Assembly (NCBI GenBank): GCA_018333785.1
Contig: JAGXSU010000089.1
Coordinates: forward strand, 1 to 64,000
Direction of reading: 5' to 3'
Length of the DNA: 64,000 nt
Source of the DNA: Methylomicrobium sp.
GTDB lineage: Bacteria > Pseudomonadota > Gammaproteobacteria > Methylococcales > Methylomonadaceae
The notes under the pieces were generated by a model. That model was not told the DNA's origin and ran no database searches. It saw only the letters and a list, made by a program, of their open reading frames with translations. Positions 1 to 64,000 of the stretch are shown here, piece after piece (positions within the stretch are counted from its first letter, which is position 1; every line of letters begins with the position of its first letter). Made by a program: the position numbers and the translations under genes.

Positions 1-213
1 TTCTTGGCAACCCTCAACTTATTAGCTTTCCTCACTCATACGGTGCTTGAATGGCTCGACGAGGCTTACCGTGCCGTACGCAATGCCGCACCTTCCAGAC
101 GGACATTCTTCGAACAATTCCGAACCTTACTTCAATTTATGCCTTTTGATAATTGGCAGCATTTGATGCGGTTCATGCTCTATGGAGAAAATCAAATACC
201 TAGAAAAACGTAA
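1..213 (+). pseudogene. C-terminal fragment of a transposase (partial at window edge)
   Basis: The reading frame is open at the window's left edge and ends with TAA at 211-213, so only about 70 C-terminal residues are visible. The stretch FLTHTVLEWLDEAYR, followed by RRTFFEQFRTLLQFMPFDNWQHLMRFML, resembles the tail of DDE transposases common in gammaproteobacterial genomes; the insertion-sequence family cannot be fixed from this piece. The catalytic residues would lie outside the window, so whether the element is intact cannot be judged. No clear terminal inverted repeat was seen just downstream. Confidence 0.5.
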
Positions 214-383
214 GGTTTTAAAATGGGAATTGCTGCGCCAACCGCAACCTAAGGAGTATGATCTTAGTTTTGTTGCTTGTTTTTCCCCTCTATCGATACT
301 GAGCTATTTCTAAATCATAAGTTTTAAGCAATATTTAAATATGACCGCTTGAAGTCTATGTTCGCGATAATAGTTGGTGTCGC

Positions 384-402
384 CCCGGCACGGATTGCCG
401 GG
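384..402. repeat. REP-like hairpin
   Basis: A perfect inverted repeat CCCGGCA-CGGAT-TGCCGGG is followed by GATGACGGCG. The same kind of motif (a GCCGTCAT or ATGACGG end with a GC-rich hairpin) recurs near 4427-4524. This fits a dispersed extragenic repeat, not a terminator, because no T run follows. Confidence 0.5.
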
Positions 403-638
403 ATGACGGCGTCGATGTCCTTTCAAATGCTAACGCGAAAACAATCTTGTTTTTTCGCTTGTTTTTAATAGCATTCTCGCAAAGCGGTAATTATTTGCCG
501 CTGTCTAGGCAAATAATTGCTGTTCTATCTCATTTCCGCTTTTCAATAGTCCTCTGTTTTTAGATTCCGCATTTCGATCTTGATCTTCTACTTAGTTGGC
601 TTCGGGCGATAGCCGTAGCCGGTAGACCGCGTAAGCGA

Positions 639-686
639 ATCCAGGTCCAAAGGATGGATCAAAGCAGATCATCCATGGGACTGGAT
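639..686. repeat. Nested palindromic intergenic repeat
   Basis: ATCCAG at 639-644 pairs with CTGGAT at 681-686. Between them GGATGGATC faces GATCATCCAT around a short loop. The following bases (GCCCGCATCCCTGCGGC) are also typical of the dispersed genomic repeats of this kind of bacterium. It does not encode a protein. Confidence 0.4.
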
Positions 687-851
687 GCCCGCATCCCTGC
701 GGCTTGACGGCGATTTCTTGAATCTGACTATGTAGAATTAGAGAAAAGGATTTAATACAGCAGGTCAAAAAATTGACTGGGATATGTTTGATTTTCTGTG
801 TTTGATTTAAAAAAGTCTGTATCTAATTGAATTAAATAATTAAATATAATT

Positions 852-867
852 TGGCATGGCTAATGTA
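852..867 (+). promoter_or_regulatory. Possible sigma-54 promoter for flagellin gene
   Basis: TGGCATG, four bases, then ATGTA matches the -24 half of the sigma-54 consensus (TGGCAYR) fully and the -12 half (TTGCW) at three of five positions; the near-invariant GC of the -12 element is GT here. It lies about 110 bases before the flagellin start. No good sigma-28 site was found upstream of this gene. The call is weak. Confidence 0.25.
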
Positions 868-974
868 TATGTCTATGTGACTCAATTCTAAGCCGCATTC
901 GCGGTGTTGGGATGAAATTACAAATTAAATAGCGAAAGTTATTTGACATTGCGAATGCAAATGGGAGAAAGACC

Positions 975-2699
975 ATGCCACAAATTATCAACACCAATAT
1001 ACCCGCGTTGACAGCGCAACGGAATTTGAACAAGTCACAATCGGCTTTACAGACCAGTATGCAACGGTTGTCTTCCGGTTTGCGTATTAACAGTGCCAAG
1101 GATGATGCTGCCGGTCTTGCGATTTCGGATCGCTTTATAGCCCAAATCAATGGCTTAAACCAGGCTTCTCGAAATGCGAATGACGGAATTTCTTTGGCGC
1201 AAACCGCTGAAGGAGCATTAGATGAAGTATCAAACGGCCTGCAGCGAATGCGTACATTAGCGGTGCAGTCTGCCAATGACACCAACTCAGCCAGCGACCG
1301 TCAATCCATTCAGTTAGAAATTGATCAAATTGTCAGTGAAATAAACCGTATTGGTACTACCACTCAGTTCAATGGCAAAAGTCTACTGGACGGAAGCAAT
1401 AAGGTCTTCAATTTTCAGATTGGAGCAAATGCCGGTCAGCAATTAGCTGTCAATATGGGTGATATGAGAGCGAGTGCTTTAGGTCAGCAGCCGGGCGCGG
1501 TTCAAACGGTAGGAACAAGAGTTGCTTTGTCAGGTGACGTATCTGGCAATATTGGTGTCACCACCGCAAGTAGCACCGCCGCTTCTGGAAATGCGGTAAA
1601 GCTTGGTGATGTAAATCTGAGCGTTAGAGGTGGGGCTCAGTTAGTTGATATTGCCGAAACTCGTTATGGAGGCAGCATTGTTCAGTTTGCGAGTGGCGAT
1701 CTTGTCGATAGCAATAATTTAAATTATGGAACAGGAGTCGCCAAAGATATTGCTTCCCGAATTAATTCTATTCGGGAAATGGAGCAGGTTGATGCAGCTG
1801 GAAAGATTGTATTAGAGGGTGTTTATGCGACCGCACGTACCGAATTTTCAATTGGTGACGCTACTTCTGGAGATGTCAGTACTAGTGTTGCTGGAACCAG
1901 TGGTATGCCTTCTGTTGAATTCTCATATGTCGGGGTCGGCAGAATTGATCATGATGGTTTAAAAATCAATGGTGTAAGTATTGGGCCTGTTGATATTAAG
2001 GTTAAGGATTCAGACGGTTCTTTGGTTAATGCCATTAATGCTAAAACTAATGCTACTGGTGTGGTTGCCAGTATTGATAAGGATGGAAGACTCAATCTGG
2101 TCGCTGAAGATGGAAGAGATATCATTTTACAGACCAAAAGTAAAACTGAAGCAAACTTGCTATTTAATGGCGGTGGAGGAGCAGTTAATGGTATTGGGGG
2201 TAATGAAGGATATGACTTCAGGGAGCCAATTGATTTGAGGGTTTCGGGCCAGGTAACAATTTCGGCCTCGGATACAATATCAGCGAGTGGTGCATCAACA
2301 ACAACAATGGCCTCAATCGGTTTAGATCCGGCTTCCTCTGTATCAACAGGGCGAGGAATCCAACAAAATGTCCAGGCCATCGGCACTATAGCTAATGCAG
2401 ACGTCACTACAGTTCAGGGTGCAAACCAATTGATGAAATCGGTAGACAGTGCGATTAATCAGGTTGACAGTTTAAGAGCGGTGTTAGGTGCTGCGCAGAA
2501 TCGATTCGAAATGACGATTAGAAACCTTGATAACGTCGCAGAAAACCTGGCTGCTGCGAATTCTCGAATACGTGATGCCGACTTTGCCAAAGAAACGACG
2601 GAAATGACTCGAAATCAGATCTTGCAACAAGCCGGTACCGCGATGTTGAGTCAGGCTAATGCGCAAACCCAAAATGTTATGAGTTTACTTCAAGGTTAA
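975..2699 (+). CDS. fliC: Flagellin
   Basis: This gene encodes the filament subunit exported by the flagellar type III system and polymerised outside the cell. The 574-residue product has the conserved flagellin N-terminal D0/D1 region (about residues 1-165, starting [17 protein letters not shown]) and C-terminal D1/D0 region (about 490-574, ending [13 protein letters not shown]). The centre is a long variable, Ser/Thr/Gly-rich domain with a flagellin IN-type motif near residues 341-395 ([29 protein letters not shown]). The length is above the roughly 490-500 of enterobacterial flagellin, all from the surface domain. A GGGAGAAAG ribosome site precedes the ATG and a strong terminator follows. 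The next genes are fliS and a fliT-like gene; the capping protein gene fliD, usually next to flagellin, is absent here. Confidence 0.97.
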
Positions 2700-2716
2700 G
2701 CGGTCTTATACTCTCC

Positions 2717-2746
2717 AAAAAAAGCCGATTTATTTCGGCTTTTTTT
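2717..2746 (+). terminator. Rho-independent terminator after fliC
   Basis: A 12-bp perfect stem (left arm 2717-2728, right arm 2735-2746) has GCCGA/TCGGC at its core, a 6-base loop and a run of seven T. It ends the flagellin transcript and separates it from fliS. Confidence 0.92.
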
Positions 2747-2756
2747 ATTTGGACTA

Positions 2757-2783
2757 TTCAAGAAATGAAAGGGCTGCCGATAA
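2757..2783 (+). promoter_or_regulatory. Sigma-28 (FliA) promoter for fliS-fliT
   Basis: GCCGATAA at 2776-2783 is a perfect match to the sigma-28 -10 element. TTCAAGAA or TCAAGAAA, 10-11 bases upstream, partly matches the -35 element TAAAGTTT. It lies between the fliC terminator and the fliS start at 2820, so fliS and the following gene appear to have their own late flagellar promoter. Confidence 0.6.
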
Positions 2784-2819
2784 TTAAGGCATCGAAAAGT
2801 TACTTGAAGGAAGATCGAC

Positions 2820-3203
2820 ATGAATATGGGTTCCAGAAAATACGCAGTTAATAGTTATAAGTCCGGAATGGCTTCTGAAATTGATGGCGCCAGTCCGCAC
2901 CGGTTAATTCAAATGCTTTATGAGGGCGGATTGCAGAAAATTGCCGTCGCCAAAGGGGCCATTCAACGCAATGAAATTGCGACCAAAGGTGAAAGTATCA
3001 GTCGTGCCATAGCTATTCTGGGTGGATTACGTTCGAGTTTGGATTTGAGTCAGGGTGATATTGCCGTCAATCTCGATAATCTCTATGAATACATGGAGCG
3101 CCGTTTGCTTGAGGCAAATATCAAAAATGACGAAGAGATTCTTGATGAAGTGAGTAGCTTGCTGAGGGATGTAAAGTCTGCCTGGGATGCCATCAGTGTT
3201 TAG
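2820..3203 (+). CDS. fliS: Flagellar export chaperone FliS
   Basis: FliS binds the disordered C-terminal D0 segment of flagellin in the cytoplasm, prevents premature polymerisation and delivers it to the FlhA export gate. The 127-residue product has the family's usual length and its helical bundle pattern, with the N-terminal AVNSYKSG and SPHRLIQMLYEG motifs near residues 9-36 and ISRAIAILGGLRSSLD in the middle. The start ATG at 2820 is preceded by GAAGGAAGA. An ATG two codons later (MGSRKY) is an alternative. A sigma-28-like promoter lies just upstream, and a fliT-like gene follows after 24 bases. Confidence 0.95.
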   Translation: MNMGSRKYAVNSYKSGMASEIDGASPHRLIQMLYEGGLQKIAVAKGAIQRNEIATKGESISRAIAILGGLRSSLDLSQGDIAVNLDNLYEYMERRLLEANIKNDEEILDEVSSLLRDVKSAWDAISV

Positions 3204-3227
3204 CTTGTTATTTCCTGTTGGGTAGGT

Positions 3228-3530
3228 ATGAGTCCATTTACCTTAGAGCATGCACTTGATTTGACGGAGCAAATGCTGATGCTTGCTTTGCAGCAGGAGT
3301 GGGGGCAGTTAAACCAACTCGAAACGTTACAGCGCGAAACGATTCAATCGGTCTTCAATCAGGAGTTCGTCCCGACTCAAAATGATCAGTCGCTCATTAT
3401 CAAAATTAATTCGCTGTTGGATCAAGTGATTGCTTTGAGCGAGGATCAGATGCATTCTCTCAATGATCAAATGACACAGATGAAAAAGGGGCGCGCCGCG
3501 GCTAAAGCCTATGGGCAAGGCGAGCCTTAG
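3228..3530 (+). CDS. FliT-like flagellar chaperone
   Basis: This 100-residue, mostly helical protein sits directly after fliS, the usual place of fliT. It has the size and heptad-rich character of FliT, the export chaperone for the filament cap FliD, with LTEQMLMLALQQEWGQLNQLE near the N-terminus and a charged, Gly/Ala-rich tail. Sequence identity to FliT is low across the family, so the assignment rests on position, size and the N-terminal helix. FliT's partner FliD is not encoded here. Its stop overlaps the 3' end of the convergent ypjD-like gene by four bases. Confidence 0.65.
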   Translation: MSPFTLEHALDLTEQMLMLALQQEWGQLNQLETLQRETIQSVFNQEFVPTQNDQSLIIKINSLLDQVIALSEDQMHSLNDQMTQMKKGRAAAKAYGQGEP

Positions 3531-4372
3531 TGTTTTTTGAGTATCAGTTCCAATACCAGTTTGCTGCCGAAATAAGCTAGCAGCAGCAGAATAAATCCTA
3601 TCAAAGTCCATTGAATGGCGGTGTTTCCCCGCCAGCCATAACGTGAACGTCCAATCAAAAGGCACGAAAAAATGATCCAGGCAAGGATAGAGAGTACGGT
3701 CTTATGGACCAAGTGCTGTGCAAACAAATCTTCAATAAAAATAAATCCGGTCAGAAGCGACGCGGATAAAAACAAAAGTCCGTAACCAATCATTTGAAAT
3801 AGTAATGACTCCATTGCTTGCAATGGCGGTAATGACCTTATCAGTTTTCTGGGATGGTGACTGCGTAACTGTTGATCTTGAATGGCCAACAGCGCGGCCT
3901 GAAGCGCGGCAATGTTGAGCAGGCTGAACGCCATGATGGATGTAAGTATGTGCGTAGACATTTGCCAGCTATATGACACTGCCGTGAATGATGCCTCGGG
4001 CATCACTATTTCAAGTCCAAGCATCAAGGATGCCAGTGGGAATATAACAATACCCAGTTTTTCCACGGGTTTGTCCAATACCGCAATCAGTAAAAGTATG
4101 GCGATTGACAGTGAAATTAATGAGGCCGTACTAAAGAAGCTGAAATTAAACCCTTGATGTTTATCCGTGACTAAAGCGATGTTGATCGCATGGAGTGAGA
4201 CAGCTATCCAGGCAATGATTAAAAAGGGACGCCGGATTTTTGCTTTGAACAAGTCTTTTAGTAAAAGAAATGTGGCGGATAGATAACCCAGGATGGATAA
4301 AATACCGGTTAATAGGGCGGCCATAAGTGTGCTTTGTGTCAGGTTGTCAATGTTGTTGTTCTGTAAAGCCAA
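3527..4372 (-). CDS. ypjD: YpjD/CcsA-family inner membrane protein
   Basis: The 281-residue protein has about eight hydrophobic segments and belongs to the cytochrome c assembly (CcsA/HemX-like) family. A long hydrophobic stretch near the N-terminus (ILSILGYLSATFLLL) and the segment SWQMSTHILTSIMAFSLLNIAALQAALLA are typical. Homologues named YpjD lie next to ffh in many gammaproteobacteria, divergently as here. The heme-handling role of CcsA has not been shown for YpjD proteins, so molecular function stays open. The start codon at 4372 reads MALQNNNIDNLTQ. Confidence 0.85.
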   Translation of the reverse strand: MALQNNNIDNLTQSTLMAALLTGILSILGYLSATFLLLKDLFKAKIRRPFLIIAWIAVSLHAINIALVTDKHQGFNFSFFSTASLISLSIAILLLIAVLDKPVEKLGIVIFPLASLMLGLEIVMPEASFTAVSYSWQMSTHILTSIMAFSLLNIAALQAALLAIQDQQLRSHHPRKLIRSLPPLQAMESLLFQMIGYGLLFLSASLLTGFIFIEDLFAQHLVHKTVLSILAWIIFSCLLIGRSRYGWRGNTAIQWTLIGFILLLLAYFGSKLVLELILKKH

Positions 4373-4762
4373 GGAATAAGCATAATGTAAATCCTGATTA
4401 GCAAGCTGTTTAAGCTAATCCATAAGCCCGTCATGCCCGTCTGGAAACGGGCATCCAGTGCCCTGGAGGGTAAGCCTAGCTATTCATGTTGCCTGGATTT
4501 CGCCAATCCCAGCCGAAATGACGGCATTACTCAACTTTAACACTCAGGCCTTAATTCAGACAGAGCCCATTTTATGTCTTAACCCAATCAGTTTGTACTA
4601 CAGGATTTTGCGGTCACTTATTTTGCTTAATTACCCAGGACTTGCAATGATTAAACAAATCAAAAGTAGTATTCGTTACGTTATGTTAATATATCGAGCT
4701 GAATAGTCCTAGCGCATTTACGTATAGGCATATGACTCATTTCTGAAGGTGTAGACGCAGCC
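4373..4762. other. Intergenic region between divergent ypjD and ffh
   Basis: These 390 bases hold the promoters of both flanking genes and a palindromic repeat at 4427-4524. The AT-rich segment 4660-4710 is a likely place for the ffh promoter, but no clear -35/-10 pair was fixed. No gene is credible; the one open frame here runs through the repeat. Confidence 0.5.
4427..4524. repeat. Palindromic REP-like repeat with ATGACGG ends
   Basis: The outer arms CCCGTCAT (4427-4434) and ATGACGG (4518-4524) are inverted. Nested arms ATCCAG (4453-4458) and CTGGAT (4493-4498) lie inside, and a small hairpin CCCGT-CTGGAA-ACGGG sits in the left half. This ordering is that of a dispersed extragenic palindromic element found in many gammaproteobacterial genomes. 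Confidence 0.55.
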
Positions 4763-6118
4763 ATGTTTGATAATTTAACCGATCGATTAAGTAGTACGCT
4801 AAAAAAAGTCAAAGGTCAGGGAAAGCTGACTGAGAGCAATATAAAAGAGACGTTGCGCGAAGTTCGCATGGCGCTTTTAGAGGCCGATGTTGCTTTGCCG
4901 GTAGTAACCGATTTTATCGAACGGGTTAAAGAGGGCGCTCTAGGCCAGCAGGTTCAAACCAGTTTAACGCCAGGCCAGGCTTTGATTAAGCTGGTTCAAG
5001 CGGAACTCGTCAAGGTGATGGGTGAGGCTAATGAAGAGCTTAATCTGAAAATGACCCCTCCCGCTATCATACTGATGGCCGGATTACAGGGTGCGGGTAA
5101 GACGACAACGGTTGCCAAGTTAGGCCGCTGGCTGCAGTTGAACAAAAAGAAAAAAGTCGGGGTTGTCAGTGCTGACGTTTACCGTCCAGCGGCGATCAAG
5201 CAATTGGAAACATTGGCTAATGATCTGGATTTGACGTTTTTTGAGAGCGATATTTCTCAAAATCCGGTAGATATTGCCCGCAATGCAATTGAGGCGGCCA
5301 AGAAGAAATTTCTGGATGTGGTCATAGTCGATACCGCAGGTCGTCTTCACGTCGATGACGAAATGATGGCTGAAATCAAGGCCTTGCATGCGGCGATCAA
5401 TCCTATCGAAACCTTGTTTGTTGTCGATAGTATGACCGGCCAGGATGCTGCAAATACGGCCAAAGCGTTTAATGATGCTCTACCGCTTACCGGTGTGATC
5501 TTGACCAAGGCTGATGGTGATGCCAGAGGCGGTGCTGCATTATCAATCCGGCATATCACAGGTAAACCCATCAAGTTTATCGGGGTGGGTGAGAAAACCG
5601 ATGCGCTTGAGCCTTTTTACCCTGATCGCTTGGCCTCGCGTATATTGGGGATGGGCGACATCCTGGGCTTGATTGAAGAAATTGAGCAAAAGGTTGATAA
5701 AGCCAATGCCGAGAAGCTCGCCAAAAAACTGCAAAAAGGTAAAAGTTTTGATCTGGAAGATTTGCGCGAGCAGTTAGTGCAAATGCAAAAAATGGGTGGC
5801 GTAGGATCCATGCTGGAAAAATTGCCGGGAATGAGCGATATTCCGAAAGAAATGAAAGAAAAAGTTAAGGATAAAGACATAGCAAGGCAAGTCGCCGTTA
5901 TTAATTCAATGACAATGAAAGAGCGGCGCTACCCTGATTTAATCAAGGGTAACCGCAAAAAGCGAATTGCAGACGGATGCGGGCAAGAGTTGCAGGACGT
6001 CAATCGTATTCTCAAGCAGCATAAAATGATGGAAAAAATGATGAAACGATTCAAAAAGGGCAATATGGCCAATATGGTTCGTGGATTGAAATCCAATATG
6101 CGCGGTATGAAAATGTAG
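4763..6118 (+). CDS. ffh: Signal recognition particle protein Ffh
   Basis: Ffh is the GTPase subunit of the bacterial SRP. With 4.5S RNA it binds signal anchors of nascent membrane proteins and docks with FtsY at the membrane. The 451-residue product has the N domain (1-85), the G domain with P-loop GLQGAGKTTT at 107-116, DTAGR and TKADGDARGG, and a Met-rich M domain near residues 330-451 with NSMTMKERRYPDLI and the RNA-binding helix region RKKRIADGCGQ. It opens the conserved ffh-rpsP-rimM-trmD-rplS order, although 155 bases and a separate promoter lie before rpsP. Confidence 0.98.
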   Translation: MFDNLTDRLSSTLKKVKGQGKLTESNIKETLREVRMALLEADVALPVVTDFIERVKEGALGQQVQTSLTPGQALIKLVQAELVKVMGEANEELNLKMTPPAIILMAGLQGAGKTTTVAKLGRWLQLNKKKKVGVVSADVYRPAAIKQLETLANDLDLTFFESDISQNPVDIARNAIEAAKKKFLDVVIVDTAGRLHVDDEMMAEIKALHAAINPIETLFVVDSMTGQDAANTAKAFNDALPLTGVILTKADGDARGGAALSIRHITGKPIKFIGVGEKTDALEPFYPDRLASRILGMGDILGLIEEIEQKVDKANAEKLAKKLQKGKSFDLEDLREQLVQMQKMGGVGSMLEKLPGMSDIPKEMKEKVKDKDIARQVAVINSMTMKERRYPDLIKGNRKKRIADGCGQELQDVNRILKQHKMMEKMMKRFKKGNMANMVRGLKSNMRGMKM

Positions 6119-6205
6119 GTGATACATCAAGCGTTCGCAATGAGTGAGCGTTTGAGCAAGATAGAGTAATATTCCGTACCAAAAGCCTGTTTAGAAATTT
6201 AGCCC

Positions 6206-6233
6206 TTCACATATTTCTAAAAATGCGTAAAAT
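6206..6233 (+). promoter_or_regulatory. Sigma-70 promoter of the rpsP operon
   Basis: TTCACA (6206-6211), a 16-base spacer and TAAAAT (6228-6233) lie 40 bases before rpsP. The match to TTGACA/TATAAT is good, and the position suits a ribosomal-protein operon promoter independent of ffh. Confidence 0.55.
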
Positions 6234-6273
6234 AGTGCGATTAATTTTTTGAATAATGTTTCGAGGAAACTAG

Positions 6274-6525
6274 ATGGTAACCATTCGTCTTTCAAGAGGT
6301 GGCGCTAAAAATCGCCCTTTCTATCAAGTTGTAGTGACTGACAGTAGAAGTAGCCGTGATGGACGCTACATCGAACGTGTAGGCTTTTTTAATCCTATCG
6401 CTCGCGGTAATGAGCAAAAATTACAGTTGGATGTTGAGCGTATTGCATTTTGGCAAGCAAGAGGCGCACAGCCTTCTGAGCGCGTTGCCAGCTTGATAAA
6501 AAACGCAAAAAAAGCAGCAGCTTAA
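6274..6525 (+). CDS. rpsP: 30S ribosomal protein S16
   Basis: S16 is a primary binder of the 5' domain of 16S rRNA and is needed for 30S assembly. The 83-residue protein has the family start [25 protein letters not shown] and the block [11 protein letters not shown], and the usual length. A GAGGAA ribosome site precedes the ATG. rimM follows only three bases after the stop, so the two are cotranscribed. Confidence 0.98.
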
Positions 6526-6528
6526 AAT

Positions 6529-7035
6529 TTGTCTAAGTCTTATTCAATCGATGTCGGTGAAATATCCGGCGTTTTTGGTTTAAAAGGCTGGGTAAAGATA
6601 TTCTCGTTTACGAACCCGCGTGAAAATATTCTGACCTATTCTCCTTTGGCTTTAACTAAGGGTGGTGACAGTCGATCCGTAGAGTTTGTAGAAGGGCAAA
6701 GGCAAGGAAAAACAGTTGTCGCTCATATCAAAGGCGTCAATACCAGAGAAGATGCTGAAGCGCTTTTGGGTTCGAAAATCTCTGTTGATCGTAGTCAACT
6801 GCCTGAACCGGACGAAAATGAGTATTACTGGACCGATCTTGTTGGTTTGAAAGTGCTCACTACTGAAGGTTTAGATTTAGGTTTGGTTGATCATTTGCTG
6901 GAAACCGGGGCAAACGACGTGCTGGTTGTTATCGGAGACAGAGAACGGTTAATCCCGTTTGTCATGAATGATTATGTCATCAAAGTCAATTTTGAAGACG
7001 GTCAGATTATAGTAAATTGGGATCCGGATTTTTAG
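6529..7035 (+). CDS. rimM: Ribosome maturation factor RimM
   Basis: RimM binds S19 and helps mature the head of the 30S subunit. The 168-residue protein has the N-terminal RimM domain ([21 protein letters not shown] near residues 11-31) and a C-terminal PRC-barrel domain (from about residue 95: [11 protein letters not shown], ending IIVNWDPDF). The start is a TTG at 6529, three bases after rpsP; no ATG is available before the conserved core, so TTG initiation with translational coupling to rpsP is likely. Length is normal for the family. Confidence 0.95.
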
Positions 7036-7043
7036 CTTTAGAC

Positions 7044-7805
7044 ATGCGATTTGACATCATAACGTTGTTCCCCGAGATGGTTATCGGTGCTTCAGGTTAT
7101 GGTGTGACTGGCAAAGCCATTCAGAGCGGACTGGTAAGTTTAAAAGCCTGGAATCCAAGAGAATTTACTTTAGACAAGTATCGGACGGTAGACGATAGGC
7201 CTTATGGCGGTGGACCGGGGATGGTTATGAAATACCAACCTTTGTTCGATACGGTCAACGCTATAAAAGCCGAACAGAAAAATAAAAAACTCAAAGTGGT
7301 CTACTTAAGCCCGCAGGGACGACCGATCAGTCAGAGTTTGTTAACGCAAGCGGTGGAATTGGATCAATTGATCCTGATTGCCGGCCGCTACGAAGGGATT
7401 GATGAACGCTTTGTTCAACATGTTTGTGACGAAGAGTGGTCTTTAGGTGATTATGTGATCAGCGGCGGCGAACTGGCTGCGCTGATTGTGGTGGATGGTA
7501 TTACACGTTTGTTGCCGGGTGTTTTGGGGGATGAAGAGTCTGCAAAGCAAGACTCGCACATGGACGGGTTGCTTGATTTTCCTCATTACACGCGACCTGA
7601 GAAAATTGATGAGGATAGCGTACCGGCGGTTTTATTGAGTGGCAATCATGCGGATATCGAGCGGTGGCGCACCAAGCAGGCATTGGGGCGAACTTGGCTT
7701 AAGCGTCCGGATTTGTTGAAAAACAAGCCATTAGATGAAATGCAGCGCAAACTGCTGGAAGAATTTATTGTGGAATTGAATAATTTAAGGTGTGGTAATG
7801 AGTAA
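7044..7805 (+). CDS. trmD: tRNA (guanine-37-N1)-methyltransferase TrmD
   Basis: TrmD methylates G37 next to the anticodon of tRNAs reading CNN codons and prevents +1 frameshifting. The protein (253 residues from the ATG at 7044, [13 protein letters not shown]) has the SPOUT trefoil-knot signatures [19 protein letters not shown] and [14 protein letters not shown]. An upstream in-frame TTG at 7017 would overlap rimM and adds nine non-conserved residues, so 7044 is preferred, eight bases after rimM. The 3' end overlaps rplS by eight bases. Confidence 0.97.
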
Positions 7806-8142
7806 TATTATAGATGTTTTGGAAGCGGAACAGCTGAGAAAGGACATACCCGTGTTCGGCGCTGGTGATACCGTTGTTGTACAAGTTAAAGTAAAAGAAG
7901 GCGAGCGGGAAAGAATACAGGCTTTCGAAGGTATCGTAATTGCTAAACGCAATCGCGGTCTCAATTCATCGTTTACCGTCAGAAAAATATCACACGGTGA
8001 AGGTGTTGAACGGGTTTTTCAAACCCACAGTCATTTGATCAGCGAAGTGCAGGTTAAAAGACGCGGTGCTGTCCGCCGTGCTAAGTTGTACTATTTGCGT
8101 GACTTGACAGGTAAAGCGGCTAGAATCAAAGAAAAAATTTGA
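7798..8142 (+). CDS. rplS: 50S ribosomal protein L19
   Basis: L19 lies at the 30S-50S interface. From the ATG at 7798 the product has 114 residues ([20 protein letters not shown]), with the typical FRAGDTV-like [16 protein letters not shown] and [15 protein letters not shown] blocks. A GTG at 7792 would add two residues, but TAAGG at 7786-7790 is best spaced for 7798. The gene overlaps the trmD stop by eight bases and ends the operon at a strong terminator. Confidence 0.97.
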
Positions 8143-8160
8143 TTCGGCATCGAAACACCG

Positions 8161-8188
8161 AAAAAAGGCAGCCTAGGCTGCCTTTTTT
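8161..8188 (+). terminator. Rho-independent terminator of rpsP-rimM-trmD-rplS
   Basis: A perfect 28-base palindrome has GGCAGC/GCTGCC in the stem, flanked by six A and six T, so it can act in both orientations. It follows the rplS stop by 18 bases. Confidence 0.93.
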
Positions 8189-8230
8189 GTTGGCGACAAA
8201 TCATTAATTCCTTACTTACTCTTAACTGTC

Positions 8231-8740
8231 ATGACGTTTTGTGTTGAATGGGTTGATACGGCAGAAGGTTTGCAGGACTCCCAGATAATAAATCTCCCTT
8301 TTGCAGATATGAAAATTGACCGGCGGGGAGATGTGATAGTTTCTGCTGACTGGGTGTTAAGTGCCGATCCGCTGACTAAGCAGCAGGCTGATGCAACGAT
8401 GTCATCTAATTGGCTGGCGTGCTGGCAGCAAGCGGATAAAACAACAAGCCTCAAATTACTCATGCAAGGAACGTGCTATCAATTTAAAGTTTGGCAGGAA
8501 TTGCTCAAAATTCCCTTTGGACACACAATGACCTATAAAGCCTTGGCGTTGCAAATGGGTTCAGGGGCCAGAGCGATTGGTAATGCCTGCAAAAAAAATC
8601 CCTATCCTTTAATTATTCCGTGTCACCGCATCGTTGCGGCTCATGGTTTGGGCGGATATAGCGGAGAAACTCAAGGCGATTTAGTGGCAATCAAGCGAAA
8701 GCTAATAGCGGCCGAAGCCATGTTTAAAAATGTCTCTTGA
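8231..8740 (+). CDS. ogt: Methylated-DNA--protein-cysteine methyltransferase
   Basis: This suicide repair enzyme transfers the alkyl group of O6-methylguanine to its own cysteine. The 169-residue protein has the C-terminal ATase domain (about 83-165) with FKVWQELLKIPFGHTMTYKALA, the recognition-helix region GARAIGNACKKNP, and the acceptor motif PCHRI with Cys131. It lacks the Ada regulatory domain, so it is an Ogt/Ada-C type protein. The last 11 bases overlap xerD, suggesting cotranscription of repair and recombination genes. Confidence 0.95.
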   Translation: MTFCVEWVDTAEGLQDSQIINLPFADMKIDRRGDVIVSADWVLSADPLTKQQADATMSSNWLACWQQADKTTSLKLLMQGTCYQFKVWQELLKIPFGHTMTYKALALQMGSGARAIGNACKKNPYPLIIPCHRIVAAHGLGGYSGETQGDLVAIKRKLIAAEAMFKNVS

Positions 8741-9611
8741 TTTAATCGACACGTTTCTTGACATGCTGTGGGCTGAACAAGGCGTGAGTGAAAATACCTT
8801 GTCTGCTTATGGCAGCGATTTAAAGATTTTTTCCAAATGGTTAAAAGAAAAATCTCTGATAGAGGTTAAGTCTGATGATATTTCAGCTTTTTTAGCCTAC
8901 CGCTATAAACAAGGTATTGGTAACCGCTCTACGGCGCGCATTCTGTCCAGTCTGAGGAAGTTTTATGGTTACCTGCTAAGAGAAAATCACATTGTTATCG
9001 ACCCAACCTCGCTTATCGATTTACCCTATATCGGCAGAAAATTGCCGACATCACTCTCGGAGCAGGATGTTGAGCGTCTTCTTAATGCGCCGGAGACTGT
9101 CCATGTCCTTGGGCACAGGGACAGAACCATGTTGGAAATGCTTTATGCGACAGGGTTGAGGGTATCGGAGCTGGTCGGGTTAAGATTGGAACAAGTCAGT
9201 TTCAGGCAAGGTGTGGTGCGCATTACCGGGAAAGGCAATAAGGAGCGTTTGTTGCCGGTAGGCGAAGAAGCCATGACTTGGTTGCAAGAGTATTGTGAAA
9301 TGACCCGACCGCAGTTGCTGAAGGAACGCCGTTGTGAGTTCCTTTTTGTGACGCAACGCGCTGAAGGCATGACACGACAGGCTTTTTGGCATATTATCAA
9401 ACGCCACTCAAAGCAGGCCGGAATCACTAAGGATTTATCGCCTCACACGCTGCGTCATGCCTTTGCTACGCATTTGTTGAATCACGGCGCTGATTTGCGC
9501 GTCGTGCAGTTGCTGTTGGGGCATTCGGACTTATCGACGACACAGATATACACCCATATTGCCCGTGAACGTTTAAAAGATTTACATGAAAAATTTCACC
9601 CCAGAGGATAA
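8730..9611 (+). CDS. xerD: Site-specific tyrosine recombinase XerD
   Basis: XerD acts with XerC and FtsK at dif to resolve chromosome dimers. The 293-residue protein has the N-terminal SAM-like core-binding domain (1-95) and the catalytic domain with R144, K168, H239, R242, H265 and nucleophile Y274 in the expected spacing (LSPHTLRHAFATHLLNHG, LGHSDLSTTQIYTHI). The C-terminal tail DLHEKFHPRG is XerD-like, distinguishing it from XerC. An lpxA-family gene follows within bases, so the two are probably cotranscribed. Confidence 0.95.
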   Translation: MSLDLIDTFLDMLWAEQGVSENTLSAYGSDLKIFSKWLKEKSLIEVKSDDISAFLAYRYKQGIGNRSTARILSSLRKFYGYLLRENHIVIDPTSLIDLPYIGRKLPTSLSEQDVERLLNAPETVHVLGHRDRTMLEMLYATGLRVSELVGLRLEQVSFRQGVVRITGKGNKERLLPVGEEAMTWLQEYCEMTRPQLLKERRCEFLFVTQRAEGMTRQAFWHIIKRHSKQAGITKDLSPHTLRHAFATHLLNHGADLRVVQLLLGHSDLSTTQIYTHIARERLKDLHEKFHPRG

Positions 9612-9616
9612 TGCGA

Positions 9617-10402
9617 ATGGCAAAATTGATTCATCCAACTGCGTATATAGCCGATAAAGCCCATTTGGCTGACGATGTCATAGTGGGTCCTTTTGCCGTG
9701 ATTGAAGATGATGTTCAAATCGGTCCCGGCTGTCAAATAGGCGCGCACGCCGTTGTGCAGCGCTATGTCAAAATGGGTTCAGGAAATGTTTTGCATCCAC
9801 ACGCTGTGTTGGGCGACTTGCCTCAGGATCTTGGTTTTAAGCCGGAAACTGTTACCTGGCTGGCTATTGGCGATAATAATGTATTCAGAGAGGGGTTTAC
9901 CGCGCACCGAGCCACTAAAGAAAAGGGTGAAACGCGGATTGGTTCAGGCTGCTATTTTATGAATAACAGCCATGTCGCACACGATTGTGTCATTGGGGAC
10001 AACACCATATTTGCAAATAATGTCGCGATTGGCGGTCACGTCGAGGTAGGTCATAAAGTATTTATGGGCGGCTCGGTGGTGGCGCATCAGTTTTGTCGAA
10101 TCGGTGCCTACGCGATCGTACAAGGTACCACCGGTCTTAATATGGATGTGATACCTTTTATGCTGATTGGTGGCCGCCCAGCCCGGCATTATCGTCTCAA
10201 TACCATAGGATTACGACGGGCCGGCATTACCGGTGACCGTTATAAAGTGCTGGAAACGGCATTTCGGCTACTAAAAAAGAAAAAAAGCATAGATGAGCTG
10301 GAGGAAACTGAAGAGATTCTGCTGCTTAAAGAGTGGCTGTCCGTTAAATCCAAACGGGGCTTGCACGGTTTTGTCGAGCTTTCCAGGGCAGAGGAACGTT
10401 AA
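9617..10402 (+). CDS. LpxA-family UDP-GlcNAc O-acyltransferase
   Basis: The protein belongs to the left-handed beta-helix acyltransferases; LpxA moves a hydroxyacyl chain from ACP to UDP-GlcNAc in the first step of lipid A synthesis. Hexapeptide repeats run from about residue 5 to 185. LpxA's key histidines are represented: NNSHVAHDC carries the HxxH pair, GGHV and AHQFC the two others, and LRRAG the substrate-binding arginine. The C-terminal helices (FRLLKKKKSIDELEE) are short but LpxA-like. It stands outside the lpxD-fabZ-lpxA-lpxB cluster, so it may be a paralogue. The ATG at 9617 has AGAGGA eight bases upstream; an ATG at 9611 overlapping xerD is less well spaced. Confidence 0.8.
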   Translation: MAKLIHPTAYIADKAHLADDVIVGPFAVIEDDVQIGPGCQIGAHAVVQRYVKMGSGNVLHPHAVLGDLPQDLGFKPETVTWLAIGDNNVFREGFTAHRATKEKGETRIGSGCYFMNNSHVAHDCVIGDNTIFANNVAIGGHVEVGHKVFMGGSVVAHQFCRIGAYAIVQGTTGLNMDVIPFMLIGGRPARHYRLNTIGLRRAGITGDRYKVLETAFRLLKKKKSIDELEETEEILLLKEWLSVKSKRGLHGFVELSRAEER

Positions 10403-10430
10403 GCCGGATAGGATTACCTGTATCCGGTTT
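10401..10430. terminator. Hairpin between convergent lpxA-like gene and nadB
   Basis: A 10-bp stem (AGCCGGATA with TATCCGGTT, one G-T pair) surrounds a 10-base loop, with short A and T runs on the two sides. It lies between convergent genes and can serve as a bidirectional terminator. Confidence 0.6.
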
Positions 10431-10440
10431 ACGGGTATCC

Positions 10441-12072
10441 TTAATTCCGGGGGAGTAAATTGTCGGGCGTTAACAGGGTGTTCACCGCCGGTTTAGAGTT
10501 ATCTGCTTCCGGATAATCCAGCGTGTAATGGAGGCCCCGGCTTTCCTTACGTTGCTGGGCGCAGCGAATGATCAACTCCGCTACAATCACCAGATTCCGA
10601 AGTTCCAGTAAATCGCTGGTGACTCTAAAGTGACTGTAGTATTCGGTGATTTCGCTTTTAAGCAGTTCAATACGACGCATGGCGCGGCTCAAGCGTTTAT
10701 CTGTTCTGACTATGCCGACATAGTCCCACATAAAGTTTCTGAGTTCGTTCCAATTATGGGAAACCACGACTTCTTCATCCGAATCACCAACTTTCGATTC
10801 GTCCCACTCAGGAATGGCAACAACAGCCGGAGTTGCGGCTAGGTTTTTTAGTATATCGCGGCTTGCCTGCTCAGCAAATACCAGGCACTCCAGCAGCGAA
10901 TTGCTGGCCATGCGATTTGCGCCGTGCAAGCCCGTAAAAGCCACTTCGCCCACAGCATAAAGATTGCTGATATCTGTGCGTGCGTTTTGGTCGGTGACAA
11001 TGCCACCGCAAGTGTAATGGGCGGCGGGAACCACGGGTATCGGTTGTTTTGTAATATCAATACCCAGCTTCAGGCACGTATCATAAATATTCGGGAAATG
11101 CTCCAATATGAACGAGCTGGACTTGTGGCTGATATCCAGATAAACGCAATCAATTCCGCGTTTCTTGATCTCGTGATCAATCGCTCTGGCAACAATGTCT
11201 CTCGGTGCCAGTTCTTCCCGTTTATCGAATCTTGCCATAAACCGGGTGCCGTCGGGCAGGATTAACTTTCCGCCTTCACCTCTGACCGCCTCACTAATCA
11301 GGAAAGAGCGGCCTAGCGGATGATAAAGACAGGTCGGATGGAATTGCATGAATTCCATATTACCGATCCGGCAACCTGCCCGCCAAGCCAATGCAATGCC
11401 ATCGCCGGTAGCAATTTGAGGATTGGTGCTGTATAGATAGACTTTGCTGGCGCCCCCGGTTGCCAGGGCAAAAATGCGGGCTGCAATTGATTTGACTTTT
11501 CCGGCTTTAACATCCAGGACGTAGGCTCCAATCACCCGGTCAGGTGCTTTGCCGCATTTAGGGGTTGTAATCAGATCAATGACATTGTGGTGTTCAAAAA
11601 TCGTAATATTCGGGTGTTGCTTGGCTCGGCTGACTAACGATTCTGATACGGCTTTACCCGTGGCATCGGCTGTGTGCACAATACGCCGGTGAGAATGGCC
11701 GCCCTCGCGGTTTAAATGGAACTGCGTCTCTCCGCTGCTGGACTGTTCCTCGGTAAATGCGACTCCCTGGCTTTTTAGCCACTCGATCGATTCTTTGCCA
11801 TGGGTGACGGTGAGTTTCACTATTTCCGGGTCGCATAGCCCCGCACCAGCATCCAGCGTGTCAGCGATATGGGATTCCAGAGAATCCTGCGCATCCAGTA
11901 CTGCTGAAATTCCGCCTTGCGCATAAGCAGTACTTCCCTCAGACACCGTAAACTTTGATAAGATGGCAATGCGCGTATGATCAGCCAGTTTAAGCGCCAG
12001 GCTTAGCCCCGCAGCGCCACTACCGATTATAAGCACATCATAGTTTTGTTGAATGTTGTTACTTTCTGACAT
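10441..12072 (-). CDS. nadB: L-aspartate oxidase
   Basis: NadB oxidises L-aspartate to iminoaspartate with FAD, the first step of de novo NAD synthesis, and feeds NadA. The 543-residue protein has the N-terminal dinucleotide fold [17 protein letters not shown] (about 10-26), the [13 protein letters not shown] block, [11 protein letters not shown], the [12 protein letters not shown] catalytic region and the [12 protein letters not shown] and [15 protein letters not shown] signatures. Length matches the family. It is divergent from rpoE, as in E. coli. Confidence 0.97.
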
Positions 12073-12178
12073 TACTGATAATTTTTTTACGAGAAGTATT
12101 TAAACCCGTATAGCTCGAATGCTAAGGTTCATGGATAATAACGTTTTTTTTACCGATAGCAATTTTTTTTGTATCCAT

Positions 12179-12205
12179 AGAACTTGTACGGTTTGGTTTG
12201 GTCTA
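12179..12205 (+). promoter_or_regulatory. Sigma-E-type promoter upstream of rpoE
   Basis: AGAACTT (12179-12185) and TCTA (12202-12205, in GTCTATTT), with a 16-base spacer, match the sigma-E consensus GGAACTT/TCTRA at all but one or two bases. The site lies about 20 bases before the GTG start of rpoE, implying autoregulation as in other gammaproteobacteria. The leader would be very short. Confidence 0.65.
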
Positions 12206-12226
12206 TTTGAATGAATTTAGAATGCT

Positions 12227-12817
12227 GTGAAAAATAAAACAGGGAACAGCGAAGAGCTTTATCAAGACTTGGTGCTGCGTGTGCAGCAGGGTGACAAGTC
12301 TGCCTATGATTTGTTGGTGATAAAATACCAGCATAAAATCATTCAATTGGTTAATCGTTATGTCAAAGATCAAAGCGAAGCTCAGGATGTTGCTCAAGAA
12401 ACATTCATAAAAGCTTATCGCGCATTGGCAAACTTCAGAGGCGACAGCGCTTTTTACACTTGGCTATACCGGATTGCCATCAATACGGCAAAAAATTATT
12501 TGGTCGCCAGAACGAGACGTGGTTCAGACAGTGAACTGGATATTGATGACGAAGAACAAGTCCACAATATTAATGAGCTCAAAGGTCTGGATACGCCGGA
12601 ACAAATGTTATTGAATGATGAAATTATAGAAACAATCAGATCAGCGATAGAGAAATTACCTGAAGAAATGCGCATCGCAATCACTCTGCGGGAATTTGAG
12701 GGCATGAGCTATGAGGAAATAGCTGAGGCAATGGATTGTCCGGTAGGTACAGTGCGTTCACGTATTTTTAGAGCTCGTGAGGCAATTGATAGTAAATTGA
12801 ACCCTTTATTGGGATAA
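12227..12817 (+). CDS. rpoE: RNA polymerase sigma-E factor (RpoE/AlgU)
   Basis: This group 4 (ECF) sigma factor directs the envelope stress response and is held by the membrane anti-sigma factor RseA. The 196-residue protein has region 2 (about 22-92, with SEAQDVAQETFIKAYRAL and FYTWLYRIAINTAKN) and region 4 (about 135-188, MRIAITLREFEGMSYEEIAEAM, VGTVRSRIFRAREAI). The start is GTG at 12227. rseA, rseB and a degP-type protease follow in order, and a sigma-E-like promoter lies upstream. Confidence 0.97.
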   Translation: MKNKTGNSEELYQDLVLRVQQGDKSAYDLLVIKYQHKIIQLVNRYVKDQSEAQDVAQETFIKAYRALANFRGDSAFYTWLYRIAINTAKNYLVARTRRGSDSELDIDDEEQVHNINELKGLDTPEQMLLNDEIIETIRSAIEKLPEEMRIAITLREFEGMSYEEIAEAMDCPVGTVRSRIFRAREAIDSKLNPLLG

Positions 12818-12829
12818 CGGTGGCCTTTA

Positions 12830-13417
12830 ATGATTGAAGAACTGAATCAAAAAATTTCTCAATTAATTGACAATGATTTAGACAAAGAAGAGGCGCTCGT
12901 CCTTCTTAAAAAGATGAAGCAAGACCCGGTTTTGCAGGCAAAATTAAGCCGCTATGAAACGATAGGTCATGCCATTAAATCGGATGTTTTTCTGTCGGTT
13001 GATTGTGATTTCGCAGCCCGGGTAAATCAGGCAATTCATAAAGAACCTGTATACTTGTTGCCAAAACGAAAGTCGGTGTTTAACCCCAATATAAGACTTT
13101 CCGCTTTAGCGGCATCTGTTGCTTTGCTGGCTGTCTTGGTTTCTCAGGGGTTTCTAAGCTACAGTTCGTCTGAATCCCTTAATAAGCCTAGTCTGCTAAT
13201 TGCCTCAAACACTGAGTCAGAACCCTTAAACTCTTTGGCCCAGGCATCTCGACCTGTGATTCCTTCAGACAGGCCTCTGGAAACAAAGGCGGGGACAGTT
13301 CATTCATCCGTGTCACGTTTTGCAGAATACCTTCAAGCTCATAATAGTACCCGTTATATTGACGGGGGATTTGAACGTCAACCTTACGCTCGAATCGTGA
13401 GTTACAGCCAGGAATAA
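12830..13417 (+). CDS. rseA: Anti-sigma-E factor RseA/MucA
   Basis: RseA sequesters sigma-E at the inner membrane and is destroyed stepwise by DegS and RseP upon outer-membrane stress. The 195-residue protein has a cytoplasmic N-terminal domain (1-85, MIEELNQKISQLIDNDLDKEEA), one transmembrane segment near 88-108 (IRLSALAASVALLAVLVSQG) and a periplasmic region that RseB would bind. Sequence similarity in this family is low outside the N-terminus, but position between rpoE and rseB supports the call. It starts 12 bases after rpoE. Confidence 0.93.
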   Translation: MIEELNQKISQLIDNDLDKEEALVLLKKMKQDPVLQAKLSRYETIGHAIKSDVFLSVDCDFAARVNQAIHKEPVYLLPKRKSVFNPNIRLSALAASVALLAVLVSQGFLSYSSSESLNKPSLLIASNTESEPLNSLAQASRPVIPSDRPLETKAGTVHSSVSRFAEYLQAHNSTRYIDGGFERQPYARIVSYSQE

Positions 13418-13421
13418 CCTC

Positions 13422-14372
13422 GTGTTAAAACTGTTTAGTCTTATTCTGATCCTGGCTGCGGCAAATGTTTTCGCGGATGAACTTCAGCCTTCACCCAGCC
13501 AAACCCTGATGAAAATGCAGCAAGCCATGGACTTGCTGAATTACCACGGTACCGTAGCATTCCTAAGAAATGGAAAATTAAACACACTCAAATATTCTCA
13601 TGCTTCAATTGAAGGGCAAAATCAGGAGCGTCTTATTACGTTAAACTCTCCCATGCATGAAGTTATCCGGGATGCAGATAAGGTCAGCTGTTTCTTTGAA
13701 TCTACTTCCAGGGTGGTCGTTGATCACAGGCCGTCCGCTCGTTCATTTCTAATGGATTTGCCGGAGCGTATGGACGGCATTGAAGAATATTATGACTTGG
13801 CTTTTTCGGGTGAAGAGCAGGTTGCTCTTTTGACGGCGAGAGTATTGGATATCAAGCCTAAAGACGCTTTCAGGTATGCCAGGCGGATCTGGGTAGAAAA
13901 GCAGCAGTTTTTGCCTTTGAAAATTGAAGTGTACGATCAAAACAACAAAACGATTGAGCAAGTGGTCTTTACAGAAATGATACTGGAAAAATCACTGCCC
14001 TTAGTTGATGTCAACGCCAGCTTTCCCGGGCGGGAAATTCAGCATATCCATGATCGAATGCCCATGCCTTTTGATCAGGCCGGATTTGAGTTGACTCAAG
14101 TGCCGGGTGGATTTAATCCTCAATTTTACATTCAGCTTAATATGAGTGATGCAGACCAACCCGTTGAACATTTATTGTTGAGTGATGGATTTTCATCGGT
14201 GTCCGTTTATCTGGAACAAAAAAATGAAAAGATGGCGTTAGGCGCTAGTTCATCCGGCACAGTTAATTCATTCAGTCGGCTAGTTGATGATTACCTGCTT
14301 ACCGTGATGGGCGAGGTGCCTCCGGCTGCTGTAAAGCTCATAGCTGAAGGTGTCAGGCTCCGTTCTGACTAA
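13422..14372 (+). CDS. rseB: Periplasmic sigma-E regulator RseB/MucB
   Basis: RseB binds the periplasmic part of RseA and shields it from DegS until lipopolysaccharide or lipoprotein intermediates accumulate. The 316-residue product has a signal peptide (1-18, cut after VFA), a LolA-like N-terminal domain (about 28-200, with LLNYHGTVAFLRNGK) and a smaller C-terminal domain (220-316). A GTG at 13422 is the start, four bases after the rseA stop. The usual rseC gene does not follow. Confidence 0.94.
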   Translation: MLKLFSLILILAAANVFADELQPSPSQTLMKMQQAMDLLNYHGTVAFLRNGKLNTLKYSHASIEGQNQERLITLNSPMHEVIRDADKVSCFFESTSRVVVDHRPSARSFLMDLPERMDGIEEYYDLAFSGEEQVALLTARVLDIKPKDAFRYARRIWVEKQQFLPLKIEVYDQNNKTIEQVVFTEMILEKSLPLVDVNASFPGREIQHIHDRMPMPFDQAGFELTQVPGGFNPQFYIQLNMSDADQPVEHLLLSDGFSSVSVYLEQKNEKMALGASSSGTVNSFSRLVDDYLLTVMGEVPPAAVKLIAEGVRLRSD

Positions 14373-14628
14373 ATCGCCATCCGTTTTTCAGATAACAGAA
14401 AAGATGGGTTCTCTGATTGCTGATGAAAATGACACTCAAATTGTTCCCGACTCAACGCGGCAGTGCTTTTGAGTGTTTCGACACCCCCTTTCTACGCATT
14501 ATCATTTGGATTCTAAAATTTTAGCTGTATTCTTTAGACGTCTAAATCCCCACAGAAACAGAATTAGCTGGTCTAACCCTACACGGGGACAGCGCTGAAT
14601 TTTTTATTTGAGTCTACCCGGAGGTTTT
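14373..14628. other. Gap between rseB and degP-type gene
   Basis: These 256 bases contain no gene; rseC is absent. The segment is AT-rich around 14510-14545 and could hold a promoter for the protease gene. No clear sigma-E site was identified. Confidence 0.4.
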
Positions 14629-16032
14629 ATGCTCAAAAATCGTTACGGAATTTTCTTGTCGATCTTTATGGTTGCGCAATCAGCGGTTGCTCAGCTGCCG
14701 GATTTCACCGTCATGGTCAAAGAAAATGGTAAAGCTGTCGTCAATATCAGCACAAAACAAAAAATGCCTGAAAATGAGATGGCAGGAACCACAGAAATGC
14801 CTCAGTTACCGGAGGGCATTCCACCGGAAATGGAAGAATTCTTAAAGCATTTCCTTCAAGGGCCGGGCGGAGGCATGGCGCCGCGTGAAGCTAACTCATT
14901 AGGGTCCGGGTTTGTGATTTCCAACGATGGCTATGTGCTAACTAACCACCATGTTGTCAATAATGCTGATGAAATCATCGTAAAACTATCTGATCGCCGA
15001 GAAGTACCTGCCAAGTTGATTGGTTCAGATGCCCGGACTGACGTGGCTTTATTGAAAATTGAGGCTACGGATTTACCGGCTGTTGTTATCGGATCTCAGG
15101 AACAGTTGCAAGTGGGAGAATGGGTATTGGCGATAGGCTCGCCATTTGGTTTTGAGCAATCAGTGACGGCAGGTATCGTAAGCGCTAAAGGCCGGAGTTT
15201 GCCGGGTGGGAACTATGTGCCTTTCATTCAAACCGATGTTGCGATAAATCCTGGTAATTCGGGCGGTCCGCTCTTTAATATGGACGGTAAAGTGGTCGGC
15301 ATAAATTCCCAAATCTATAGCCGTACAGGCGGTTTTATGGGGCTTTCTTTCGCCATTCCAATGGATGTGGTAATGAATGTCGTAGATCAGATTAAAACTA
15401 AAGGCAAAGTGTCTCGCGGTTGGTTGGGTGTTCAAATTCAAGACGTCACCCGGGAACTGGCCGAATCATTTGGAATGAAAAGACCGGTTGGTGCATTGGT
15501 TGCAAAAATAGTTGCCGGAAGTCCTGCAGAGGATGCGGCGTTGCAGATTGGCGATATCATCACCGAGTTTAACGGAACCCCGATAGAGATGTCCGGAGAC
15601 TTACCGCCCATAGTCGGCATGACACCCATCGATCAAAAAGCCAACTTAACGTTGATTCGTCAGGGTGAGAAAAAAACAATTCCGATTAAAGTAGGCTTGC
15701 TGCCTGAAGAAGAAAGTGAACAACCGGCTGAGAAAAAGGAAGCCAAGCCGACTAATCGTCTGGGAATTTCCGTCACTAATTTAACCGATGAGCAAAGAGA
15801 GCAATTGCAAGTCATTAAAAATGGCGTTCTTGTTCAGATGGTTGCCAGAGGCCCGGCATCGCAAGCGGGTATTCAAAGTGGTGATGTGATTTTACGGATC
15901 AATAATAATATCGTCCGTGACGTGGCTGATTTTGATAAGATAGTCAGTCAACTTTCTGCCGGGAAATCAATTGCAGTTTTGATCCAGCGTCGCGGAAATC
16001 CGATATTTTTAGCAATTAAACTAGACAAGTAA
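14629..16032 (+). CDS. degP: DegP/MucD-type periplasmic serine endoprotease
   Basis: This HtrA-family protease and chaperone degrades misfolded envelope proteins in the periplasm. From the ATG at 14629 (CCGGAGG ribosome site) the product has 467 residues: signal peptide 1-21 (cut near AVA-Q), trypsin-like domain with H108, D138 and S211 (TNHHVV, RTDVALLK, NPGNSGGPLF), and two PDZ domains (about 265-365 and 375-467, starting GWLGVQIQDV and LGISVTNL). A TTG at 14608 would lie ahead of the ribosome site and is rejected. Its place after rseB is that of Pseudomonas mucD. Confidence 0.95.
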   Translation: MLKNRYGIFLSIFMVAQSAVAQLPDFTVMVKENGKAVVNISTKQKMPENEMAGTTEMPQLPEGIPPEMEEFLKHFLQGPGGGMAPREANSLGSGFVISNDGYVLTNHHVVNNADEIIVKLSDRREVPAKLIGSDARTDVALLKIEATDLPAVVIGSQEQLQVGEWVLAIGSPFGFEQSVTAGIVSAKGRSLPGGNYVPFIQTDVAINPGNSGGPLFNMDGKVVGINSQIYSRTGGFMGLSFAIPMDVVMNVVDQIKTKGKVSRGWLGVQIQDVTRELAESFGMKRPVGALVAKIVAGSPAEDAALQIGDIITEFNGTPIEMSGDLPPIVGMTPIDQKANLTLIRQGEKKTIPIKVGLLPEEESEQPAEKKEAKPTNRLGISVTNLTDEQREQLQVIKNGVLVQMVARGPASQAGIQSGDVILRINNNIVRDVADFDKIVSQLSAGKSIAVLIQRRGNPIFLAIKLDK

Positions 16033-16035
16033 CCA

Positions 16036-17835
16036 GTGGATTTAAAAAATATAAGAAATTTCTCCATTATTGCGCATATCGATCACGGAAAATCGACTTT
16101 AGCAGATAGGTTTATCCAGATTTGTGGAGGACTCACCGATCGGGAAATGGGTAATCAAGTGCTTGATTCCATGGATATTGAGCGCGAACGCGGGATTACC
16201 ATCAAGGCACAGAGCGTGACTTTGTTTTACACTGCTAAAAACGGTGAAACCTATCAGCTTAATTTTATCGATACACCCGGGCATGTGGATTTTTCTTATG
16301 AAGTTTCGCGCTCTCTCGCAGCGTGTGAGGGCGCTTTGCTGGTTGTGGATGCCGCACAAGGCGTTGAAGCGCAAAGCGTAGCCAACTGCTATACCGCTAT
16401 AGAGCAAGGTCTTGAAGTGGTTCCTGTGCTTAACAAGATTGACTTGCCTTCAGCCGAGCCGGAACGTGTCGCTGCCGAAATTGAGGATGTTATCGGCATT
16501 CCTGCCGATGCGGCCTTAAAAATCAGTGCAAAAACCGGAATAGGTGTGGACGATGTATTGGAACAGATCATTGAACTGGTTCCCTCTCCCAAAGGCAACG
16601 AGCAAGGGCCCCTACAAGCGCTGATTATCGATTCATGGTTTGATAGTTATCTTGGTGTAGTCTCGCTGGTAAGAATATTTAACGGCAGTATCCGCAAAAA
16701 ACAGAAAATCACGATCATGTCTACGGGCAAGTCGTTTCTGGTTGAGAAAGTCGGTGTGTTTACGCCAAAGCGTCAAGAGCGGGACGAACTTAAAACCGGT
16801 GAAGTCGGTTTTATGGTAGCCGCAATCAAGGATATTTACGGTGCTCCCGTGGGAGACACCATAACCTGGACCGATAATCCAGCAGATGAACCTGTTGCCG
16901 GATTCCAAAAAGTTCAGCCGCGTGTTTTTGCGGGTCTTTATCCGGTCAGCTCCGATGATTATGAGGATTTGCGTGAAGCATTGAACAAGCTCAGGCTTAA
17001 TGATGCAGCATTGCAGTTTGAGCCTGAAACGTCTCAAGCGCTAGGATTTGGTTTTCGTTGCGGTTTTCTTGGCATGCTGCACATGGAGATTATCCAGGAG
17101 CGTTTGGAACGTGAATATGATGTGGACCTCATTACCACGTCACCCACCGTAGTCTATGAAGTGACAACGCATAACGATGAAGTTTTGATGGTGGATAATC
17201 CTGCAAAACTTCCCGATACCGGTACGGTCCGTACCATCAAAGAGCCTATCATTCGCGCAAATATTCTGGTTCCCCAGGATTATTTAGGTGCAGTCATCTC
17301 ATTGTGTATTGAAAAGAGAGGATCTCAAAAGGATATGCAGTATGTGGGACGTCAGGTTTCCTTGCATTATGAGCTGCCTTTAAGTGAAGTGGTACTGGAC
17401 TTTTTTGATCGATTAAAATCGGCAAGTCGGGGTTTTGCATCGTTTGATTATGAGTTTCTCCGGTTTCAAGAAGCCGATTTGGTCAAATTGGATATATTGA
17501 TCAACGGTGACAAGGTTGATGCCTTGTCCATCATCGTGCATCGCGAAATGAGTCATATCAAGGGCCGTGATCTGGTCGAAAAAATGAAAGATCTGATACC
17601 TCGCCAAATGTTCGAAGTAGCCATTCAAGCCGCAATAGGTTCCAAGATTATTGCTCGATCTACAGTAAAAGCGTTGAGAAAAAATGTCACTGCCAAATGT
17701 TACGGGGGTGATATCACGCGCAAAAAGAAACTACTCGAAAAGCAAAAGGCCGGCAAAAAAAGGATGAAGCAAGTCGGTAACATTGAGATACCTCAAGAAG
17801 CCTTTTTAGCGGTTCTTCAGGTTAACAAAGAGTAA
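16036..17835 (+). CDS. lepA: Elongation factor 4 (LepA)
   Basis: LepA is a ribosome-binding translational GTPase that can back-translocate and aids initiation and 30S biogenesis. The 599-residue protein has the G domain ([13 protein letters not shown] near 13-25, [14 protein letters not shown]), domain II, two EF-G-like domains and the LepA-specific C-terminal domain (about 490-599, [22 protein letters not shown]). GTG at 16036 is the start, three bases after degP. lepB follows after a 43-base gap, as in E. coli. Confidence 0.98.
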
Positions 17836-17878
17836 TTTCCGCCCATACCATTTTCTTTTCATCACCTATCAATTAAAC

Positions 17879-18655
17879 ATGGATTTCGATTTCTCTTTTT
17901 TTTTGCTGATGGCAACGGTTGTAACGGGTGTTATCTGGGGCGCTTATATCTTGCTGCTCAAATACACGCACAAAGAACCGCTTCCTGAAAACGAACCACT
18001 GATTGTCGAATATGCACGATCTTTTTTTCCTATCGTATTGATCGTTTTGGTGTTGCGTTCATTTTTAGTGGAACCATTTAGAATTCCATCCGGTTCCATG
18101 ATGCCGACCTTGTTAATCGGCGACTTTATTTTGGTGAACAAGTTTACGTACGGTGTTCGTTTGCCTGTCATCAATACCAAAGTCATTGATATGAATCAGC
18201 CTGAAAGGGGGGATATTGTGGTCTTCAGGTACCCGAAAGAACCGACCGTCGATTACATCAAACGGATCATCGGTTTGCCGGGTGACAAAATCGCTTACTA
18301 CAACAAAAATCTTTATGTCAACGGTTCGCCAGTTCAGCGAGTCTCCCTGGGTATGTATCGCGGCGTCGGTCAAGGCCAGTCAATGACCGGTGCTGAACAT
18401 TTTCAGGAAAACCTTGAAGGGGTTGAGCACAGTATTCTGATACATAATGGCGCGCCTTCGGTGGAAGGGGTTTATGTTGTGCCTGACGGGAACTTTTTTG
18501 TCATGGGTGACAACCGCGATAACAGTAACGATAGTCGTTATTGGGGAACGGTTCCCGAGGACAATCTGGTTGGCAAGGCCTTTTTTATATGGATGAGTTG
18601 GGATTGGCAGAATAAAGGTATTGGCTTTGACCGAATTGGTACAGTGCTTAAGTAA
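17879..18655 (+). CDS. lepB: Signal peptidase I
   Basis: LepB cleaves signal peptides of Sec and Tat substrates on the periplasmic face. The 258-residue product has two N-terminal membrane segments (about 5-27 and 46-62), nucleophile S73 in PSGSMMPTL, general base K128 in VDYIKRIIGLPGD, and the box GDNRDNSNDSRYWG near 211-224. Size is shorter than the 324-residue E. coli enzyme but normal for other gammaproteobacteria. It precedes a DUF4845 gene and rnc. Confidence 0.97.
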   Translation: MDFDFSFFLLMATVVTGVIWGAYILLLKYTHKEPLPENEPLIVEYARSFFPIVLIVLVLRSFLVEPFRIPSGSMMPTLLIGDFILVNKFTYGVRLPVINTKVIDMNQPERGDIVVFRYPKEPTVDYIKRIIGLPGDKIAYYNKNLYVNGSPVQRVSLGMYRGVGQGQSMTGAEHFQENLEGVEHSILIHNGAPSVEGVYVVPDGNFFVMGDNRDNSNDSRYWGTVPEDNLVGKAFFIWMSWDWQNKGIGFDRIGTVLK

Positions 18656-18696
18656 ACTACACTTAATGAGTTTAAATCTAACTCAGGAGTTATCTA

Positions 18697-19074
18697 ATGA
18701 GCTTGTCATCTAATCGCGAAAGCGGTCTGACCTTAATAACTTTGACGCTGTTGCTGGGTTTCATTGGCTTTATTACGTTGCTCGTATTAAAAATTGCGCC
18801 CATTTATATAGACCACAGCAAAGTGAAAAGTGCTTTGACAGGAGTGGAACAGATGGAAAATATTGAGACGGTGACCAAGGAAGAAGTCTGGAGCTCTCTG
18901 GAAAAGCGCTTTAACATGAATTACGTTACGGATGTCACTAAAGACAATGTCATTGTTACGCGCCGTGGCAGCTATTTAAAAGTTGAAATTGAATATGAAG
19001 TCGTTAAGCCCATAGTCGGCAATTTGAGTGTGCTGGTAAATTTTTATGAAATTATTGAGGTAGGTCAGGAGTGA
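18697..19074 (+). CDS. DUF4845 membrane protein
   Basis: This 125-residue protein has one N-terminal membrane segment (about 10-32, GLTLITLTLLLGFIGFITLL) following a short ESGL stretch, which resembles a pilin-type leader, and a small soluble domain facing the periplasm. It matches the DUF4845 family, which is typically found between lepB and rnc as here. Function is unknown. A CAGGAGTT ribosome site precedes the start, and the 3' end overlaps rnc by four bases (GTGA). Confidence 0.85.
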   Translation: MSLSSNRESGLTLITLTLLLGFIGFITLLVLKIAPIYIDHSKVKSALTGVEQMENIETVTKEEVWSSLEKRFNMNYVTDVTKDNVIVTRRGSYLKVEIEYEVVKPIVGNLSVLVNFYEIIEVGQE

Positions 19075-19751
19075 TAAAAAACCCGGAAGTGCTTTGTAAA
19101 AAACTGGGCCTTAAATTTAATGACCCTCAGTTATTCGTCATGGCGCTGACGCATCGAAGTGTGGGGGCGAGAAATAATGAACGATTGGAGTTTTTGGGTG
19201 ACGCCATTTTAGGTTTCGTTGTTGCCGAGAAACTGCATGAGATTTTTCCCGAGGCCAGTGAAGGCGTGTTAAGCAGGCTCAGGGCCAGTCTTGTAAACCA
19301 GTGTTCTTTAGCCGATGTGGCGAGAAAACATAATGTGGGTGATTATCTTATTTTAGGTGCCGGTGAATTGAAAAGCGGAGGGTTCAGGCGCGACTCTATT
19401 TTGTCGGATGCTTTTGAAGCAATTATTGGTTCACTTTTTAAAGATCAAGGCATTGAAGTCTGCAAACAGTGGATTTTGACCATGTTTGACGAAAAGTTTA
19501 CTTGCCTGTCCCTGGAAAACTGGCAAAAAGACCCTAAAACACAGTTGCAGGAACTGATGCAGTCCAAAAAGCTCAATTTGCCCGAATATTCGCTTTTATC
19601 CATGTCAGGTTTGCCTCATGAGCAAACATTTAAAGTCAAATGCTCTATCGAATTGACGGATAAATTCTCAGTTGGAAAAGGCGTTTCAAGGAAGAGAGCC
19701 GAACAGGATGCCGCAGAGCAAATGTTGATTTTGCTAAAGAGAGATAATTAA
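19071..19751 (+). CDS. rnc: Ribonuclease III
   Basis: RNase III cleaves double-stranded RNA, including the 30S rRNA precursor. The 226-residue protein has the catalytic signature NERLEFLGDAIL at 36-47, the second acidic cluster in SDAFEAIIGSLF (about 114-125), and a C-terminal dsRNA-binding domain (about 155-224, KTQLQELMQ, GKGVSRKRAEQDAAEQML). GTG at 19071 is the start. It overlaps the preceding gene by four bases and era by one. Confidence 0.97.
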   Translation: MIKNPEVLCKKLGLKFNDPQLFVMALTHRSVGARNNERLEFLGDAILGFVVAEKLHEIFPEASEGVLSRLRASLVNQCSLADVARKHNVGDYLILGAGELKSGGFRRDSILSDAFEAIIGSLFKDQGIEVCKQWILTMFDEKFTCLSLENWQKDPKTQLQELMQSKKLNLPEYSLLSMSGLPHEQTFKVKCSIELTDKFSVGKGVSRKRAEQDAAEQMLILLKRDN

Positions 19752-20632
19752 TGAATTGCGGCTATGTTGCTTTAGTGGGTCGTCCCAACGTTGGAAAATC
19801 TACCTTGATGAATCATTTGCTGGGGCAGAAGATCAGCATTACCTCAAGAAAACCACAAACAACCCGGCATCGGATTCTGGGGATCAATACCACCGATGAA
19901 GGCCAGGCTATCTATATGGATACGCCGGGTATGCATAATAACGAGAAAAAAGCGCTTAACCGTTATCTGAACAGAACAGCAGAATCCACTTTGGCGGGTG
20001 TTGATGTTGTGGTCTGGTTGATTGATGCTTTGGCCTGGCAGGAATACGATGACGTTATTTTTGCCAAATTAAAACAAGCCGGTTTGCCAGCAATTCTCGC
20101 TGTCAATAAAGTGGATAAGGTTAAAGACAAAGAAACGATGCTGGCTTTTTTTGCAGAAGCCCAGGCGCGTTACCTATTTGAGCATATCGTTCCAATATCG
20201 GCGCTTAAAAACACTAATTTGCAGATGCTTGATTCCCTTGTCATGAAATTATTGCCGGAGAGAGAGCTGATCTATCCTGCAGACCAGATTACAGACAGAC
20301 CGGAGCGGTTTTTATGCGCTGAAATTGTCAGGGAAAAATTGACAAGGCGTTTGGGTGATGAATTGCCCTATGCGCTGACTGTTGAGATTGAACGCTATGA
20401 AGAGCATCCTACCTTGTCAAAAATATACGCGATTATCTGGGTTGAGCGGAACTCTCAAAAATCAATTGTCATCGGTTCTCAAGGAGAGATGCTCAAAAAT
20501 GTAGGCACCGATGCGCGTCATGACATAGAGCGTCTGATTGGGCAAAAAGTGTATCTGCAACTTTGGGTCAAGGTTAAACACGGTTGGTCTGATAATGAGC
20601 GAGCCTTGCAGAGTTTAGGGTTTAATGAGTGA
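19751..20632 (+). CDS. era: GTPase Era
   Basis: Era binds the 3' end of 16S rRNA and checks 30S maturation. The 293-residue protein has G1 GRPNVGKST at 10-18, DTPG, NKVDK and a C-terminal KH domain (about 205-290, with VIGSQGEMLKNVGTDARHDIE). The rnc-era-recO order with overlapping ends is conserved in gammaproteobacteria. The stop overlaps recO by eight bases. Confidence 0.98.
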   Translation: MNCGYVALVGRPNVGKSTLMNHLLGQKISITSRKPQTTRHRILGINTTDEGQAIYMDTPGMHNNEKKALNRYLNRTAESTLAGVDVVVWLIDALAWQEYDDVIFAKLKQAGLPAILAVNKVDKVKDKETMLAFFAEAQARYLFEHIVPISALKNTNLQMLDSLVMKLLPERELIYPADQITDRPERFLCAEIVREKLTRRLGDELPYALTVEIERYEEHPTLSKIYAIIWVERNSQKSIVIGSQGEMLKNVGTDARHDIERLIGQKVYLQLWVKVKHGWSDNERALQSLGFNE

Positions 20633-21341
20633 AAGGCTTGCCTCTCTGCAGCCAGGTTTTTTAATCCGGCATTGGCCTTATGGGGAAACGAGTTTACTTG
20701 CGGACGTTTTAACGCGAGATTTTGGCCGTATTTCTTTACTGGCCAGAGGCCTTAGAAAGCCAAAATCGAAAATGGCGGGTGTGCTGAGGCCATTTTTTCC
20801 TTTGCTGCTTTCCTTTGGTGCCGGGCGAGGTGAATTATATTATTTGTCCCATGCCGAACCTCAGTTCCCTGCTTCTGACAATTCTCTTCACGGTAAAGCG
20901 CTTTTTTGCGGATTTTATATCAACGAACTCATAACGCATTTTCTTCATCAATCCGATCCCCATCCTGAAGTATTTGAGCTTTATCAGCAGAGTCTTTTGG
21001 CTTTGCAACAGGGAGATGATATAGAAAGCTGTCTGCGCTGTTTTGAAGTTAACTTGCTGGAGTTGGTGGGCTATGGTTTGGACTTGCGCTATGACAGCCA
21101 AACCCAGCAATTGGTAGAGGCCGAAAGAAAATACCATTTCAGCGTTGAGCAGGGGGCTAGGGAAGCGGTAAACGGGGAAATCAATGGAGCCACTTTGCAC
21201 GCTTTGCATTCCCGTCAGTTCAAAGATAAAGAATCGTTACTGCAAGCCAAAAAAATCATGAGAATGGTGATCGACTTTCATTTGCAAGGCAAGTTGCTTA
21301 AAAGTCGCGAGACCATTGCTAAAATCATCAAACATATGTGA
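20625..21341 (+). CDS. recO: DNA repair protein RecO
   Basis: RecO anneals SSB-coated DNA and with RecR loads RecA in the RecF pathway. The 238-residue protein has an N-terminal OB fold (1-80, QPGFLIRHWPYGETSLLADVLTRD, FGRISLLARGLRKPKSK) and a helical C-terminal domain (YINELITHFLHQSDPHPEVFELY). The zinc cysteines of some RecO proteins are not obvious, as in E. coli. pdxJ starts three bases after the stop. Confidence 0.95.
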   Translation: MSERLASLQPGFLIRHWPYGETSLLADVLTRDFGRISLLARGLRKPKSKMAGVLRPFFPLLLSFGAGRGELYYLSHAEPQFPASDNSLHGKALFCGFYINELITHFLHQSDPHPEVFELYQQSLLALQQGDDIESCLRCFEVNLLELVGYGLDLRYDSQTQQLVEAERKYHFSVEQGAREAVNGEINGATLHALHSRQFKDKESLLQAKKIMRMVIDFHLQGKLLKSRETIAKIIKHM

Positions 21342-21344
21342 AGA

Positions 21345-22100
21345 ATGAAAATTAAAAATATTTTGCTGGGCGTTAATATCGATCATGTGGCAACGTTAAG
21401 ACAGGCGAGGGGAACCAAATACCCGGAACCAGTCCAGGCGGCTTTAATAGCAGAACAGGCGGGTGCGGATGGTATAACCGCACATCTTCGTGAAGATCGC
21501 CGGCATATACAGGACAGGGATATTTATTTGTTGAGTGAGATGCTGCACACCCGCTTGAATTTTGAAATGGCTGTTACTGACGAAATGGTGGCGTTAGCGA
21601 TAGATGTCGCGCCAGCCGCCTGTTGTTTGGTTCCGGAAAAGCGAGAGGAATTGACAACGGAAGGCGGTCTGGATGTAGTCGCCACCCAAGAAAGAATGAC
21701 AAAGGTGTGTGAGGTGCTGGCAGAGGCGGGCATTGAGGTGTCGCTGTTTATAAATCCTGAGCTTAGGCAGATAGATGCTGCAATAAAAGCCGGTGCTCCT
21801 GTTGTTGAATTTCATACCGGCCGTTACGCAGATGCCCGCAACTCAGCAGAGCAGACTGATGAATTGGCACGAATACGACAAGCGGCGGCCTACGCTCATT
21901 CGGCAGGTCTTCAGGTGAATGCCGGTCATGGCTTGAATTTCGCCAATGTCGAAGCTATCTGTCGAATACCTGAGATCGTTGAATTAAACATTGGTCATGC
22001 GTTGATTGCACAGGCCTTATTTTCCGGTTTAGCCAAATCAGTGTCTGATATGAAATACCTGATGAGACAGGCCCGTTTGGAAAGCATTTGTACGAAATAG
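21345..22100 (+). CDS. pdxJ: Pyridoxine 5'-phosphate synthase
   Basis: PdxJ condenses 1-deoxyxylulose 5-phosphate with the PdxA product to give pyridoxine 5'-phosphate, the last ring-forming step of DXP-dependent vitamin B6 synthesis. The 251-residue TIM-barrel protein shows [17 protein letters not shown] at 8-24, [14 protein letters not shown] and the C-terminal [11 protein letters not shown] and [10 protein letters not shown] phosphate-binding blocks. Position after recO matches E. coli, but acpS, which follows there, is replaced by a phosphatase gene. Confidence 0.97.
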
Positions 22101-22102
22101 AT

Positions 22103-22840
22103 ATGAAACTTGTTTGTTATCAATTAACTTCTGCCGGTGATAGAGAGACTAATCAAGATGCAATGGCGCATCAGATTAACGAAGACTACGGGCTTTTTAT
22201 AGTGGCAGACGGGTTAGGCGGCTATCAATCAGGCGAAAAAGCGGCTCAATATCTTTGTCAGGCTATGATGCAATTGGCGGAACGGTATACCGATACTATC
22301 CGTTCGTTTCCAGTGGATGTGTTATCGGCTTGGATAGAAGATGCTATCGATGAGATGAAGCGTTTATTCGGGAATGATCCCACGGCAGATGAAGCCCATA
22401 CGACCTGTGCCGTATTATTTGTCAATGACCTGTTTGTTATGACTGCTCATTGCGGTGACAGCCGGGTTTATCGGATGAGTCCGCGCAAGGTCATTTGGCG
22501 TACCAGGGATCATTCGGTTTTACAGAAACTGCTGGAGATGGGCGAGATAACAGAAGCAGAAATGGGCTTGCATCCGGAACAGAATCAGCTCACGCGAAGT
22601 ATTAATATTGCGAAAAGCCATCCGGTTGAAGTCAATCTTTATCCGCCGATGGCGCCGGGTGAAACTTTTGTGTTATGTACCGATGGCTTTTGGGAGCACG
22701 TCAAGCCACTGGAATGGCTTCAATTGGCTGAACCTGCCGGCGGTCGAGTAGAATTGGGCAAGATGGCGCGTTTGTCGGTGCTGAGAGCGAAAGGTAAGAG
22801 CGATAATGTGACCGTTCAATGGGTCAGGTATTTGGCATAG
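22103..22840 (+). CDS. PP2C-family serine/threonine phosphatase
   Basis: This 245-residue cytoplasmic protein is a metal-dependent protein phosphatase of the PP2C/PrpC type. Motifs in order are GDRETNQDA (metal-binding region, about 12-20), VADGLGGYQSGEKAA (35-49), HCGDSRVYRM and SDNVTVQWVRYLA at the end. The ATG at 22103 lies two bases after pdxJ; a TTG at 22088 overlapping pdxJ is possible but adds residues not typical of the family. No partner kinase is encoded in the window. Such phosphatases often work with type VI secretion or stress kinases, which are not visible here, so the target is unknown. Confidence 0.9.
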   Translation: MKLVCYQLTSAGDRETNQDAMAHQINEDYGLFIVADGLGGYQSGEKAAQYLCQAMMQLAERYTDTIRSFPVDVLSAWIEDAIDEMKRLFGNDPTADEAHTTCAVLFVNDLFVMTAHCGDSRVYRMSPRKVIWRTRDHSVLQKLLEMGEITEAEMGLHPEQNQLTRSINIAKSHPVEVNLYPPMAPGETFVLCTDGFWEHVKPLEWLQLAEPAGGRVELGKMARLSVLRAKGKSDNVTVQWVRYLA

Positions 22841-22856
22841 GACCTTCCGTGGTCCT
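22839..22856. terminator. Short hairpin between convergent genes
   Basis: AGGACC and GGTCCT form a 6-bp stem around a 6-base loop, just after the phosphatase stop and before the convergent regulator gene. No T run follows, so the terminator call is tentative. Confidence 0.3.
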
Positions 22857-22870
22857 GGTTGGACTGATGA

Positions 22871-23836
22871 TTAATGAGTAGCCAGTCCGTGTTTTTGAAT
22901 CCGATAAAGCAGCGTGTCTCGGGAAATGCCGAGAAGCTTGGCCGATTTGCTGCGATTTCCATTGGTTCTCGATAAAGCTTGATGAATCAAATCGAGTTCC
23001 AGGTCTTCCAGTTTAATTCCGGTTGCAGGCAACGTAAAATCAGTGTTGGCAGGTTCTGTTTTAAAGAGGGTGCTGGGTCTGAATTCATGCGGCAAATTTT
23101 CAGGCTCAATCGTTCTTCCTGCCAGTAAAATGCTGAGGCGTTCGCATAAATTTCGAAGTTCACGTATGTTTCCCGGCCACGAATAGCTTTTCAGGGTTTT
23201 TAAAGCCTGTTTACTAAATTTAGGTGCTGTAATGCCGTGAGCTTCTGAAAAGTGATTAAGAAAGTGCCTTATCAGTTTTTCAATGTCATCGGTACGTTGA
23301 GAGAGAGGTGGAATATCAAGTGGGACAACATTCAGGCGAAAATACAAATCGCGTCTGAAATCGCCTCTTTCAATCTGCTGAAGTAAGTCATTGTTGGTAG
23401 CGGCAATGATTCTTACGTCAACGAAATAAGGTTTGGTATCGCCGACTGCCAGACATTCACCCGTTTCCAGAAAACGCAGTAATTTGGCTTGTATGGCTAG
23501 AGGCAAAGAATTGATTTCGTCCAGAAATAGAGTGCCGCCGTCAGCTGCCTGGAATATGCCCAGTTTGTTGCCGATTGCGCCGGTGAAAGCCCCTTTTCTA
23601 TGGCCGAATAATTCGGATTCGACCAGGCTTTCAGGCAGGGCGCCACAGTTGATGGTGATAAAAGGTTTATTGGCCCGATTGCTTTCTTTTTGAATCGCTT
23701 TGGCAAGAACTTCTTTACCGGTTCCTGTTTCACCTTTGAGAAGAACAGTGACATCGGTAGCGGAAACCATCTTGGCGCTACGAATTAAAGATTCGAGTGC
23801 AGGAGACTGACCAATAATAGAATTAAAATGATCCAC
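22871..23836 (-). CDS. Sigma-54-dependent activator without sensor domain
   Basis: The 321-residue protein is an AAA+ enhancer-binding protein. It has Walker A GETGTGKE at 35-42, the sigma-54 contact loop GAFTGA at 82-87, Walker B GTLFLDEIN near 100-108, the R-finger region FRRDLYFRLNVVPL, and a C-terminal Fis-type helix-turn-helix (about 278-318, NRSKSAKLLGISRDTLLYRIQ). The chain begins with the AAA+ domain, without a receiver, GAF or PAS domain, as in PspF. Activity is therefore probably controlled by another protein or by expression. The SafE-like gene lies 15 bases upstream on the same strand, suggesting one operon. Confidence 0.92.
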   Translation of the reverse strand: MDHFNSIIGQSPALESLIRSAKMVSATDVTVLLKGETGTGKEVLAKAIQKESNRANKPFITINCGALPESLVESELFGHRKGAFTGAIGNKLGIFQAADGGTLFLDEINSLPLAIQAKLLRFLETGECLAVGDTKPYFVDVRIIAATNNDLLQQIERGDFRRDLYFRLNVVPLDIPPLSQRTDDIEKLIRHFLNHFSEAHGITAPKFSKQALKTLKSYSWPGNIRELRNLCERLSILLAGRTIEPENLPHEFRPSTLFKTEPANTDFTLPATGIKLEDLELDLIHQALSRTNGNRSKSAKLLGISRDTLLYRIQKHGLATH

Positions 23837-23851
23837 TGGAACCTCGACTTA

Positions 23852-24568
23852 TTAAATATGTTGTAAACGCATGGGGTTTAGCCACGGAAGGGCTGCAAAC
23901 AAGGCTAAAAGGATCATAAAAAGGCCTACGGCCTGTTTAAAATACCGCAACCTCGATAACCTTGTCAGTATGCCGGTCATTATACCGACACCGATGACGG
24001 CAGGTAAAGTCCCCATTCCAAATGAGAGCATCGTTAATGCGCTTCGGGTGATGTCGCTGGTAGTAGCGGCCAGAGCCAATGCGGCATAAATTAATCCGCA
24101 CGGAAGCCAGCCCCATACCATTCCGAACAGGAAAGCCTGCAGCCGGGTTTTGACAGGAATCAGTTTTCGTCCGTAGGGTTCAATTAATTTCCAAAAACGT
24201 GAACCTGCTTTTTCAATATAGGCAAAGCGGGGAAACCAGCCCGCAATGTAAAAGCCTGCGCCGATCATGATGACTGCCGACAGCATCTGAAACAGGCGGT
24301 AAGCAATAGCTTCACCAAAAGGCAGCATCAGTAAAAATTGAACGGCCCCCGCCAATCCGCCGGCTACCGTATAGCTGAAAATACGGCCCAAGTTATAGTT
24401 TAAAACATAGGGAAGCAGCCGGGTTTTGTTGTTGCGAATTTCCGGTTTCAGGCTGAGTGTCAATGTGCCGATTATGGAGCCGCACATGCCGATACAATGC
24501 ATGCTGCTCAATAGCCCCATCAAAAATGACACAAGATAGGAAGAAGTAAAGGATATGTGAAATTGCAT
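23852..24568 (-). CDS. TauE/SafE (UreH-like) family membrane protein
   Basis: The 238-residue protein has about six membrane segments and belongs to the family annotated as sulfite exporter TauE/SafE or UreH-like, related to the DsbD/CcdA membrane fold. A CxxxC pair lies in the first helix (SSMHCIGMCGS, C25 and C29). A second hydrophobic block reads FGMVWGWLPCGLIYAALALA. Homologues often sit near cbb3 oxidase assembly genes and are suspected of copper or redox handling; none are present here, so the substrate is not assigned. The start ATG is at 24568. Confidence 0.82.
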   Translation of the reverse strand: MQFHISFTSSYLVSFLMGLLSSMHCIGMCGSIIGTLTLSLKPEIRNNKTRLLPYVLNYNLGRIFSYTVAGGLAGAVQFLLMLPFGEAIAYRLFQMLSAVIMIGAGFYIAGWFPRFAYIEKAGSRFWKLIEPYGRKLIPVKTRLQAFLFGMVWGWLPCGLIYAALALAATTSDITRSALTMLSFGMGTLPAVIGVGIMTGILTRLSRLRYFKQAVGLFMILLALFAALPWLNPMRLQHI

Positions 24569-24635
24569 AGGGCCAAAACATTAACACAGAAAAAAATATA
24601 AACAATAGTTCGGCTCGGTAAATTAATTAAAACAG

Positions 24636-24668
24636 GTTATTTAACGTAAAAAAGATGAGTTAAATAAC
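24636..24668 (-). promoter_or_regulatory. Perfect 10-bp inverted repeat upstream of SafE-like gene
   Basis: GTTATTTAAC (24636-24645) and GTTAAATAAC (24659-24668) are exact reverse complements separated by 13 bases. The site lies 68-100 bases before the start of the minus-strand gene at 24568. It could be a dimeric operator or a hairpin in the leader. No match to a named regulator was recognised. Confidence 0.4.
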
Positions 24669-24886
24669 ATTGATTAATTTGAATAAGATGTTCCGATCAA
24701 GCCGATGCGGTTTATCGCTGAAGATAATAAGACAGGTGCGAGTAGTATAGATGATTAACTGCAGGCAAGCAGGTGTAACAAAATACGAGCATCCGGATCA
24801 CTACTTTTTGACGGCTATGCTATAGGGATAATCCACAATTTAGTGCATCCTGCCTGGATCCGGCTGGCGCTTTATCCAGGTTACCG

Positions 24887-25029
24887 TGAAAGTACACGAA
24901 CCGAAGAGGGAGCGGGTTGCTCGATCGACAGGTGTCGGCGGCAGGGCGCCGGCGTCAAACCTACATGGACGTATTCACGGCGTCCTGTCGGGCGAGTGAC
25001 CGCTCTCTCCTTAACACCTGGTACTTTCA
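24887..25029. repeat. Nested palindromic repeat element, about 143 bp
   Basis: Four pairs of inverted arms nest in the correct order: TGAAAGTAC (24887-24895) with GTACTTTCA (25021-25029), GAGCGG (24910-24915) with CCGCTC (25000-25005), CTCG (24920-24923) with CGAG (24993-24996), and CGACAGG (24926-24932) with CCTGTCG (24984-24990). The centre is GC-rich. The whole could fold into one long interrupted hairpin, as in a MITE or a dispersed extragenic repeat. No transposase is present, and no second copy was noticed in this window. Confidence 0.6.
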
Positions 25030-25089
25030 TTTGACGGGGCGAATGCAGGACTTTCATGAACGGTTAGGTGTTTAAAGCGAACTCTGTTA

Positions 25090-25812
25090 TTAGAACTGCG
25101 CCGCTATTTGCTGCTGAATTTTTTCAGCCATGGCTTGTCTGTCATCAGCATCTCGAATGGGCCTGCCAACCACGATGTAATCGGCGCCATTTCTGAAGGC
25201 CTGTTCTACACTCACGACTCTTTTTTGATCATCTTCCTCACGATTGTCCACGGGTCTGATACCCGGAGTGATGATCAATAAACGATTATCCAGTTCCTGT
25301 CTTAACATCGGGGCTTCAAGTCCTGAGGAGACAATGCCGTCGCAGCCTATTTGTAAAGCGCGCTTTGCTCTTGATAAAACCAGTTCCCTAACATCGCATT
25401 GAAATCCCAAATCATCTAAATCGCCGCGATCCAGGCTGGTTAAAGCGGTTACAGCGAGGACTTTGAGTGAGCCTTTTTCTTTGGCGGCTGCTTCCATGAT
25501 GGCATCGTTGCCATGAATAGTCGCCAGATCAACGCCTTTTTGGCTGAGCGCACGAATAGCTCGCCCTACCGTAGCCGGCACATCAAAAAACTTTAAATCG
25601 ACAAAGACTTTTTTATTGCGTTGTTTAAGCCAGTCGATAAAACCGAAGTAATCGCCGGCCATAAATAATTCCATACCGACCTTATAAAAAACGACAGCAT
25701 CGCCCAGCTCTTCAACCAGCGCTTGCGCTTCAGGTATGCTGGGCACGTCCAGCGCCATAATCAGACGCTCACGGATAGGAATGGGTTTTTTAGAGATAAA
25801 GGAATCAGTCAT
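25090..25812 (-). CDS. pyrF: Orotidine 5'-phosphate decarboxylase
   Basis: PyrF decarboxylates OMP to UMP, the last step of de novo pyrimidine synthesis. The 240-residue TIM-barrel protein has IMALDVPS (D22), the catalytic DxKxxD motif VDLKFFDVPATV with D72, K74 and D77, and the phosphate-binding end TPGIRP and ADYIVVGRPIRDA. Length and motifs are those of the bacterial group I enzyme. It is a single gene, divergent from the AEC permease. Confidence 0.97.
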   Translation of the reverse strand: MTDSFISKKPIPIRERLIMALDVPSIPEAQALVEELGDAVVFYKVGMELFMAGDYFGFIDWLKQRNKKVFVDLKFFDVPATVGRAIRALSQKGVDLATIHGNDAIMEAAAKEKGSLKVLAVTALTSLDRGDLDDLGFQCDVRELVLSRAKRALQIGCDGIVSSGLEAPMLRQELDNRLLIITPGIRPVDNREEDDQKRVVSVEQAFRNGADYIVVGRPIRDADDRQAMAEKIQQQIAAQF

Positions 25813-25926
25813 GTTTATGGGTTCAGGGCTAAGGGTTAGGTCTAAGTATGCGGCTGGCTATATTACCGGAACTTGATTTAAGCGTGAATGATAATATACC
25901 CCGTTTTGTTGAGCACTTCGCCTGAT

Positions 25927-26850
25927 ATGATACCTACCTTGATTCAAATGGCTTTGCTGATAGCCTGCGGCGGAGCATGGCGCCTGTTTCAGCCGGGCGG
26001 TTTGACTGCGGAGCAAGCGCGTCCTGTTCTGACAACAGTCGTTTATTATTTGTTTTTACCGGCTATGGTACTTGATGTTTTATGGCAGGCGGATATCGGT
26101 AGGCAGTCTTTGCAGTACAGTTTGCTGGGCGTGACGGCTATTGCCTTTGCCATGGTTTGTATTGTGTTGACCGGACGTCTTTTAAGGTTCGATCGGCATC
26201 GGCTGGGAGCGATGATACTTGCGACAGCCTTTCCCAATGTGACCTACCTGGGTTTGCCTGTGCTGGAGCAAACTTATGGTTATTGGGCCCGCTCGGTTGC
26301 TATTCAGATGGATTTATTTGCGACAGCACCTTTTCTGTTTACGATGGGTATTATGGTCGTTAAACGCTTCGGTGATGAGGAAGCGGGTGAGTCAAAAGCT
26401 GTATTATCGTATCTTAATGCGCCTCCGTTTTGGGCCGCATTTCTGGCAGTCGCTTTGAATTTAAACGAAATAGCCATGCCCGGCTGGCTTGATGGTGTTT
26501 TGCAGAAATTGTCGGCAGGTGTGGTGCCTATCATGTTGTTTTCATTGGGATTGGCGTTAAGCTGGAAAGACGTCACCGTGCGCAATCTGCCTTATGTACT
26601 GCCGGTAATCGCTATAAAAATGGCTATCATGCCTTTATTTGCGCTTTGGGTGACCGGTTTTCTGAGCCTGGAAGGCGATCATAAAGCGGCCGCCATTCTT
26701 GAAACAGCCATGCCGAGTATGGTCTTGGGTATCGTTTTCTGCGATCGTTACCGGCTGGACAGCGGCTTATACGCCATGGCCGTCACATTGACGACGATCT
26801 TAAGTTTAATGACTTTGCCGTTTTGGCATCAAATTTTGTCGGTTTCGTAA
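25927..26850 (+). CDS. AEC (auxin efflux carrier) family permease
   Basis: The 307-residue protein (from ATG 25927) has about ten hydrophobic segments and resembles AEC transporters, with features like YYLFLPAMVLDVL near residue 40, FPNVTYLGLPVLEQTYG and the C-terminal ETAMPSMVLGIVFCDRYRLD. Bacterial members move organic acids such as malate or malonate; the substrate here is unknown. An upstream ATG at 25888 would add 13 residues ahead of the first membrane helix and is less likely. Confidence 0.85.
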   Translation: MIPTLIQMALLIACGGAWRLFQPGGLTAEQARPVLTTVVYYLFLPAMVLDVLWQADIGRQSLQYSLLGVTAIAFAMVCIVLTGRLLRFDRHRLGAMILATAFPNVTYLGLPVLEQTYGYWARSVAIQMDLFATAPFLFTMGIMVVKRFGDEEAGESKAVLSYLNAPPFWAAFLAVALNLNEIAMPGWLDGVLQKLSAGVVPIMLFSLGLALSWKDVTVRNLPYVLPVIAIKMAIMPLFALWVTGFLSLEGDHKAAAILETAMPSMVLGIVFCDRYRLDSGLYAMAVTLTTILSLMTLPFWHQILSVS

Positions 26851-26927
26851 GATTCAATCTAACCCTTAAAAAATGGGCGCATCATCGCCTCTCCACTTAT
26901 GACATTCACTTCAAGCACAGTCAAAAC

Positions 26928-28154
26928 ATGAATCCTAAACTAGAGCTATTCTCTCAGGGAGAAGAAGTTGTCACCGGTCAAACGGTGGATACCAACGCAG
27001 CATGGCTTGCCCAAGCCTGTGTGAATTTGGGCTTTATGATAACCCGCCAAACGGCAGTCGGCGATAAATTGGAAGATTTGGTCACGCTTTTGAACGAAAT
27101 AGCCGGGCGTTCGGATTGTTGTATTTGTACCGGGGGATTAGGTCCTACCAGCGACGATTTAACGGCCCAGGCCGTAGCCCAGGCATTTTCCCTGCCTTTG
27201 GAATTCGACTCGGTGGCTTTTGAACAAATCGAGCAGTTTTTTTTAAAACGAAAACGCGCCATGCCCGAAGTCAACCGAAAACAGGCGTATTTTCCAAAAG
27301 GCGCTCAGCGGATTGATAATGAATGGGGCACGGCCCCTGGTTTCACGTTGCGATACAACGAATGCTGGTTTGTATTTTTACCCGGTGTGCCCAGTGAAAT
27401 GCGTCAATTGTTTGATAGTTTTGTCAGAAGTCATCTCAGCAAGCAGTTCGCATTAAAGCCCAAACAACTGGTTTCCCTTAAAACAGTGGGTATCGGGGAA
27501 TCCGACATTCAAACTGCGGTTGCAGCGATTAAAATACCGGAGACCGTAGAATTGGGTTTTCGAGCCGGTGTCGATCACGTAGAAACCAAATTATTATTTC
27601 CTCATGACTATGATCAGGCCCTCATGACGGAACTGATCAATGCCTTCGCCGGAAATATGGGCGACTTTGTGTTTGGCATCGACAGGCCGGGTCACGCCTC
27701 AGGCGACTTGGTCAATGTTGTTGACAGGTTGATGCAGGGGCAGCAGCAAAAGGCAGTCTTCATCGAAACCCTGAGTCAAGGTTTGCTGTCGGCCAAATGC
27801 GTCGATTGTGATTGGCTAATCGAAAGCGCTTATTACGCCGATATCCGGCAACTGATCGGAGATTTTGACCTGACGGTAAACGTCAAAGCTGACATAGACC
27901 AGCTTGCTGCAGCTGTCGCCGAAAAAATCAAGCGTCGGAAAAAGTTGGATCTGGTACTGGTTCAGCTTCATCAAAGCGACCGGAATGCGATACGCGATAA
28001 AAACATCGCCGTTGAAATCAATACGACCTTATTAATGCCGAATGGGCTTTTGCAGGTCAAGCATACGATCAGCGGTCCGGCGCAACGCAAACAAAATCAG
28101 TCAGCCGTGCTGGCCCTGGATACTTTAAGACGTTACTTACAACTTCATCATTAA
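26928..28154 (+). CDS. CinA-family protein with degenerate C-terminal domain
   Basis: The N-terminal half (about 1-170) is a MoaB/MoeA-like CinA domain with FSQGEEVVTGQTVDTNAAWL and CTGGLGPTSDDLTAQAV, as in CinA ADP-ribose or nucleotide pyrophosphatases. The C-terminal region (about 255-408) lines up in position with the PncC/CinA nicotinamide-nucleotide amidase domain, but the usual AESCTGGLLAA signature reads VFIETLSQGLLSA, so amidase activity is probably lost. From the ATG at 26928 the length is 408, close to full CinA. A start at 26823 would overlap the permease gene and adds 35 unrelated residues. uup follows five bases later. Confidence 0.85.
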   Translation: MNPKLELFSQGEEVVTGQTVDTNAAWLAQACVNLGFMITRQTAVGDKLEDLVTLLNEIAGRSDCCICTGGLGPTSDDLTAQAVAQAFSLPLEFDSVAFEQIEQFFLKRKRAMPEVNRKQAYFPKGAQRIDNEWGTAPGFTLRYNECWFVFLPGVPSEMRQLFDSFVRSHLSKQFALKPKQLVSLKTVGIGESDIQTAVAAIKIPETVELGFRAGVDHVETKLLFPHDYDQALMTELINAFAGNMGDFVFGIDRPGHASGDLVNVVDRLMQGQQQKAVFIETLSQGLLSAKCVDCDWLIESAYYADIRQLIGDFDLTVNVKADIDQLAAAVAEKIKRRKKLDLVLVQLHQSDRNAIRDKNIAVEINTTLLMPNGLLQVKHTISGPAQRKQNQSAVLALDTLRRYLQLHH

Positions 28155-28159
28155 TTACT

Positions 28160-30052
28160 ATGCCCTTATTACGCTTAACCAATGTTTCAATCGCTTTTGG
28201 TACCCATTTATTACTGGATAACGCTGATTTTCAACTGGACCCCGGTGAACGCGTCGGTTTATTAGGAAGAAACGGTGAGGGCAAATCCACGTTGATGAAA
28301 ATTATTGCCGGCAATATTTCTGCCGATCACGGCGACATTTGGAAGCAACCCGAGCTTAAACTGGCGTGGCTGGAACAAGCACCTGATTTGCCTGATGAGG
28401 CAACCATCTATGATGCTGTGGCCAGTGGTTTGGGCGAGTTGGGCCAATGGCTGACCCGCTATCACACCTTATCTTTGACTATGGGTAGTGCCGATGAAAA
28501 AGCGTTGCAGGAATTAGGTGATTTACAACACAAATTCGAAGCCAAAAACGGCTGGCATTTTCAACAACGGGTAGAAAGTACGCTCAGTCGTTTGAATTTA
28601 CCCCCGGATTTGCTGGTGAACAGCTTGTCAGGTGGCTGGAAGCGCCGGGTGGCGCTGGCTAAGGCGTTAGTCATAGAGCCGGAAGTCTTATTGCTGGATG
28701 AGCCTACCAACCATCTCGATCTGGAAAGCATCACCTGGCTGGAAGATCAGATGCTTAATTTTCAGGGAGCTGTGCTGTTCGTAACCCACGATCGAGCTTT
28801 CCTGCAGAAACTGGCGACGCGTATTGTCGATTTGGACCGGGGGCAACTGGTTTCCTGGCAGGGTACTTATGACGATTATCTGTCCCGGAAAGCAGCCGCA
28901 TTGGAAGACGAAGCGAATCAAAATGCCGAGTTTGATAAAAAACTGGCGCTGGAAGAAGCCTGGATAAGGCAAGGCGTAAAAGCCCGGCGCACTCGGAATG
29001 AAGGCCGGGTAAGAGCCCTTAAAAAGTTGCGGGAAGAACGGTCTCAGCGACGGAACCAGCAAGGCACGACAAAACTGACGATGGAAAAAGGCGATGCTTC
29101 CGGCAAAAAAGTGATTGAAGCGATCAATCTTTGCAAAAGCTATGACGGCAATCCGGTGGTCAAGGATTTTTCAACACTGATTCAACGCGGTGACAAAATC
29201 GGATTAATCGGTCCTAACGGAGCAGGAAAATCAACGCTGTTAAAGCTGTTGCTCCAGCAAATCGAGCCCGACAGCGGCTCCGTAGAGCAGGGTACCCGCC
29301 TGCAAGTGGCCTATTTCGATCAGTTGCGCGAACAGTTGGATCCTGAAATGACGGTCGTAGACTCGATTGCCGACGGCAACGACTATGTCGAGATAGCCGG
29401 AAACAAGCGTCATGTCATGTCCTATCTTGGCGATTTTCTGTTTGCGCCTGCCAGAGCGCGTTCGCCGGTTAAAAGCTTGTCGGGCGGCGAAAAAAACCGC
29501 CTGTTGTTGGCACGTTTATTCACTAAAGCCGCCAATCTGATCATCATGGACGAGCCTACCAACGATCTGGATCTGGAGACACTGGAATTGCTGGAAGAGA
29601 AACTGGTCGATTACGAAGGCACGCTGCTGCTGGTCAGTCATGACCGTGCGTTTCTGGATAATGTCGTGACCAGTGTGCTGGTCTTTGAAGGCCAAGGCAT
29701 CATAAATGAGTTTGTCGGTGGTTACAGCGATTGGCTGGCTTATTGCGCGCAGCAACAAAAAGAGCAATCAGTAAAGAAAAACGAATCCGCCGAGAAAAAA
29801 ACCAAACCGGAACCGGCAAAAAAGAAAAAGCTCAGTTATAAAGATCAAAAAGAACTCGAAGCGCTGCCGGAAACCATTAGCCGGTTAGAAACAGAACAAG
29901 CCAATCTGTCGCTGAAAATCAGTGCGGCCGATTTTTATAAAAATGACCAGGCGCTGATTGCCAAGACGCTAGAGAACCTAAAGAGCATTGAAGCCCAACT
30001 GGAACAAGCTTATTCTCGCTGGGATGAACTAGAAACTCTGGCTGTTGAGTAA
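28160..30052 (+). CDS. uup: ABC-F ATPase Uup
   Basis: Uup is a soluble ABC-F protein with two ATPase domains and no membrane part. Homologues act on ribosomes and branched DNA, and their loss raises precise transposon excision. The 630-residue product has Walker A GRNGEGKST (36-44), signature LSGGWKRRVALAKALV and LLLDEPTNHLDLE, then a linker, the second Walker A GPNGAGKST, LSGGEKNRLLLARL and MDEPTNDLDLETLELLEE, and a basic C-terminal coiled coil (about 565-630). The C-terminal domain separates Uup from other ABC-F proteins. Confidence 0.95.
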   Translation: MPLLRLTNVSIAFGTHLLLDNADFQLDPGERVGLLGRNGEGKSTLMKIIAGNISADHGDIWKQPELKLAWLEQAPDLPDEATIYDAVASGLGELGQWLTRYHTLSLTMGSADEKALQELGDLQHKFEAKNGWHFQQRVESTLSRLNLPPDLLVNSLSGGWKRRVALAKALVIEPEVLLLDEPTNHLDLESITWLEDQMLNFQGAVLFVTHDRAFLQKLATRIVDLDRGQLVSWQGTYDDYLSRKAAALEDEANQNAEFDKKLALEEAWIRQGVKARRTRNEGRVRALKKLREERSQRRNQQGTTKLTMEKGDASGKKVIEAINLCKSYDGNPVVKDFSTLIQRGDKIGLIGPNGAGKSTLLKLLLQQIEPDSGSVEQGTRLQVAYFDQLREQLDPEMTVVDSIADGNDYVEIAGNKRHVMSYLGDFLFAPARARSPVKSLSGGEKNRLLLARLFTKAANLIIMDEPTNDLDLETLELLEEKLVDYEGTLLLVSHDRAFLDNVVTSVLVFEGQGIINEFVGGYSDWLAYCAQQQKEQSVKKNESAEKKTKPEPAKKKKLSYKDQKELEALPETISRLETEQANLSLKISAADFYKNDQALIAKTLENLKSIEAQLEQAYSRWDELETLAVE

Positions 30053-30129
30053 AAAAATCCGTCAGGGGCATTGCATCAATTGCAAATCTCCTTTATTCTT
30101 GCGCGTTCTCATCTGATGGGCATGCAAGT

Positions 30130-30217
30130 GGAGAGGTGGCCGAGCGGTCGAAGGCGCACGCCTGGAAAGTGTGTATACGGCAACGTATCAAGGGTTCGAA
30201 TCCCTTTCTCTCCGCCA
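30130..30217 (+). tRNA. tRNA-Ser (GGA)
   Basis: An 88-base class II tRNA with encoded CCA. The acceptor stem pairs GGAGAGG with TCTCTCC (one G-T pair), discriminator G. The anticodon loop reads CTGGAAA, giving anticodon GGA for UCC/UCU. A long variable arm (TGTGTATACGGCAACGTATCA) and the T arm AAGGG-TTCGAAT-CCCTT complete the serine-type fold. Confidence 0.95.
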
Positions 30218-30655
30218 CTATAAGCAAGCTGATTAAAAAGGAAAAATATTTCCTGTCGTGGCTCAATAACAGCGTCTGTTACAAAACACTGTTACATAAT
30301 AGCTGCGAATATGTCCAAAAATTCCCAACCTGATTAGAAGTGGTAACGTGTTTTGCTTTCACTGCGCGGTTCCATGAGCGCGACGTTATAAATTCAATGC
30401 CGTGGGTTTTTTCTTAGCCTAAAGACTGAGAAGCGCGCAGATCCCCCGCCATTAGCAACTGGACTCGCCTGCGGAGGTCACAAAGATTTTCAACGATAGA
30501 AAGCACTGACTGGCAATGAATATCCAGTTTTGTCACCGTCAACATTGAATGCTTTCCAGTAACAAGAAATTACTCTTTATATAATTATTGCGTTGTATAT
30601 GATTTCGCTGGAAACGCCTGTTCATTTTCTTTAGCGCCTTAAATACTTATTTTTT
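30218..30655. other. Gene-free region before cmoA
   Basis: These 438 bases show no supported gene. A weak inverted pair GAAAGCA/TGCTTTC lies near 30498-30556. The AT-rich segment 30570-30605 could carry the cmoA promoter, but no confident -35/-10 pair was assigned. Confidence 0.4.
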
Positions 30656-31387
30656 ATGTCAGATAAAGATCGTGTTTTTCAAGAAGAACTTAAAGTAGCC
30701 ACTGACTTTAAATTCGGTTCTGCAGTGGCGAATGTTTTTGATGATATGGTTAATCGATCGGTGCCTTTCTACGGAGAAATACAGCGAATGATGGCCGAGT
30801 TAGCCGCAGATTATGCCAAGCCGGGCACAGATGTTTACGACTTAGGTTGCGCTACCGGCACCACCTTGATCGGAATGAATACCAGCGTATCTGAAGATAT
30901 ACGATTCATAGGTATTGATGACTCGACCGAAATGCTGGATAAATGTCGAATCAAACTTAATGAAGCTGGCTTTTCCCGGCCTTTTGATTTGCGTGTGGCT
31001 GATTTGAATCGTGATGTTGAGATTTCCAATGCCTCTGTCGTTGTTTTATGCCTGACACTGCAATTTGTTCGACCGATTTCGCGAGAAAAACTTTTGAAGA
31101 GGATATTCGATGGTTTGGAAAGCGGCGGCGCGTTAATTCTGGTTGAAAAAATACTGGCAGAAGACAGTGTATTCAATCGTGAATTTATTAAGCAATACTA
31201 TAACTACAAGCGCAGGAATAACTACAGCGAAATGGAAATTTCGCAAAAACGAGAAGCCCTGGAAAACATTCTTGTTCCTTACAAACTCAGCGAAAATATT
31301 AGCTTGCTGCAGGATATTGGCTTTGAGCATAGTGAAGTGTTTTTTAAGTGGTATAACTTTTCCGGACTTATCGCGAGAAAACAATGA
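30656..31387 (+). CDS. cmoA: Carboxy-S-adenosyl-L-methionine synthase CmoA
   Basis: CmoA converts SAM and prephenate to carboxy-SAM, the donor CmoB uses to finish uridine-5-oxyacetic acid at tRNA position 34. The 243-residue protein has the SAM fold with VYDLGCATGTT (about 60-70), FIGIDDSTEML, ASVVVLCLTLQFV and the family-specific C-terminal YSEMEISQKREALENIL with the arginine expected to bind the carboxylate, plus FEHSEVFFKWYNFSGLIARK. cmoB, often its neighbour, is absent here. The 3' end overlaps a membrane methyltransferase-like gene by four bases. Confidence 0.9.
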   Translation: MSDKDRVFQEELKVATDFKFGSAVANVFDDMVNRSVPFYGEIQRMMAELAADYAKPGTDVYDLGCATGTTLIGMNTSVSEDIRFIGIDDSTEMLDKCRIKLNEAGFSRPFDLRVADLNRDVEISNASVVVLCLTLQFVRPISREKLLKRIFDGLESGGALILVEKILAEDSVFNREFIKQYYNYKRRNNYSEMEISQKREALENILVPYKLSENISLLQDIGFEHSEVFFKWYNFSGLIARKQ

Positions 31388-32091
31388 TTCAAATCGGTAA
31401 TTTCTTTTTTAAATATCGTAACTGGGTATTTGTCCCGTTATACATGGCATTATTTTTTCCATCGCCTGTCATCTTGTCGGATGTGAATCATAACTGGCTT
31501 TTATTCTTTGGCTTATTCATCACCATCTTCGGTCAAATAATTCGAGGCGCCACTATCGGATTAGCTTACATCAAGCGGGGCGGTCTTAAGAAAAAAGTTC
31601 ATGCGGTTAATCTGGTGACCGAGGGTATTTTCAATCACTGCCGAAATCCGCTCTATGTTGGCAATATATTGATGTTGGTAGGTATTGGTATTTTATCCAA
31701 TTCTTTGATTTTCGTAGGCTTAGTTATCCCTCTATTTCTGTTTATTTTTCAATCCATAGTGATGGCGGAAGAGAATTTTTTGCAGGAAAAGTTTGGCGCT
31801 GAGTTTGATAGTTATTGCAATCGCGTGAATCGTTGGATTCCTGATTTTAACGGTTTAAAAAGTACGTTTAATAGCATGGAATTTAATTGGCGACGTTGGC
31901 TGTCCAAGGAAGTAAGTACTTTGCATGTCTGGCTGATGGGTATTACGTGTATAACCCTGTTGAAATATCCCGAATTATCTGCCTTTGATGATGGACGACG
32001 CAATGAGCTTTTGATAATTATAGGATTATTGCTGATAACCTCTTTTTCTGGTATTCGCTATCTTAAAAAGTCAGGAAGATTAAGGGGATAA
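31384..32091 (+). CDS. Isoprenylcysteine carboxyl methyltransferase-like membrane protein
   Basis: This 235-residue protein with about five to six hydrophobic segments carries the conserved ICMT/PEMT motif: GIFNHCRNPLYVGN (about 79-92), then the glutamate-bearing MAEENFLQEKFGAEFDSYCNRVNRWIP. These residues bind SAM in isoprenylcysteine and phospholipid methyltransferases. Bacterial members methylate diverse lipophilic acceptors; the substrate is not known here. It overlaps cmoA by four bases (ATGA), so the two are translationally coupled. Confidence 0.82.
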   Translation: MIQIGNFFFKYRNWVFVPLYMALFFPSPVILSDVNHNWLLFFGLFITIFGQIIRGATIGLAYIKRGGLKKKVHAVNLVTEGIFNHCRNPLYVGNILMLVGIGILSNSLIFVGLVIPLFLFIFQSIVMAEENFLQEKFGAEFDSYCNRVNRWIPDFNGLKSTFNSMEFNWRRWLSKEVSTLHVWLMGITCITLLKYPELSAFDDGRRNELLIIIGLLLITSFSGIRYLKKSGRLRG

Positions 32092-32121
32092 GGAAGCCCC
32101 TATTGACACTGTAAAAGAGTC

Positions 32122-32146
32122 AAAAAGCGACAGTATTCGCTCTTTT
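32122..32146 (+). terminator. Probable terminator after the cmoA operon
   Basis: AAAAAGCGA faces TCGCTCTTTT across a 6-base loop, with a flanking T run, 30 bases after the methyltransferase stop. One base bulges in the stem. Confidence 0.5.
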
Positions 32147-32709
32147 AAAGCCAAATAGATCATAATGGTCTTGCCCAGTTTTACAGTCATTGAGTAAAGA
32201 GAGTTATCTTTGAGCTTAAGGACTCATGGGGAAGCGGGCAAAGTAGAAAGTGGATTAACAAAACGCAGCTGTTCACCTTCGCACATGATGGCCGAGCCAA
32301 ATCCATTAAAAAATGCAAAGCTGTAACTCATATCAACCAACTCTTGCCGGTATTACCTAACTTACTGACCCACAATTTAAGTAGACGCGCCTTATCAGAG
32401 ATGGGTGTCGTATAGCACCTCTATCCGTAGATGGAGGTTGGCTTGATTTGATGCCGGCATTTACCTTAGTACGTCATCGTGCATTCGGATCTCGGTAACC
32501 CCCTGTGTCAGGAGTTGTCGGGAGAAGAGGCTGATTTTATCTTGGATCATCTTCAACATACGGACAACTTGATTGCTGGTGTTTTATGCGGCTGGGGTTT
32601 GCGGCTTTTAAAATAATAACAATTTTGCAATGCGTGTTGAATTCGATCCATAATGCACGGCTATCGCCTTACCTTGTAGGGTTTTTATTCAATAAACGGA
32701 AAATTAACG
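32147..32709. other. Gene-free region, possibly decayed sequence
   Basis: No open frame above 60 codons and no recognised RNA lies in these 560 bases. One frame near 32288-32415 stays open for about 40 codons (DGRAKSIKKCKAVTHINQLLPVLP) before a stop, which may be a decayed coding remnant, but I do not recognise it. The final 60 bases lead into ybjQ. Confidence 0.35.
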
Positions 32710-33024
32710 ATGATATTTACGACAACTCCAGATGTACCGGGACGAGAAGTTAAAGAGTGTTTGGGAGTGGTAGTGGGCAATGTGGTGCAATCCAAGCATG
32801 TCGGCCGTGATTTGATGGCGGCTTTAAAAGGCCTGGTGGGTGGGGAAATAAAAGGTTATACCGAAATGTTGGCCGAGGCCAGGGATATCGCCATTGAAAG
32901 AATGGTAACCGAAGCAAAAGGGCGCGGTGCCGATGCCATCGTCAATATTCGCTTTACGACCAGCAATATCATGGCTAATGCGTCCGAAATTTTGGCTTAC
33001 GGGACTGCGGTCAAGCTTAAATGA
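32710..33024 (+). CDS. ybjQ: YbjQ family protein (UPF0145)
   Basis: The 104-residue protein matches the YbjQ/UPF0145 family of small proteins predicted to form oligomeric barrels, sometimes labelled heavy-metal-binding. Typical blocks are REVKECLGVVVGNVVQSKHVGRDL (start), GGEIKGYTEMLAEARDIAIERM in the middle and ADAIVNIRFTTSNIMANASEILAYGTAV. No enzymatic role is established. It is followed after 75 bases by a Sel1 protein. Confidence 0.9.
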   Translation: MIFTTTPDVPGREVKECLGVVVGNVVQSKHVGRDLMAALKGLVGGEIKGYTEMLAEARDIAIERMVTEAKGRGADAIVNIRFTTSNIMANASEILAYGTAVKLK

Positions 33025-33099
33025 TGAAATTTCCGGATTATTGAGTCAATATGCCCAGGCCAATAATAATTTATTCAAATAAGGCGGGAAGGTGACCAA

Positions 33100-33573
33100 A
33101 TGATAAAAATAATAAAATTGATAGTGTGTGTTTTTGTTTTATCCGGCATGGCTGTGACGCATGCCGAAGAAGCAGCACAAAAGACACCCCTAAAGGAATT
33201 CGCCGAACAAGGCAATGCGCTTGCCCAGGCCCAATTAGGCGCGTTGTTTTTACTGGGTAGAGACGGCTATGAAGTCAATCTTCAGGAAGCGGCGGCCTGG
33301 ATGCTTAAAGCGGCCGAGCAAGGTTTACTGGAAGCCGAAGTCGTTGTTGCGGCGATGTATGACAGAGGTTTGGGCATGCCCCAAGATGTCAAAAAAGCTA
33401 CGCAATGGTATGAAAAAGCGGCTGCTAAAGGTCACGGTGCATCATTGGCGATACTCGGCAAAAATGAAGCCGCCAAAGGCAGTGTGGCTTTCAATTATCA
33501 AGCGGTGCGCTTAAAAGCAGCGACTCAAATTCCAAACGAGTATGCAAAAAAGATATTATTGAAAACGAATTAG
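33100..33573 (+). CDS. Periplasmic Sel1-repeat protein
   Basis: The 157-residue protein has a signal peptide (1-22, cut near THA-EE) and two clear Sel1-type repeats: about 38-75 (ALAQAQLGALFLLGRDGYEVN, AAAWMLKAAEQG) and 76-111 (AEVVVAAMYDRGLGMPQD, ATQWYEKAAAKG). Such short helical repeat proteins mediate protein contacts in the periplasm. GAAGGTGACC precedes the ATG. Specific partners are not evident. Confidence 0.85.
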   Translation: MIKIIKLIVCVFVLSGMAVTHAEEAAQKTPLKEFAEQGNALAQAQLGALFLLGRDGYEVNLQEAAAWMLKAAEQGLLEAEVVVAAMYDRGLGMPQDVKKATQWYEKAAAKGHGASLAILGKNEAAKGSVAFNYQAVRLKAATQIPNEYAKKILLKTN

Positions 33574-33639
33574 GATATGGCTTGTCAACAGGACAGACTT
33601 CGTTTTGAAGTCCGTCCTGTCACTTTGGAAATCAGCGGA

Positions 33640-34242
33640 TTACCGTGATGGGCTGTTGTCGCCAAATAGCTGTTGATCGACCAGGTCCAGCAAGCAATGC
33701 GTAATCAATAAATGCGTTTCTTGAATCCGGTGTCTTATGCTTGAAGGCACGCGAATTTCTATATCGGTTTCATTGAGTATGGGTGCCAACATGCCGCCTT
33801 CTTGACCGGTTAAGGCAATGACTGAAATATCTTTGTCATGAGCTGCGCTGACCGCTTTGACCATATTGGCCGAATTGCCGCTGGCGGTATACAGCAAAAG
33901 AATGTCGCCGCTTTGTCCCAGTGCTCTGATTTGTTTGGCATAAACGTCATCAAATAGTAGGTCATTTGCAATCGACGTGATCGTTGCGGTATCGGTTGTG
34001 AGTGCGAAAGCGGGCAAGGACGGACGTTCACGGTCAAATCGATTGAGCATTTTAACGGCGAACTGCGTGGCATTCAGAGCAGAGCCACCGTTTCCGCACG
34101 TTAGGACTTTATTGTCATTCAACAGTGTTGCGACCAATCTCAAAGAGGCGAACTCAATGACTTCGCTTAAGTTGAGCAGTGCTTCCTGTTGGGTCAGGGC
34201 ATTTTGAGTGAAATGTTGTTCGATACGATCTTGTAAACTCAT
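33640..34242 (-). CDS. diaA: DnaA initiator-associating protein DiaA (SIS domain)
   Basis: DiaA is a SIS-domain protein that binds DnaA and promotes timely initiation; it is a paralogue of sedoheptulose-7-phosphate isomerase GmhA. The product (200 residues from ATG 34242) has CGNGGSALNATQFAVKML near residue 50, LYTASGNSANMVKA and the C-terminal IQETHLLITHCLLDLVD. Placement after lpoA and yraN is that of E. coli yraO/diaA, which decides the name. The start overlaps yraN by four bases (ATGA). An upstream ATG at 34278 lies inside yraN and is rejected. A GmhA role cannot be excluded, as no other gmhA is seen here. Confidence 0.85.
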   Translation of the reverse strand: MSLQDRIEQHFTQNALTQQEALLNLSEVIEFASLRLVATLLNDNKVLTCGNGGSALNATQFAVKMLNRFDRERPSLPAFALTTDTATITSIANDLLFDDVYAKQIRALGQSGDILLLYTASGNSANMVKAVSAAHDKDISVIALTGQEGGMLAPILNETDIEIRVPSSIRHRIQETHLLITHCLLDLVDQQLFGDNSPSR

Positions 34243-34622
34243 GAAATCCACTCTGTTTGAAAGGCGTTTTTTATCCAATTCACCGGGTTGTCTCCTGTTA
34301 TTGCGACAACATCAAAACGGATGGATGCTCCCGTTTTGTGCTGGGTTAAATAATAGTGGGTGGCGGCAATGATCTTTGCTTGCTTCTGCCGGGTGATACT
34401 GGCTTCCGCGCCGCCGTACCGGTTGTTTTTGCGATATCTGACTTCGATTATCACCAAGGTTTTGCCGTCGAGCATGACAAGATCCAGTTCCCCAATCGGG
34501 CAGCGAAAGTTTCTATCGACCAGTTTGAGCCCCTGGCTTATAAGGAATTGGCAGGCTTGCTCTTCAGTCGCCGATCCTTTGGCTAAATGAGGTGGTTTGT
34601 CTCTGTTAGGAATAAGCGCCAT
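34239..34622 (-). CDS. yraN: YraN family protein (UPF0102)
   Basis: The 127-residue protein belongs to UPF0102, a restriction-endonuclease-like fold. It has the family blocks GSATEEQACQFLISQGLKLVDRNFRC, GELDLVMLDGKTLVIIEVRYR (putative nuclease D/E-x-V-x-R region) and RFDVVAI. Biochemical role is unsettled. It sits between lpoA and diaA with single-base and four-base overlaps, so all three are one operon. Confidence 0.93.
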   Translation of the reverse strand: MALIPNRDKPPHLAKGSATEEQACQFLISQGLKLVDRNFRCPIGELDLVMLDGKTLVIIEVRYRKNNRYGGAEASITRQKQAKIIAATHYYLTQHKTGASIRFDVVAITGDNPVNWIKNAFQTEWIS

Positions 34623-36505
34623 TATTCTATAGATAAGTTCTCTGGCGCAGCAGGCAAGTCATTAGACTGAATCAGACTGCTGTTAACAATGCCCGATGCA
34701 ATCGGTCTGCCTTGATTAAACTGAGCGCAGACAAGATTGCGTTTTATACGGTTACCCTCTGTCAGTGTCAGGTTGCCGCTGGCGCCTTTAAACGGCTCGT
34801 TTGCGAGGCGATCCAGTTGAGTGGTCAAGTGATAAGCATCTATACCCATTGCGATCAGCCGCAAGTAAATGGGAGGGAAGCTTTCCCTGACATTTTCCAG
34901 TGCTGAAAAGCTGAGCGGGCCGGGGTAGGCGTCTTCGAACAGCCACGGCGTATCACAAAAAACGATGTCCTCCAGGTCAATATCGCTGGACGGATTGGGG
35001 ATGCCGGTGTAGACCTGGGGTGTCGCGTAAACCGGTAAGTGAGGTGCCTGCAGATATTTGAGTTGCGGGTTGATCGACCGGGCGGCCGTCTCATAAGCGT
35101 TAAGCAAGACTAATTCGGCATCGTGGCGAACACGAGGTGCAAACGTGATGTCCGGAATGTGTTGCCTTAAATTTTCGAAGCGATAAGTGCTTTCATCCAG
35201 ATTAAGTAGCTTTTTGATAGGTTCCGAAAAATCAGTTTGTTTGGGGTCGTAACTCTGAGTTTCCAAAAGAGCGGTGTCGCCGCTTTCCCAAAGTTGCTGA
35301 AAAAACCCCTGAATGCGAGCGCCTTGTTCTGTTTCAGGAATCAATAGCAACGCTTTTTTGTGGCCGTCTGACCAGGCTTTGGCGCTGACTTGCTCGGTAT
35401 CGTCGAACGGATTGAGGCCGAACTGATAAAGGTTGTCTCTGGCTATTTCCGGGACATTATTTAATGCCAGGACAGGGATTTCCAGGTTGGCAGCGCCTGC
35501 CAGTTCGATGATATCCGGTTTGCTTAAGGGCCCAATTACCAATTGGGCGCCTTCAGCTTTGGCCTGGTTGTAAAGTGCGGTTGCGGGTGATTGTTCGCTA
35601 TCATAAAAGCGCAGTTCTGGTTTGGTCGTGCTGGTATCCTGATGATATGCCGCCATCACACCTTCCCGGACGGCTTTGCCGGCCATTGCATAAGTGCCGG
35701 AACCGGGCAAAATGATGGCAATAATGCCAGGCAGGTTTTGCAGGCCGGCCAAAATTTGAGGAAGCAAATCATTGGCTGGGTGACCGGGAAATGCTTTTTG
35801 CCATTGCACGAAGTCATTTTGAAGTTGAGCGCGATTTTGAGAATTCTGGCGCACCAGTCTGGCCAGCGATAACCAGCCGGTCAAATAACCTGAGCTGCGT
35901 GCCTGGGTTTCTTGAAGTGTGTTTAACGGTACCAGGCTGAGCGCCTCCAGTATCGCCGAGTTGTTTTTGGCTTGTTGATCGGGAGGAAGCAAGGGGCCTA
36001 GTGCTATGCGCGACGTTGCGCTCTTGATCAGATCGCCGGTCAACGAGTAAGCAAAGGCATTGGATTGATAGAGTTTGATCAGGTCATTGTCTGGCAGCAG
36101 TTCGGGGCGAATTTGTTCCAGACGGACCGCAGCTTGTTCGGCCTCGCCAAAGCTCAGATCAATCTGGGCTTGATAGAGATTGAGCAGACTTTGCTGTTGG
36201 GCTGACAATTGACTGGCATTGATAGCCTGAGCGTAAGTTTTTGCGGTATTAATGTCGCCTGACAAAATCATTGATTCAATCGCCAAAAGGCGAAATTGAT
36301 CTTGTAAATCCGTTTCGTTATCAGCCAGATGTTGATAGACTCGAGCCGCTTTTTTAGGTTGGCCTTGCTGCATATAAGTTTTGGCTGCTTTGGCGTCTTG
36401 CTCATAGCTTGAATCTTGAATTCCCGTTGTGCCGCAAGCCGACAGCAAAATGACGCCCGACAAGAGTAAATTAGAATGATAAAGCCGTCTCATGGTGGTT
36501 GTCAT
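34622..36505 (-). CDS. lpoA: Penicillin-binding protein activator LpoA
   Basis: LpoA is an outer-membrane lipoprotein that reaches through the periplasm to stimulate the transpeptidase of PBP1a. The 627-residue product has a lipoprotein signal with lipobox LSAC (Cys24), an N-terminal TPR-like helical domain (about 30-245) and a C-terminal periplasmic-binding-protein fold (about 250-610, IIAILPGSGTYAMAGKAVREG). The rsmI gene is divergent, as in E. coli. The call fits the region well. Confidence 0.93.
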   Translation of the reverse strand: MTTTMRRLYHSNLLLSGVILLSACGTTGIQDSSYEQDAKAAKTYMQQGQPKKAARVYQHLADNETDLQDQFRLLAIESMILSGDINTAKTYAQAINASQLSAQQQSLLNLYQAQIDLSFGEAEQAAVRLEQIRPELLPDNDLIKLYQSNAFAYSLTGDLIKSATSRIALGPLLPPDQQAKNNSAILEALSLVPLNTLQETQARSSGYLTGWLSLARLVRQNSQNRAQLQNDFVQWQKAFPGHPANDLLPQILAGLQNLPGIIAIILPGSGTYAMAGKAVREGVMAAYHQDTSTTKPELRFYDSEQSPATALYNQAKAEGAQLVIGPLSKPDIIELAGAANLEIPVLALNNVPEIARDNLYQFGLNPFDDTEQVSAKAWSDGHKKALLLIPETEQGARIQGFFQQLWESGDTALLETQSYDPKQTDFSEPIKKLLNLDESTYRFENLRQHIPDITFAPRVRHDAELVLLNAYETAARSINPQLKYLQAPHLPVYATPQVYTGIPNPSSDIDLEDIVFCDTPWLFEDAYPGPLSFSALENVRESFPPIYLRLIAMGIDAYHLTTQLDRLANEPFKGASGNLTLTEGNRIKRNLVCAQFNQGRPIASGIVNSSLIQSNDLPAAPENLSIE

Positions 36506-36536
36506 ACCCTCACAGCAGGAATTCAGGTGAAAATAA

Positions 36537-37400
36537 ATGAGTGATCAAGCGGGCCGATTATACGTTGTTGCAACGCCAATAGGTAATTTGGCTGATTTTA
36601 GTTTTCGTGCGGTTGAGGTTTTAAAGACTGTTGATTTGATTGCGGCTGAAGATACCCGGCATGTGTTGCATTTATTGCAGCATTACAATATCAACAATAA
36701 ATTGGTGTCTTTACATCAGCATAATGAGGATAGGGTTTCGGGTGATCTCTTAAATAAATTGCAACAGGGGGTATCGATTGCTTTGGTCTCGGATGCCGGT
36801 ACGCCTTTGCTGAGTGATCCCGGCATGCCTTTGGTGCGGCTGGCTAAAAATGCAGGAATCGATGTGGTACCCATTCCCGGAGCATGTGCATTGATTGCTG
36901 CGTTATCGGTCTCTGGACTGCCGGTTTCCAGGTTTACTTTTGAAGGCTTCTTGCCTAGAACGTCCTCGGCAAGAGTGGCATTTTTTACTGACCGTTTAAA
37001 TTACCCGGCAACCTGGGCATTTTATGAGTCAAGTCATCGCATATTGGCTTCTTTGCAGGATATGATCAAGGTTTTTCCTCTGAATCATCAGATTGTCATC
37101 GCCAGAGAAATGACCAAAATGCATGAAACGATTATTAAATCGAGCCTGGAAGGAATGCTGGAAAAGGTCGCGCAGGATGAAAACATGCGAAAAGGCGAGT
37201 TTGTGGTCATTGTCGACGGCTTTGTTTCTCAAAAAGGTCATGACGAAATAAATGATGAACAACTTAAAGTGTTAAAAATCTTGTTGAAAGAATGTTCCAT
37301 CAAGACAGCGGCTTCCTTGGCGGCTGAAATCACGGGTGTTCGCAAAAAAGTCCTTTATCAGCTGGCTTTGAGTTTGGCCGGTCAAGCTGAGAGCGATTAA
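36537..37400 (+). CDS. rsmI: 16S rRNA (cytidine-1402-2'-O)-methyltransferase
   Basis: RsmI 2'-O-methylates C1402 in the ribosomal P site; RsmH, also encoded in this window, adds the N4-methyl group to the same base. The 287-residue protein has the tetrapyrrole-methylase-like fold with GRLYVVATPIGNLADFSFRA (5-24), AAEDTRHVLHLLQHY, LVSDAGTPLLSDPG and PGACALIAALSVSGLP. Length is normal. It is divergent from lpoA with 31 bases between the starts, and rnpB follows. Confidence 0.97.
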   Translation: MSDQAGRLYVVATPIGNLADFSFRAVEVLKTVDLIAAEDTRHVLHLLQHYNINNKLVSLHQHNEDRVSGDLLNKLQQGVSIALVSDAGTPLLSDPGMPLVRLAKNAGIDVVPIPGACALIAALSVSGLPVSRFTFEGFLPRTSSARVAFFTDRLNYPATWAFYESSHRILASLQDMIKVFPLNHQIVIAREMTKMHETIIKSSLEGMLEKVAQDENMRKGEFVVIVDGFVSQKGHDEINDEQLKVLKILLKECSIKTAASLAAEITGVRKKVLYQLALSLAGQAESD

Positions 37401-37419
37401 CAGGGTTTAATGTTTTTTC

Positions 37420-37447
37420 TGGTCAACTCAGGGTAATCACGTATAAT
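37420..37447 (+). promoter_or_regulatory. Promoter of rnpB
   Basis: A perfect -10 TATAAT at 37442-37447 has TGGTCA 16 bases upstream as the -35, four of six bases matching. It lies 12 bases before the RNase P RNA start, so transcription would begin at the mature 5' end. Confidence 0.65.
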
Positions 37448-37459
37448 CGGCCCGATCAA

Positions 37460-37801
37460 GAGTTGGCTGAGCAGTCGCTGTCTCACTTTATGTGGGATGG
37501 AGGAAAGTCCGGGCTCCATAGGGCGGAGTGCCAGGTAACGCCTGGGGGGCGTGAGCCTACGGAAAGTGCCGCAGAAAATATACCGCCGGATGCAAATTCG
37601 GTAAGGGTGAAATGGTGCGGTAAGAGCGCACCGCGCAACTGGCAACAGGTGTGGCAGGGTAAACCCCACTCGGAGCAAGATCAAATAGGGGAACATACGC
37701 GTGGCCCGCGCGGTTCCCGGGTAGATTGCTTGAGCTGCAGGGTGACTTGTAGCCTAGATGAATGGCTGTTCCAGACAGAACCCGGCTTACAGGCCGACTC
37801 T
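37460..37801 (+). ncRNA. rnpB: RNase P RNA (class A)
   Basis: RnpB is the catalytic RNA that matures tRNA 5' ends with protein RnpA. Conserved class A segments are present in order: GAGGAAAGTCCGGGCTCC, GTGCCAGGTAACGCCTGGG, GGTAAGGGTGAAA, GTGCGGTAAGAGCGCACC, GGAGCAAGATCAAATAGGGG, CCCGGGTAGATTGCTTGAG and the 3' part TAGATGAATGGCTG, ACAGAACCCGGCTTA. The ends GAGTTGG and CCGACTC pair as helix P1. The ORFs overlapping this RNA are shadows. Confidence 0.97.
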
Positions 37802-38064
37802 TGATACTCTTCAAATACTTCGCACTATCGCATCCTGCCAATGAGTTTTTGGCCCGTTTTTCCTTCCTTTTTTTACATCTGACCTCTGTCATTTCAAGTT
37901 TGAGGGTTCGGATTTTTTTTCGTTTAAGCCGATACTTCAATTTCTATTATTAACCTCATGATATTAGGCGGAATTTATCAGAGCTGGCTTTGCTCCGTTT
38001 TTGTTCCCTTTTTTTCAGCCTCTAAGTCATTGTAGAAAAAGAAAGAATTTAAATTAATTGACCC

Positions 38065-38093
38065 TTGACTAAGGCCTTAATGAAATCTATAGT
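38065..38093 (+). promoter_or_regulatory. Sigma-70 promoter of the dcw cluster
   Basis: TTGACT (38065-38070), an exact 17-base spacer and TATAGT (38088-38093) form a near-consensus promoter 58 bases before the mraZ ATG. It is the best promoter seen in the window and corresponds to Pmra of E. coli. Confidence 0.75.
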
Positions 38094-38113
38094 GGATTAA
38101 AATTGTTGTGTTG

Positions 38114-38138
38114 TGGTGAAAAAGGGATTTTTTTGGGA
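38114..38138 (+). promoter_or_regulatory. Possible MraZ box (three short direct repeats)
   Basis: TGGTG, AGGGA and TGGGA lie at 38114, 38123 and 38134, close to the 10-base spacing of the TGGGN repeats that MraZ binds in front of its own gene. The copies are imperfect and the spacing 9 and 11 bases, so the call is tentative. Confidence 0.35.
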
Positions 38139-38151
38139 GAGTCCGAAAGGC

Positions 38152-38619
38152 ATGTTAAGAGGTATCAGTTCAATCAATCTCGATCCAAAAGGACGCATTG
38201 CGATTCCTACTCGTTATAGAGAGGAATTGCAGGAATGCTGTGATCGTCAGTTGGTTGTTACTGTGGCGGTTAATGATCGTTGTGTAGGTGAGCCCGGTTG
38301 TTTATGGCTGTACCCTTTGCCTGAATGGGAAAAGCTCGAACAAACGATTGTCAAGCTACCCACCCTGAATAAAATGGCCGGCATGTTGCGGCGTTTTGTG
38401 ATTGGCAATGCCACTGAATGTGAAATGGACGGCCAGGGGCGGATGTTGATTCCCGAGAAATTAAGAGAATTTGCCCAAATGGACAAAAAAATACTGCTGG
38501 TTGGGCAACTCAATAAATTTGAGCTTTGGAGTGAGCTTGCCTGGACCGCGAAAGAACATGAATGGATGGACGGTGGCGATACGGAAGGGCTTGAGGAGTT
38601 AGGAACATTATCGTTTTAA
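38152..38619 (+). CDS. mraZ: Transcriptional regulator MraZ
   Basis: MraZ is a double AbrB/SpoVT-fold DNA-binding protein that represses the dcw promoter. From ATG 38152 (GAAAGG ribosome site) the product has 155 residues, with the two symmetrical motifs MLRGISSINLDPKGRIAIPTRYR and ECEMDGQGRMLIPEKLREFA. A start at 38113 would add 13 residues before the conserved MxRG start and is rejected. It opens the division cluster. Confidence 0.96.
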   Translation: MLRGISSINLDPKGRIAIPTRYREELQECCDRQLVVTVAVNDRCVGEPGCLWLYPLPEWEKLEQTIVKLPTLNKMAGMLRRFVIGNATECEMDGQGRMLIPEKLREFAQMDKKILLVGQLNKFELWSELAWTAKEHEWMDGGDTEGLEELGTLSF

Positions 38620-38635
38620 TCATTGGGAAGACTTT

Positions 38636-39562
38636 GTGCAGCACCGACCGGTTTTATTTGTAGAGGCGCTGCAAGCTTTAGCCATAAAAGAACAAGGCAC
38701 TTATATCGATTGCACTTTCGGGAGAGGAGGGCACAGTCAAGGTATATTGGCCAGTCTTGGCAAGCAGGGGCGTTTGCTGGCGTTGGATAGAGATAAGGCA
38801 GCCATTGATTCGGCAGTTGCCCAGGAACTGCAGCAAGATGCCCGTTTTACTTTGGCGCACAGCCGTTTTTCGGCATTGACCTCGATAGCGGGTCAGCATG
38901 ATTTACTGGGTTGTGTCGACGGGATTTTAATGGACTTGGGTGTTTCCTCTCCGCAGCTTGATTCGCCTGAGCGTGGTTTCAGCTTTATGAACGATGGACC
39001 TTTGGACATGAGGATGGATACTCATCACGGCGAAACCGCCGCGCAGTGGCTTTCGCATATTGATGAGCAAGGTTTGGCCAAGGTCTTGTTTGAATATGGT
39101 GAAGAGCGTTTTGCCCGAAGAATTGCCCGGACTATCGTTTCATCCAGGATGACAAATACGATTTTAACGACCCGTCAACTGGTCGAGTTGATTGAAGACG
39201 CTGTGCCGGTGAGAGAGAAACATAAACATCCTGCCACGCGTACTTTTCAGGCGATTCGCCTGGAAATCAATCAGGAATTGAACGAACTCAAGTCAGCGCT
39301 GGATCAAGCGGTTGAGGTGCTAAAGCCAGGAGGCCGGTTGGTTGTCATATCGTTTCATTCATTAGAAGACCGCATCGTCAAGCGTTTTATAAGAGCGGAG
39401 TCAGGCGGAAAATATGACCCGGGTCGGCTACCGGTAAAAGAATCCGAGATAAGTAAAGGACTGCTAAAAAAGATGGGTAAGGCTATTAAAGCCGGTGACG
39501 AGGAAGTGTCTGAAAATCCCAGATCCAGAAGTGCCGTTATGCGGGTGGCTGAAAAAATATGA
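38636..39562 (+). CDS. rsmH: 16S rRNA (cytosine-1402-N4)-methyltransferase
   Basis: RsmH adds the N4-methyl group of m4Cm1402 in 16S rRNA. The 308-residue product (GTG start) has HRPVLFVEALQALAI at the start, the SAM motif IDCTFGRGGHSQGIL, LGVSSPQLDSPERGFSF and the C-terminal ISFHSLEDRIVKRFI and NPRSRSAVMRVAEK. Length is typical. ftsL starts inside its stop (four-base overlap). Confidence 0.97.
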   Translation: MQHRPVLFVEALQALAIKEQGTYIDCTFGRGGHSQGILASLGKQGRLLALDRDKAAIDSAVAQELQQDARFTLAHSRFSALTSIAGQHDLLGCVDGILMDLGVSSPQLDSPERGFSFMNDGPLDMRMDTHHGETAAQWLSHIDEQGLAKVLFEYGEERFARRIARTIVSSRMTNTILTTRQLVELIEDAVPVREKHKHPATRTFQAIRLEINQELNELKSALDQAVEVLKPGGRLVVISFHSLEDRIVKRFIRAESGGKYDPGRLPVKESEISKGLLKKMGKAIKAGDEEVSENPRSRSAVMRVAEKI

Positions 39563-39837
39563 ATGTGGTCAAGATTAAGGTCCTGTTGATGATGGGGCTT
39601 GTGGTTGGGCTTTTAGGTTCGGCGTTGGCGGTTATCTACAGTAAGTACCAATCAAGGTTGTTGTTCATTGAGATTCAAAAGCAAGAGCGGGAACTCGATC
39701 GCTATGAAGTCGAATGGGGTCAGTTGCAACTTGAGCTAACGACTTTGGCGGAAGAAAACAGAGTTGAACAAATTGCGCGCGAGAAGCTGAGGCTGGTTTT
39801 GCCGCAACGGGAAGCGATTATTTACATTAAGCCCTAG
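39559..39837 (+). CDS. ftsL: Cell division protein FtsL
   Basis: FtsL is a bitopic membrane protein that with FtsB and FtsQ activates FtsWI. The 92-residue protein has a short cytoplasmic end, one membrane segment (about 7-27, LLMMGLVVGLLGSALAVIYSK) and a periplasmic leucine-zipper region (QKQERELDRYEVEWGQLQLELT). Sequence is weakly conserved, but size, topology and place before ftsI fix it. Confidence 0.93.
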   Translation: MNVVKIKVLLMMGLVVGLLGSALAVIYSKYQSRLLFIEIQKQERELDRYEVEWGQLQLELTTLAEENRVEQIAREKLRLVLPQREAIIYIKP

Positions 39838-41568
39838 ATGCGCCGTTTTAATACACAGAAACAAACAAGGAAGCCGGTCAACGATTTTGCGGCAAGACGT
39901 AAAGTGTTGCTGGCTTTTATGTTGGGGGGAATGGCATTACTGGTAGGTCGCGCCTTTGATTTGCAAGTGCTGAATAAGCAATTTTTAAAGCAGCAAGGTG
40001 ATATGAGGCATGTTAGCGAAGTGGCGGTTTCTGCCTATCGAGGCATGATTCTGGACAGGAATGACGAGCCTTTGGCTATCAGTTCCCCGGTTGAGTCTGC
40101 GTGGGTCAACCCTATGGAACTGGCTGAAGTTGCCCCTTCGGATATTAAACAAGTCGAGCAATTGCTGGGTTTGTCTGAAGGTAAAATTGCCAAGTTGATA
40201 ATACCCGGATCAAAGCGTCAATTTGTTTATGTCAAAAGACGTATCAATCCGGATCTGGCAGAACGGGTAAAAATGCTCAGTATTAAAGGCGTTTATTTCG
40301 ATCGTGAATTTAAGCGGTATTACCCTGCAGGTCCGATCTCTGCTCAACTGGTGGGCTTCACCAATATTGATGATGTTGGGCAAGAAGGCATTGAACTGGC
40401 CTACGAAAGTCTTTTAAAGGGCGTAACTGGCCGAAAACGTGTGATCAGGGATGGCAAGCGGCAAATTATTGCTGATATTGAGGCCATTAAAGCACCCGTT
40501 AACGGACAAAACATAAAGCTAAGCATTGACGAGCGTATTCAGTACATCGCTTATCGAGAATTGCAGGCTGGCGTGATTGAAAATCAGGCGGATGCAGGTG
40601 CGCTGGTGCTTTTGGATGCAAAAACAGGCGAGGTGTTGGCTAATGTCAATTACCCTTCCTTCAATCCGAATATGCCTACCGGGACAAACAAAGGTGCATT
40701 TCGAAACAGAGGTCTGACTGATTTGTTTGAGCCCGGATCAACCGTCAAGCCATTCGTGATAGCGGCGGCATTACAGGGCGACTTTATCAAGGAAGGTATA
40801 AAAATAGAAACGGACGGCGCTTACCGGGTTGGCCGAAATGTTGTTAAAGATATTCACAATTACGGCACCATGGATTTAACGCAGGTTTTAAAAAAATCCA
40901 GCAATGTTGCAACCAGTAAAGTCGCGTTGACTATGCCACCTAAATATTTTTGGGGGTTTTATCACCGTCTGGGTTTTGGTGTCTCTGCTGGATTGGATTT
41001 TCCAGGTGAAGCCAACGGCAGTTTATTGGATTACCACCGGTGGAATAACTTTGCTCAAGCGACCTTGTCATTCGGTTACGGTGTCAATACTTCGGTTTTA
41101 CAACTGGCACGGGCTTACACAGCCTTGGCTGATGATGGGGTTCTTCATTCAATCAGCTTGCTGAAAAGAGATGAAGATTCGGATGCGAAGCGTGTTTTTT
41201 CATCCAAAACAGCCAAACAGATACGCAGCATGCTTGAGCATGTGGTGATGCAGGATGGGACGGCCTATCTTGCAAGAGTCGATGGTTATCGGGTTGCGGG
41301 AAAAACCGGTACTGTTAGAAAAGCCGGTGCCGGCGGGTATAAGGAAAAAAAATATTTGTCGGTATTTGTCGGTATGGCACCGGCCAGTAATCCCCGCTTA
41401 GTCATGGCGGTTATGGTAGATGAGCCCAAAGCCGGTAAGTATTATGGTGGACTGGTGTCAGGACCGGTTTTTTCAAAAGTGATGGAGGGTGCATTGCGAG
41501 TAATGGGCGTAGCTCAGGATCAGGTCGAAACCATGCCTTTATTGCTTTCTAATAAAACGGTCCAGTAA
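39838..41568 (+). CDS. ftsI: Peptidoglycan D,D-transpeptidase FtsI (PBP3)
   Basis: FtsI cross-links septal peptidoglycan as partner of FtsW. The 576-residue class B PBP has one N-terminal membrane segment (about 28-44), the non-catalytic pedestal domain (GMILDRNDEPLAIS) and the transpeptidase domain with S301xxK304 (EPGSTVKPF), SSN at 354-356 and KTG at 489-491. It abuts ftsL with no gap. Confidence 0.97.
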   Translation: MRRFNTQKQTRKPVNDFAARRKVLLAFMLGGMALLVGRAFDLQVLNKQFLKQQGDMRHVSEVAVSAYRGMILDRNDEPLAISSPVESAWVNPMELAEVAPSDIKQVEQLLGLSEGKIAKLIIPGSKRQFVYVKRRINPDLAERVKMLSIKGVYFDREFKRYYPAGPISAQLVGFTNIDDVGQEGIELAYESLLKGVTGRKRVIRDGKRQIIADIEAIKAPVNGQNIKLSIDERIQYIAYRELQAGVIENQADAGALVLLDAKTGEVLANVNYPSFNPNMPTGTNKGAFRNRGLTDLFEPGSTVKPFVIAAALQGDFIKEGIKIETDGAYRVGRNVVKDIHNYGTMDLTQVLKKSSNVATSKVALTMPPKYFWGFYHRLGFGVSAGLDFPGEANGSLLDYHRWNNFAQATLSFGYGVNTSVLQLARAYTALADDGVLHSISLLKRDEDSDAKRVFSSKTAKQIRSMLEHVVMQDGTAYLARVDGYRVAGKTGTVRKAGAGGYKEKKYLSVFVGMAPASNPRLVMAVMVDEPKAGKYYGGLVSGPVFSKVMEGALRVMGVAQDQVETMPLLLSNKTVQ

Positions 41569-43035
41569 ATGATGCAGCTTAGCAACTTATTAGATGGCTT
41601 TGCCACGGTAAAAAATGATATTTCCATTCTGGGTTTGACCTTAAACAGCCGTGAAGTTAGCCCTGGAGATGCTTTTATTGCGTTGTCGGGAGTGAGGCAA
41701 CATGGCTTATTGTTTGCTGAAGACGCCATAAAAAGAGGTGCGGTAGCCATCATTTATGACCCCGCCTCTTGTGAAGATGTGAAGATTAATCAGGATCAGG
41801 CGGATTTTTTCATTGCCGTTGACCAGTTAAATGCGCGCTTGGGTGATATTGCCGGGCGCTATTTTGATGAGCCTTCTGCGGCTATGAATCTGATTGGCAT
41901 AACCGGAACCAACGGCAAGACGTCTTGCAGCCAGTTTCTGGGTCAGGCGATGGATGACTGTGGGATTATCGGTACTTTAGGCTGGGGCGAATGGGGCCTG
42001 CTCAAAACAACTCTAAATACCACGCCGGATGCGCTGGCTATTCAGGCCATGTTGGCCGCATTTAGGCAGCAAGGAAAAAAGTCGGTCGCAATGGAAGTGT
42101 CGTCACACGGATTGGAGCAAGGCCGAGTTAATGGAATCACGTTTAAAGGCGCAGTCTATACCAATATCAGCCGTGATCACCTGGATTATCACGGTTCAAT
42201 GGAAAACTATGTTGAGGCAAAGTTAAGGCTTTTGGCCAAACCGGGGATACAGTTTGCGGTTATCAATTTTGACGATAGCTACAGCACAACGATACTTCAG
42301 GCAGTGCCTCCCAACGTTGCAGTATGGGGTACAAGCTTACAGGGTAAGCAGTTAGAAAGGGGCGAAAGGGTTTTGGCCAAAGAAATTGAACAGGGATTGG
42401 ACGGAATGCAGTTTGATCTGTGCTGGCGTAATCATTGCCGACGGGTCAGCGTTGAATTGTATGGCGATTTTAATGTTGAAAATCTGCTTCAGGTTTGCGG
42501 CGTATTGCTGGCGATGGGCTTCTCCTTTGACGAGACTGTCCGCCGGATTTCAAACATCAAGCCGGTTGCCGGCCGTATGACACGCTATGGCTTTGAATCG
42601 ACGCCATGGATTTTTGTTGATTATGCGCACACGCCGGATGCGCTGGATAAAGTGTTAAACGGACTCAAAAAACATTGCCCCAATAAATTATGGGTAGTCA
42701 TGGGGTGTGGTGGCGACAGAGATGCGGGTAAGCGACCGTTGATGGGCCAAATCGCTGAAAAATGGGCGGATCATATTGTTTTAACTGATGATAATCCCCG
42801 CAGCGAAAATTCGTTGCAGATTATTGACGGAATCAAACAGGGATGCAGTAGCAACAAGATTCGTGTGATTCAAGACAGAGAGCAGGCTATAAAAACCGTG
42901 GTTAGAGAAGCTGAAGATCAAGACTGTATTCTTATTGCCGGTAAAGGTCATGAGGCCCATCAGGAAATTAACGGCCTAAAAACACCTTTCAGCGATGCCG
43001 AAGTGGTTATCAGAGCCTTGGAGGATATTCGATAA
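41569..43035 (+). CDS. murE: UDP-MurNAc-tripeptide synthetase MurE
   Basis: MurE adds the third amino acid to UDP-MurNAc-L-Ala-D-Glu in the cytoplasm. The 488-residue protein has the ATP-binding GITGTNGKTSC (near 112), the middle domain NTTPDALAI and EVSSHGLEQGRV, and the C-terminal TDDNPRSENS; the DNPR signature points to meso-diaminopimelate as the substrate, as expected for a Gram-negative wall. It abuts ftsI and overlaps murF by one base. Confidence 0.97.
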   Translation: MMQLSNLLDGFATVKNDISILGLTLNSREVSPGDAFIALSGVRQHGLLFAEDAIKRGAVAIIYDPASCEDVKINQDQADFFIAVDQLNARLGDIAGRYFDEPSAAMNLIGITGTNGKTSCSQFLGQAMDDCGIIGTLGWGEWGLLKTTLNTTPDALAIQAMLAAFRQQGKKSVAMEVSSHGLEQGRVNGITFKGAVYTNISRDHLDYHGSMENYVEAKLRLLAKPGIQFAVINFDDSYSTTILQAVPPNVAVWGTSLQGKQLERGERVLAKEIEQGLDGMQFDLCWRNHCRRVSVELYGDFNVENLLQVCGVLLAMGFSFDETVRRISNIKPVAGRMTRYGFESTPWIFVDYAHTPDALDKVLNGLKKHCPNKLWVVMGCGGDRDAGKRPLMGQIAEKWADHIVLTDDNPRSENSLQIIDGIKQGCSSNKIRVIQDREQAIKTVVREAEDQDCILIAGKGHEAHQEINGLKTPFSDAEVVIRALEDIR

Positions 43036-44381
43036 TGCGAGTGTTGTTGAGCCAAATAGCACAATGGATCGATGCCGGGCTGACCGGCGAAGATATTGAA
43101 GTTGAACGGATCAGTATAAACACGCGGACCTTGCAGTCTGGCGATCTTTATATAGCCATCAAGGGCGGCAATTTTGATGGTAACGATTTTGTTGCTCAGG
43201 CGGAACAGGCAGGGGCCTGCGCGGTTATTGTAAGTAAGCCAGTTGAAACCCGTTTGCCGGTTCTTGAAGTGGAAGATACCCGGCTGGCCTTGGCTGAAAT
43301 AGCTGGCCATTGGCGAAACCGCATGCCAGCGCGTCTTGTTGGCATTACCGGCAGTAACGGCAAAACGACTGCAAAAGAAATGACAGCGGCAGTTCTGGGG
43401 AATGACGACTCGGTGCTGTTTACAGCCGGTAACCTGAATAACGACATTGGCGTGCCGTTGACCTTGCTGCGGCTGGAAGAAAAACATCGGTACGGCGTGA
43501 TCGAAATGGGCGCTAACCATGTTGGAGAAATAGCTTACACCAGTCGTTTTGTGCAGCCCGATGTGACGATTATTACCAATGCAGGACCGGCTCATTTAGA
43601 GGGATTCGGAAGCATTGAAGGCGTTTCCAGGGGCAAGGGCGAAATTATCGGCGCTTTAAAAGAGACCGGGACGGCCGTACTCAATCACGATGATGTTTAT
43701 TTTGATTACTGGCAAAGTCTGGCCGGTAAGCGAAAAGTGATTTCATTCGGAATGAATCCTGGCGCAGATGTTACCTCAGATGGATTCAAGACTGAAATTT
43801 CCGAAAATCGTTTTTGTACGGCGTTTACCCTTCGTTATAAAAACGCATTTATCGAGATCCGGCTTAATCTGGCGGGCCGTCATAACGTACTTAATGCATT
43901 GGCAGCCAGTGCGGCAGGTTTGGCGCTGGGTCTGGATTTGGTTCAAATCAAGCGAGGTTTGGAGTCCGTTCAACCGGTCAATGGTCGCTTGTGTCCTCGC
44001 GCCGGTCAAATGGGCAATATCGTCATCGACGATACCTATAACGCCAACTTTGCTTCATTAAATGCGGCACTGGCGGTTCTGATGGACTGCGACGGCGAGC
44101 CTTGGGTTGCTCTGGGCGCTTTTGGTGAATTAGGCCCGGAAAGCTCATTGATTCATCAGGATATGGGTAAGCAAATGAAAGCGCTGGGTGTAAAAAGGCT
44201 TTTTGCGACAGGAGATGACGCATGCCATAGCGTTGAAGCCTTCGGCGATGGCGGGGTTTATTACGAAACACAGCAGGCATTGATCGATGCCCTGAAATCC
44301 GAACAGAAAGGCCAGGAAGCAATATTAGTGAAAGGCTCACGGTTTCAGCGTATGGAAAATGTTGTCAATGCCATTGTTTAA
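43035..44381 (+). CDS. murF: UDP-MurNAc-tripeptide--D-Ala-D-Ala ligase MurF
   Basis: MurF adds D-Ala-D-Ala to complete the UDP-MurNAc-pentapeptide. The 448-residue protein has the N-terminal recognition domain (ISINTRTLQSGDLYIAIKGGNFDGNDF), ATP motif GITGSNGKTTAKEM (about 105-118), IEMGANHVGEIA and IDDTYNANFASL. Length matches the family. mraY follows after 15 bases. Confidence 0.97.
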   Translation: MRVLLSQIAQWIDAGLTGEDIEVERISINTRTLQSGDLYIAIKGGNFDGNDFVAQAEQAGACAVIVSKPVETRLPVLEVEDTRLALAEIAGHWRNRMPARLVGITGSNGKTTAKEMTAAVLGNDDSVLFTAGNLNNDIGVPLTLLRLEEKHRYGVIEMGANHVGEIAYTSRFVQPDVTIITNAGPAHLEGFGSIEGVSRGKGEIIGALKETGTAVLNHDDVYFDYWQSLAGKRKVISFGMNPGADVTSDGFKTEISENRFCTAFTLRYKNAFIEIRLNLAGRHNVLNALAASAAGLALGLDLVQIKRGLESVQPVNGRLCPRAGQMGNIVIDDTYNANFASLNAALAVLMDCDGEPWVALGAFGELGPESSLIHQDMGKQMKALGVKRLFATGDDACHSVEAFGDGGVYYETQQALIDALKSEQKGQEAILVKGSRFQRMENVVNAIV

Positions 44382-44396
44382 GACACAGGAATAAGA

Positions 44397-45479
44397 ATGT
44401 TACTTTATTTGACTGATTATTTAATGACCTTGGATAGTGCCTTCAGAGTATTTCAGTATCTTACTCTGAGAGCTATTTTAGGGGCATTGACGGCGCTGAT
44501 TATCTCTTTCGTCGTCGGTCCGGTCATGATCAGAAAACTGACCCGCAGGAAAATCGGGCAAAGTGTTCGTTCAGACGGACCTAAAAGTCATTTTGATAAA
44601 GCCGGAACACCGACTATGGGCGGCGCGTTAATAATCGTTGCAGTCGCAGTCAGCACGCTGTTGTGGAGCAATCTTGGCAATCGCTATGTTTGGGTAGTTT
44701 TGCTGGTCACCTTGGGCTACGGAGTTATCGGTTTTATAGACGATTACCGGAAAGTGATGTTGGGCAACAGCGATGGCCTCTCGGCAAGAGCCAAGTATTT
44801 CTGGCAATCGGTTATCGGCCTTACTGTTGCGGTATTTCTTTATATGACCGCTACGGTTCCTGCTGAAACCCAGTTCATCGTGCCGTTTTTCAAAGATGTC
44901 ATGCTCAATATGGGCTTGTTTTATATCGTCATGGTTTATTTTGTCATCGTCGGTACCAGTAACGCGGTTAATTTGACAGACGGGCTGGATGGCCTGGCGA
45001 TCATGCCTACGGTAATGGTTGCAGCAGGTTTGGGTATCTTTGCTTATTTGTCGGGACATGCCGAGTTTTCCAAGTATTTGGCCATTCCATTTTTGCCCAA
45101 TAGTGGAGAACTGATCGTATTTTGCGCGGCGTTGGTTGGCGCCGGATTAGGATTTCTCTGGTTTAACGCGTATCCGGCGATGGTCTTTATGGGTGATGTC
45201 GGTGCTTTGGCACTCGGTGGCGCATTAGGTGTTTTGGCGGTTCTGGTCAGGCAGGAAATTGTTCTGGTCATCATGGGCGGTATTTTTGTGATGGAGACAC
45301 TGTCAGTCATGATTCAGGTTGCATCATTCAAAATGACCGGAAAGCGGGTATTTAGAATGGCTCCAATTCATCACCATTTTGAATTAAAAGGTTGGCCTGA
45401 GCCGCGTGTGATCGTTCGATTTTGGATCATTACCTTTATATTGGTCTTAGTCGGTTTGTCGACACTGAAACTGAGATAA
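44397..45479 (+). CDS. mraY: Phospho-MurNAc-pentapeptide translocase MraY
   Basis: MraY transfers phospho-MurNAc-pentapeptide to undecaprenyl phosphate, forming lipid I at the inner membrane. The 360-residue protein has about ten membrane helices, with [19 protein letters not shown] (the conserved aspartates), [26 protein letters not shown] and [24 protein letters not shown] precedes the ATG. murD follows two bases after the stop. Confidence 0.98.
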
Positions 45480-45481
45480 CT

Positions 45482-46852
45482 ATGGTCGTTCCGGATATCA
45501 AACAAGCACTTGCGACACATTTAGGATTGGATCCCAATGCCTCTAAAGTTTTAGTGGTGGGTTTGGGCGATACCGGATTTTCCGTTGCCCGTTTTCTGAA
45601 TGAACAGCACATCCGCTTCGCGGTGGTGGACAGTCGTGACAGGCCGCCTTTACTGGCAAAGCTGGCGGATGAAATTCCCGATGCGCCGATTTTTACCGGT
45701 GGATTTGATGAAGCGGCTTTCAAGGTGGCATCGCATTTGATCATCAGCCCCGGTGTCTCGTTAAAGGAATATCCGATTGTCAAAGCGATAGCCAGAGGCG
45801 CAAAAGTCTTCAGTGATATAGATCTCCTGGTGAGCTGCATCAGTGTTCCCGTCGTTGGCATTACCGGCTCGAACGGAAAAAGTACAGTGACCACCATGGT
45901 GGGCGCCATGGCTAAGGAAGCGGGCAGACAGGTCGCGATAGGTGGCAATCTGGGAACGCCGGCGCTGGATTTGTTACAGGCGGATTGCGATCTCTATGTA
46001 TTGGAATTGTCGAGCTTTCAACTGGAAAGAACGTCTTTACTTAATGCCGCAGCTGCTACCGTTTTGAACCTGACGGCGGACCACCTGGATCGTCATGGCA
46101 GCATGGCGGATTATGCTGCTGAAAAACAAAAAATATTCAATGGCGACGGTGTGATGGTCATCAATCTGGATGACCCCTGGGTTGAAGCAATGCTTAAACC
46201 TGAACGAAAAGTCAAAACATTTTCGATTAAATCACAGGCTGATTATTGTTTGCAAAGTGAAGGTTCAGTTGACTATCTGGTCAGCAATAATCAACGTTTA
46301 ATGGCATTATCGGATTTGCCTTTGGAGGGGTTGCATAATGCATCAAATGCATTGGCCGCTTTAGCACTGGGGGATGCAATAGGGCTTGATCGACAAGCTA
46401 TGTGCACTGCCTTGCGGAAATTTAAAGGCCTGGATCATCGCATGCAACGGGTTGCCCAGATTAAAGGGATTACGTGGGTCAATGATTCCAAAGCCACAAA
46501 TATCGGGGCTTGTTTAGCCGCACTGCAAGGTTATAAAAACAAGGTAATACTCATCGCAGGCGGTGATGCCAAAGGCGCAGATATGAATGAACTGGTACCG
46601 GTACTCAGGGAAAAAGCCAAGGCGGTAATCCTGATGGGTAAAGATGGCCCAATGATTGAAAAGGCCATCAACGGGAGTGTGCCAGTCTATTCAGTTAAAA
46701 ACATTGCTGAGGCCGTTAATGTGGCTTCCGGCTTGGCTGATAAAGGAGAGACGGTTTTGTTATCCCCGGCCTGTGCCAGTCTGGATCAGTTTAAAAGTTA
46801 TAAAGAGCGTGGCGAGAAGTTTGCTACGGCCGTTTTCGGGTTACAACAATGA
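45482..46852 (+). CDS. murD: UDP-MurNAc-L-Ala--D-Glu ligase MurD
   Basis: MurD adds D-glutamate to UDP-MurNAc-L-alanine. From ATG 45482 the product has 456 residues, with N-terminal VLVVGLGDTGFSVARFL, ATP motif VVGITGSNGKSTVTTM (about 124-139), ELSSFQLERT, LDHRMQRV and WVNDSKATNIGACLAAL. An in-frame ATG at 45422 lies inside mraY and is rejected. The end overlaps ftsW by four bases. Confidence 0.97.
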   Translation: MVVPDIKQALATHLGLDPNASKVLVVGLGDTGFSVARFLNEQHIRFAVVDSRDRPPLLAKLADEIPDAPIFTGGFDEAAFKVASHLIISPGVSLKEYPIVKAIARGAKVFSDIDLLVSCISVPVVGITGSNGKSTVTTMVGAMAKEAGRQVAIGGNLGTPALDLLQADCDLYVLELSSFQLERTSLLNAAAATVLNLTADHLDRHGSMADYAAEKQKIFNGDGVMVINLDDPWVEAMLKPERKVKTFSIKSQADYCLQSEGSVDYLVSNNQRLMALSDLPLEGLHNASNALAALALGDAIGLDRQAMCTALRKFKGLDHRMQRVAQIKGITWVNDSKATNIGACLAALQGYKNKVILIAGGDAKGADMNELVPVLREKAKAVILMGKDGPMIEKAINGSVPVYSVKNIAEAVNVASGLADKGETVLLSPACASLDQFKSYKERGEKFATAVFGLQQ

Positions 46853-48024
46853 ACGCATCAGATTCCAATAAACCCGTAAAAGAGTTTTATCTGGATTATC
46901 AGGTCTTAGCCATCAGTTTTGCGTTGTTGATCATCGGTTACATCATGGTGTCATCGGCGTCATTTCATTTGGGTGAAAAAATGCAAAGCAGCAACTGGCA
47001 TTACCCGATGATGCAGATGATACATATCGTTATCGGATTAGTGTTTGCTGTCGCCATGTATTGTGTGCCGTTGAGTTTTTGGGAGCGCTACGGGCAATGG
47101 TTATTTTTAGGCGGACTGGCTTTATTGCTGTTGGTATTCGTTCCCGGCTTAGGCGTTAAAGTGAATGGCAGTACCCGCTGGATTTCGCTGGGCGGTTTTC
47201 GTATTCAGGTATCGGAAGTCGTCAAACTCATTTCAGTGATTTATATGGCGAGCTATGTGACGCGATACCAGGACACATTAAGAAATTCGACGTTTGGCGC
47301 TTTTAAACCATTGGCTTTGTTTGTCGTTGCCAGTGTTTTATTGCTATTGGAGCCCGATTTTGGTTCAGCGGTGGTGATCATATCGATGGCGATGGTGATC
47401 ATGTTTTTGAGTGGCGCGCGATTGGGTCAATTTGCGGCATTACTGCTGATCTTCGGTTCTACCGCAGCGGCTTTGGTGATTATTTCGCCGTATCGATGGA
47501 AGCGCATCGTTTCTTATCTCAATCCTTGGGCCGATCCGGAAAATACCGGATTTCAACTGGTGCAGGCCTTGATATCGTTTGGCCGGGGAGAGTGGTTAGG
47601 TGTCGGGTTGGGCAACAGCTTGCAGAAACTTTTTTATTTACCTGAAGCGCATACCGATTTTCTATTTTCAGTGTTAGCTGAGGAATTGGGTTTACTGGGC
47701 ATAACGCTGGTGATTCTGTTATTCGGTCTATTGGTATGGCGGGCGTTCAAAATAGGCGTGACGGCCGAAAACGCAGGCCTGCCATTTCCAGCATACGTTG
47801 CCTATGGCATAGGATTTTGGTTTGGATTTCAGGCATTCATCAATATGGGCGTGAATATGGGCATTTTGCCGACCAAGGGCATTACCTTGCCGCTGATGAG
47901 CTATGGCGGCGGCAGTATGATTGTGATGTGCAGTGCAATTGCGTTGCTGTTGAGAGTCAGTTCGGATGCGCATGTACTGAAGGCCGCTTTACCAAAAGGG
48001 AATCCGTTATGGGCAAACGCATAG
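46849..48024 (+). CDS. ftsW: Peptidoglycan glycosyltransferase FtsW
   Basis: FtsW is the SEDS-family polymerase that makes septal glycan strands with FtsI. The 391-residue protein has about ten membrane segments and SEDS motifs GSTRWISLGGFRIQVSEVVKL, LEPDFGSAVVI, RWKRIVSYLNPWADPENTGFQLVQALISFG, EAHTDFLFSVLAEELG and LPLMSYGGGSM. The end overlaps murG by 16 bases. Confidence 0.97.
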   Translation: MNASDSNKPVKEFYLDYQVLAISFALLIIGYIMVSSASFHLGEKMQSSNWHYPMMQMIHIVIGLVFAVAMYCVPLSFWERYGQWLFLGGLALLLLVFVPGLGVKVNGSTRWISLGGFRIQVSEVVKLISVIYMASYVTRYQDTLRNSTFGAFKPLALFVVASVLLLLEPDFGSAVVIISMAMVIMFLSGARLGQFAALLLIFGSTAAALVIISPYRWKRIVSYLNPWADPENTGFQLVQALISFGRGEWLGVGLGNSLQKLFYLPEAHTDFLFSVLAEELGLLGITLVILLFGLLVWRAFKIGVTAENAGLPFPAYVAYGIGFWFGFQAFINMGVNMGILPTKGITLPLMSYGGGSMIVMCSAIALLLRVSSDAHVLKAALPKGNPLWANA

Positions 48025-49064
48025 TGATAATGGCTGGCGGAACAGGCGGACATGTTTTTCCGGCGCTTGCTGTTGCTCATTATTTACAGGAGCAGGATTG
48101 GCAAGTCAGCTGGATGGGCACTTTAAATGGCTTGGAAAGCAAGGTGGTTCCGGCTAACGGGATTGAAATTGACTGGTTGCCTGTGGCCGGATTTAGAGGT
48201 AAGGGTTTGGCCGCAAAGTTTAAAGCGGTGGGATTATTGATCAGGGCTTGTTTTGCCGCCTTAAAAATTCTGCGTCAGCGTAAACCCGATGTGGTGCTGG
48301 GTATGGGCGGATTTGTTGCCGGGCCGGGAGGGCTTATGGCTAAGCTGCTGGGCATGCCTTTAATCATTCATGAGCAAAATCGTGTGCCGGGTACAACTAA
48401 CCGATTGCTTGCTAAATTGGCAAATCAAGTGTTGGAAGCTTTTCCTGATAGCTTTAAAAAGACCGTCAAAGCCAAATGGGTAGGTAATCCATTACGCAAG
48501 GAATTATTGTCGGTCACCCAAAAAATGACAGAAAAGTCAGCCGGGGTAGTGCGTATTTTGATCTTAGGTGGCAGCCAGGGCGCCAAGGTTCTGAATGAAA
48601 TTATGCCTGATACGGCCTCCAGGCTTGAATCGGTGCAGATCAAACATCAGACGGGTGAATCAATGCTCGCCGAAGTGACTCAACGGTATCAGGATTTAGG
48701 CATTGATGCACAAGTGACAGCGTTTATTCAGGACATGGCTGAAGCCTATCAATGGGCGGATCTGGTTGTTTGTCGCTCAGGCGCCATGACGGTCAGCGAA
48801 GTCGCTGCGATGGCTCTTCCTGCTGTTTATATTCCGTTTCCTTATGCAATCGATGATCACCAGACCGCGAATGCGAAGTATGCCGTTGATGCCGGAGGAG
48901 GTCTGTTGTTGATGCAGCAAGACTTAACGCCGGAAAATCTGGCGGGGCGGATCAAGTACGTTATTGACCATCTCGATGAGATGGGACGTGCTGCCCTGAC
49001 GAGTGCAAAGCTGGATGCGACCCGGTGTGTTGCTGATAGCTGTATTACGGAGGCTCGGCCTTGA
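48009..49064 (+). CDS. murG: UDP-GlcNAc--lipid I N-acetylglucosaminyltransferase MurG
   Basis: MurG adds GlcNAc to lipid I on the cytoplasmic face, giving lipid II. From ATG 48009 the GT-B protein has 351 residues, with the G loop [60 protein letters not shown] and [31 protein letters not shown]. The long in-frame extension back to 47736 lies within ftsW and is rejected. murC begins over its stop codon. Confidence 0.97.
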
Positions 49065-50500
49065 ATTTTCCGAATGTAAAGACGCCTACTAAAGCATTAG
49101 GTAATGTTGATCGAATACACTTTGTTGGTATCGGCGGAACCGGCATGAGCGGCATTGCCGAAGTGCTTTCCAATCTGGGTTACCAAGTGTCCGGTTCGGA
49201 TATCAAAACCAGTGCGGTAACCGAAAGACTGATTAAACAAGGTGTTGCTGTCCATATCGGGCATAAACGCGAGAATGTTGCCGGGGCGGATGTTGTTGTC
49301 GTTTCCTCTGCAATTGATCGCAGCAATGATGAGGTTGATGAGGCTTATCTGAACAGGATTCCTGTGATTCCTCGTGCAGAAATGCTGGCTGAATTGATGC
49401 GCTTTCGTTTCGGCATTGCCGTCGCCGGGACGCATGGCAAAACGACGACGACCAGTCTGGTTGCGAGTATTTTGGCAGAAGCAGGGATGGATCCTACTTT
49501 TGTGATAGGCGGACGGCTTAACAGCGCAGGCACCAACGCCAAGTTAGGGCAAGGTCATTATCTGGTTGCGGAAGCCGATGAAAGCGACGCTTCTTTTTTG
49601 TATCTGCAGCCCATGATGGCGGTCGTGACGAACATCGATCAAGACCATATGGCAACCTATCAAGGCAGCTATGACAAGCTTAAAGCCACATTTATCGAGT
49701 TTTTGCATCATTTGCCATTTTATGGACTGGCTGTTCTGTGTCTGGACGATGAAGGAATCAGAGAGATTTTGCCGAACCTGTCCAAGCCGGTAAAAACCTA
49801 TGGCGTACATGAACAGGCCGATGTCCGGGCGATTGAAATTCATCAATGCGGAATGAACACCTCGTTTACCGTGTTGCGCTTGGGTAACTATGAGCCGCTC
49901 AGGGTTCATTTGAATATGCCGGGGTGGCACAACATGCTGAATGCTTTGGCGGCTATCGCGATAGCAACCAGTCTGGATGTGGAAGATGACGCCATCGTTA
50001 GAAGCTTGGGCGCATTTCATGGCATAGGCCGCCGTTTTCAAATCAATGGAGATATTCCATTTGAGGGCGGTCGGTTAACCTTGGTGGATGATTATGGACA
50101 TCATCCCCGTGAAATTGCCGCAACCCTTGAGGCGTTGCGGCAGGCTTGGCCTAAACGGCGGGAAGTCATTATTTTTCAGCCGCACCGGTATTCCCGTACC
50201 CGTGATTTGTTTGAAGATTTCGTCCAGGTCTTATCTTCTGTGGATGTTTTAATTTTGCTGGATATTTATTCGGCAGGTGAATCTCCTATCACCGGAGCAG
50301 ATGGACGGTCATTGAGTCGAGCCATTCGCGTCAGAGGGCAGGTGGATCCGGTATTTGTAGAGGATTGGCGGGAATTGCCAAAACTGTTGGCGGGTATTGT
50401 CAGGGAGGATGATGTGATTTTGACCTTGGGCGCAGGAAATGTCGGACAGATCGCTACCGATTTGCCGGCTTTGTTGACTGAAGCGCTGGCCAATCGATAG
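49061..50500 (+). CDS. murC: UDP-MurNAc--L-alanine ligase MurC
   Basis: MurC adds L-alanine to UDP-MurNAc, the first peptide step. The 479-residue product has [28 protein letters not shown] (about 20-47), ATP motif [27 protein letters not shown] and [14 protein letters not shown]. The start is TTG at 49061, with CGGAGG 7 bases upstream; no ATG or GTG fits the conserved N-terminus. It overlaps murG by four bases. Confidence 0.96.
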
Positions 50501-50512
50501 GCAGAGAGGATC

Positions 50513-51397
50513 ATGGTGGTCGATTTAAAGGGCCGGTTACTCAGTAATGAGCCGCTTGCAAAATATACCAGCTGGCGTGTCGGTGGACCGGCAGATCGGA
50601 TCTATATACCGGAAGACAAGAACGATTTAATTTTATTCATACGCTCTATTGATGGTTCTGAGCCGGTCATGTGGCTGGGTTTAGGCAGTAATGTATTGGT
50701 CAGGGATGGCGGCATTAGAGGAACGGTCATTAACACCCGCAATCGCTTGAAGCAATTGCGCCTGATAGCGGACAACACCGTTTACGTGGAGGCCGGAGTT
50801 CCCTGCGCGTTGGTCGCCAGATTTTGCGGCGAACAAGGTCTTGTCGGCGCTGAATTTCTTGCCGGTATTCCGGGAACCATGGGTGGCGCGCTAAAAATGA
50901 ATGCCGGTGCTTTTGGAGGGGAAACCTGGAGCATTGTCAAAAGCGTGGAAACTATTAACCGGCAAGGTGACGTATTGGAACGAGCGCCCGGCTATTTTCA
51001 GATAGCGTATCGTTCAGTCAAAGGGTTTGAAAATGAATGGTTTTTGTCTGCAGTATTGCACTTGGAAAGCGGTGACCCGGCGTTGAGTCAGCAAAAAATA
51101 AAGTCATTGCTGGAAAAGCGTGGACAAACACAACCGACCAACCAGCCAAGCTGCGGTTCTGTTTTCAAGAATCCCGATGGCGATTATGCCGCAAGATTGA
51201 TTGAAGCCTGTGGATTGAAAGGTTATGCCATCGGAGGGGCTCAGGTTTCTGAAAAGCATGCCAATTTTATAATTAATACCGGTAATGCCAAGGCTGAAGA
51301 GATTGAAATGCTGATCAAATTTGTTCAGGACACGGTAGCCGAAAAACAAGGCATCAGGTTAGCGACAGAAGTGTGTATGGTAGGGGAAAAAGAATGA
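50513..51397 (+). CDS. murB: UDP-N-acetylenolpyruvoylglucosamine reductase MurB
   Basis: MurB reduces the enolpyruvyl group with NADPH and FAD to give UDP-MurNAc. The 294-residue protein has YTSWRVGGPADRIYIPEDK (about 18-36), WLGLGSNVLVRDGGIRGTVI, EFLAGIPGTMGGALKMNAGAFGGE and the catalytic serine region PSCGSVFKNPDGDYAARLIEACGLKG, which marks the type II (short) form. In E. coli murB lies elsewhere; here it sits between murC and ddl. Confidence 0.97.
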   Translation: MVVDLKGRLLSNEPLAKYTSWRVGGPADRIYIPEDKNDLILFIRSIDGSEPVMWLGLGSNVLVRDGGIRGTVINTRNRLKQLRLIADNTVYVEAGVPCALVARFCGEQGLVGAEFLAGIPGTMGGALKMNAGAFGGETWSIVKSVETINRQGDVLERAPGYFQIAYRSVKGFENEWFLSAVLHLESGDPALSQQKIKSLLEKRGQTQPTNQPSCGSVFKNPDGDYAARLIEACGLKGYAIGGAQVSEKHANFIINTGNAKAEEIEMLIKFVQDTVAEKQGIRLATEVCMVGEKE

Positions 51398-52323
51398 AGC
51401 CGAAGGCGATTGAGATGCCGCAGCAGTTTGGGCGTGTAGCGGTAATGATGGGTGGAACTGCCGCAGAACGTGAGGTTTCATTAAGAAGCGGCGCGGCTGT
51501 TTTTAATGCGCTTAAAGCGTCAGGTATAGATGCCGTCGCGATCGATGTGACTGGAAATCCGGTGCAGGCCTTGGCAGGCGAGCGCTTTGATCGTGTCTTT
51601 AACATCATCCATGGCCGCGGCGGCGAAGACGGTGTGTTACAGGGTGCGTTGGAAGCCATAGGCATGCCTTACACGGGCAGTGGTGTTTTGGCGTCAGCGC
51701 TCAGTATGGATAAGCTCAGAACCAAGATGTGTTGGCAAGGGGTCGGTTTACCGACGCCTCGATGGACCTTGCTGAGACAGAGCCGGGATATTGATGCCTG
51801 TATTGAGAAGCTGGGTTTTCCGGTGATTGTCAAACCGGCCAAGGAAGGGTCCAGTATCGGTATGAGCAAAGCTTCAGATAGGGATGAATTGATTCAGGCT
51901 TTTGAATTGGCTTCCGAATATAACTGTGATGTCTATGCCGAGGCCTGGGTTTCAGGGCGGGAGTTCACGGTAGCGGTGGTTCAGGGTAAAGCTTTGCCGG
52001 TCATTCGATTGGAAACGCCCAATGTTTTTTATGATTATGATGCCAAGTACAAGGCTAATACCACCCAATATCATTGCCCGTGCGGACTCAGTGAATCAGA
52101 AGAGCAATCGTTGCAGGCTTTGGCGGTCAGTGCTTGCGAGGTGATCGGTGTTGAGGGTTGGGGCAGGGTCGATGTATTTATCGATCAGGACGGCCATAAC
52201 CAATTGATTGAGGTCAATACCGTACCGGGCATGACTGACCACAGCTTGGTTCCTATGGCGGCAAAACAGGCCGGGATAAGTTTCTCTGAGTTAGTTTGGC
52301 GAATTCTTGAAACCAGCTTTTAA
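51394..52323 (+). CDS. ddl: D-alanine--D-alanine ligase
   Basis: Ddl joins two D-alanines for MurF. From ATG 51394 (AGGGGAAAAAG ribosome site, ATGA overlap with murB) the ATP-grasp protein has 309 residues, with VAVMMGGTAAEREVSLRSG, HGRGGEDGVLQGALE, GFPVIVKPAKEGSSIGMSK and the end LIEVNTVPGMTDHSLVPMAAKQAG. The region VFYDYDAKYKANTTQY holds the omega-loop tyrosine typical of D-Ala-D-Ala (not D-lactate) ligases. A start at 51373 lies within murB and is less likely. Confidence 0.97.
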   Translation: MKPKAIEMPQQFGRVAVMMGGTAAEREVSLRSGAAVFNALKASGIDAVAIDVTGNPVQALAGERFDRVFNIIHGRGGEDGVLQGALEAIGMPYTGSGVLASALSMDKLRTKMCWQGVGLPTPRWTLLRQSRDIDACIEKLGFPVIVKPAKEGSSIGMSKASDRDELIQAFELASEYNCDVYAEAWVSGREFTVAVVQGKALPVIRLETPNVFYDYDAKYKANTTQYHCPCGLSESEEQSLQALAVSACEVIGVEGWGRVDVFIDQDGHNQLIEVNTVPGMTDHSLVPMAAKQAGISFSELVWRILETSF

Positions 52324-52333
52324 CTGAGGTGAT

Positions 52334-53074
52334 ATGCAGATCACCAGGCTTGTGTGCATAGGGTTGTTATTGATAGGGCTAATATGGACTTTTTGGGACA
52401 AAGCAAAAACCTACCAGTCGGATGCGGCCCCTATCAGGTATGTGAGAATTGAAGGCGTTTTTCAATACATCAGTAAAGAAGAACTTAAACAGACCATTAA
52501 GCCTTTGGTGACGACCGGCATCTTCAGTGCCGATATGCTGGCAATACAGCAGGCAATGATGAAGTTGCCGTGGATAGCTAATGTCAGGGTTAAAAGGGTA
52601 TGGCCTGATGCGATTGATATTAAGGTCTACGAAAAAATGGCAGCAGCCCGGTGGGGTGAAAATGGCCTGCTGTCTATACGGGGAGAAATATTCAGACCGT
52701 CGAATACGGTACAGTTTGAAAATCTTCCCAAGTTGTATGGCCCCGAAAGCCAAGCGGCCAAACTGCTTGAAATCATGAGCGGGTTGAGAACAACCCTGGC
52801 GGATCATTCATTTGGATTGGCAGAGTTTATTGTTAACGAACGGCGGGCTTGGAAGATCGTCTTAACAAATGGAATGGAAATACAACTAGGCGGAAAAGAA
52901 CAACTGAGAACTTTTCAGCGGTTTTTAAAGACCTTGAGTTTATTCGATCAAGGTCAAATAGAGTCAATTGCAAAAGTCGATTTAAGGTATCCGAACGGCT
53001 ATGCAGTTACATGGAAACCCGGAGTTCCGGAAATAGACTGGAAGAAGATTGCTGAAGGACAGCAGCAGCCTTAA
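52334..53074 (+). CDS. ftsQ: Cell division protein FtsQ
   Basis: FtsQ is a bitopic membrane protein that recruits FtsL and FtsB to the septum. The 246-residue product has one membrane segment (about 4-19), a periplasmic POTRA domain (about 33-102, IRYVRIEGVFQYISKEELKQ, LPWIANVRVKRVWPDAIDIKVYEK) and a beta domain (105-235). Context between ddl and ftsA is canonical. Confidence 0.94.
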   Translation: MQITRLVCIGLLLIGLIWTFWDKAKTYQSDAAPIRYVRIEGVFQYISKEELKQTIKPLVTTGIFSADMLAIQQAMMKLPWIANVRVKRVWPDAIDIKVYEKMAAARWGENGLLSIRGEIFRPSNTVQFENLPKLYGPESQAAKLLEIMSGLRTTLADHSFGLAEFIVNERRAWKIVLTNGMEIQLGGKEQLRTFQRFLKTLSLFDQGQIESIAKVDLRYPNGYAVTWKPGVPEIDWKKIAEGQQQP

Positions 53075-53109
53075 CAGGTAAAGATTATGGTGTTCTAAGA
53101 GTAAATAAA

Positions 53110-54336
53110 ATGGCAAAAAAAACAGATAGGAATTTAATAGTTGGACTGGATATTGGAACATCAAAAGTTGCAGCTATCGTCGGTGAACATACCGGGAATG
53201 GCGAAATTGAAGTTATAGGTATCGGGTGTACGCCTTCTCGCGGCTTAAAAAAAGGGGTTGTGGTTAACCTTGAGTCTACTGTGCAGTCAATCCGTCGAGC
53301 GATCGAGGAAGCGGAGTTGATGGCGGGATGCGAAATCACCTCGGTATTTGCGGGTATAGCCGGAAGTCACATAAAGAGCCTCAATTCCCATGGGATAGTC
53401 GCTATAAAAGAAAAAGAAGTGACTCAATATGACATTGACAGAGTGATTGATTCCGCTCGGGCAGTGGCGATCCCGGCTGATCAGAAAATTTTGCACATTC
53501 TGCCTCAGGAATTTGTGATTGATTTGCAGGATGGCATCAAGGAACCTATCGGGATGTCGGGAATTCGCTTGGAAGCGAAGGTTCACATGGTCACCGGAAG
53601 CGTCAGTGCAGCGCAAAACATTATCAAATGTATCCGCCGGTGTGGGCTGGAAGTAGACGATATCGTTCTGGAGCAACTGGCATCGTGTAATTCCGTACTG
53701 ACCGATGATGAAAAAGATTTGGGCGTCTGTCTTATTGATATAGGCGGCGGGACCACAGACATTGCTGTTTTCTCTCATGGTGCGATCAAGCATACCGCCG
53801 TAATTCCGATTGCGGGTGATCAAGTCACCAATGATATAGCCGTAGCGTTAAGAACACCTACCCAAAATGCGGAACAAATCAAGCAGAAATATGCTTGTGC
53901 ACTGACACAATTAGCCAATACTGATCAATTGATCGAGGTGCCCAGTATTGGTGATAGAGCACCCAGAAAAATATCCGTGCAAAATCTGGCGGAAATTATT
54001 GAGCCTCGTTATGAAGAGTTGATGTTGTTGGTTCAAGCTGAGCTAAGGCGAAGCGGGTATGAAGAAATGATCGCCGCCGGTATTGTCATTACAGGCGGGA
54101 GCGCAAAAGTAACAGGGGTGATCGAATTAGCGGAAGAGATATTCCATATGCCGGTTCGGATGGGGCTTCCTCAGCATGTTTCAGGGTTGACGGATGTCAT
54201 CAGAAATCCGATCCATTCAACCGGTGTAGGTTTGTTGCTATATGGAAAAGAACATAGGGGTGGCTTTGACAGTTTTGATGCGGATAGCACCGGCGTGTTG
54301 GCCAAAATGAAAAAATGGTTTCAGGGTAATTTTTAA
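53110..54336 (+). CDS. ftsA: Cell division protein FtsA
   Basis: FtsA is the actin-like protein that tethers FtsZ to the membrane. The 408-residue protein has the phosphate-1 motif VGLDIGTSKVAAIVGEH (13-29), the FtsA-specific 1C domain (about 85-165), LGVCLIDIGGGTTDIAVF and GIVITGGSAKVTG. The C-terminal amphipathic membrane helix is MKKWFQGNF. Length is close to that of E. coli FtsA (420). Confidence 0.98.
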   Translation: MAKKTDRNLIVGLDIGTSKVAAIVGEHTGNGEIEVIGIGCTPSRGLKKGVVVNLESTVQSIRRAIEEAELMAGCEITSVFAGIAGSHIKSLNSHGIVAIKEKEVTQYDIDRVIDSARAVAIPADQKILHILPQEFVIDLQDGIKEPIGMSGIRLEAKVHMVTGSVSAAQNIIKCIRRCGLEVDDIVLEQLASCNSVLTDDEKDLGVCLIDIGGGTTDIAVFSHGAIKHTAVIPIAGDQVTNDIAVALRTPTQNAEQIKQKYACALTQLANTDQLIEVPSIGDRAPRKISVQNLAEIIEPRYEELMLLVQAELRRSGYEEMIAAGIVITGGSAKVTGVIELAEEIFHMPVRMGLPQHVSGLTDVIRNPIHSTGVGLLLYGKEHRGGFDSFDADSTGVLAKMKKWFQGNF

Positions 54337-54365
54337 GAATTATTACGTTTGCAAGGGGAACAATT

Positions 54366-55526
54366 ATGAAATATGAATTAGTGGACATCGGTGCTGAAAA
54401 TGCCGTAATTAAAGTCATTGGCGTTGGTGGCGGTGGCGGCAATGCAGTCAATCACATGGTGGAAAAACACATTGAAGGTGTGCAATTCATCTGTGCAAAT
54501 ACCGATGCCCAAGCACTTAGAAAAATGAACGTGGATACTATCATTCAATTGGGCGCGGAATTGACCAAGGGTTTGGGTGCGGGGACTAATCCTGATATCG
54601 GTAAACAGGCGGCTTTGGAAAACAGAGAGCGAATCAAGGAAGTCATTCAGGGTGCCGATATGGTTTTTTTAACCGCAGGCATGGGCGGCGGCACCGGTAC
54701 GGGAGCCATTCCCACTATTGCTGAAATAGCCAGAGAATTAGGCATTCTTACCGTTGCAGTTGTGACCAAGCCTTTCCATTTCGAAGGCAAGAAGAAAATG
54801 GAAGTCGCCGAACAAGGTATCAAAGAACTTGAAAAATATGTCGATTCATTGATCACGATTCCTAATCAAAAACTGCTGCCGGTGTTAGGTAGCAACATTT
54901 CATTGGTAAGTGCATTTAATGCAGCCAATAATGTGCTGCTGGATGCGGTGCAAGGCATTACCGAATTAATTACTCATCCCGGAATGATCAACGTCGATTT
55001 TGCCGACGTAAGAACCGTTATGTCGGGTATGGGGGCTGCGATTATGGGGACAGGATCGGCATCAGGTGAAAACCGTGCAAGAGAAGCCGCTGAAAAAGCC
55101 ATCGCCTGTCCTTTACTGGAAGATATCAACTTGCAGGGTGCGCGCGGAATTCTCGTCAATATTACCGCTGCGGATATGGGAATTGCCGAGTTTGATGAAG
55201 TTGGTAACATCGTTCACGAATTTGGGTCGGAAGACGCCATCATTAAGATCGGGACTGCCATTGATCCTTCTTTGGGGGACGAAATCAAGGTGACTGTCGT
55301 GGCGACGGGCATGGGCGGACAAACGGTCGCAGCGCATCCACCCATCAAGTTGGCGGTAAAAGCCGTAACAGCGGGCGAAATTAATTATGAAAAGCTGGAT
55401 AAGCCAACTGTCATAAGACAAAATCGTGCTGAACTTCGTGAGACGCGTTTCGGTGCCCAGCCTAAAAAAGAGATCGATATGGACTATTTGGACATCCCTG
55501 CGTTTTTAAGGCGTCAAGCGGATTAA
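54366..55526 (+). CDS. ftsZ: Cell division protein FtsZ
   Basis: FtsZ is the tubulin-like GTPase that forms the Z ring. The 386-residue protein has VIGVGGGGGNAVNHMV (18-33), the tubulin signature GMGGGTGTGAIPTIAEIA (near 106-123), NVDFADVRTVM and the T7 loop region. The conserved C-terminal peptide DYLDIPAFLRRQAD, which binds FtsA and ZipA, is intact. AAGGGGAAC precedes the start. Confidence 0.98.
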   Translation: MKYELVDIGAENAVIKVIGVGGGGGNAVNHMVEKHIEGVQFICANTDAQALRKMNVDTIIQLGAELTKGLGAGTNPDIGKQAALENRERIKEVIQGADMVFLTAGMGGGTGTGAIPTIAEIARELGILTVAVVTKPFHFEGKKKMEVAEQGIKELEKYVDSLITIPNQKLLPVLGSNISLVSAFNAANNVLLDAVQGITELITHPGMINVDFADVRTVMSGMGAAIMGTGSASGENRAREAAEKAIACPLLEDINLQGARGILVNITAADMGIAEFDEVGNIVHEFGSEDAIIKIGTAIDPSLGDEIKVTVVATGMGGQTVAAHPPIKLAVKAVTAGEINYEKLDKPTVIRQNRAELRETRFGAQPKKEIDMDYLDIPAFLRRQAD

Positions 55527-55536
55527 TCGAGTTTAT

Positions 55537-55770
55537 TTATTGATGCCAGAAATTTCCTCGGCCAGGGATGGTCATGGAAGGGCTGATGTCTAAAATCGAA
55601 TTCAGATATTTATCGGCTTCATTCTGATAGTTAATGGGTAATGCATCATTAAGCCTGTAACATTCTGCCAGTCGCCTGTTTTTGCTTTCTTCCGGAGAAC
55701 GTGTCTTGGTGGATGGCCGAAATTTAATGTGCGATGTCCGGTTGGATGACGCCCAAAAAAACAAAGTCAT
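55537..55770 (-). CDS. Doubtful small hypothetical ORF
   Basis: A 77-codon frame lies on the minus strand between ftsZ and lpxC. It is not recognised, contains no signal peptide or membrane segment, and lacks a convincing ribosome site before its ATG. The polar composition (SKNRRLAECYRLNDALPINYQNEADKYLNS) is not impossible for a real protein. Kept only because the interval is otherwise empty. Confidence 0.22.
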   Translation of the reverse strand: MTLFFWASSNRTSHIKFRPSTKTRSPEESKNRRLAECYRLNDALPINYQNEADKYLNSILDISPSMTIPGRGNFWHQ

Positions 55771-55855
55771 TTGTGGTTCGATGGTTTGAATGACTGGCTA
55801 ATATGATAAACTCCCACAGTTTCCTGCCCCAATAAATTAGGCATTATTGAAATCT

Positions 55856-56779
55856 ATGATCAAACAGCGTACTTTAAAAAACACGATTCGCGCCACCGGT
55901 ATAGGGCTGCATACCGGTGATAAGGTTTATGTGACTTTGCGTCCGGCAGAACCCAATACCGGTATTAGGTTTCGTCGTGTTGATCTGGACGAGCCCGTCA
56001 CTATTATTGCGTCACCGGAAAATGTTGGAGAAACTACTCTTTCAACGACGCTTGTTCAAGATGGTGTAAAAATATCCACTATAGAGCATTTGCTTTCCGC
56101 TTTTGCAGGCTTGGGTATCGATAACGCCATTATTGATCTAAGTGCGGCTGAGGTGCCTATCATGGACGGAAGTGCCGGGCCTTTTGTTTTTTTATTGCAG
56201 TCGGCCGGCGTGCAAGAGCAGGACATTCCGAAACAATATCTTCGGATAAATCGCAGTATCCGTGTCGAAGACGGCGATAAATGGGCCGCATTTGAGCCTT
56301 TTAACGGCTTCAAAGTCACGTTTACAATCGATTTTGAACACCCTGCTTTCGCAGAACATTTAAAAACGGCGGTGATGGATTTTTCCTCTACCACTTTTGT
56401 CAAGGAAGTGAGCCGGGCTAGAACTTTTGGCTTCATGAAAGATATTGATATGCTCAGGCAGAACAATCTTGCTTTGGGCGGCAGTCTGGATAATGCCATT
56501 GTTGTCGATGATGACAAAATCCTTAACGAAGACGGTTTGCGTTACGCCGATGAGTTTGTAAAACATAAAATTTTGGACGCAATCGGCGATTTGTATTTAT
56601 TGGGGTATAGCCTGATCGGTGAATATGTCGGATATAAATCCGGGCATGGACTGAACAATAAATTACTCAGGGCGTTACTTAAAAACAAGGATGCGTGGGA
56701 AATGGTTACTTTCGATGATGAGAAGGATGCCCCTATCTCGTTTATGCGCAGCGCAGGGGATGTTGCTGAGCCTGCATAA
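55856..56779 (+). CDS. lpxC: UDP-3-O-acyl-GlcNAc deacetylase LpxC
   Basis: LpxC carries out the committed, zinc-dependent deacetylation of lipid A synthesis. From ATG 55856 ([21 protein letters not shown]) the product has 307 residues, with the zinc ligands in [15 protein letters not shown] (His of the EH pair) and [16 protein letters not shown] (His and Asp), and the catalytic histidine in [12 protein letters not shown] at 55847 would add three residues and is less likely. The gene ends the dcw cluster, as in E. coli. Confidence 0.98.
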
Positions 56780-56791
56780 GTATTTCAATCA

Positions 56792-56821
56792 GTTGAAGCG
56801 ATGAATCAGCTTCGCTTCAAC
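56792..56821. terminator. Hairpin between convergent lpxC and dciA
   Basis: GTTGAAGCGA (56792-56801) pairs with TCGCTTCAAC (56812-56821) around a 10-base loop. It overlaps the dciA stop codon and lacks a long T run, so it is a modest bidirectional terminator. Confidence 0.5.
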
Positions 56822-57284
56822 TTTCGGTTGGTTGGTTAGATAATTTTTCTAAAGTCAAACTCAAGCGCATGAGAGCCTGATTCACCGGATCAGCCGATTG
56901 CGAAGCCTGATTATTCCTAAGTGCTTTGATAACGTCCATGGAAGGAAGCTTTGGTCCAGGCTTATTGGCAGGGTATTCCTGACGCAAAGTTTCAGTTATA
57001 CGTATCTGCAAAGACAAAACTTTAGCGTGCATTGCCACGCTGGCGGCAACTAATAGGGAGGGGCCATGGAATCTGAGCTTTGTCGCATTAGCCGCATTGT
57101 CAGTATAAACCTGGAGTTTGCTGCCCGAGACAGCGAGATATTTTATTGAGCAGGTCAGTTCATCCGGCAGTCTTGCGCGAATGGCGTTGAGGATGATCGA
57201 TTGCTGTTTGGCATGCAAGGCGATTACGGCGAGCGTTTTATTGGGAAATGCCAGCGGAGTTTTAAACGAGTGATTGTTAGCCAT
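56817..57284 (-). CDS. dciA: DciA-like (DUF721) helicase-loading protein
   Basis: DUF721/DciA proteins load the replicative helicase DnaB in bacteria that lack DnaC-type loaders. The 155-residue protein has the family's N-terminal KH-like domain (about 25-105, with PDELTCSIKYLAVSGSKLQVYTDNAANATKLRF) and a disordered, polar C-terminal part. In Pseudomonas the dciA gene likewise lies beside lpxC and secA, supporting the call; sequence conservation is weak. Confidence 0.8.
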   Translation of the reverse strand: MANNHSFKTPLAFPNKTLAVIALHAKQQSIILNAIRARLPDELTCSIKYLAVSGSKLQVYTDNAANATKLRFHGPSLLVAASVAMHAKVLSLQIRITETLRQEYPANKPGPKLPSMDVIKALRNNQASQSADPVNQALMRLSLTLEKLSNQPTES

Positions 57285-57394
57285 TGACCTGAAGACAGAG
57301 TGATACAGATTGGATCTGATTAATTTTAAGGTGTTGTTTAAATCAATTAAATCACATTGTTGATAAACAAGTTCTAATCTTCAAAGTGCATTGA

Positions 57395-57422
57395 TTGACT
57401 TTAAGCTGATTTGGCATAAAAT
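57395..57422 (+). promoter_or_regulatory. Likely promoter of the cold-shock gene
   Basis: TTGACT (57395-57400), 16 bases and TAAAAT (57417-57422) lie 164 bases before the csp start. The implied leader of about 155 bases is similar in length to the structured leader of E. coli cspA. Confidence 0.5.
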
Positions 57423-57585
57423 GGCCGCGGCTAGAAAGTGATAAAGCTTAATTGTTTGCTGTTACGATGTTTTTTCTGTAGTACTCCGTACCTGTAAGTC
57501 CTCGTTCTGTTCTGCATTAAGTCATTTCAATATTTCCCGCTGCACATCGCTTCAAGCGTTACATTTTTTTATTCAGGAGTTACAC

Positions 57586-57789
57586 ATGGCTACTACAGGC
57601 ACAGTTAAATGGTTTAATGCGGACAAAGGTTTCGGTTTTATTCAACAAGAGCAAGGCCCCGATGTTTTTGTTCATTTTCGCAATATAGCGGGAACGGGCT
57701 TTAAATCCTTGAACGAAGGGCAAAAAGTTCAATTTGTTGTGACCCAAGGTCAAAAAGGACCGCAAGCTGAAGAAGTTACCATTATTTAA
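57586..57789 (+). CDS. Cold-shock domain protein
   Basis: This 67-residue single-stranded RNA/DNA-binding protein has the OB-fold RNP motifs [12 protein letters not shown] (8-19) and VFVHF (27-31). It has the usual CspA-family length, with the end [10 protein letters not shown]. It probably acts as an RNA chaperone. CAGGAG precedes the ATG, and a long leader runs upstream. Which csp paralogue it is cannot be said. Confidence 0.95.
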
Positions 57790-58381
57790 TCAGCGGCAAC
57801 AAGCCGGGTTGATTGGGTAACACTGCAAATTAAGTATTTTCCTGATCACCTGGCAACACCCCCCGCCATTTGTCCTCTATAATCACTGATCATTTTTAAA
57901 CAAGCACTGGGAATTTTCAATTCGCTTGTTATTCCTTCCTGATTGATCCGCGAGCCCTTCTTTCTCAAGCCGCTCACTCCTTAAATTGGCTGAAAAAATC
58001 CAGCTACGATAGTGAATCTTCATTTTTGCTGTGGGGAACCGGTTTTTAGAACATACTCCTGTGCCAATAAAAAATCGTTCTGTAGTGAAAGGAGCGAAGT
58101 GTGCCTGCCGAGGATCGTCATGAACCCCTTGACGGCACCTTGTTGCCAACGTCATCGTCTGACACACTCTGTGCCTTCTGGAAAAAAGGCGATTTTTAGA
58201 TCAGATAGGAGTAAAAAGCGCTATTTAAAGATCGTAATAATAGCTAATGATTCTTTTGTCCAAGCTTTTGGTAACTAATAAGAAATAATGCATAAATACC
58301 CAGTGTTATTGTAAAGAATTAGAATCAACCCTATAGTTAGGCTTGTGTCGTAATTTTTAATTAGCCTTAGGGGATAGAGTC
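57790..58381. other. Gene-free region after csp with repeat-like sequence
   Basis: Open frames on both strands between 57883 and 58278 overlap one another and lack family resemblance. The sequence around 58060-58145 (GAAAGGAGCGAAG, CGAGGATCGTCATGA) looks like a dispersed repeat, not a gene. A weak imperfect hairpin (AATCA..TGATT) follows the csp stop. Confidence 0.4.
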
Positions 58382-58546
58382 ATGAGTGATTTTTACCAAG
58401 ATGTATTAACGGGTGCGGTTTTTGTAAGCGGTCTAATAGGCTTTGTTTCAGGTGAATTTGTTATTTCATCGGCTCTGTTTGCAACGGCGACTATTGCCAG
58501 TAATGTAAATATGAACCGTAAGCTGAGCAAAACAGGCAATGAATAA
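58382..58546 (+). CDS. Small hydrophobic protein, 54 residues
   Basis: The frame starts with ATG at 58382 after AGGGGATAGAG, a good ribosome site, and encodes 54 residues. The middle is hydrophobic (VLTGAVFVSGLIGFVSG, FVISSALFATATIASNV) with charged ends (MSDFYQD and NRKLSKTGNE), so one or two short membrane segments are likely. A hairpin follows 43 bases after the stop. It is not recognised as a known family; the composition and signals favour a real gene. Confidence 0.6.
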   Translation: MSDFYQDVLTGAVFVSGLIGFVSGEFVISSALFATATIASNVNMNRKLSKTGNE

Positions 58547-58588
58547 TGCCAATCGATTCATCAATGGAACTGTGCGGTAAGCGGAAAT

Positions 58589-58618
58589 TAAAACATCCGG
58601 GATTTTCCTGGATGTTTT
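58589..58618 (+). terminator. Hairpin terminator after small membrane ORF
   Basis: AAAACATCCGGGA pairs with TTCCTGGATGTTTT (one G-T pair) around a very short loop, with a short T run inside the right arm. It lies 43 bases after the stop of the 54-codon gene. Confidence 0.6.
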
Positions 58619-59115
58619 AAACAAGCACCTTCGGGAATGTCTGTGATGTTCCAAGTTGACTGTAAAACTCTCGAAAATCCTCTGTGCTCTTTGCTAAGCC
58701 TTCACTTTCGGATGACGGTTGACGTTAATCAATAAACTTAACACTGTCTCTGCTGCTTCCAGAAATTCTGCTCTTGATCTTCAAAACAAGTTATTGCCCT
58801 CGGTAACAGAACAACTCATTTATCATAGGCTCTAACCGCAACCCAATCCCAGTCCATTTTTTTACACCTTTTGCGGCTATTGCTCATGCTTCAAGTGCCA
58901 TATTGGATGGCCCGCCCTGATTTATCCGAGACAAATATTGGCATCAGCGATGTCGACTCGGTAAGCGTGTTTATTTGTCATTTCGGAAATTATCCTGTCT
59001 GTACAGCATCGATAGCAGATTGCCTGGGTCGTTTTTATCTGTAAAAAAAGGGTTACTCGTTATATAATCGGCGCTATTTGAAAATGCAATCTCACAATTC
59101 ACATCGGAAAAAAGC
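58619..59115. other. Long region upstream of secA
   Basis: No gene is supported in these 500 bases; in particular no secM-like frame with an arrest peptide was seen. The secA promoter is placed near its end. Confidence 0.5.
59040..59068 (+). promoter_or_regulatory. Likely secA promoter
   Basis: A perfect TATAAT at 59063-59068 lies 47 bases before the secA ATG. The -35 position, 17 bases upstream, reads TGTAAA, only a partial match. Confidence 0.45.
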
Positions 59116-61842
59116 ATGCTGGGTAAGCTGGTTAAAGTTGTAATAGGCAGTCGAAACGATCGCTTGATCAAGAAAAAAAGGAAGCTGGTAAAAAAAATCA
59201 ATGCGCTGGCGGCCGATTATGAAAAATTATCCGACGAGGAACTAAAAGCTAAAACGCTGGAATTTCGTGATCGCCTGGAAAAGGGCGAAACAATAGACGA
59301 TTTGATTCCTGATGCTTTTGCTACTGTCAGAGAGGCGTCTTCCCGCGTATTTGGGATGCGGCACTTCGATGTTCAGTTAATCGGCGGTATGGTGCTGAAT
59401 GACGGCAAAATTGCCGAAATGAAGACCGGAGAAGGTAAAACGTTGATGGCAACGCTGGCGGCTTATCTTAATGCCTTGCCGGGAAAGGGCGTGCATGTCG
59501 TAACCGTTAACGATTATCTGGCGGCTCGTGATGCGTCCTGGATGGGCAAGTTGTACGGTTTTCTCGGTTTGACAACCGGTGTTATTGTGAGCCAAATGGA
59601 TAGCGGTGAGCGTCGGACTGCTTATGCTTCCGACATTACGTACGGAACAAACAACGAATTCGGGTTTGACTATTTGCGCGACAATATGGCGTTCAGCATG
59701 GCCCAAAAAGTTCAGCGAGAGCTGGCCTTTGCGATTGTCGATGAGGTGGATTCCATTCTGATTGACGAGGCAAGAACCCCGTTAATCATTTCCGGCCCAA
59801 CGGAAGGCAGCACCGAAGTGTATATGAAAGCGAACGAGATTGTTCCTTTCCTTACCAAACAAGAAAAAGAAGATGAGCCTGGCGATTTTTCTGTCGATGA
59901 GAAAACCCGACAAGTCTATTTGACTGAAGAAGGTCATGAACGGGTAGAGCGGTTGATGATTGAGCATGGTTTGATGGCGGAAGGCGGGAGTTTGTATGAC
60001 GCTGCCAATATCAGACTCATGCATTATCTTAATTCATCATTGAGAGCGCATAATTTATTTCAAAAGGATGTCGATTATATCGTTGCAAACAATGAAGTCG
60101 TCATTGTTGATGAGTTCACAGGGCGGGTGATGCCGGGGCGGCGGTGGTCGGAAGGTTTGCATCAAGCCATAGAAGCAAAAGAGCATGTGGCTATTCAAAA
60201 TGAAAATCAAACCTTGGCCTCTATCACCTTTCAAAATTACTTCAGGCTTTATGAAAAGCTGTCCGGTATGACCGGTACTGCCGATACTGAGGCATTTGAA
60301 TTAAATAGTATTTATGGCCTGGAAGTGGTTGTGATTCCTACCCATAGGCCAATGATCAGAAAAGATCTGGGTGATTTGGTCTATCTGACGGCTAATGAAA
60401 AATATCAGGCCATTGTCGAAGATATTAAACAATGTGTAGAGCGTGGACAGCCGGTTCTAGTGGGTACCACGTCAATTGAAAACTCCGAAATCATATCAAG
60501 ATTGCTGACTCAGCAAAAAATCAAGCATGAAGTGCTCAATGCCAAGCAGCATGAGCGCGAGGCGCATATTATAGCCCAAGCCGGTATGCCCGGAGCCGTG
60601 ACTATAGCCACCAATATGGCGGGTAGAGGAACGGATATCGTGCTGGGGGGAAACCTGGACGAAGAACTGAAAGCATTGCCTGAGGGAACAAGTGAAGAAG
60701 AGATGCAAGAAGTCCGTGGCGCTTGGCTGGACAGACACCAACTTGTGCTGAATAGTGGAGGGCTTCATGTCATCGGTTCAGAACGGCACGAATCACGTCG
60801 GGTCGATAATCAGTTAAGAGGTCGGTCCGGGCGCCAGGGTGATCCGGGTTCAACACGTTTTTATCTGTCTCTTGAAGATCCGTTGATGCGCATTTTCGCT
60901 TCGGATCGCGTGGCATCGTTGATGCAAAAGTTGGGCATGGGACATGGCGAGGCGATTGAGCATCCCTGGGTAACCCGTTCGATTGAAAGCGCCCAGCAAA
61001 AAGTGGAAAATCGAAATTTTGATATTCGCAAACAAATATTGGCTTACGATGACGTGGCGAATGATCAGCGGAAGGTTGTTTATGCGCAACGTAATGAGTT
61101 GATGGCGGCCGAAGATATCTCCGATATCATCACGCAGATCAGAAAAGATGTGGTCAACAATGTGATTACTCAGTATATTCCGCCAAAAACCATGGAAGAG
61201 CAATGGAATACCAAGGGATTAGAAGAGCATTTACATCAGGAATTCAATGTGGAAATTCCGGTTCGGCAAATGCTGTCCGAAGATAAAAAATTGCATGAAA
61301 CAACATTAAGAGACCGCATTGTCGAATTGGTTGAGCAGTCGTATAAACAAAAAGAAGAGAGAATTGCGCCTGACGTGTTAAGACATTTCGAAAAATCAGT
61401 CATGATGCAGGTATTGGACAACAGTTGGAAAGAACATCTTGCTGCAATGGATCATCTTCGTCAGGGTATTCATTTCAGAGGCTATGCGCAAAAAGATCCT
61501 AAGCAGGAGTATAAGCGTGAGTCGTTTGATATGTTTACGGCTCTGCTCGATCACATAAAGTATGAAGTCGTCGGAATTCTTGCCAAAGTTCAAGTACAAG
61601 AGGAGGAGGATGTCAGGGCAATTGATGAGCAGCGTCAGGAGCCTCAAGAGTTACATTTTGAACATGCTGAAGCCGAGTCTTTTGTTCAGGCGATCGAGCA
61701 TGATGCCGGTGATGAAAATTTAGCGGGTGAGGCCGATGCCGAGCAGCCTTTTGTCCGAGATGGAAAAAAAGTTGGAAGGAATGATCCTTGTCCCTGCGGT
61801 TCCGGAAAAAAATATAAGCAGTGCCATGGTCAGATAAGTTAA
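59116..61842 (+). CDS. secA: Protein translocase ATPase SecA
   Basis: SecA drives preproteins through SecYEG. The 908-residue protein has NBD1 with Walker [12 protein letters not shown] (near 102-112) and [13 protein letters not shown], the preprotein cross-linking domain, NBD2 with [15 protein letters not shown] and [20 protein letters not shown], the helical scaffold, and a C-terminal zinc finger [13 protein letters not shown] that binds SecB and ribosomes. It is full length. lpxC-(dciA)-secA matches the gammaproteobacterial order. Confidence 0.98.
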
Positions 61843-61939
61843 TTTCAGGTAAAACGATATTGCTTTGCTGCTAGGGCCTGCGCTTACTGGAATAATCATA
61901 TTATTCGATAGAATTTGGGTACGTCCTTAATTTCCAAAA

Positions 61940-62005
61940 GCCTGCAATGAAAAAATAAATGGATGGGGAGTTTTAAATTTAACTTCGTAACATTAAATTG
62001 CAGGC
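61940..62005 (+). repeat. Inverted repeat upstream of glycogen phosphorylase
   Basis: GCCTGCAAT (61940-61948) and ATTGCAGGC (61997-62005) are exact inverted copies. A second pair, AATTTAA and TTAAATT (61976-61999), lies inside. It may be a leader hairpin or a regulatory site ahead of the phosphorylase gene. Confidence 0.3.
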
Positions 62006-62072
62006 ATGCTGTTTTAGGTCGTGACGCGTTAATAACCCAAGTAGAATTTTCTTTAAATCAAGTGGTTCAACT

Positions 62073-64000
62073 ATGCATTCCAAAAAATTCACCAGCAGTA
62101 AACCGGCAGCCAATATTACCAAGCTTTCTCCCTTAGGATTAGAGAGCAAGCATCTGGTAGCGGATTTCAAGAGGTACTATGGCCATCGCTTAGGCAGAGA
62201 TGAAAACTGCAGGTCGCCTTATTATGCTTATGAAGCGCTAGCGCTGGCGATCAGTGATCGTCTCATCGAGCGGTGGAAAGCGACCTACAACGCTTATAAA
62301 AAGGAAGACTGTAAAAGAGCGTTTTATTTGTCGATGGAATTCTTGATGGGCCGGACTCTCAGCAATGCAATGCTTAATCTGGGTGTCACCGATGTTGCAA
62401 AAAGTGCGATGTATGAACTCGGACTGGAAATCGAGGAGCTCATTGACAGCGAACCTGATGCGGGCTTGGGAAATGGCGGTCTTGGGCGATTAGCCGCTTG
62501 TTTCATTGATAGCTGCGCGACTCTTCAATTGCCGGTTACAGGCTATGGTTTGCGCTATGAATACGGCATGTTCAGCCAGACGCTGGTCAATGGTGAGCAA
62601 GTTGAAAAACCGGACCATTGGTTGCGCAATGGCAATATTTGGGAGATAGAAAGACCTGAATATGCGCATAGAATCAAGTTTGGCGGGCACACTGAATCAC
62701 ATATTGATGAGCGCGGAAAAAAAAGGGTCTGCTGGATAGATACGCATGATGTGCTTGCGGTCCCTTTTGATACTCCGATTCCCGGTTATAAAAATGGAAC
62801 AGTCAATACTTTGCGCTTATGGAAAGCGACAGCAACTGAAGAATTTGATTTGCAGGAATTTAATGCGGGCGATTATGCCGAATCGGTTGCTGCAAAAAAT
62901 ACCGCTGAAAACATTACCATGGTGCTCTATCCGAATGATGCCAATGAAAACGGCAAAGCTCTCCGATTGCGCCAGCAATATCTTTTGGCTTCAGCCAGCT
63001 TGCAGGATGTCATAGCCAATTGGGTAGGGCGGCATGGCAATGATTTTTCTCAATTTGCTGAAAAGAACTGCTTCCAGCTCAACGATACTCATCCCAGCAT
63101 AGCGGTTGCAGAATTAATGCGCCTGTTGATCGATATTCATGGTTTGGATTGGGATGCTGCCTGGAAAATCACTCGAAATACGATGGCTTACACCAACCAT
63201 ACGCTGCTGCCGGAGGCTCTGGAGCGGTGGTCTGTTAGTTTGTTCGAAAGTTTATTGCCTCGCTTGCTGGAAATCATTTACGAAATCAATTCTCATTTTA
63301 TAGCTGAAGTTTCAGTGCATTGGCCCGGTGACCATGAGCGCATGAGGCGGATGTCATTGATTGAGGAAGGTAACGAAAAACAAGTCAGAATGGCATACCT
63401 GGCAATAGTGGGCAGCTATTCTGTCAACGGTGTTGCGGAACTTCATTCAAAGCTGCTGCAGGAAGGTCTTTTCAGAGACTTCTACGAATTATGGCCTCAT
63501 AAGTTCAATAATAAAACTAACGGTGTGACCCCAAGGCGCTGGTTGGCGGCTTGTAATCCGGATTTGGCCAAGCTGATTTCTGAAACCATTGGCGATGGCT
63601 GGTTGATTGATTTATCTCAGCTTGAAAAGCTCAAGCCGTATGCGGACGATCCAAAATTCAGAGAGAAATGGTACAACATCAAGCAAGAATGCAAAAGCAA
63701 GCTGGTTGAATATAAAAGAGCCGAGATGGGCGTTGATTTAAGCACGGATGCCTTGTTTGATGTTCAGGTTAAGCGCATTCACGAGTACAAGCGTCAATTA
63801 CTTAATGTGTTGCATGTCATCCATCTGTATGACCGGATCAAGCGCGGAGAAACCAAAAACTGGACTAATCGCTGTGTGCTTATCGGCGGAAAAGCGGCGC
63901 CCGGCTATTACATGGCCAAAAAAACCATTAAATTTATCAATAACGTTGCTGATGTCATCAATAATGACCCTGATGTAGGCGATAAATTGAAGCTGGTGTT
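62073..64000 (+). CDS. glgP: Glycogen/maltodextrin phosphorylase (partial, cut by window end)
   Basis: This enzyme releases glucose 1-phosphate from alpha-1,4-glucans using pyridoxal phosphate. About 642 residues are visible, with FYLSMEFLMGRTLSNAMLNLG, DAGLGNGGLGRLAACFIDS (near 130-148), GYGLRYEYGMFSQ, QLNDTHPSIAVAELMRLL, TNHTLLPEALERWS, NNKTNGVTPRRWL and FDVQVKRIHEYKRQLLN, then GKAAPGYYMAK. The lysine that binds the cofactor lies beyond the window. ATG 62073 is the best start; no upstream start fits. The sequence matches the long GH/GT35 type. Confidence 0.95.
   Translation, partial: MHSKKFTSSKPAANITKLSPLGLESKHLVADFKRYYGHRLGRDENCRSPYYAYEALALAISDRLIERWKATYNAYKKEDCKRAFYLSMEFLMGRTLSNAMLNLGVTDVAKSAMYELGLEIEELIDSEPDAGLGNGGLGRLAACFIDSCATLQLPVTGYGLRYEYGMFSQTLVNGEQVEKPDHWLRNGNIWEIERPEYAHRIKFGGHTESHIDERGKKRVCWIDTHDVLAVPFDTPIPGYKNGTVNTLRLWKATATEEFDLQEFNAGDYAESVAAKNTAENITMVLYPNDANENGKALRLRQQYLLASASLQDVIANWVGRHGNDFSQFAEKNCFQLNDTHPSIAVAELMRLLIDIHGLDWDAAWKITRNTMAYTNHTLLPEALERWSVSLFESLLPRLLEIIYEINSHFIAEVSVHWPGDHERMRRMSLIEEGNEKQVRMAYLAIVGSYSVNGVAELHSKLLQEGLFRDFYELWPHKFNNKTNGVTPRRWLAACNPDLAKLISETIGDGWLIDLSQLEKLKPYADDPKFREKWYNIKQECKSKLVEYKRAEMGVDLSTDALFDVQVKRIHEYKRQLLNVLHVIHLYDRIKRGETKNWTNRCVLIGGKAAPGYYMAKKTIKFINNVADVINNDPDVGDKLKLV

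Follow-up and report, generated by a model that had tools for sequence, protein, structure and literature searches.

Within the window (the whole 64,000-nucleotide stretch of Methylomicrobium sp. DNA analysed here), a cmoA gene runs directly into the gene of an integral membrane protein:

30656–31387, plus strand: cmoA, membrane-partner type, encoding 243 aa and predicted to make carboxy-SAM (TIGR00740, 263.8 bits, cut-off 193.3)
31384–32091, plus strand: integral membrane transferase of the PEMT/ICMT type, 235 aa, predicted carboxy-SAM user (PF04191, 43.1 bits, cut-off 25)
31384–31387, plus strand: ATGA, in which the cmoA stop overlaps the start of the membrane gene (read directly in the sequence)

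That both genes are real and share four bases, as the original prediction had it, is confirmed by the sequence together with the profile scores, and the overlap suggests that they are translationally coupled. Among 111 linked cmoA/membrane-gene pairs, with ORF starts taken mechanically, the exact four-base overlap is found in 28 and a spacing of less than 60 bases in 98. A tRNA-Ser(GGA) gene (30130–30217) lies some 440 bases 5′ of cmoA. The terminator once claimed to follow the pair did not hold up: the nearest terminator-like site (32122–32145) points to the minus strand, and no plus-strand terminator was found after the membrane gene in the 3-kb region, where terminator-like sites number five against 2.7 (sd 1.8) in shuffles. 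The closest named relatives of the pair come from Methylobacter and other Methylococcaceae MAGs.

Two partner proteins and two clades of CmoA

Carboxy-SAM (Cx-SAM) is an unusual cofactor, best known from tRNA modification. The whole of the window CmoA aligns to its E. coli counterpart (chain 4gek_A, E 1.4e-54), and the protein falls below the stricter equivalog NF011995 (PRK15451; 197.7 bits, cut-off 285), a shortfall that would fit a separate CmoA clade. We compared residues across 179 CmoA-like ORFs; these amount to 154 distinct sequences, of which 111 are membrane-linked, 35 cmoB-linked and eight neither. K198, R199 – which we take to be the contact to the Cx-SAM carboxylate – E164, K165, Y190 and E194 are identical in 111/111 membrane-linked and 35/35 cmoB-linked proteins. 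T67, Y181, E200 and W232, the signature that the window CmoA carries alongside K198 and R199, occur in 111/111 of the membrane-linked sequences; the cmoB-linked proteins have L67 (35/35), H181 (32/35), Y232 (28/35) and mostly S, T or A at position 200.

A maximum-likelihood tree of CmoA comprised 101 rows, in which 22 Bacteroidota sequences are a random draw and near-identical relatives of the window were left out. A branch with support 100/100 and length 1.26 sets apart every cmoB-linked CmoA, whether gammaproteobacterial or from Bacteroidota, given that three rows (L011, L018 and L032) were relabelled from neither to cmoB-linked by contig position, L018 having only a cmoB fragment at a contig end. 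Partner requires one label change on this tree and phylum four, and a quick tree gives the same split between membrane-linked and cmoB-linked proteins: as judged from these sequences, the CmoA tree follows partner, not phylum. The clade that holds the window CmoA (29 rows, 100/99) also contains 22 Bacteroidota and six other Methylococcales sequences, a mixture that suggests transfer between the two phyla, in either direction. The trees of CmoA and the membrane protein are correlated (Mantel r 0.89), as expected for linked genes, which shows co-inheritance only.

The membrane protein comes just below the cut-off of one ICMT profile (PF04140, 22.9 bits, cut-off 24) and well below that of another (NF040696, 46.1 bits, cut-off 160). 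Its closest curated model is LmtA (TIGR04571), matched at 75.9 bits over residues 3–184, again short of the cut-off of 325. Sequence searches return 5vg9 (E 1.9e-7) and 4a2n (E 5.1e-5). For an AlphaFold2 model (pLDDT 87.1, pTM 0.82) the nearest solved folds in VIA-align are ICMTs – 5vg9 (Z 11.6), 4a2n (Z 10.7) and 5v7p (Z 10.1), over approximately residues 1–154 – beyond which residues ~166–229 form extra C-terminal helices. A sterol reductase, 4quv, follows close behind (Z 9.9), helical models often giving such Z scores, so fold likeness alone does not name the function. Foldseek gave no match to the model at E ≤ 0.001, the ICMT matches lying at E 0.02–0.35, and the assignment to the ICMTs is based on VIA-align and the sequence searches together.

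Besides its C-terminal helical part, the window protein differs from the ICMTs in having RNP in place of RHP and an invariant YIxRGG motif. The arginine of this motif, R65, is present in 99/99 members, a set that includes four proteins not encoded beside cmoA (L047, L050, L057 and L130) and one that is truncated (L054). Six relatives matching at ~100 bits have T at this position in five cases and a gap in one, and R recurs in 2/10 distant homologues; in the comparison of the subfamily with the same six relatives, H85 stands at 97% and N88 at 100%. The carboxymethyl group is described as being recognised by Lys91 in CmoB (PMC4482062) and by Arg350 in CmoX (PMC12783734). By analogy, R65 is a candidate for recognition of the donor carboxylate; it sits in a low-confidence loop (residues 64–75, pLDDT <50).

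Distribution of the pair

With an alignment of the membrane protein as query, the genomes of 84,980 species were scanned; at least 588 stretches matched, at least 540 of them relatives, and the best 80 were examined. A CmoA-like ORF adjoins the membrane gene in 79 of these best 80 homologues; it lies just upstream, is 57–84% identical to the window CmoA, and in L094 and L143 is about 0.5 kb away. The 80 comprise 74 Bacteroidota (Sphingobacteriaceae, Chitinophagaceae, Dyadobacter, Hymenobacteraceae, Chryseobacterium and others), five Methylococcales and one unassigned proteobacterial MAG. This last genome (G145, locus L130) is the one that departs from the pattern: no cmoA adjoins its membrane gene, and a cmoA–cmoB pair lies elsewhere in the genome.

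In an even draw of Gammaproteobacteria the membrane protein was found in 17 of 369 genomes (weakest E 4e-45). With the window genome excluded, CmoA lies beside the membrane gene in 16/16, cmoA coming first in 15 and the membrane gene in one; among all 111 linked CmoA the corresponding figures are 100 and 11. Every genome with the membrane protein that was searched for cmoA has one. The 247 genomes of a Bacteroidota phylum draw yielded a cmoA-like gene in 12, over the cut-off in eight, of which six lie beside cmoB and two beside the membrane gene. Membrane proteins above 300 bits likewise number two in that draw, both adjoining cmoA, and none was found in the six genomes with cmoA beside cmoB; the four low-scoring cmoA-like genes have neither cmoB nor a strong membrane match. 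The two pair-bearing genomes, which include the draw's centre, were already among the best 80 of the scan. With only two pairs in 247 genomes, the pair is rare across Bacteroidota as a whole.

These counts rule out a chance or strain-specific pairing, given adjacency in 79/80 best homologues, in 16/16 Gammaproteobacteria and, as set out below, in 18/20 Methylococcales. A larger conserved cluster is also ruled out: flanking genes differ, the next commonest neighbour family being present in 21/80 loci, and just two genes are common to the loci. In Dyadobacter the neighbourhood gives a weak hint of a lipid context. A PF04116 fatty-acid hydroxylase, found at 7/80 loci overall, lies directly upstream of the pair (for example in L093, L095 and L102), and an LPG-synthase-type membrane protein (family at 12/80 loci) and a CDP-alcohol phosphatidyltransferase (5/80) are encoded nearby.

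We tested for cmoB in 49 of the best-80 genomes (44 Bacteroidota and five proteobacteria). None of the 44 Bacteroidota with the pair had a cmoB over the cut-off, five giving ~66-bit matches to generic methyltransferases. Four of the five proteobacteria had one, the fifth (G147) being a MAG that may be incomplete. In the Gammaproteobacteria draw, cmoB exceeded the cut-off in three of the 16 other genomes with the pair. Because cmoB was not found, the pair would be the only evident use of Cx-SAM in most of the bacteria tested outside Methylococcales.

Several other CmoA-like genes deserve mention in their own right. In one genome of the Bacteroidota draw (G378, L181 63–2223) a divergent CmoA-like gene of 163 bits, in which S replaces R199, precedes two ORFs for membrane proteins, of which one matches the PEMT family (34.6 bits); the genome has no cmoB match, and the arrangement is possibly a second, independent pairing of CmoA with a membrane transferase. 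In another (G150, L183 1495–3443) a CmoA-like ORF adjoins an ORF resembling a DNA cytosine methyltransferase (named by eye) in a prophage-like setting reminiscent of phage CmoA–CmoX. Low-scoring CmoA-like genes also occur in G367, G092 and G309 (L179, L180 and L182), genomes without a cmoB match or a membrane partner; that of G367 keeps a KREALEN motif and comes after a HAD-like ORF (by eye).

Loss of the usual cmoA in methanotrophs

The original prediction took cmoB to be absent, which is true of the window only: the same genome has a full-length cmoB (G000:C107:78690–79631, 479 bits). A cmoB elsewhere, combined with a pairing confined to this strain, was to have counted against the proposal; the first was found, on contig C107, and the second was not, the pairing recurring at 79/80 loci. 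The pair itself lies on contig C89, so that cmoA and cmoB are not adjacent, and the window cmoA is the sole TIGR00740 match above the cut-off in its genome.

On C107 a 0.4-kb gap separates cmoB from the gene 5′ of it, which is presumably mlaC; an mlaC-like upstream gene is also present in the fetched stretch of 24/30 usual cmoA–cmoB loci of relatives (L009–L038). The gap (L001 2464–2880) holds a decayed remnant corresponding to the C-terminal ~88 residues encoded by the usual cmoA, interrupted by a stop and gaps and ending at the cmoB start. Its score is 49 bits; of 300 shuffles, 298 matched at all, and none of them exceeded 24 bits. The usual cmoA was thus formerly at the C107 locus and has since been lost. 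In a Methylobacter MAG (L157) 32 residues of the cmoA 5′ end are left in the equivalent gap (58 bits); no clear remnant was found in five other gaps examined (L158, L071, L075, L069 and L160).

In a survey of 101 genomes – that of the window and 100 relatives – cmoA was found in 88 (E ≤ 1e-20). The best cmoA exceeds 270 bits in 45 genomes, with cmoB within 2.5 kb in 43/45. In the remaining 43 cmoA scores lower, and cmoB lies within 2.5 kb in 1/43 and somewhere in the genome in 42/43. The two score classes occurred together in none of the 101 genomes. Fisher's p for the survey (3e-8) takes no account of shared ancestry and is not read here as a probability. The sequences were checked in 34 genomes of the lower class: 34/34 carry the membrane-partner CmoA signature, 34/34 have cmoB, 19/34 have a strong membrane-protein match, and none has a CmoA of the usual score class. 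Nine lower-class genomes fall outside these 34, among them G092, whose sequence was read and found to differ. Two cmoA copies occur in four genomes of the lower class (G005, G030, G032 and G053); both copies were sequence-checked in G030 only, and the second copies of the other three score at most 222 bits. Since the family residues are kept, and since this is the sole type of CmoA in 34 cmoB-bearing Methylococcales after loss of the usual cmoA, the CmoA of the pair is predicted, with a high degree of confidence, to make Cx-SAM.

The membrane protein (E < 1e-20) is present in 20 of the surveyed genomes, all of the lower cmoA class, and its gene lies less than 700 bases from cmoA in 18/20, being elsewhere in G023 and G048. 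The other 23 of the 43 lower-scoring genomes are without a strong match. The membrane gene is absent from a congener of the window organism (G002, L221) that has kept the CmoA of the pair, is reduced to a fragment beside cmoA in G044 (L223), and is split into two ORFs beside cmoA in G053 (L236). It has been lost repeatedly in Methylococcales, where it is dispensable, because the CmoA of the pair persists without it in many genomes.

Proposed function and its alternatives

The pairing and its distribution, the two clades of CmoA and the remnant of cmoA are plain from the genomes compared. As to the reaction, we propose that CmoA makes Cx-SAM out of SAM and prephenate, and that the co-translated ICMT/PEMT-fold membrane protein would pass the carboxymethyl group of Cx-SAM to an acceptor embedded in the membrane, such as a lipid head group or a lipid phosphate. 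In the methanotroph lineage of the window the pair would have arrived alongside an existing cmoAB locus, its CmoA nesting with those of Bacteroidota; the old cmoA would then have decayed, the new CmoA very probably supplying both the membrane enzyme and CmoB. As a whole, a Cx-SAM-dependent membrane carboxymethyltransferase fed by its paired CmoA is the explanation we favour, and we consider it rather likely.

Precedent comes from the known Cx-SAM transferases, each of which has a CmoA homologue of its own encoded next to it: CmoA/CmoB, TglE/TglF and MccS/MccB (PMC10491745), and likewise phage CmoA/CmoX, whose product is 5-carboxymethylcytosine (PMC12783734). As listed in these two papers, the known carboxy-SAM users are few, all soluble, and act on tRNA, peptide, nucleotide or DNA. 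With CmoA–CmoB of the tRNA cmo5U pathway the window pair has in common a CmoA homologue adjoining a predicted Cx-SAM transferase, together with conserved CmoA residues; yet CmoB is a Rossmann-fold tRNA enzyme, whereas the partner here is an integral membrane protein of the PEMT/ICMT fold, and the CmoA clades are separate. Phage CmoA–CmoX (PMC12783734) resembles it in a CmoA without CmoB, beside a transferase of an unrelated methyltransferase family, and in the same guilt-by-association argument, but CmoX is a DNA cytosine C5-MTase homologue in phage, and the window protein is membrane-embedded and chromosomal. TglE–TglF (3-thiaglutamate) and MccS–MccB (microcin C-like) similarly combine a dedicated Cx-SAM synthase with a dedicated carboxymethyltransferase (PMC10491745); these, however, are soluble, have peptide or nucleotide substrates and belong to natural-product clusters, whereas the window pair, with its membrane protein, forms a unit of two genes on its own.

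A CmoA that very probably makes Cx-SAM, the lack of cmoB in most tested pair genomes outside Methylococcales, the presence of cmoA in each membrane-protein genome searched for it and the precedent of the known neighbours together make the membrane protein a likely consumer of Cx-SAM; our prediction, drawn from comparative genomics, is that it probably is one. Were it so, the acceptor would quite probably be lipid-like, since the ICMT-type fold puts the reaction at the membrane. The original prediction that the carboxy-SAM of CmoA serves the membrane enzyme, yielding a lipophilic product, is thus partly upheld: it has strong indirect support because cmoB is missing from most tested pair genomes outside Methylococcales and cmoA is present in each membrane-protein genome searched. 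Against the use of Cx-SAM stand the two genomes (G023 and G048) in which the membrane gene is away from cmoA, and its loss in many Methylococcales.

In the most serious alternative, the membrane protein would be a methyltransferase of the usual SAM-dependent kind, resembling LmtA, PEMT or ICMT, and would not consume Cx-SAM, linkage stemming from, for example, co-regulation or SAM balance. The PEMT/ICMT-type enzymes known to us use SAM, and so does LmtA, the lipid A 1-phosphate methyltransferase that is the closest curated family by profile (TIGR04571), albeit far below its cut-off; we know of no CmoA partner for LmtA, and our literature search found no relevant LmtA paper. The PF04191 match and the ICMT fold point in the same direction, as do the ~100-bit relatives in Bacteroidota, which are mostly without cmoA and imply that the wider family works without Cx-SAM. 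Adjacency at 79/80 loci with unrelated flanks and mostly without cmoB is nonetheless hard to explain without a Cx-SAM consumer; both gene orders are found (100 against 11), and R65 sets the subfamily apart from the six ~100-bit relatives, if less cleanly from distant homologues (R in 2/10). We consider this alternative unlikely, although it is the one to be taken most seriously.

Decidedly less likely is that the membrane protein acts on a carboxyl made with Cx-SAM by a separate, unlinked transferase, for instance as a methyl-esterifying enzyme. ICMT, whose fold the membrane protein has, esterifies carboxylates, and CmoM is described as methylating a carboxymethyl product (cmo5U); but such a scheme needs an extra carboxymethyltransferase, and the neighbours of the pair include no constant third gene (next family 21/80). 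That the CmoA subfamily stopped making Cx-SAM and works with the membrane protein in a different complex, or towards a different product, as the clean differences at positions 67, 181, 200 and 232 and the missed NF011995 cut-off (197.7 of 285 bits) might suggest, is very improbable given that it is the sole CmoA type in 34/34 sequence-checked Methylococcales that keep cmoB, that the old cmoA has decayed in the window genome, and that the columns common to both groups, among them K198 and R199, are unchanged.

Returning to a carboxymethyltransferase fed by its own CmoA, the conserved pair points to an undescribed use of Cx-SAM, probably on a membrane molecule. A pairing of cmoA with a membrane partner was not found in the open-access literature, subscription papers and preprints lying outside the scope of the search. 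In the predicted combination of a Cx-SAM synthase with a dedicated transferase, the membrane protein would be a new kind of partner alongside CmoB, TglF, MccB and CmoX. More broadly, we lean towards the view that these proteins are a family of PEMT/ICMT-fold membrane carboxymethyltransferases with their own synthase, responsible for an unrecognised carboxymethylated lipid or membrane product across many Bacteroidota and in scattered Gammaproteobacteria, and partly dispersed by horizontal transfer, the CmoA having displaced that of the tRNA pathway in some methanotrophs; the lipid and the reach across many lineages are the parts of this view that we infer.

If true, a widespread, membrane-embedded user of Cx-SAM would connect the cell envelope with prephenate and SAM, and would predict a measurable +58 Da lipid in easily grown organisms. 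Annotation would require correction, a Bacteroidota 'cmoA' without cmoB not being equivalent to a capacity for tRNA cmo5U. The displaced cmoA of methanotrophs would amount to a natural complementation experiment.
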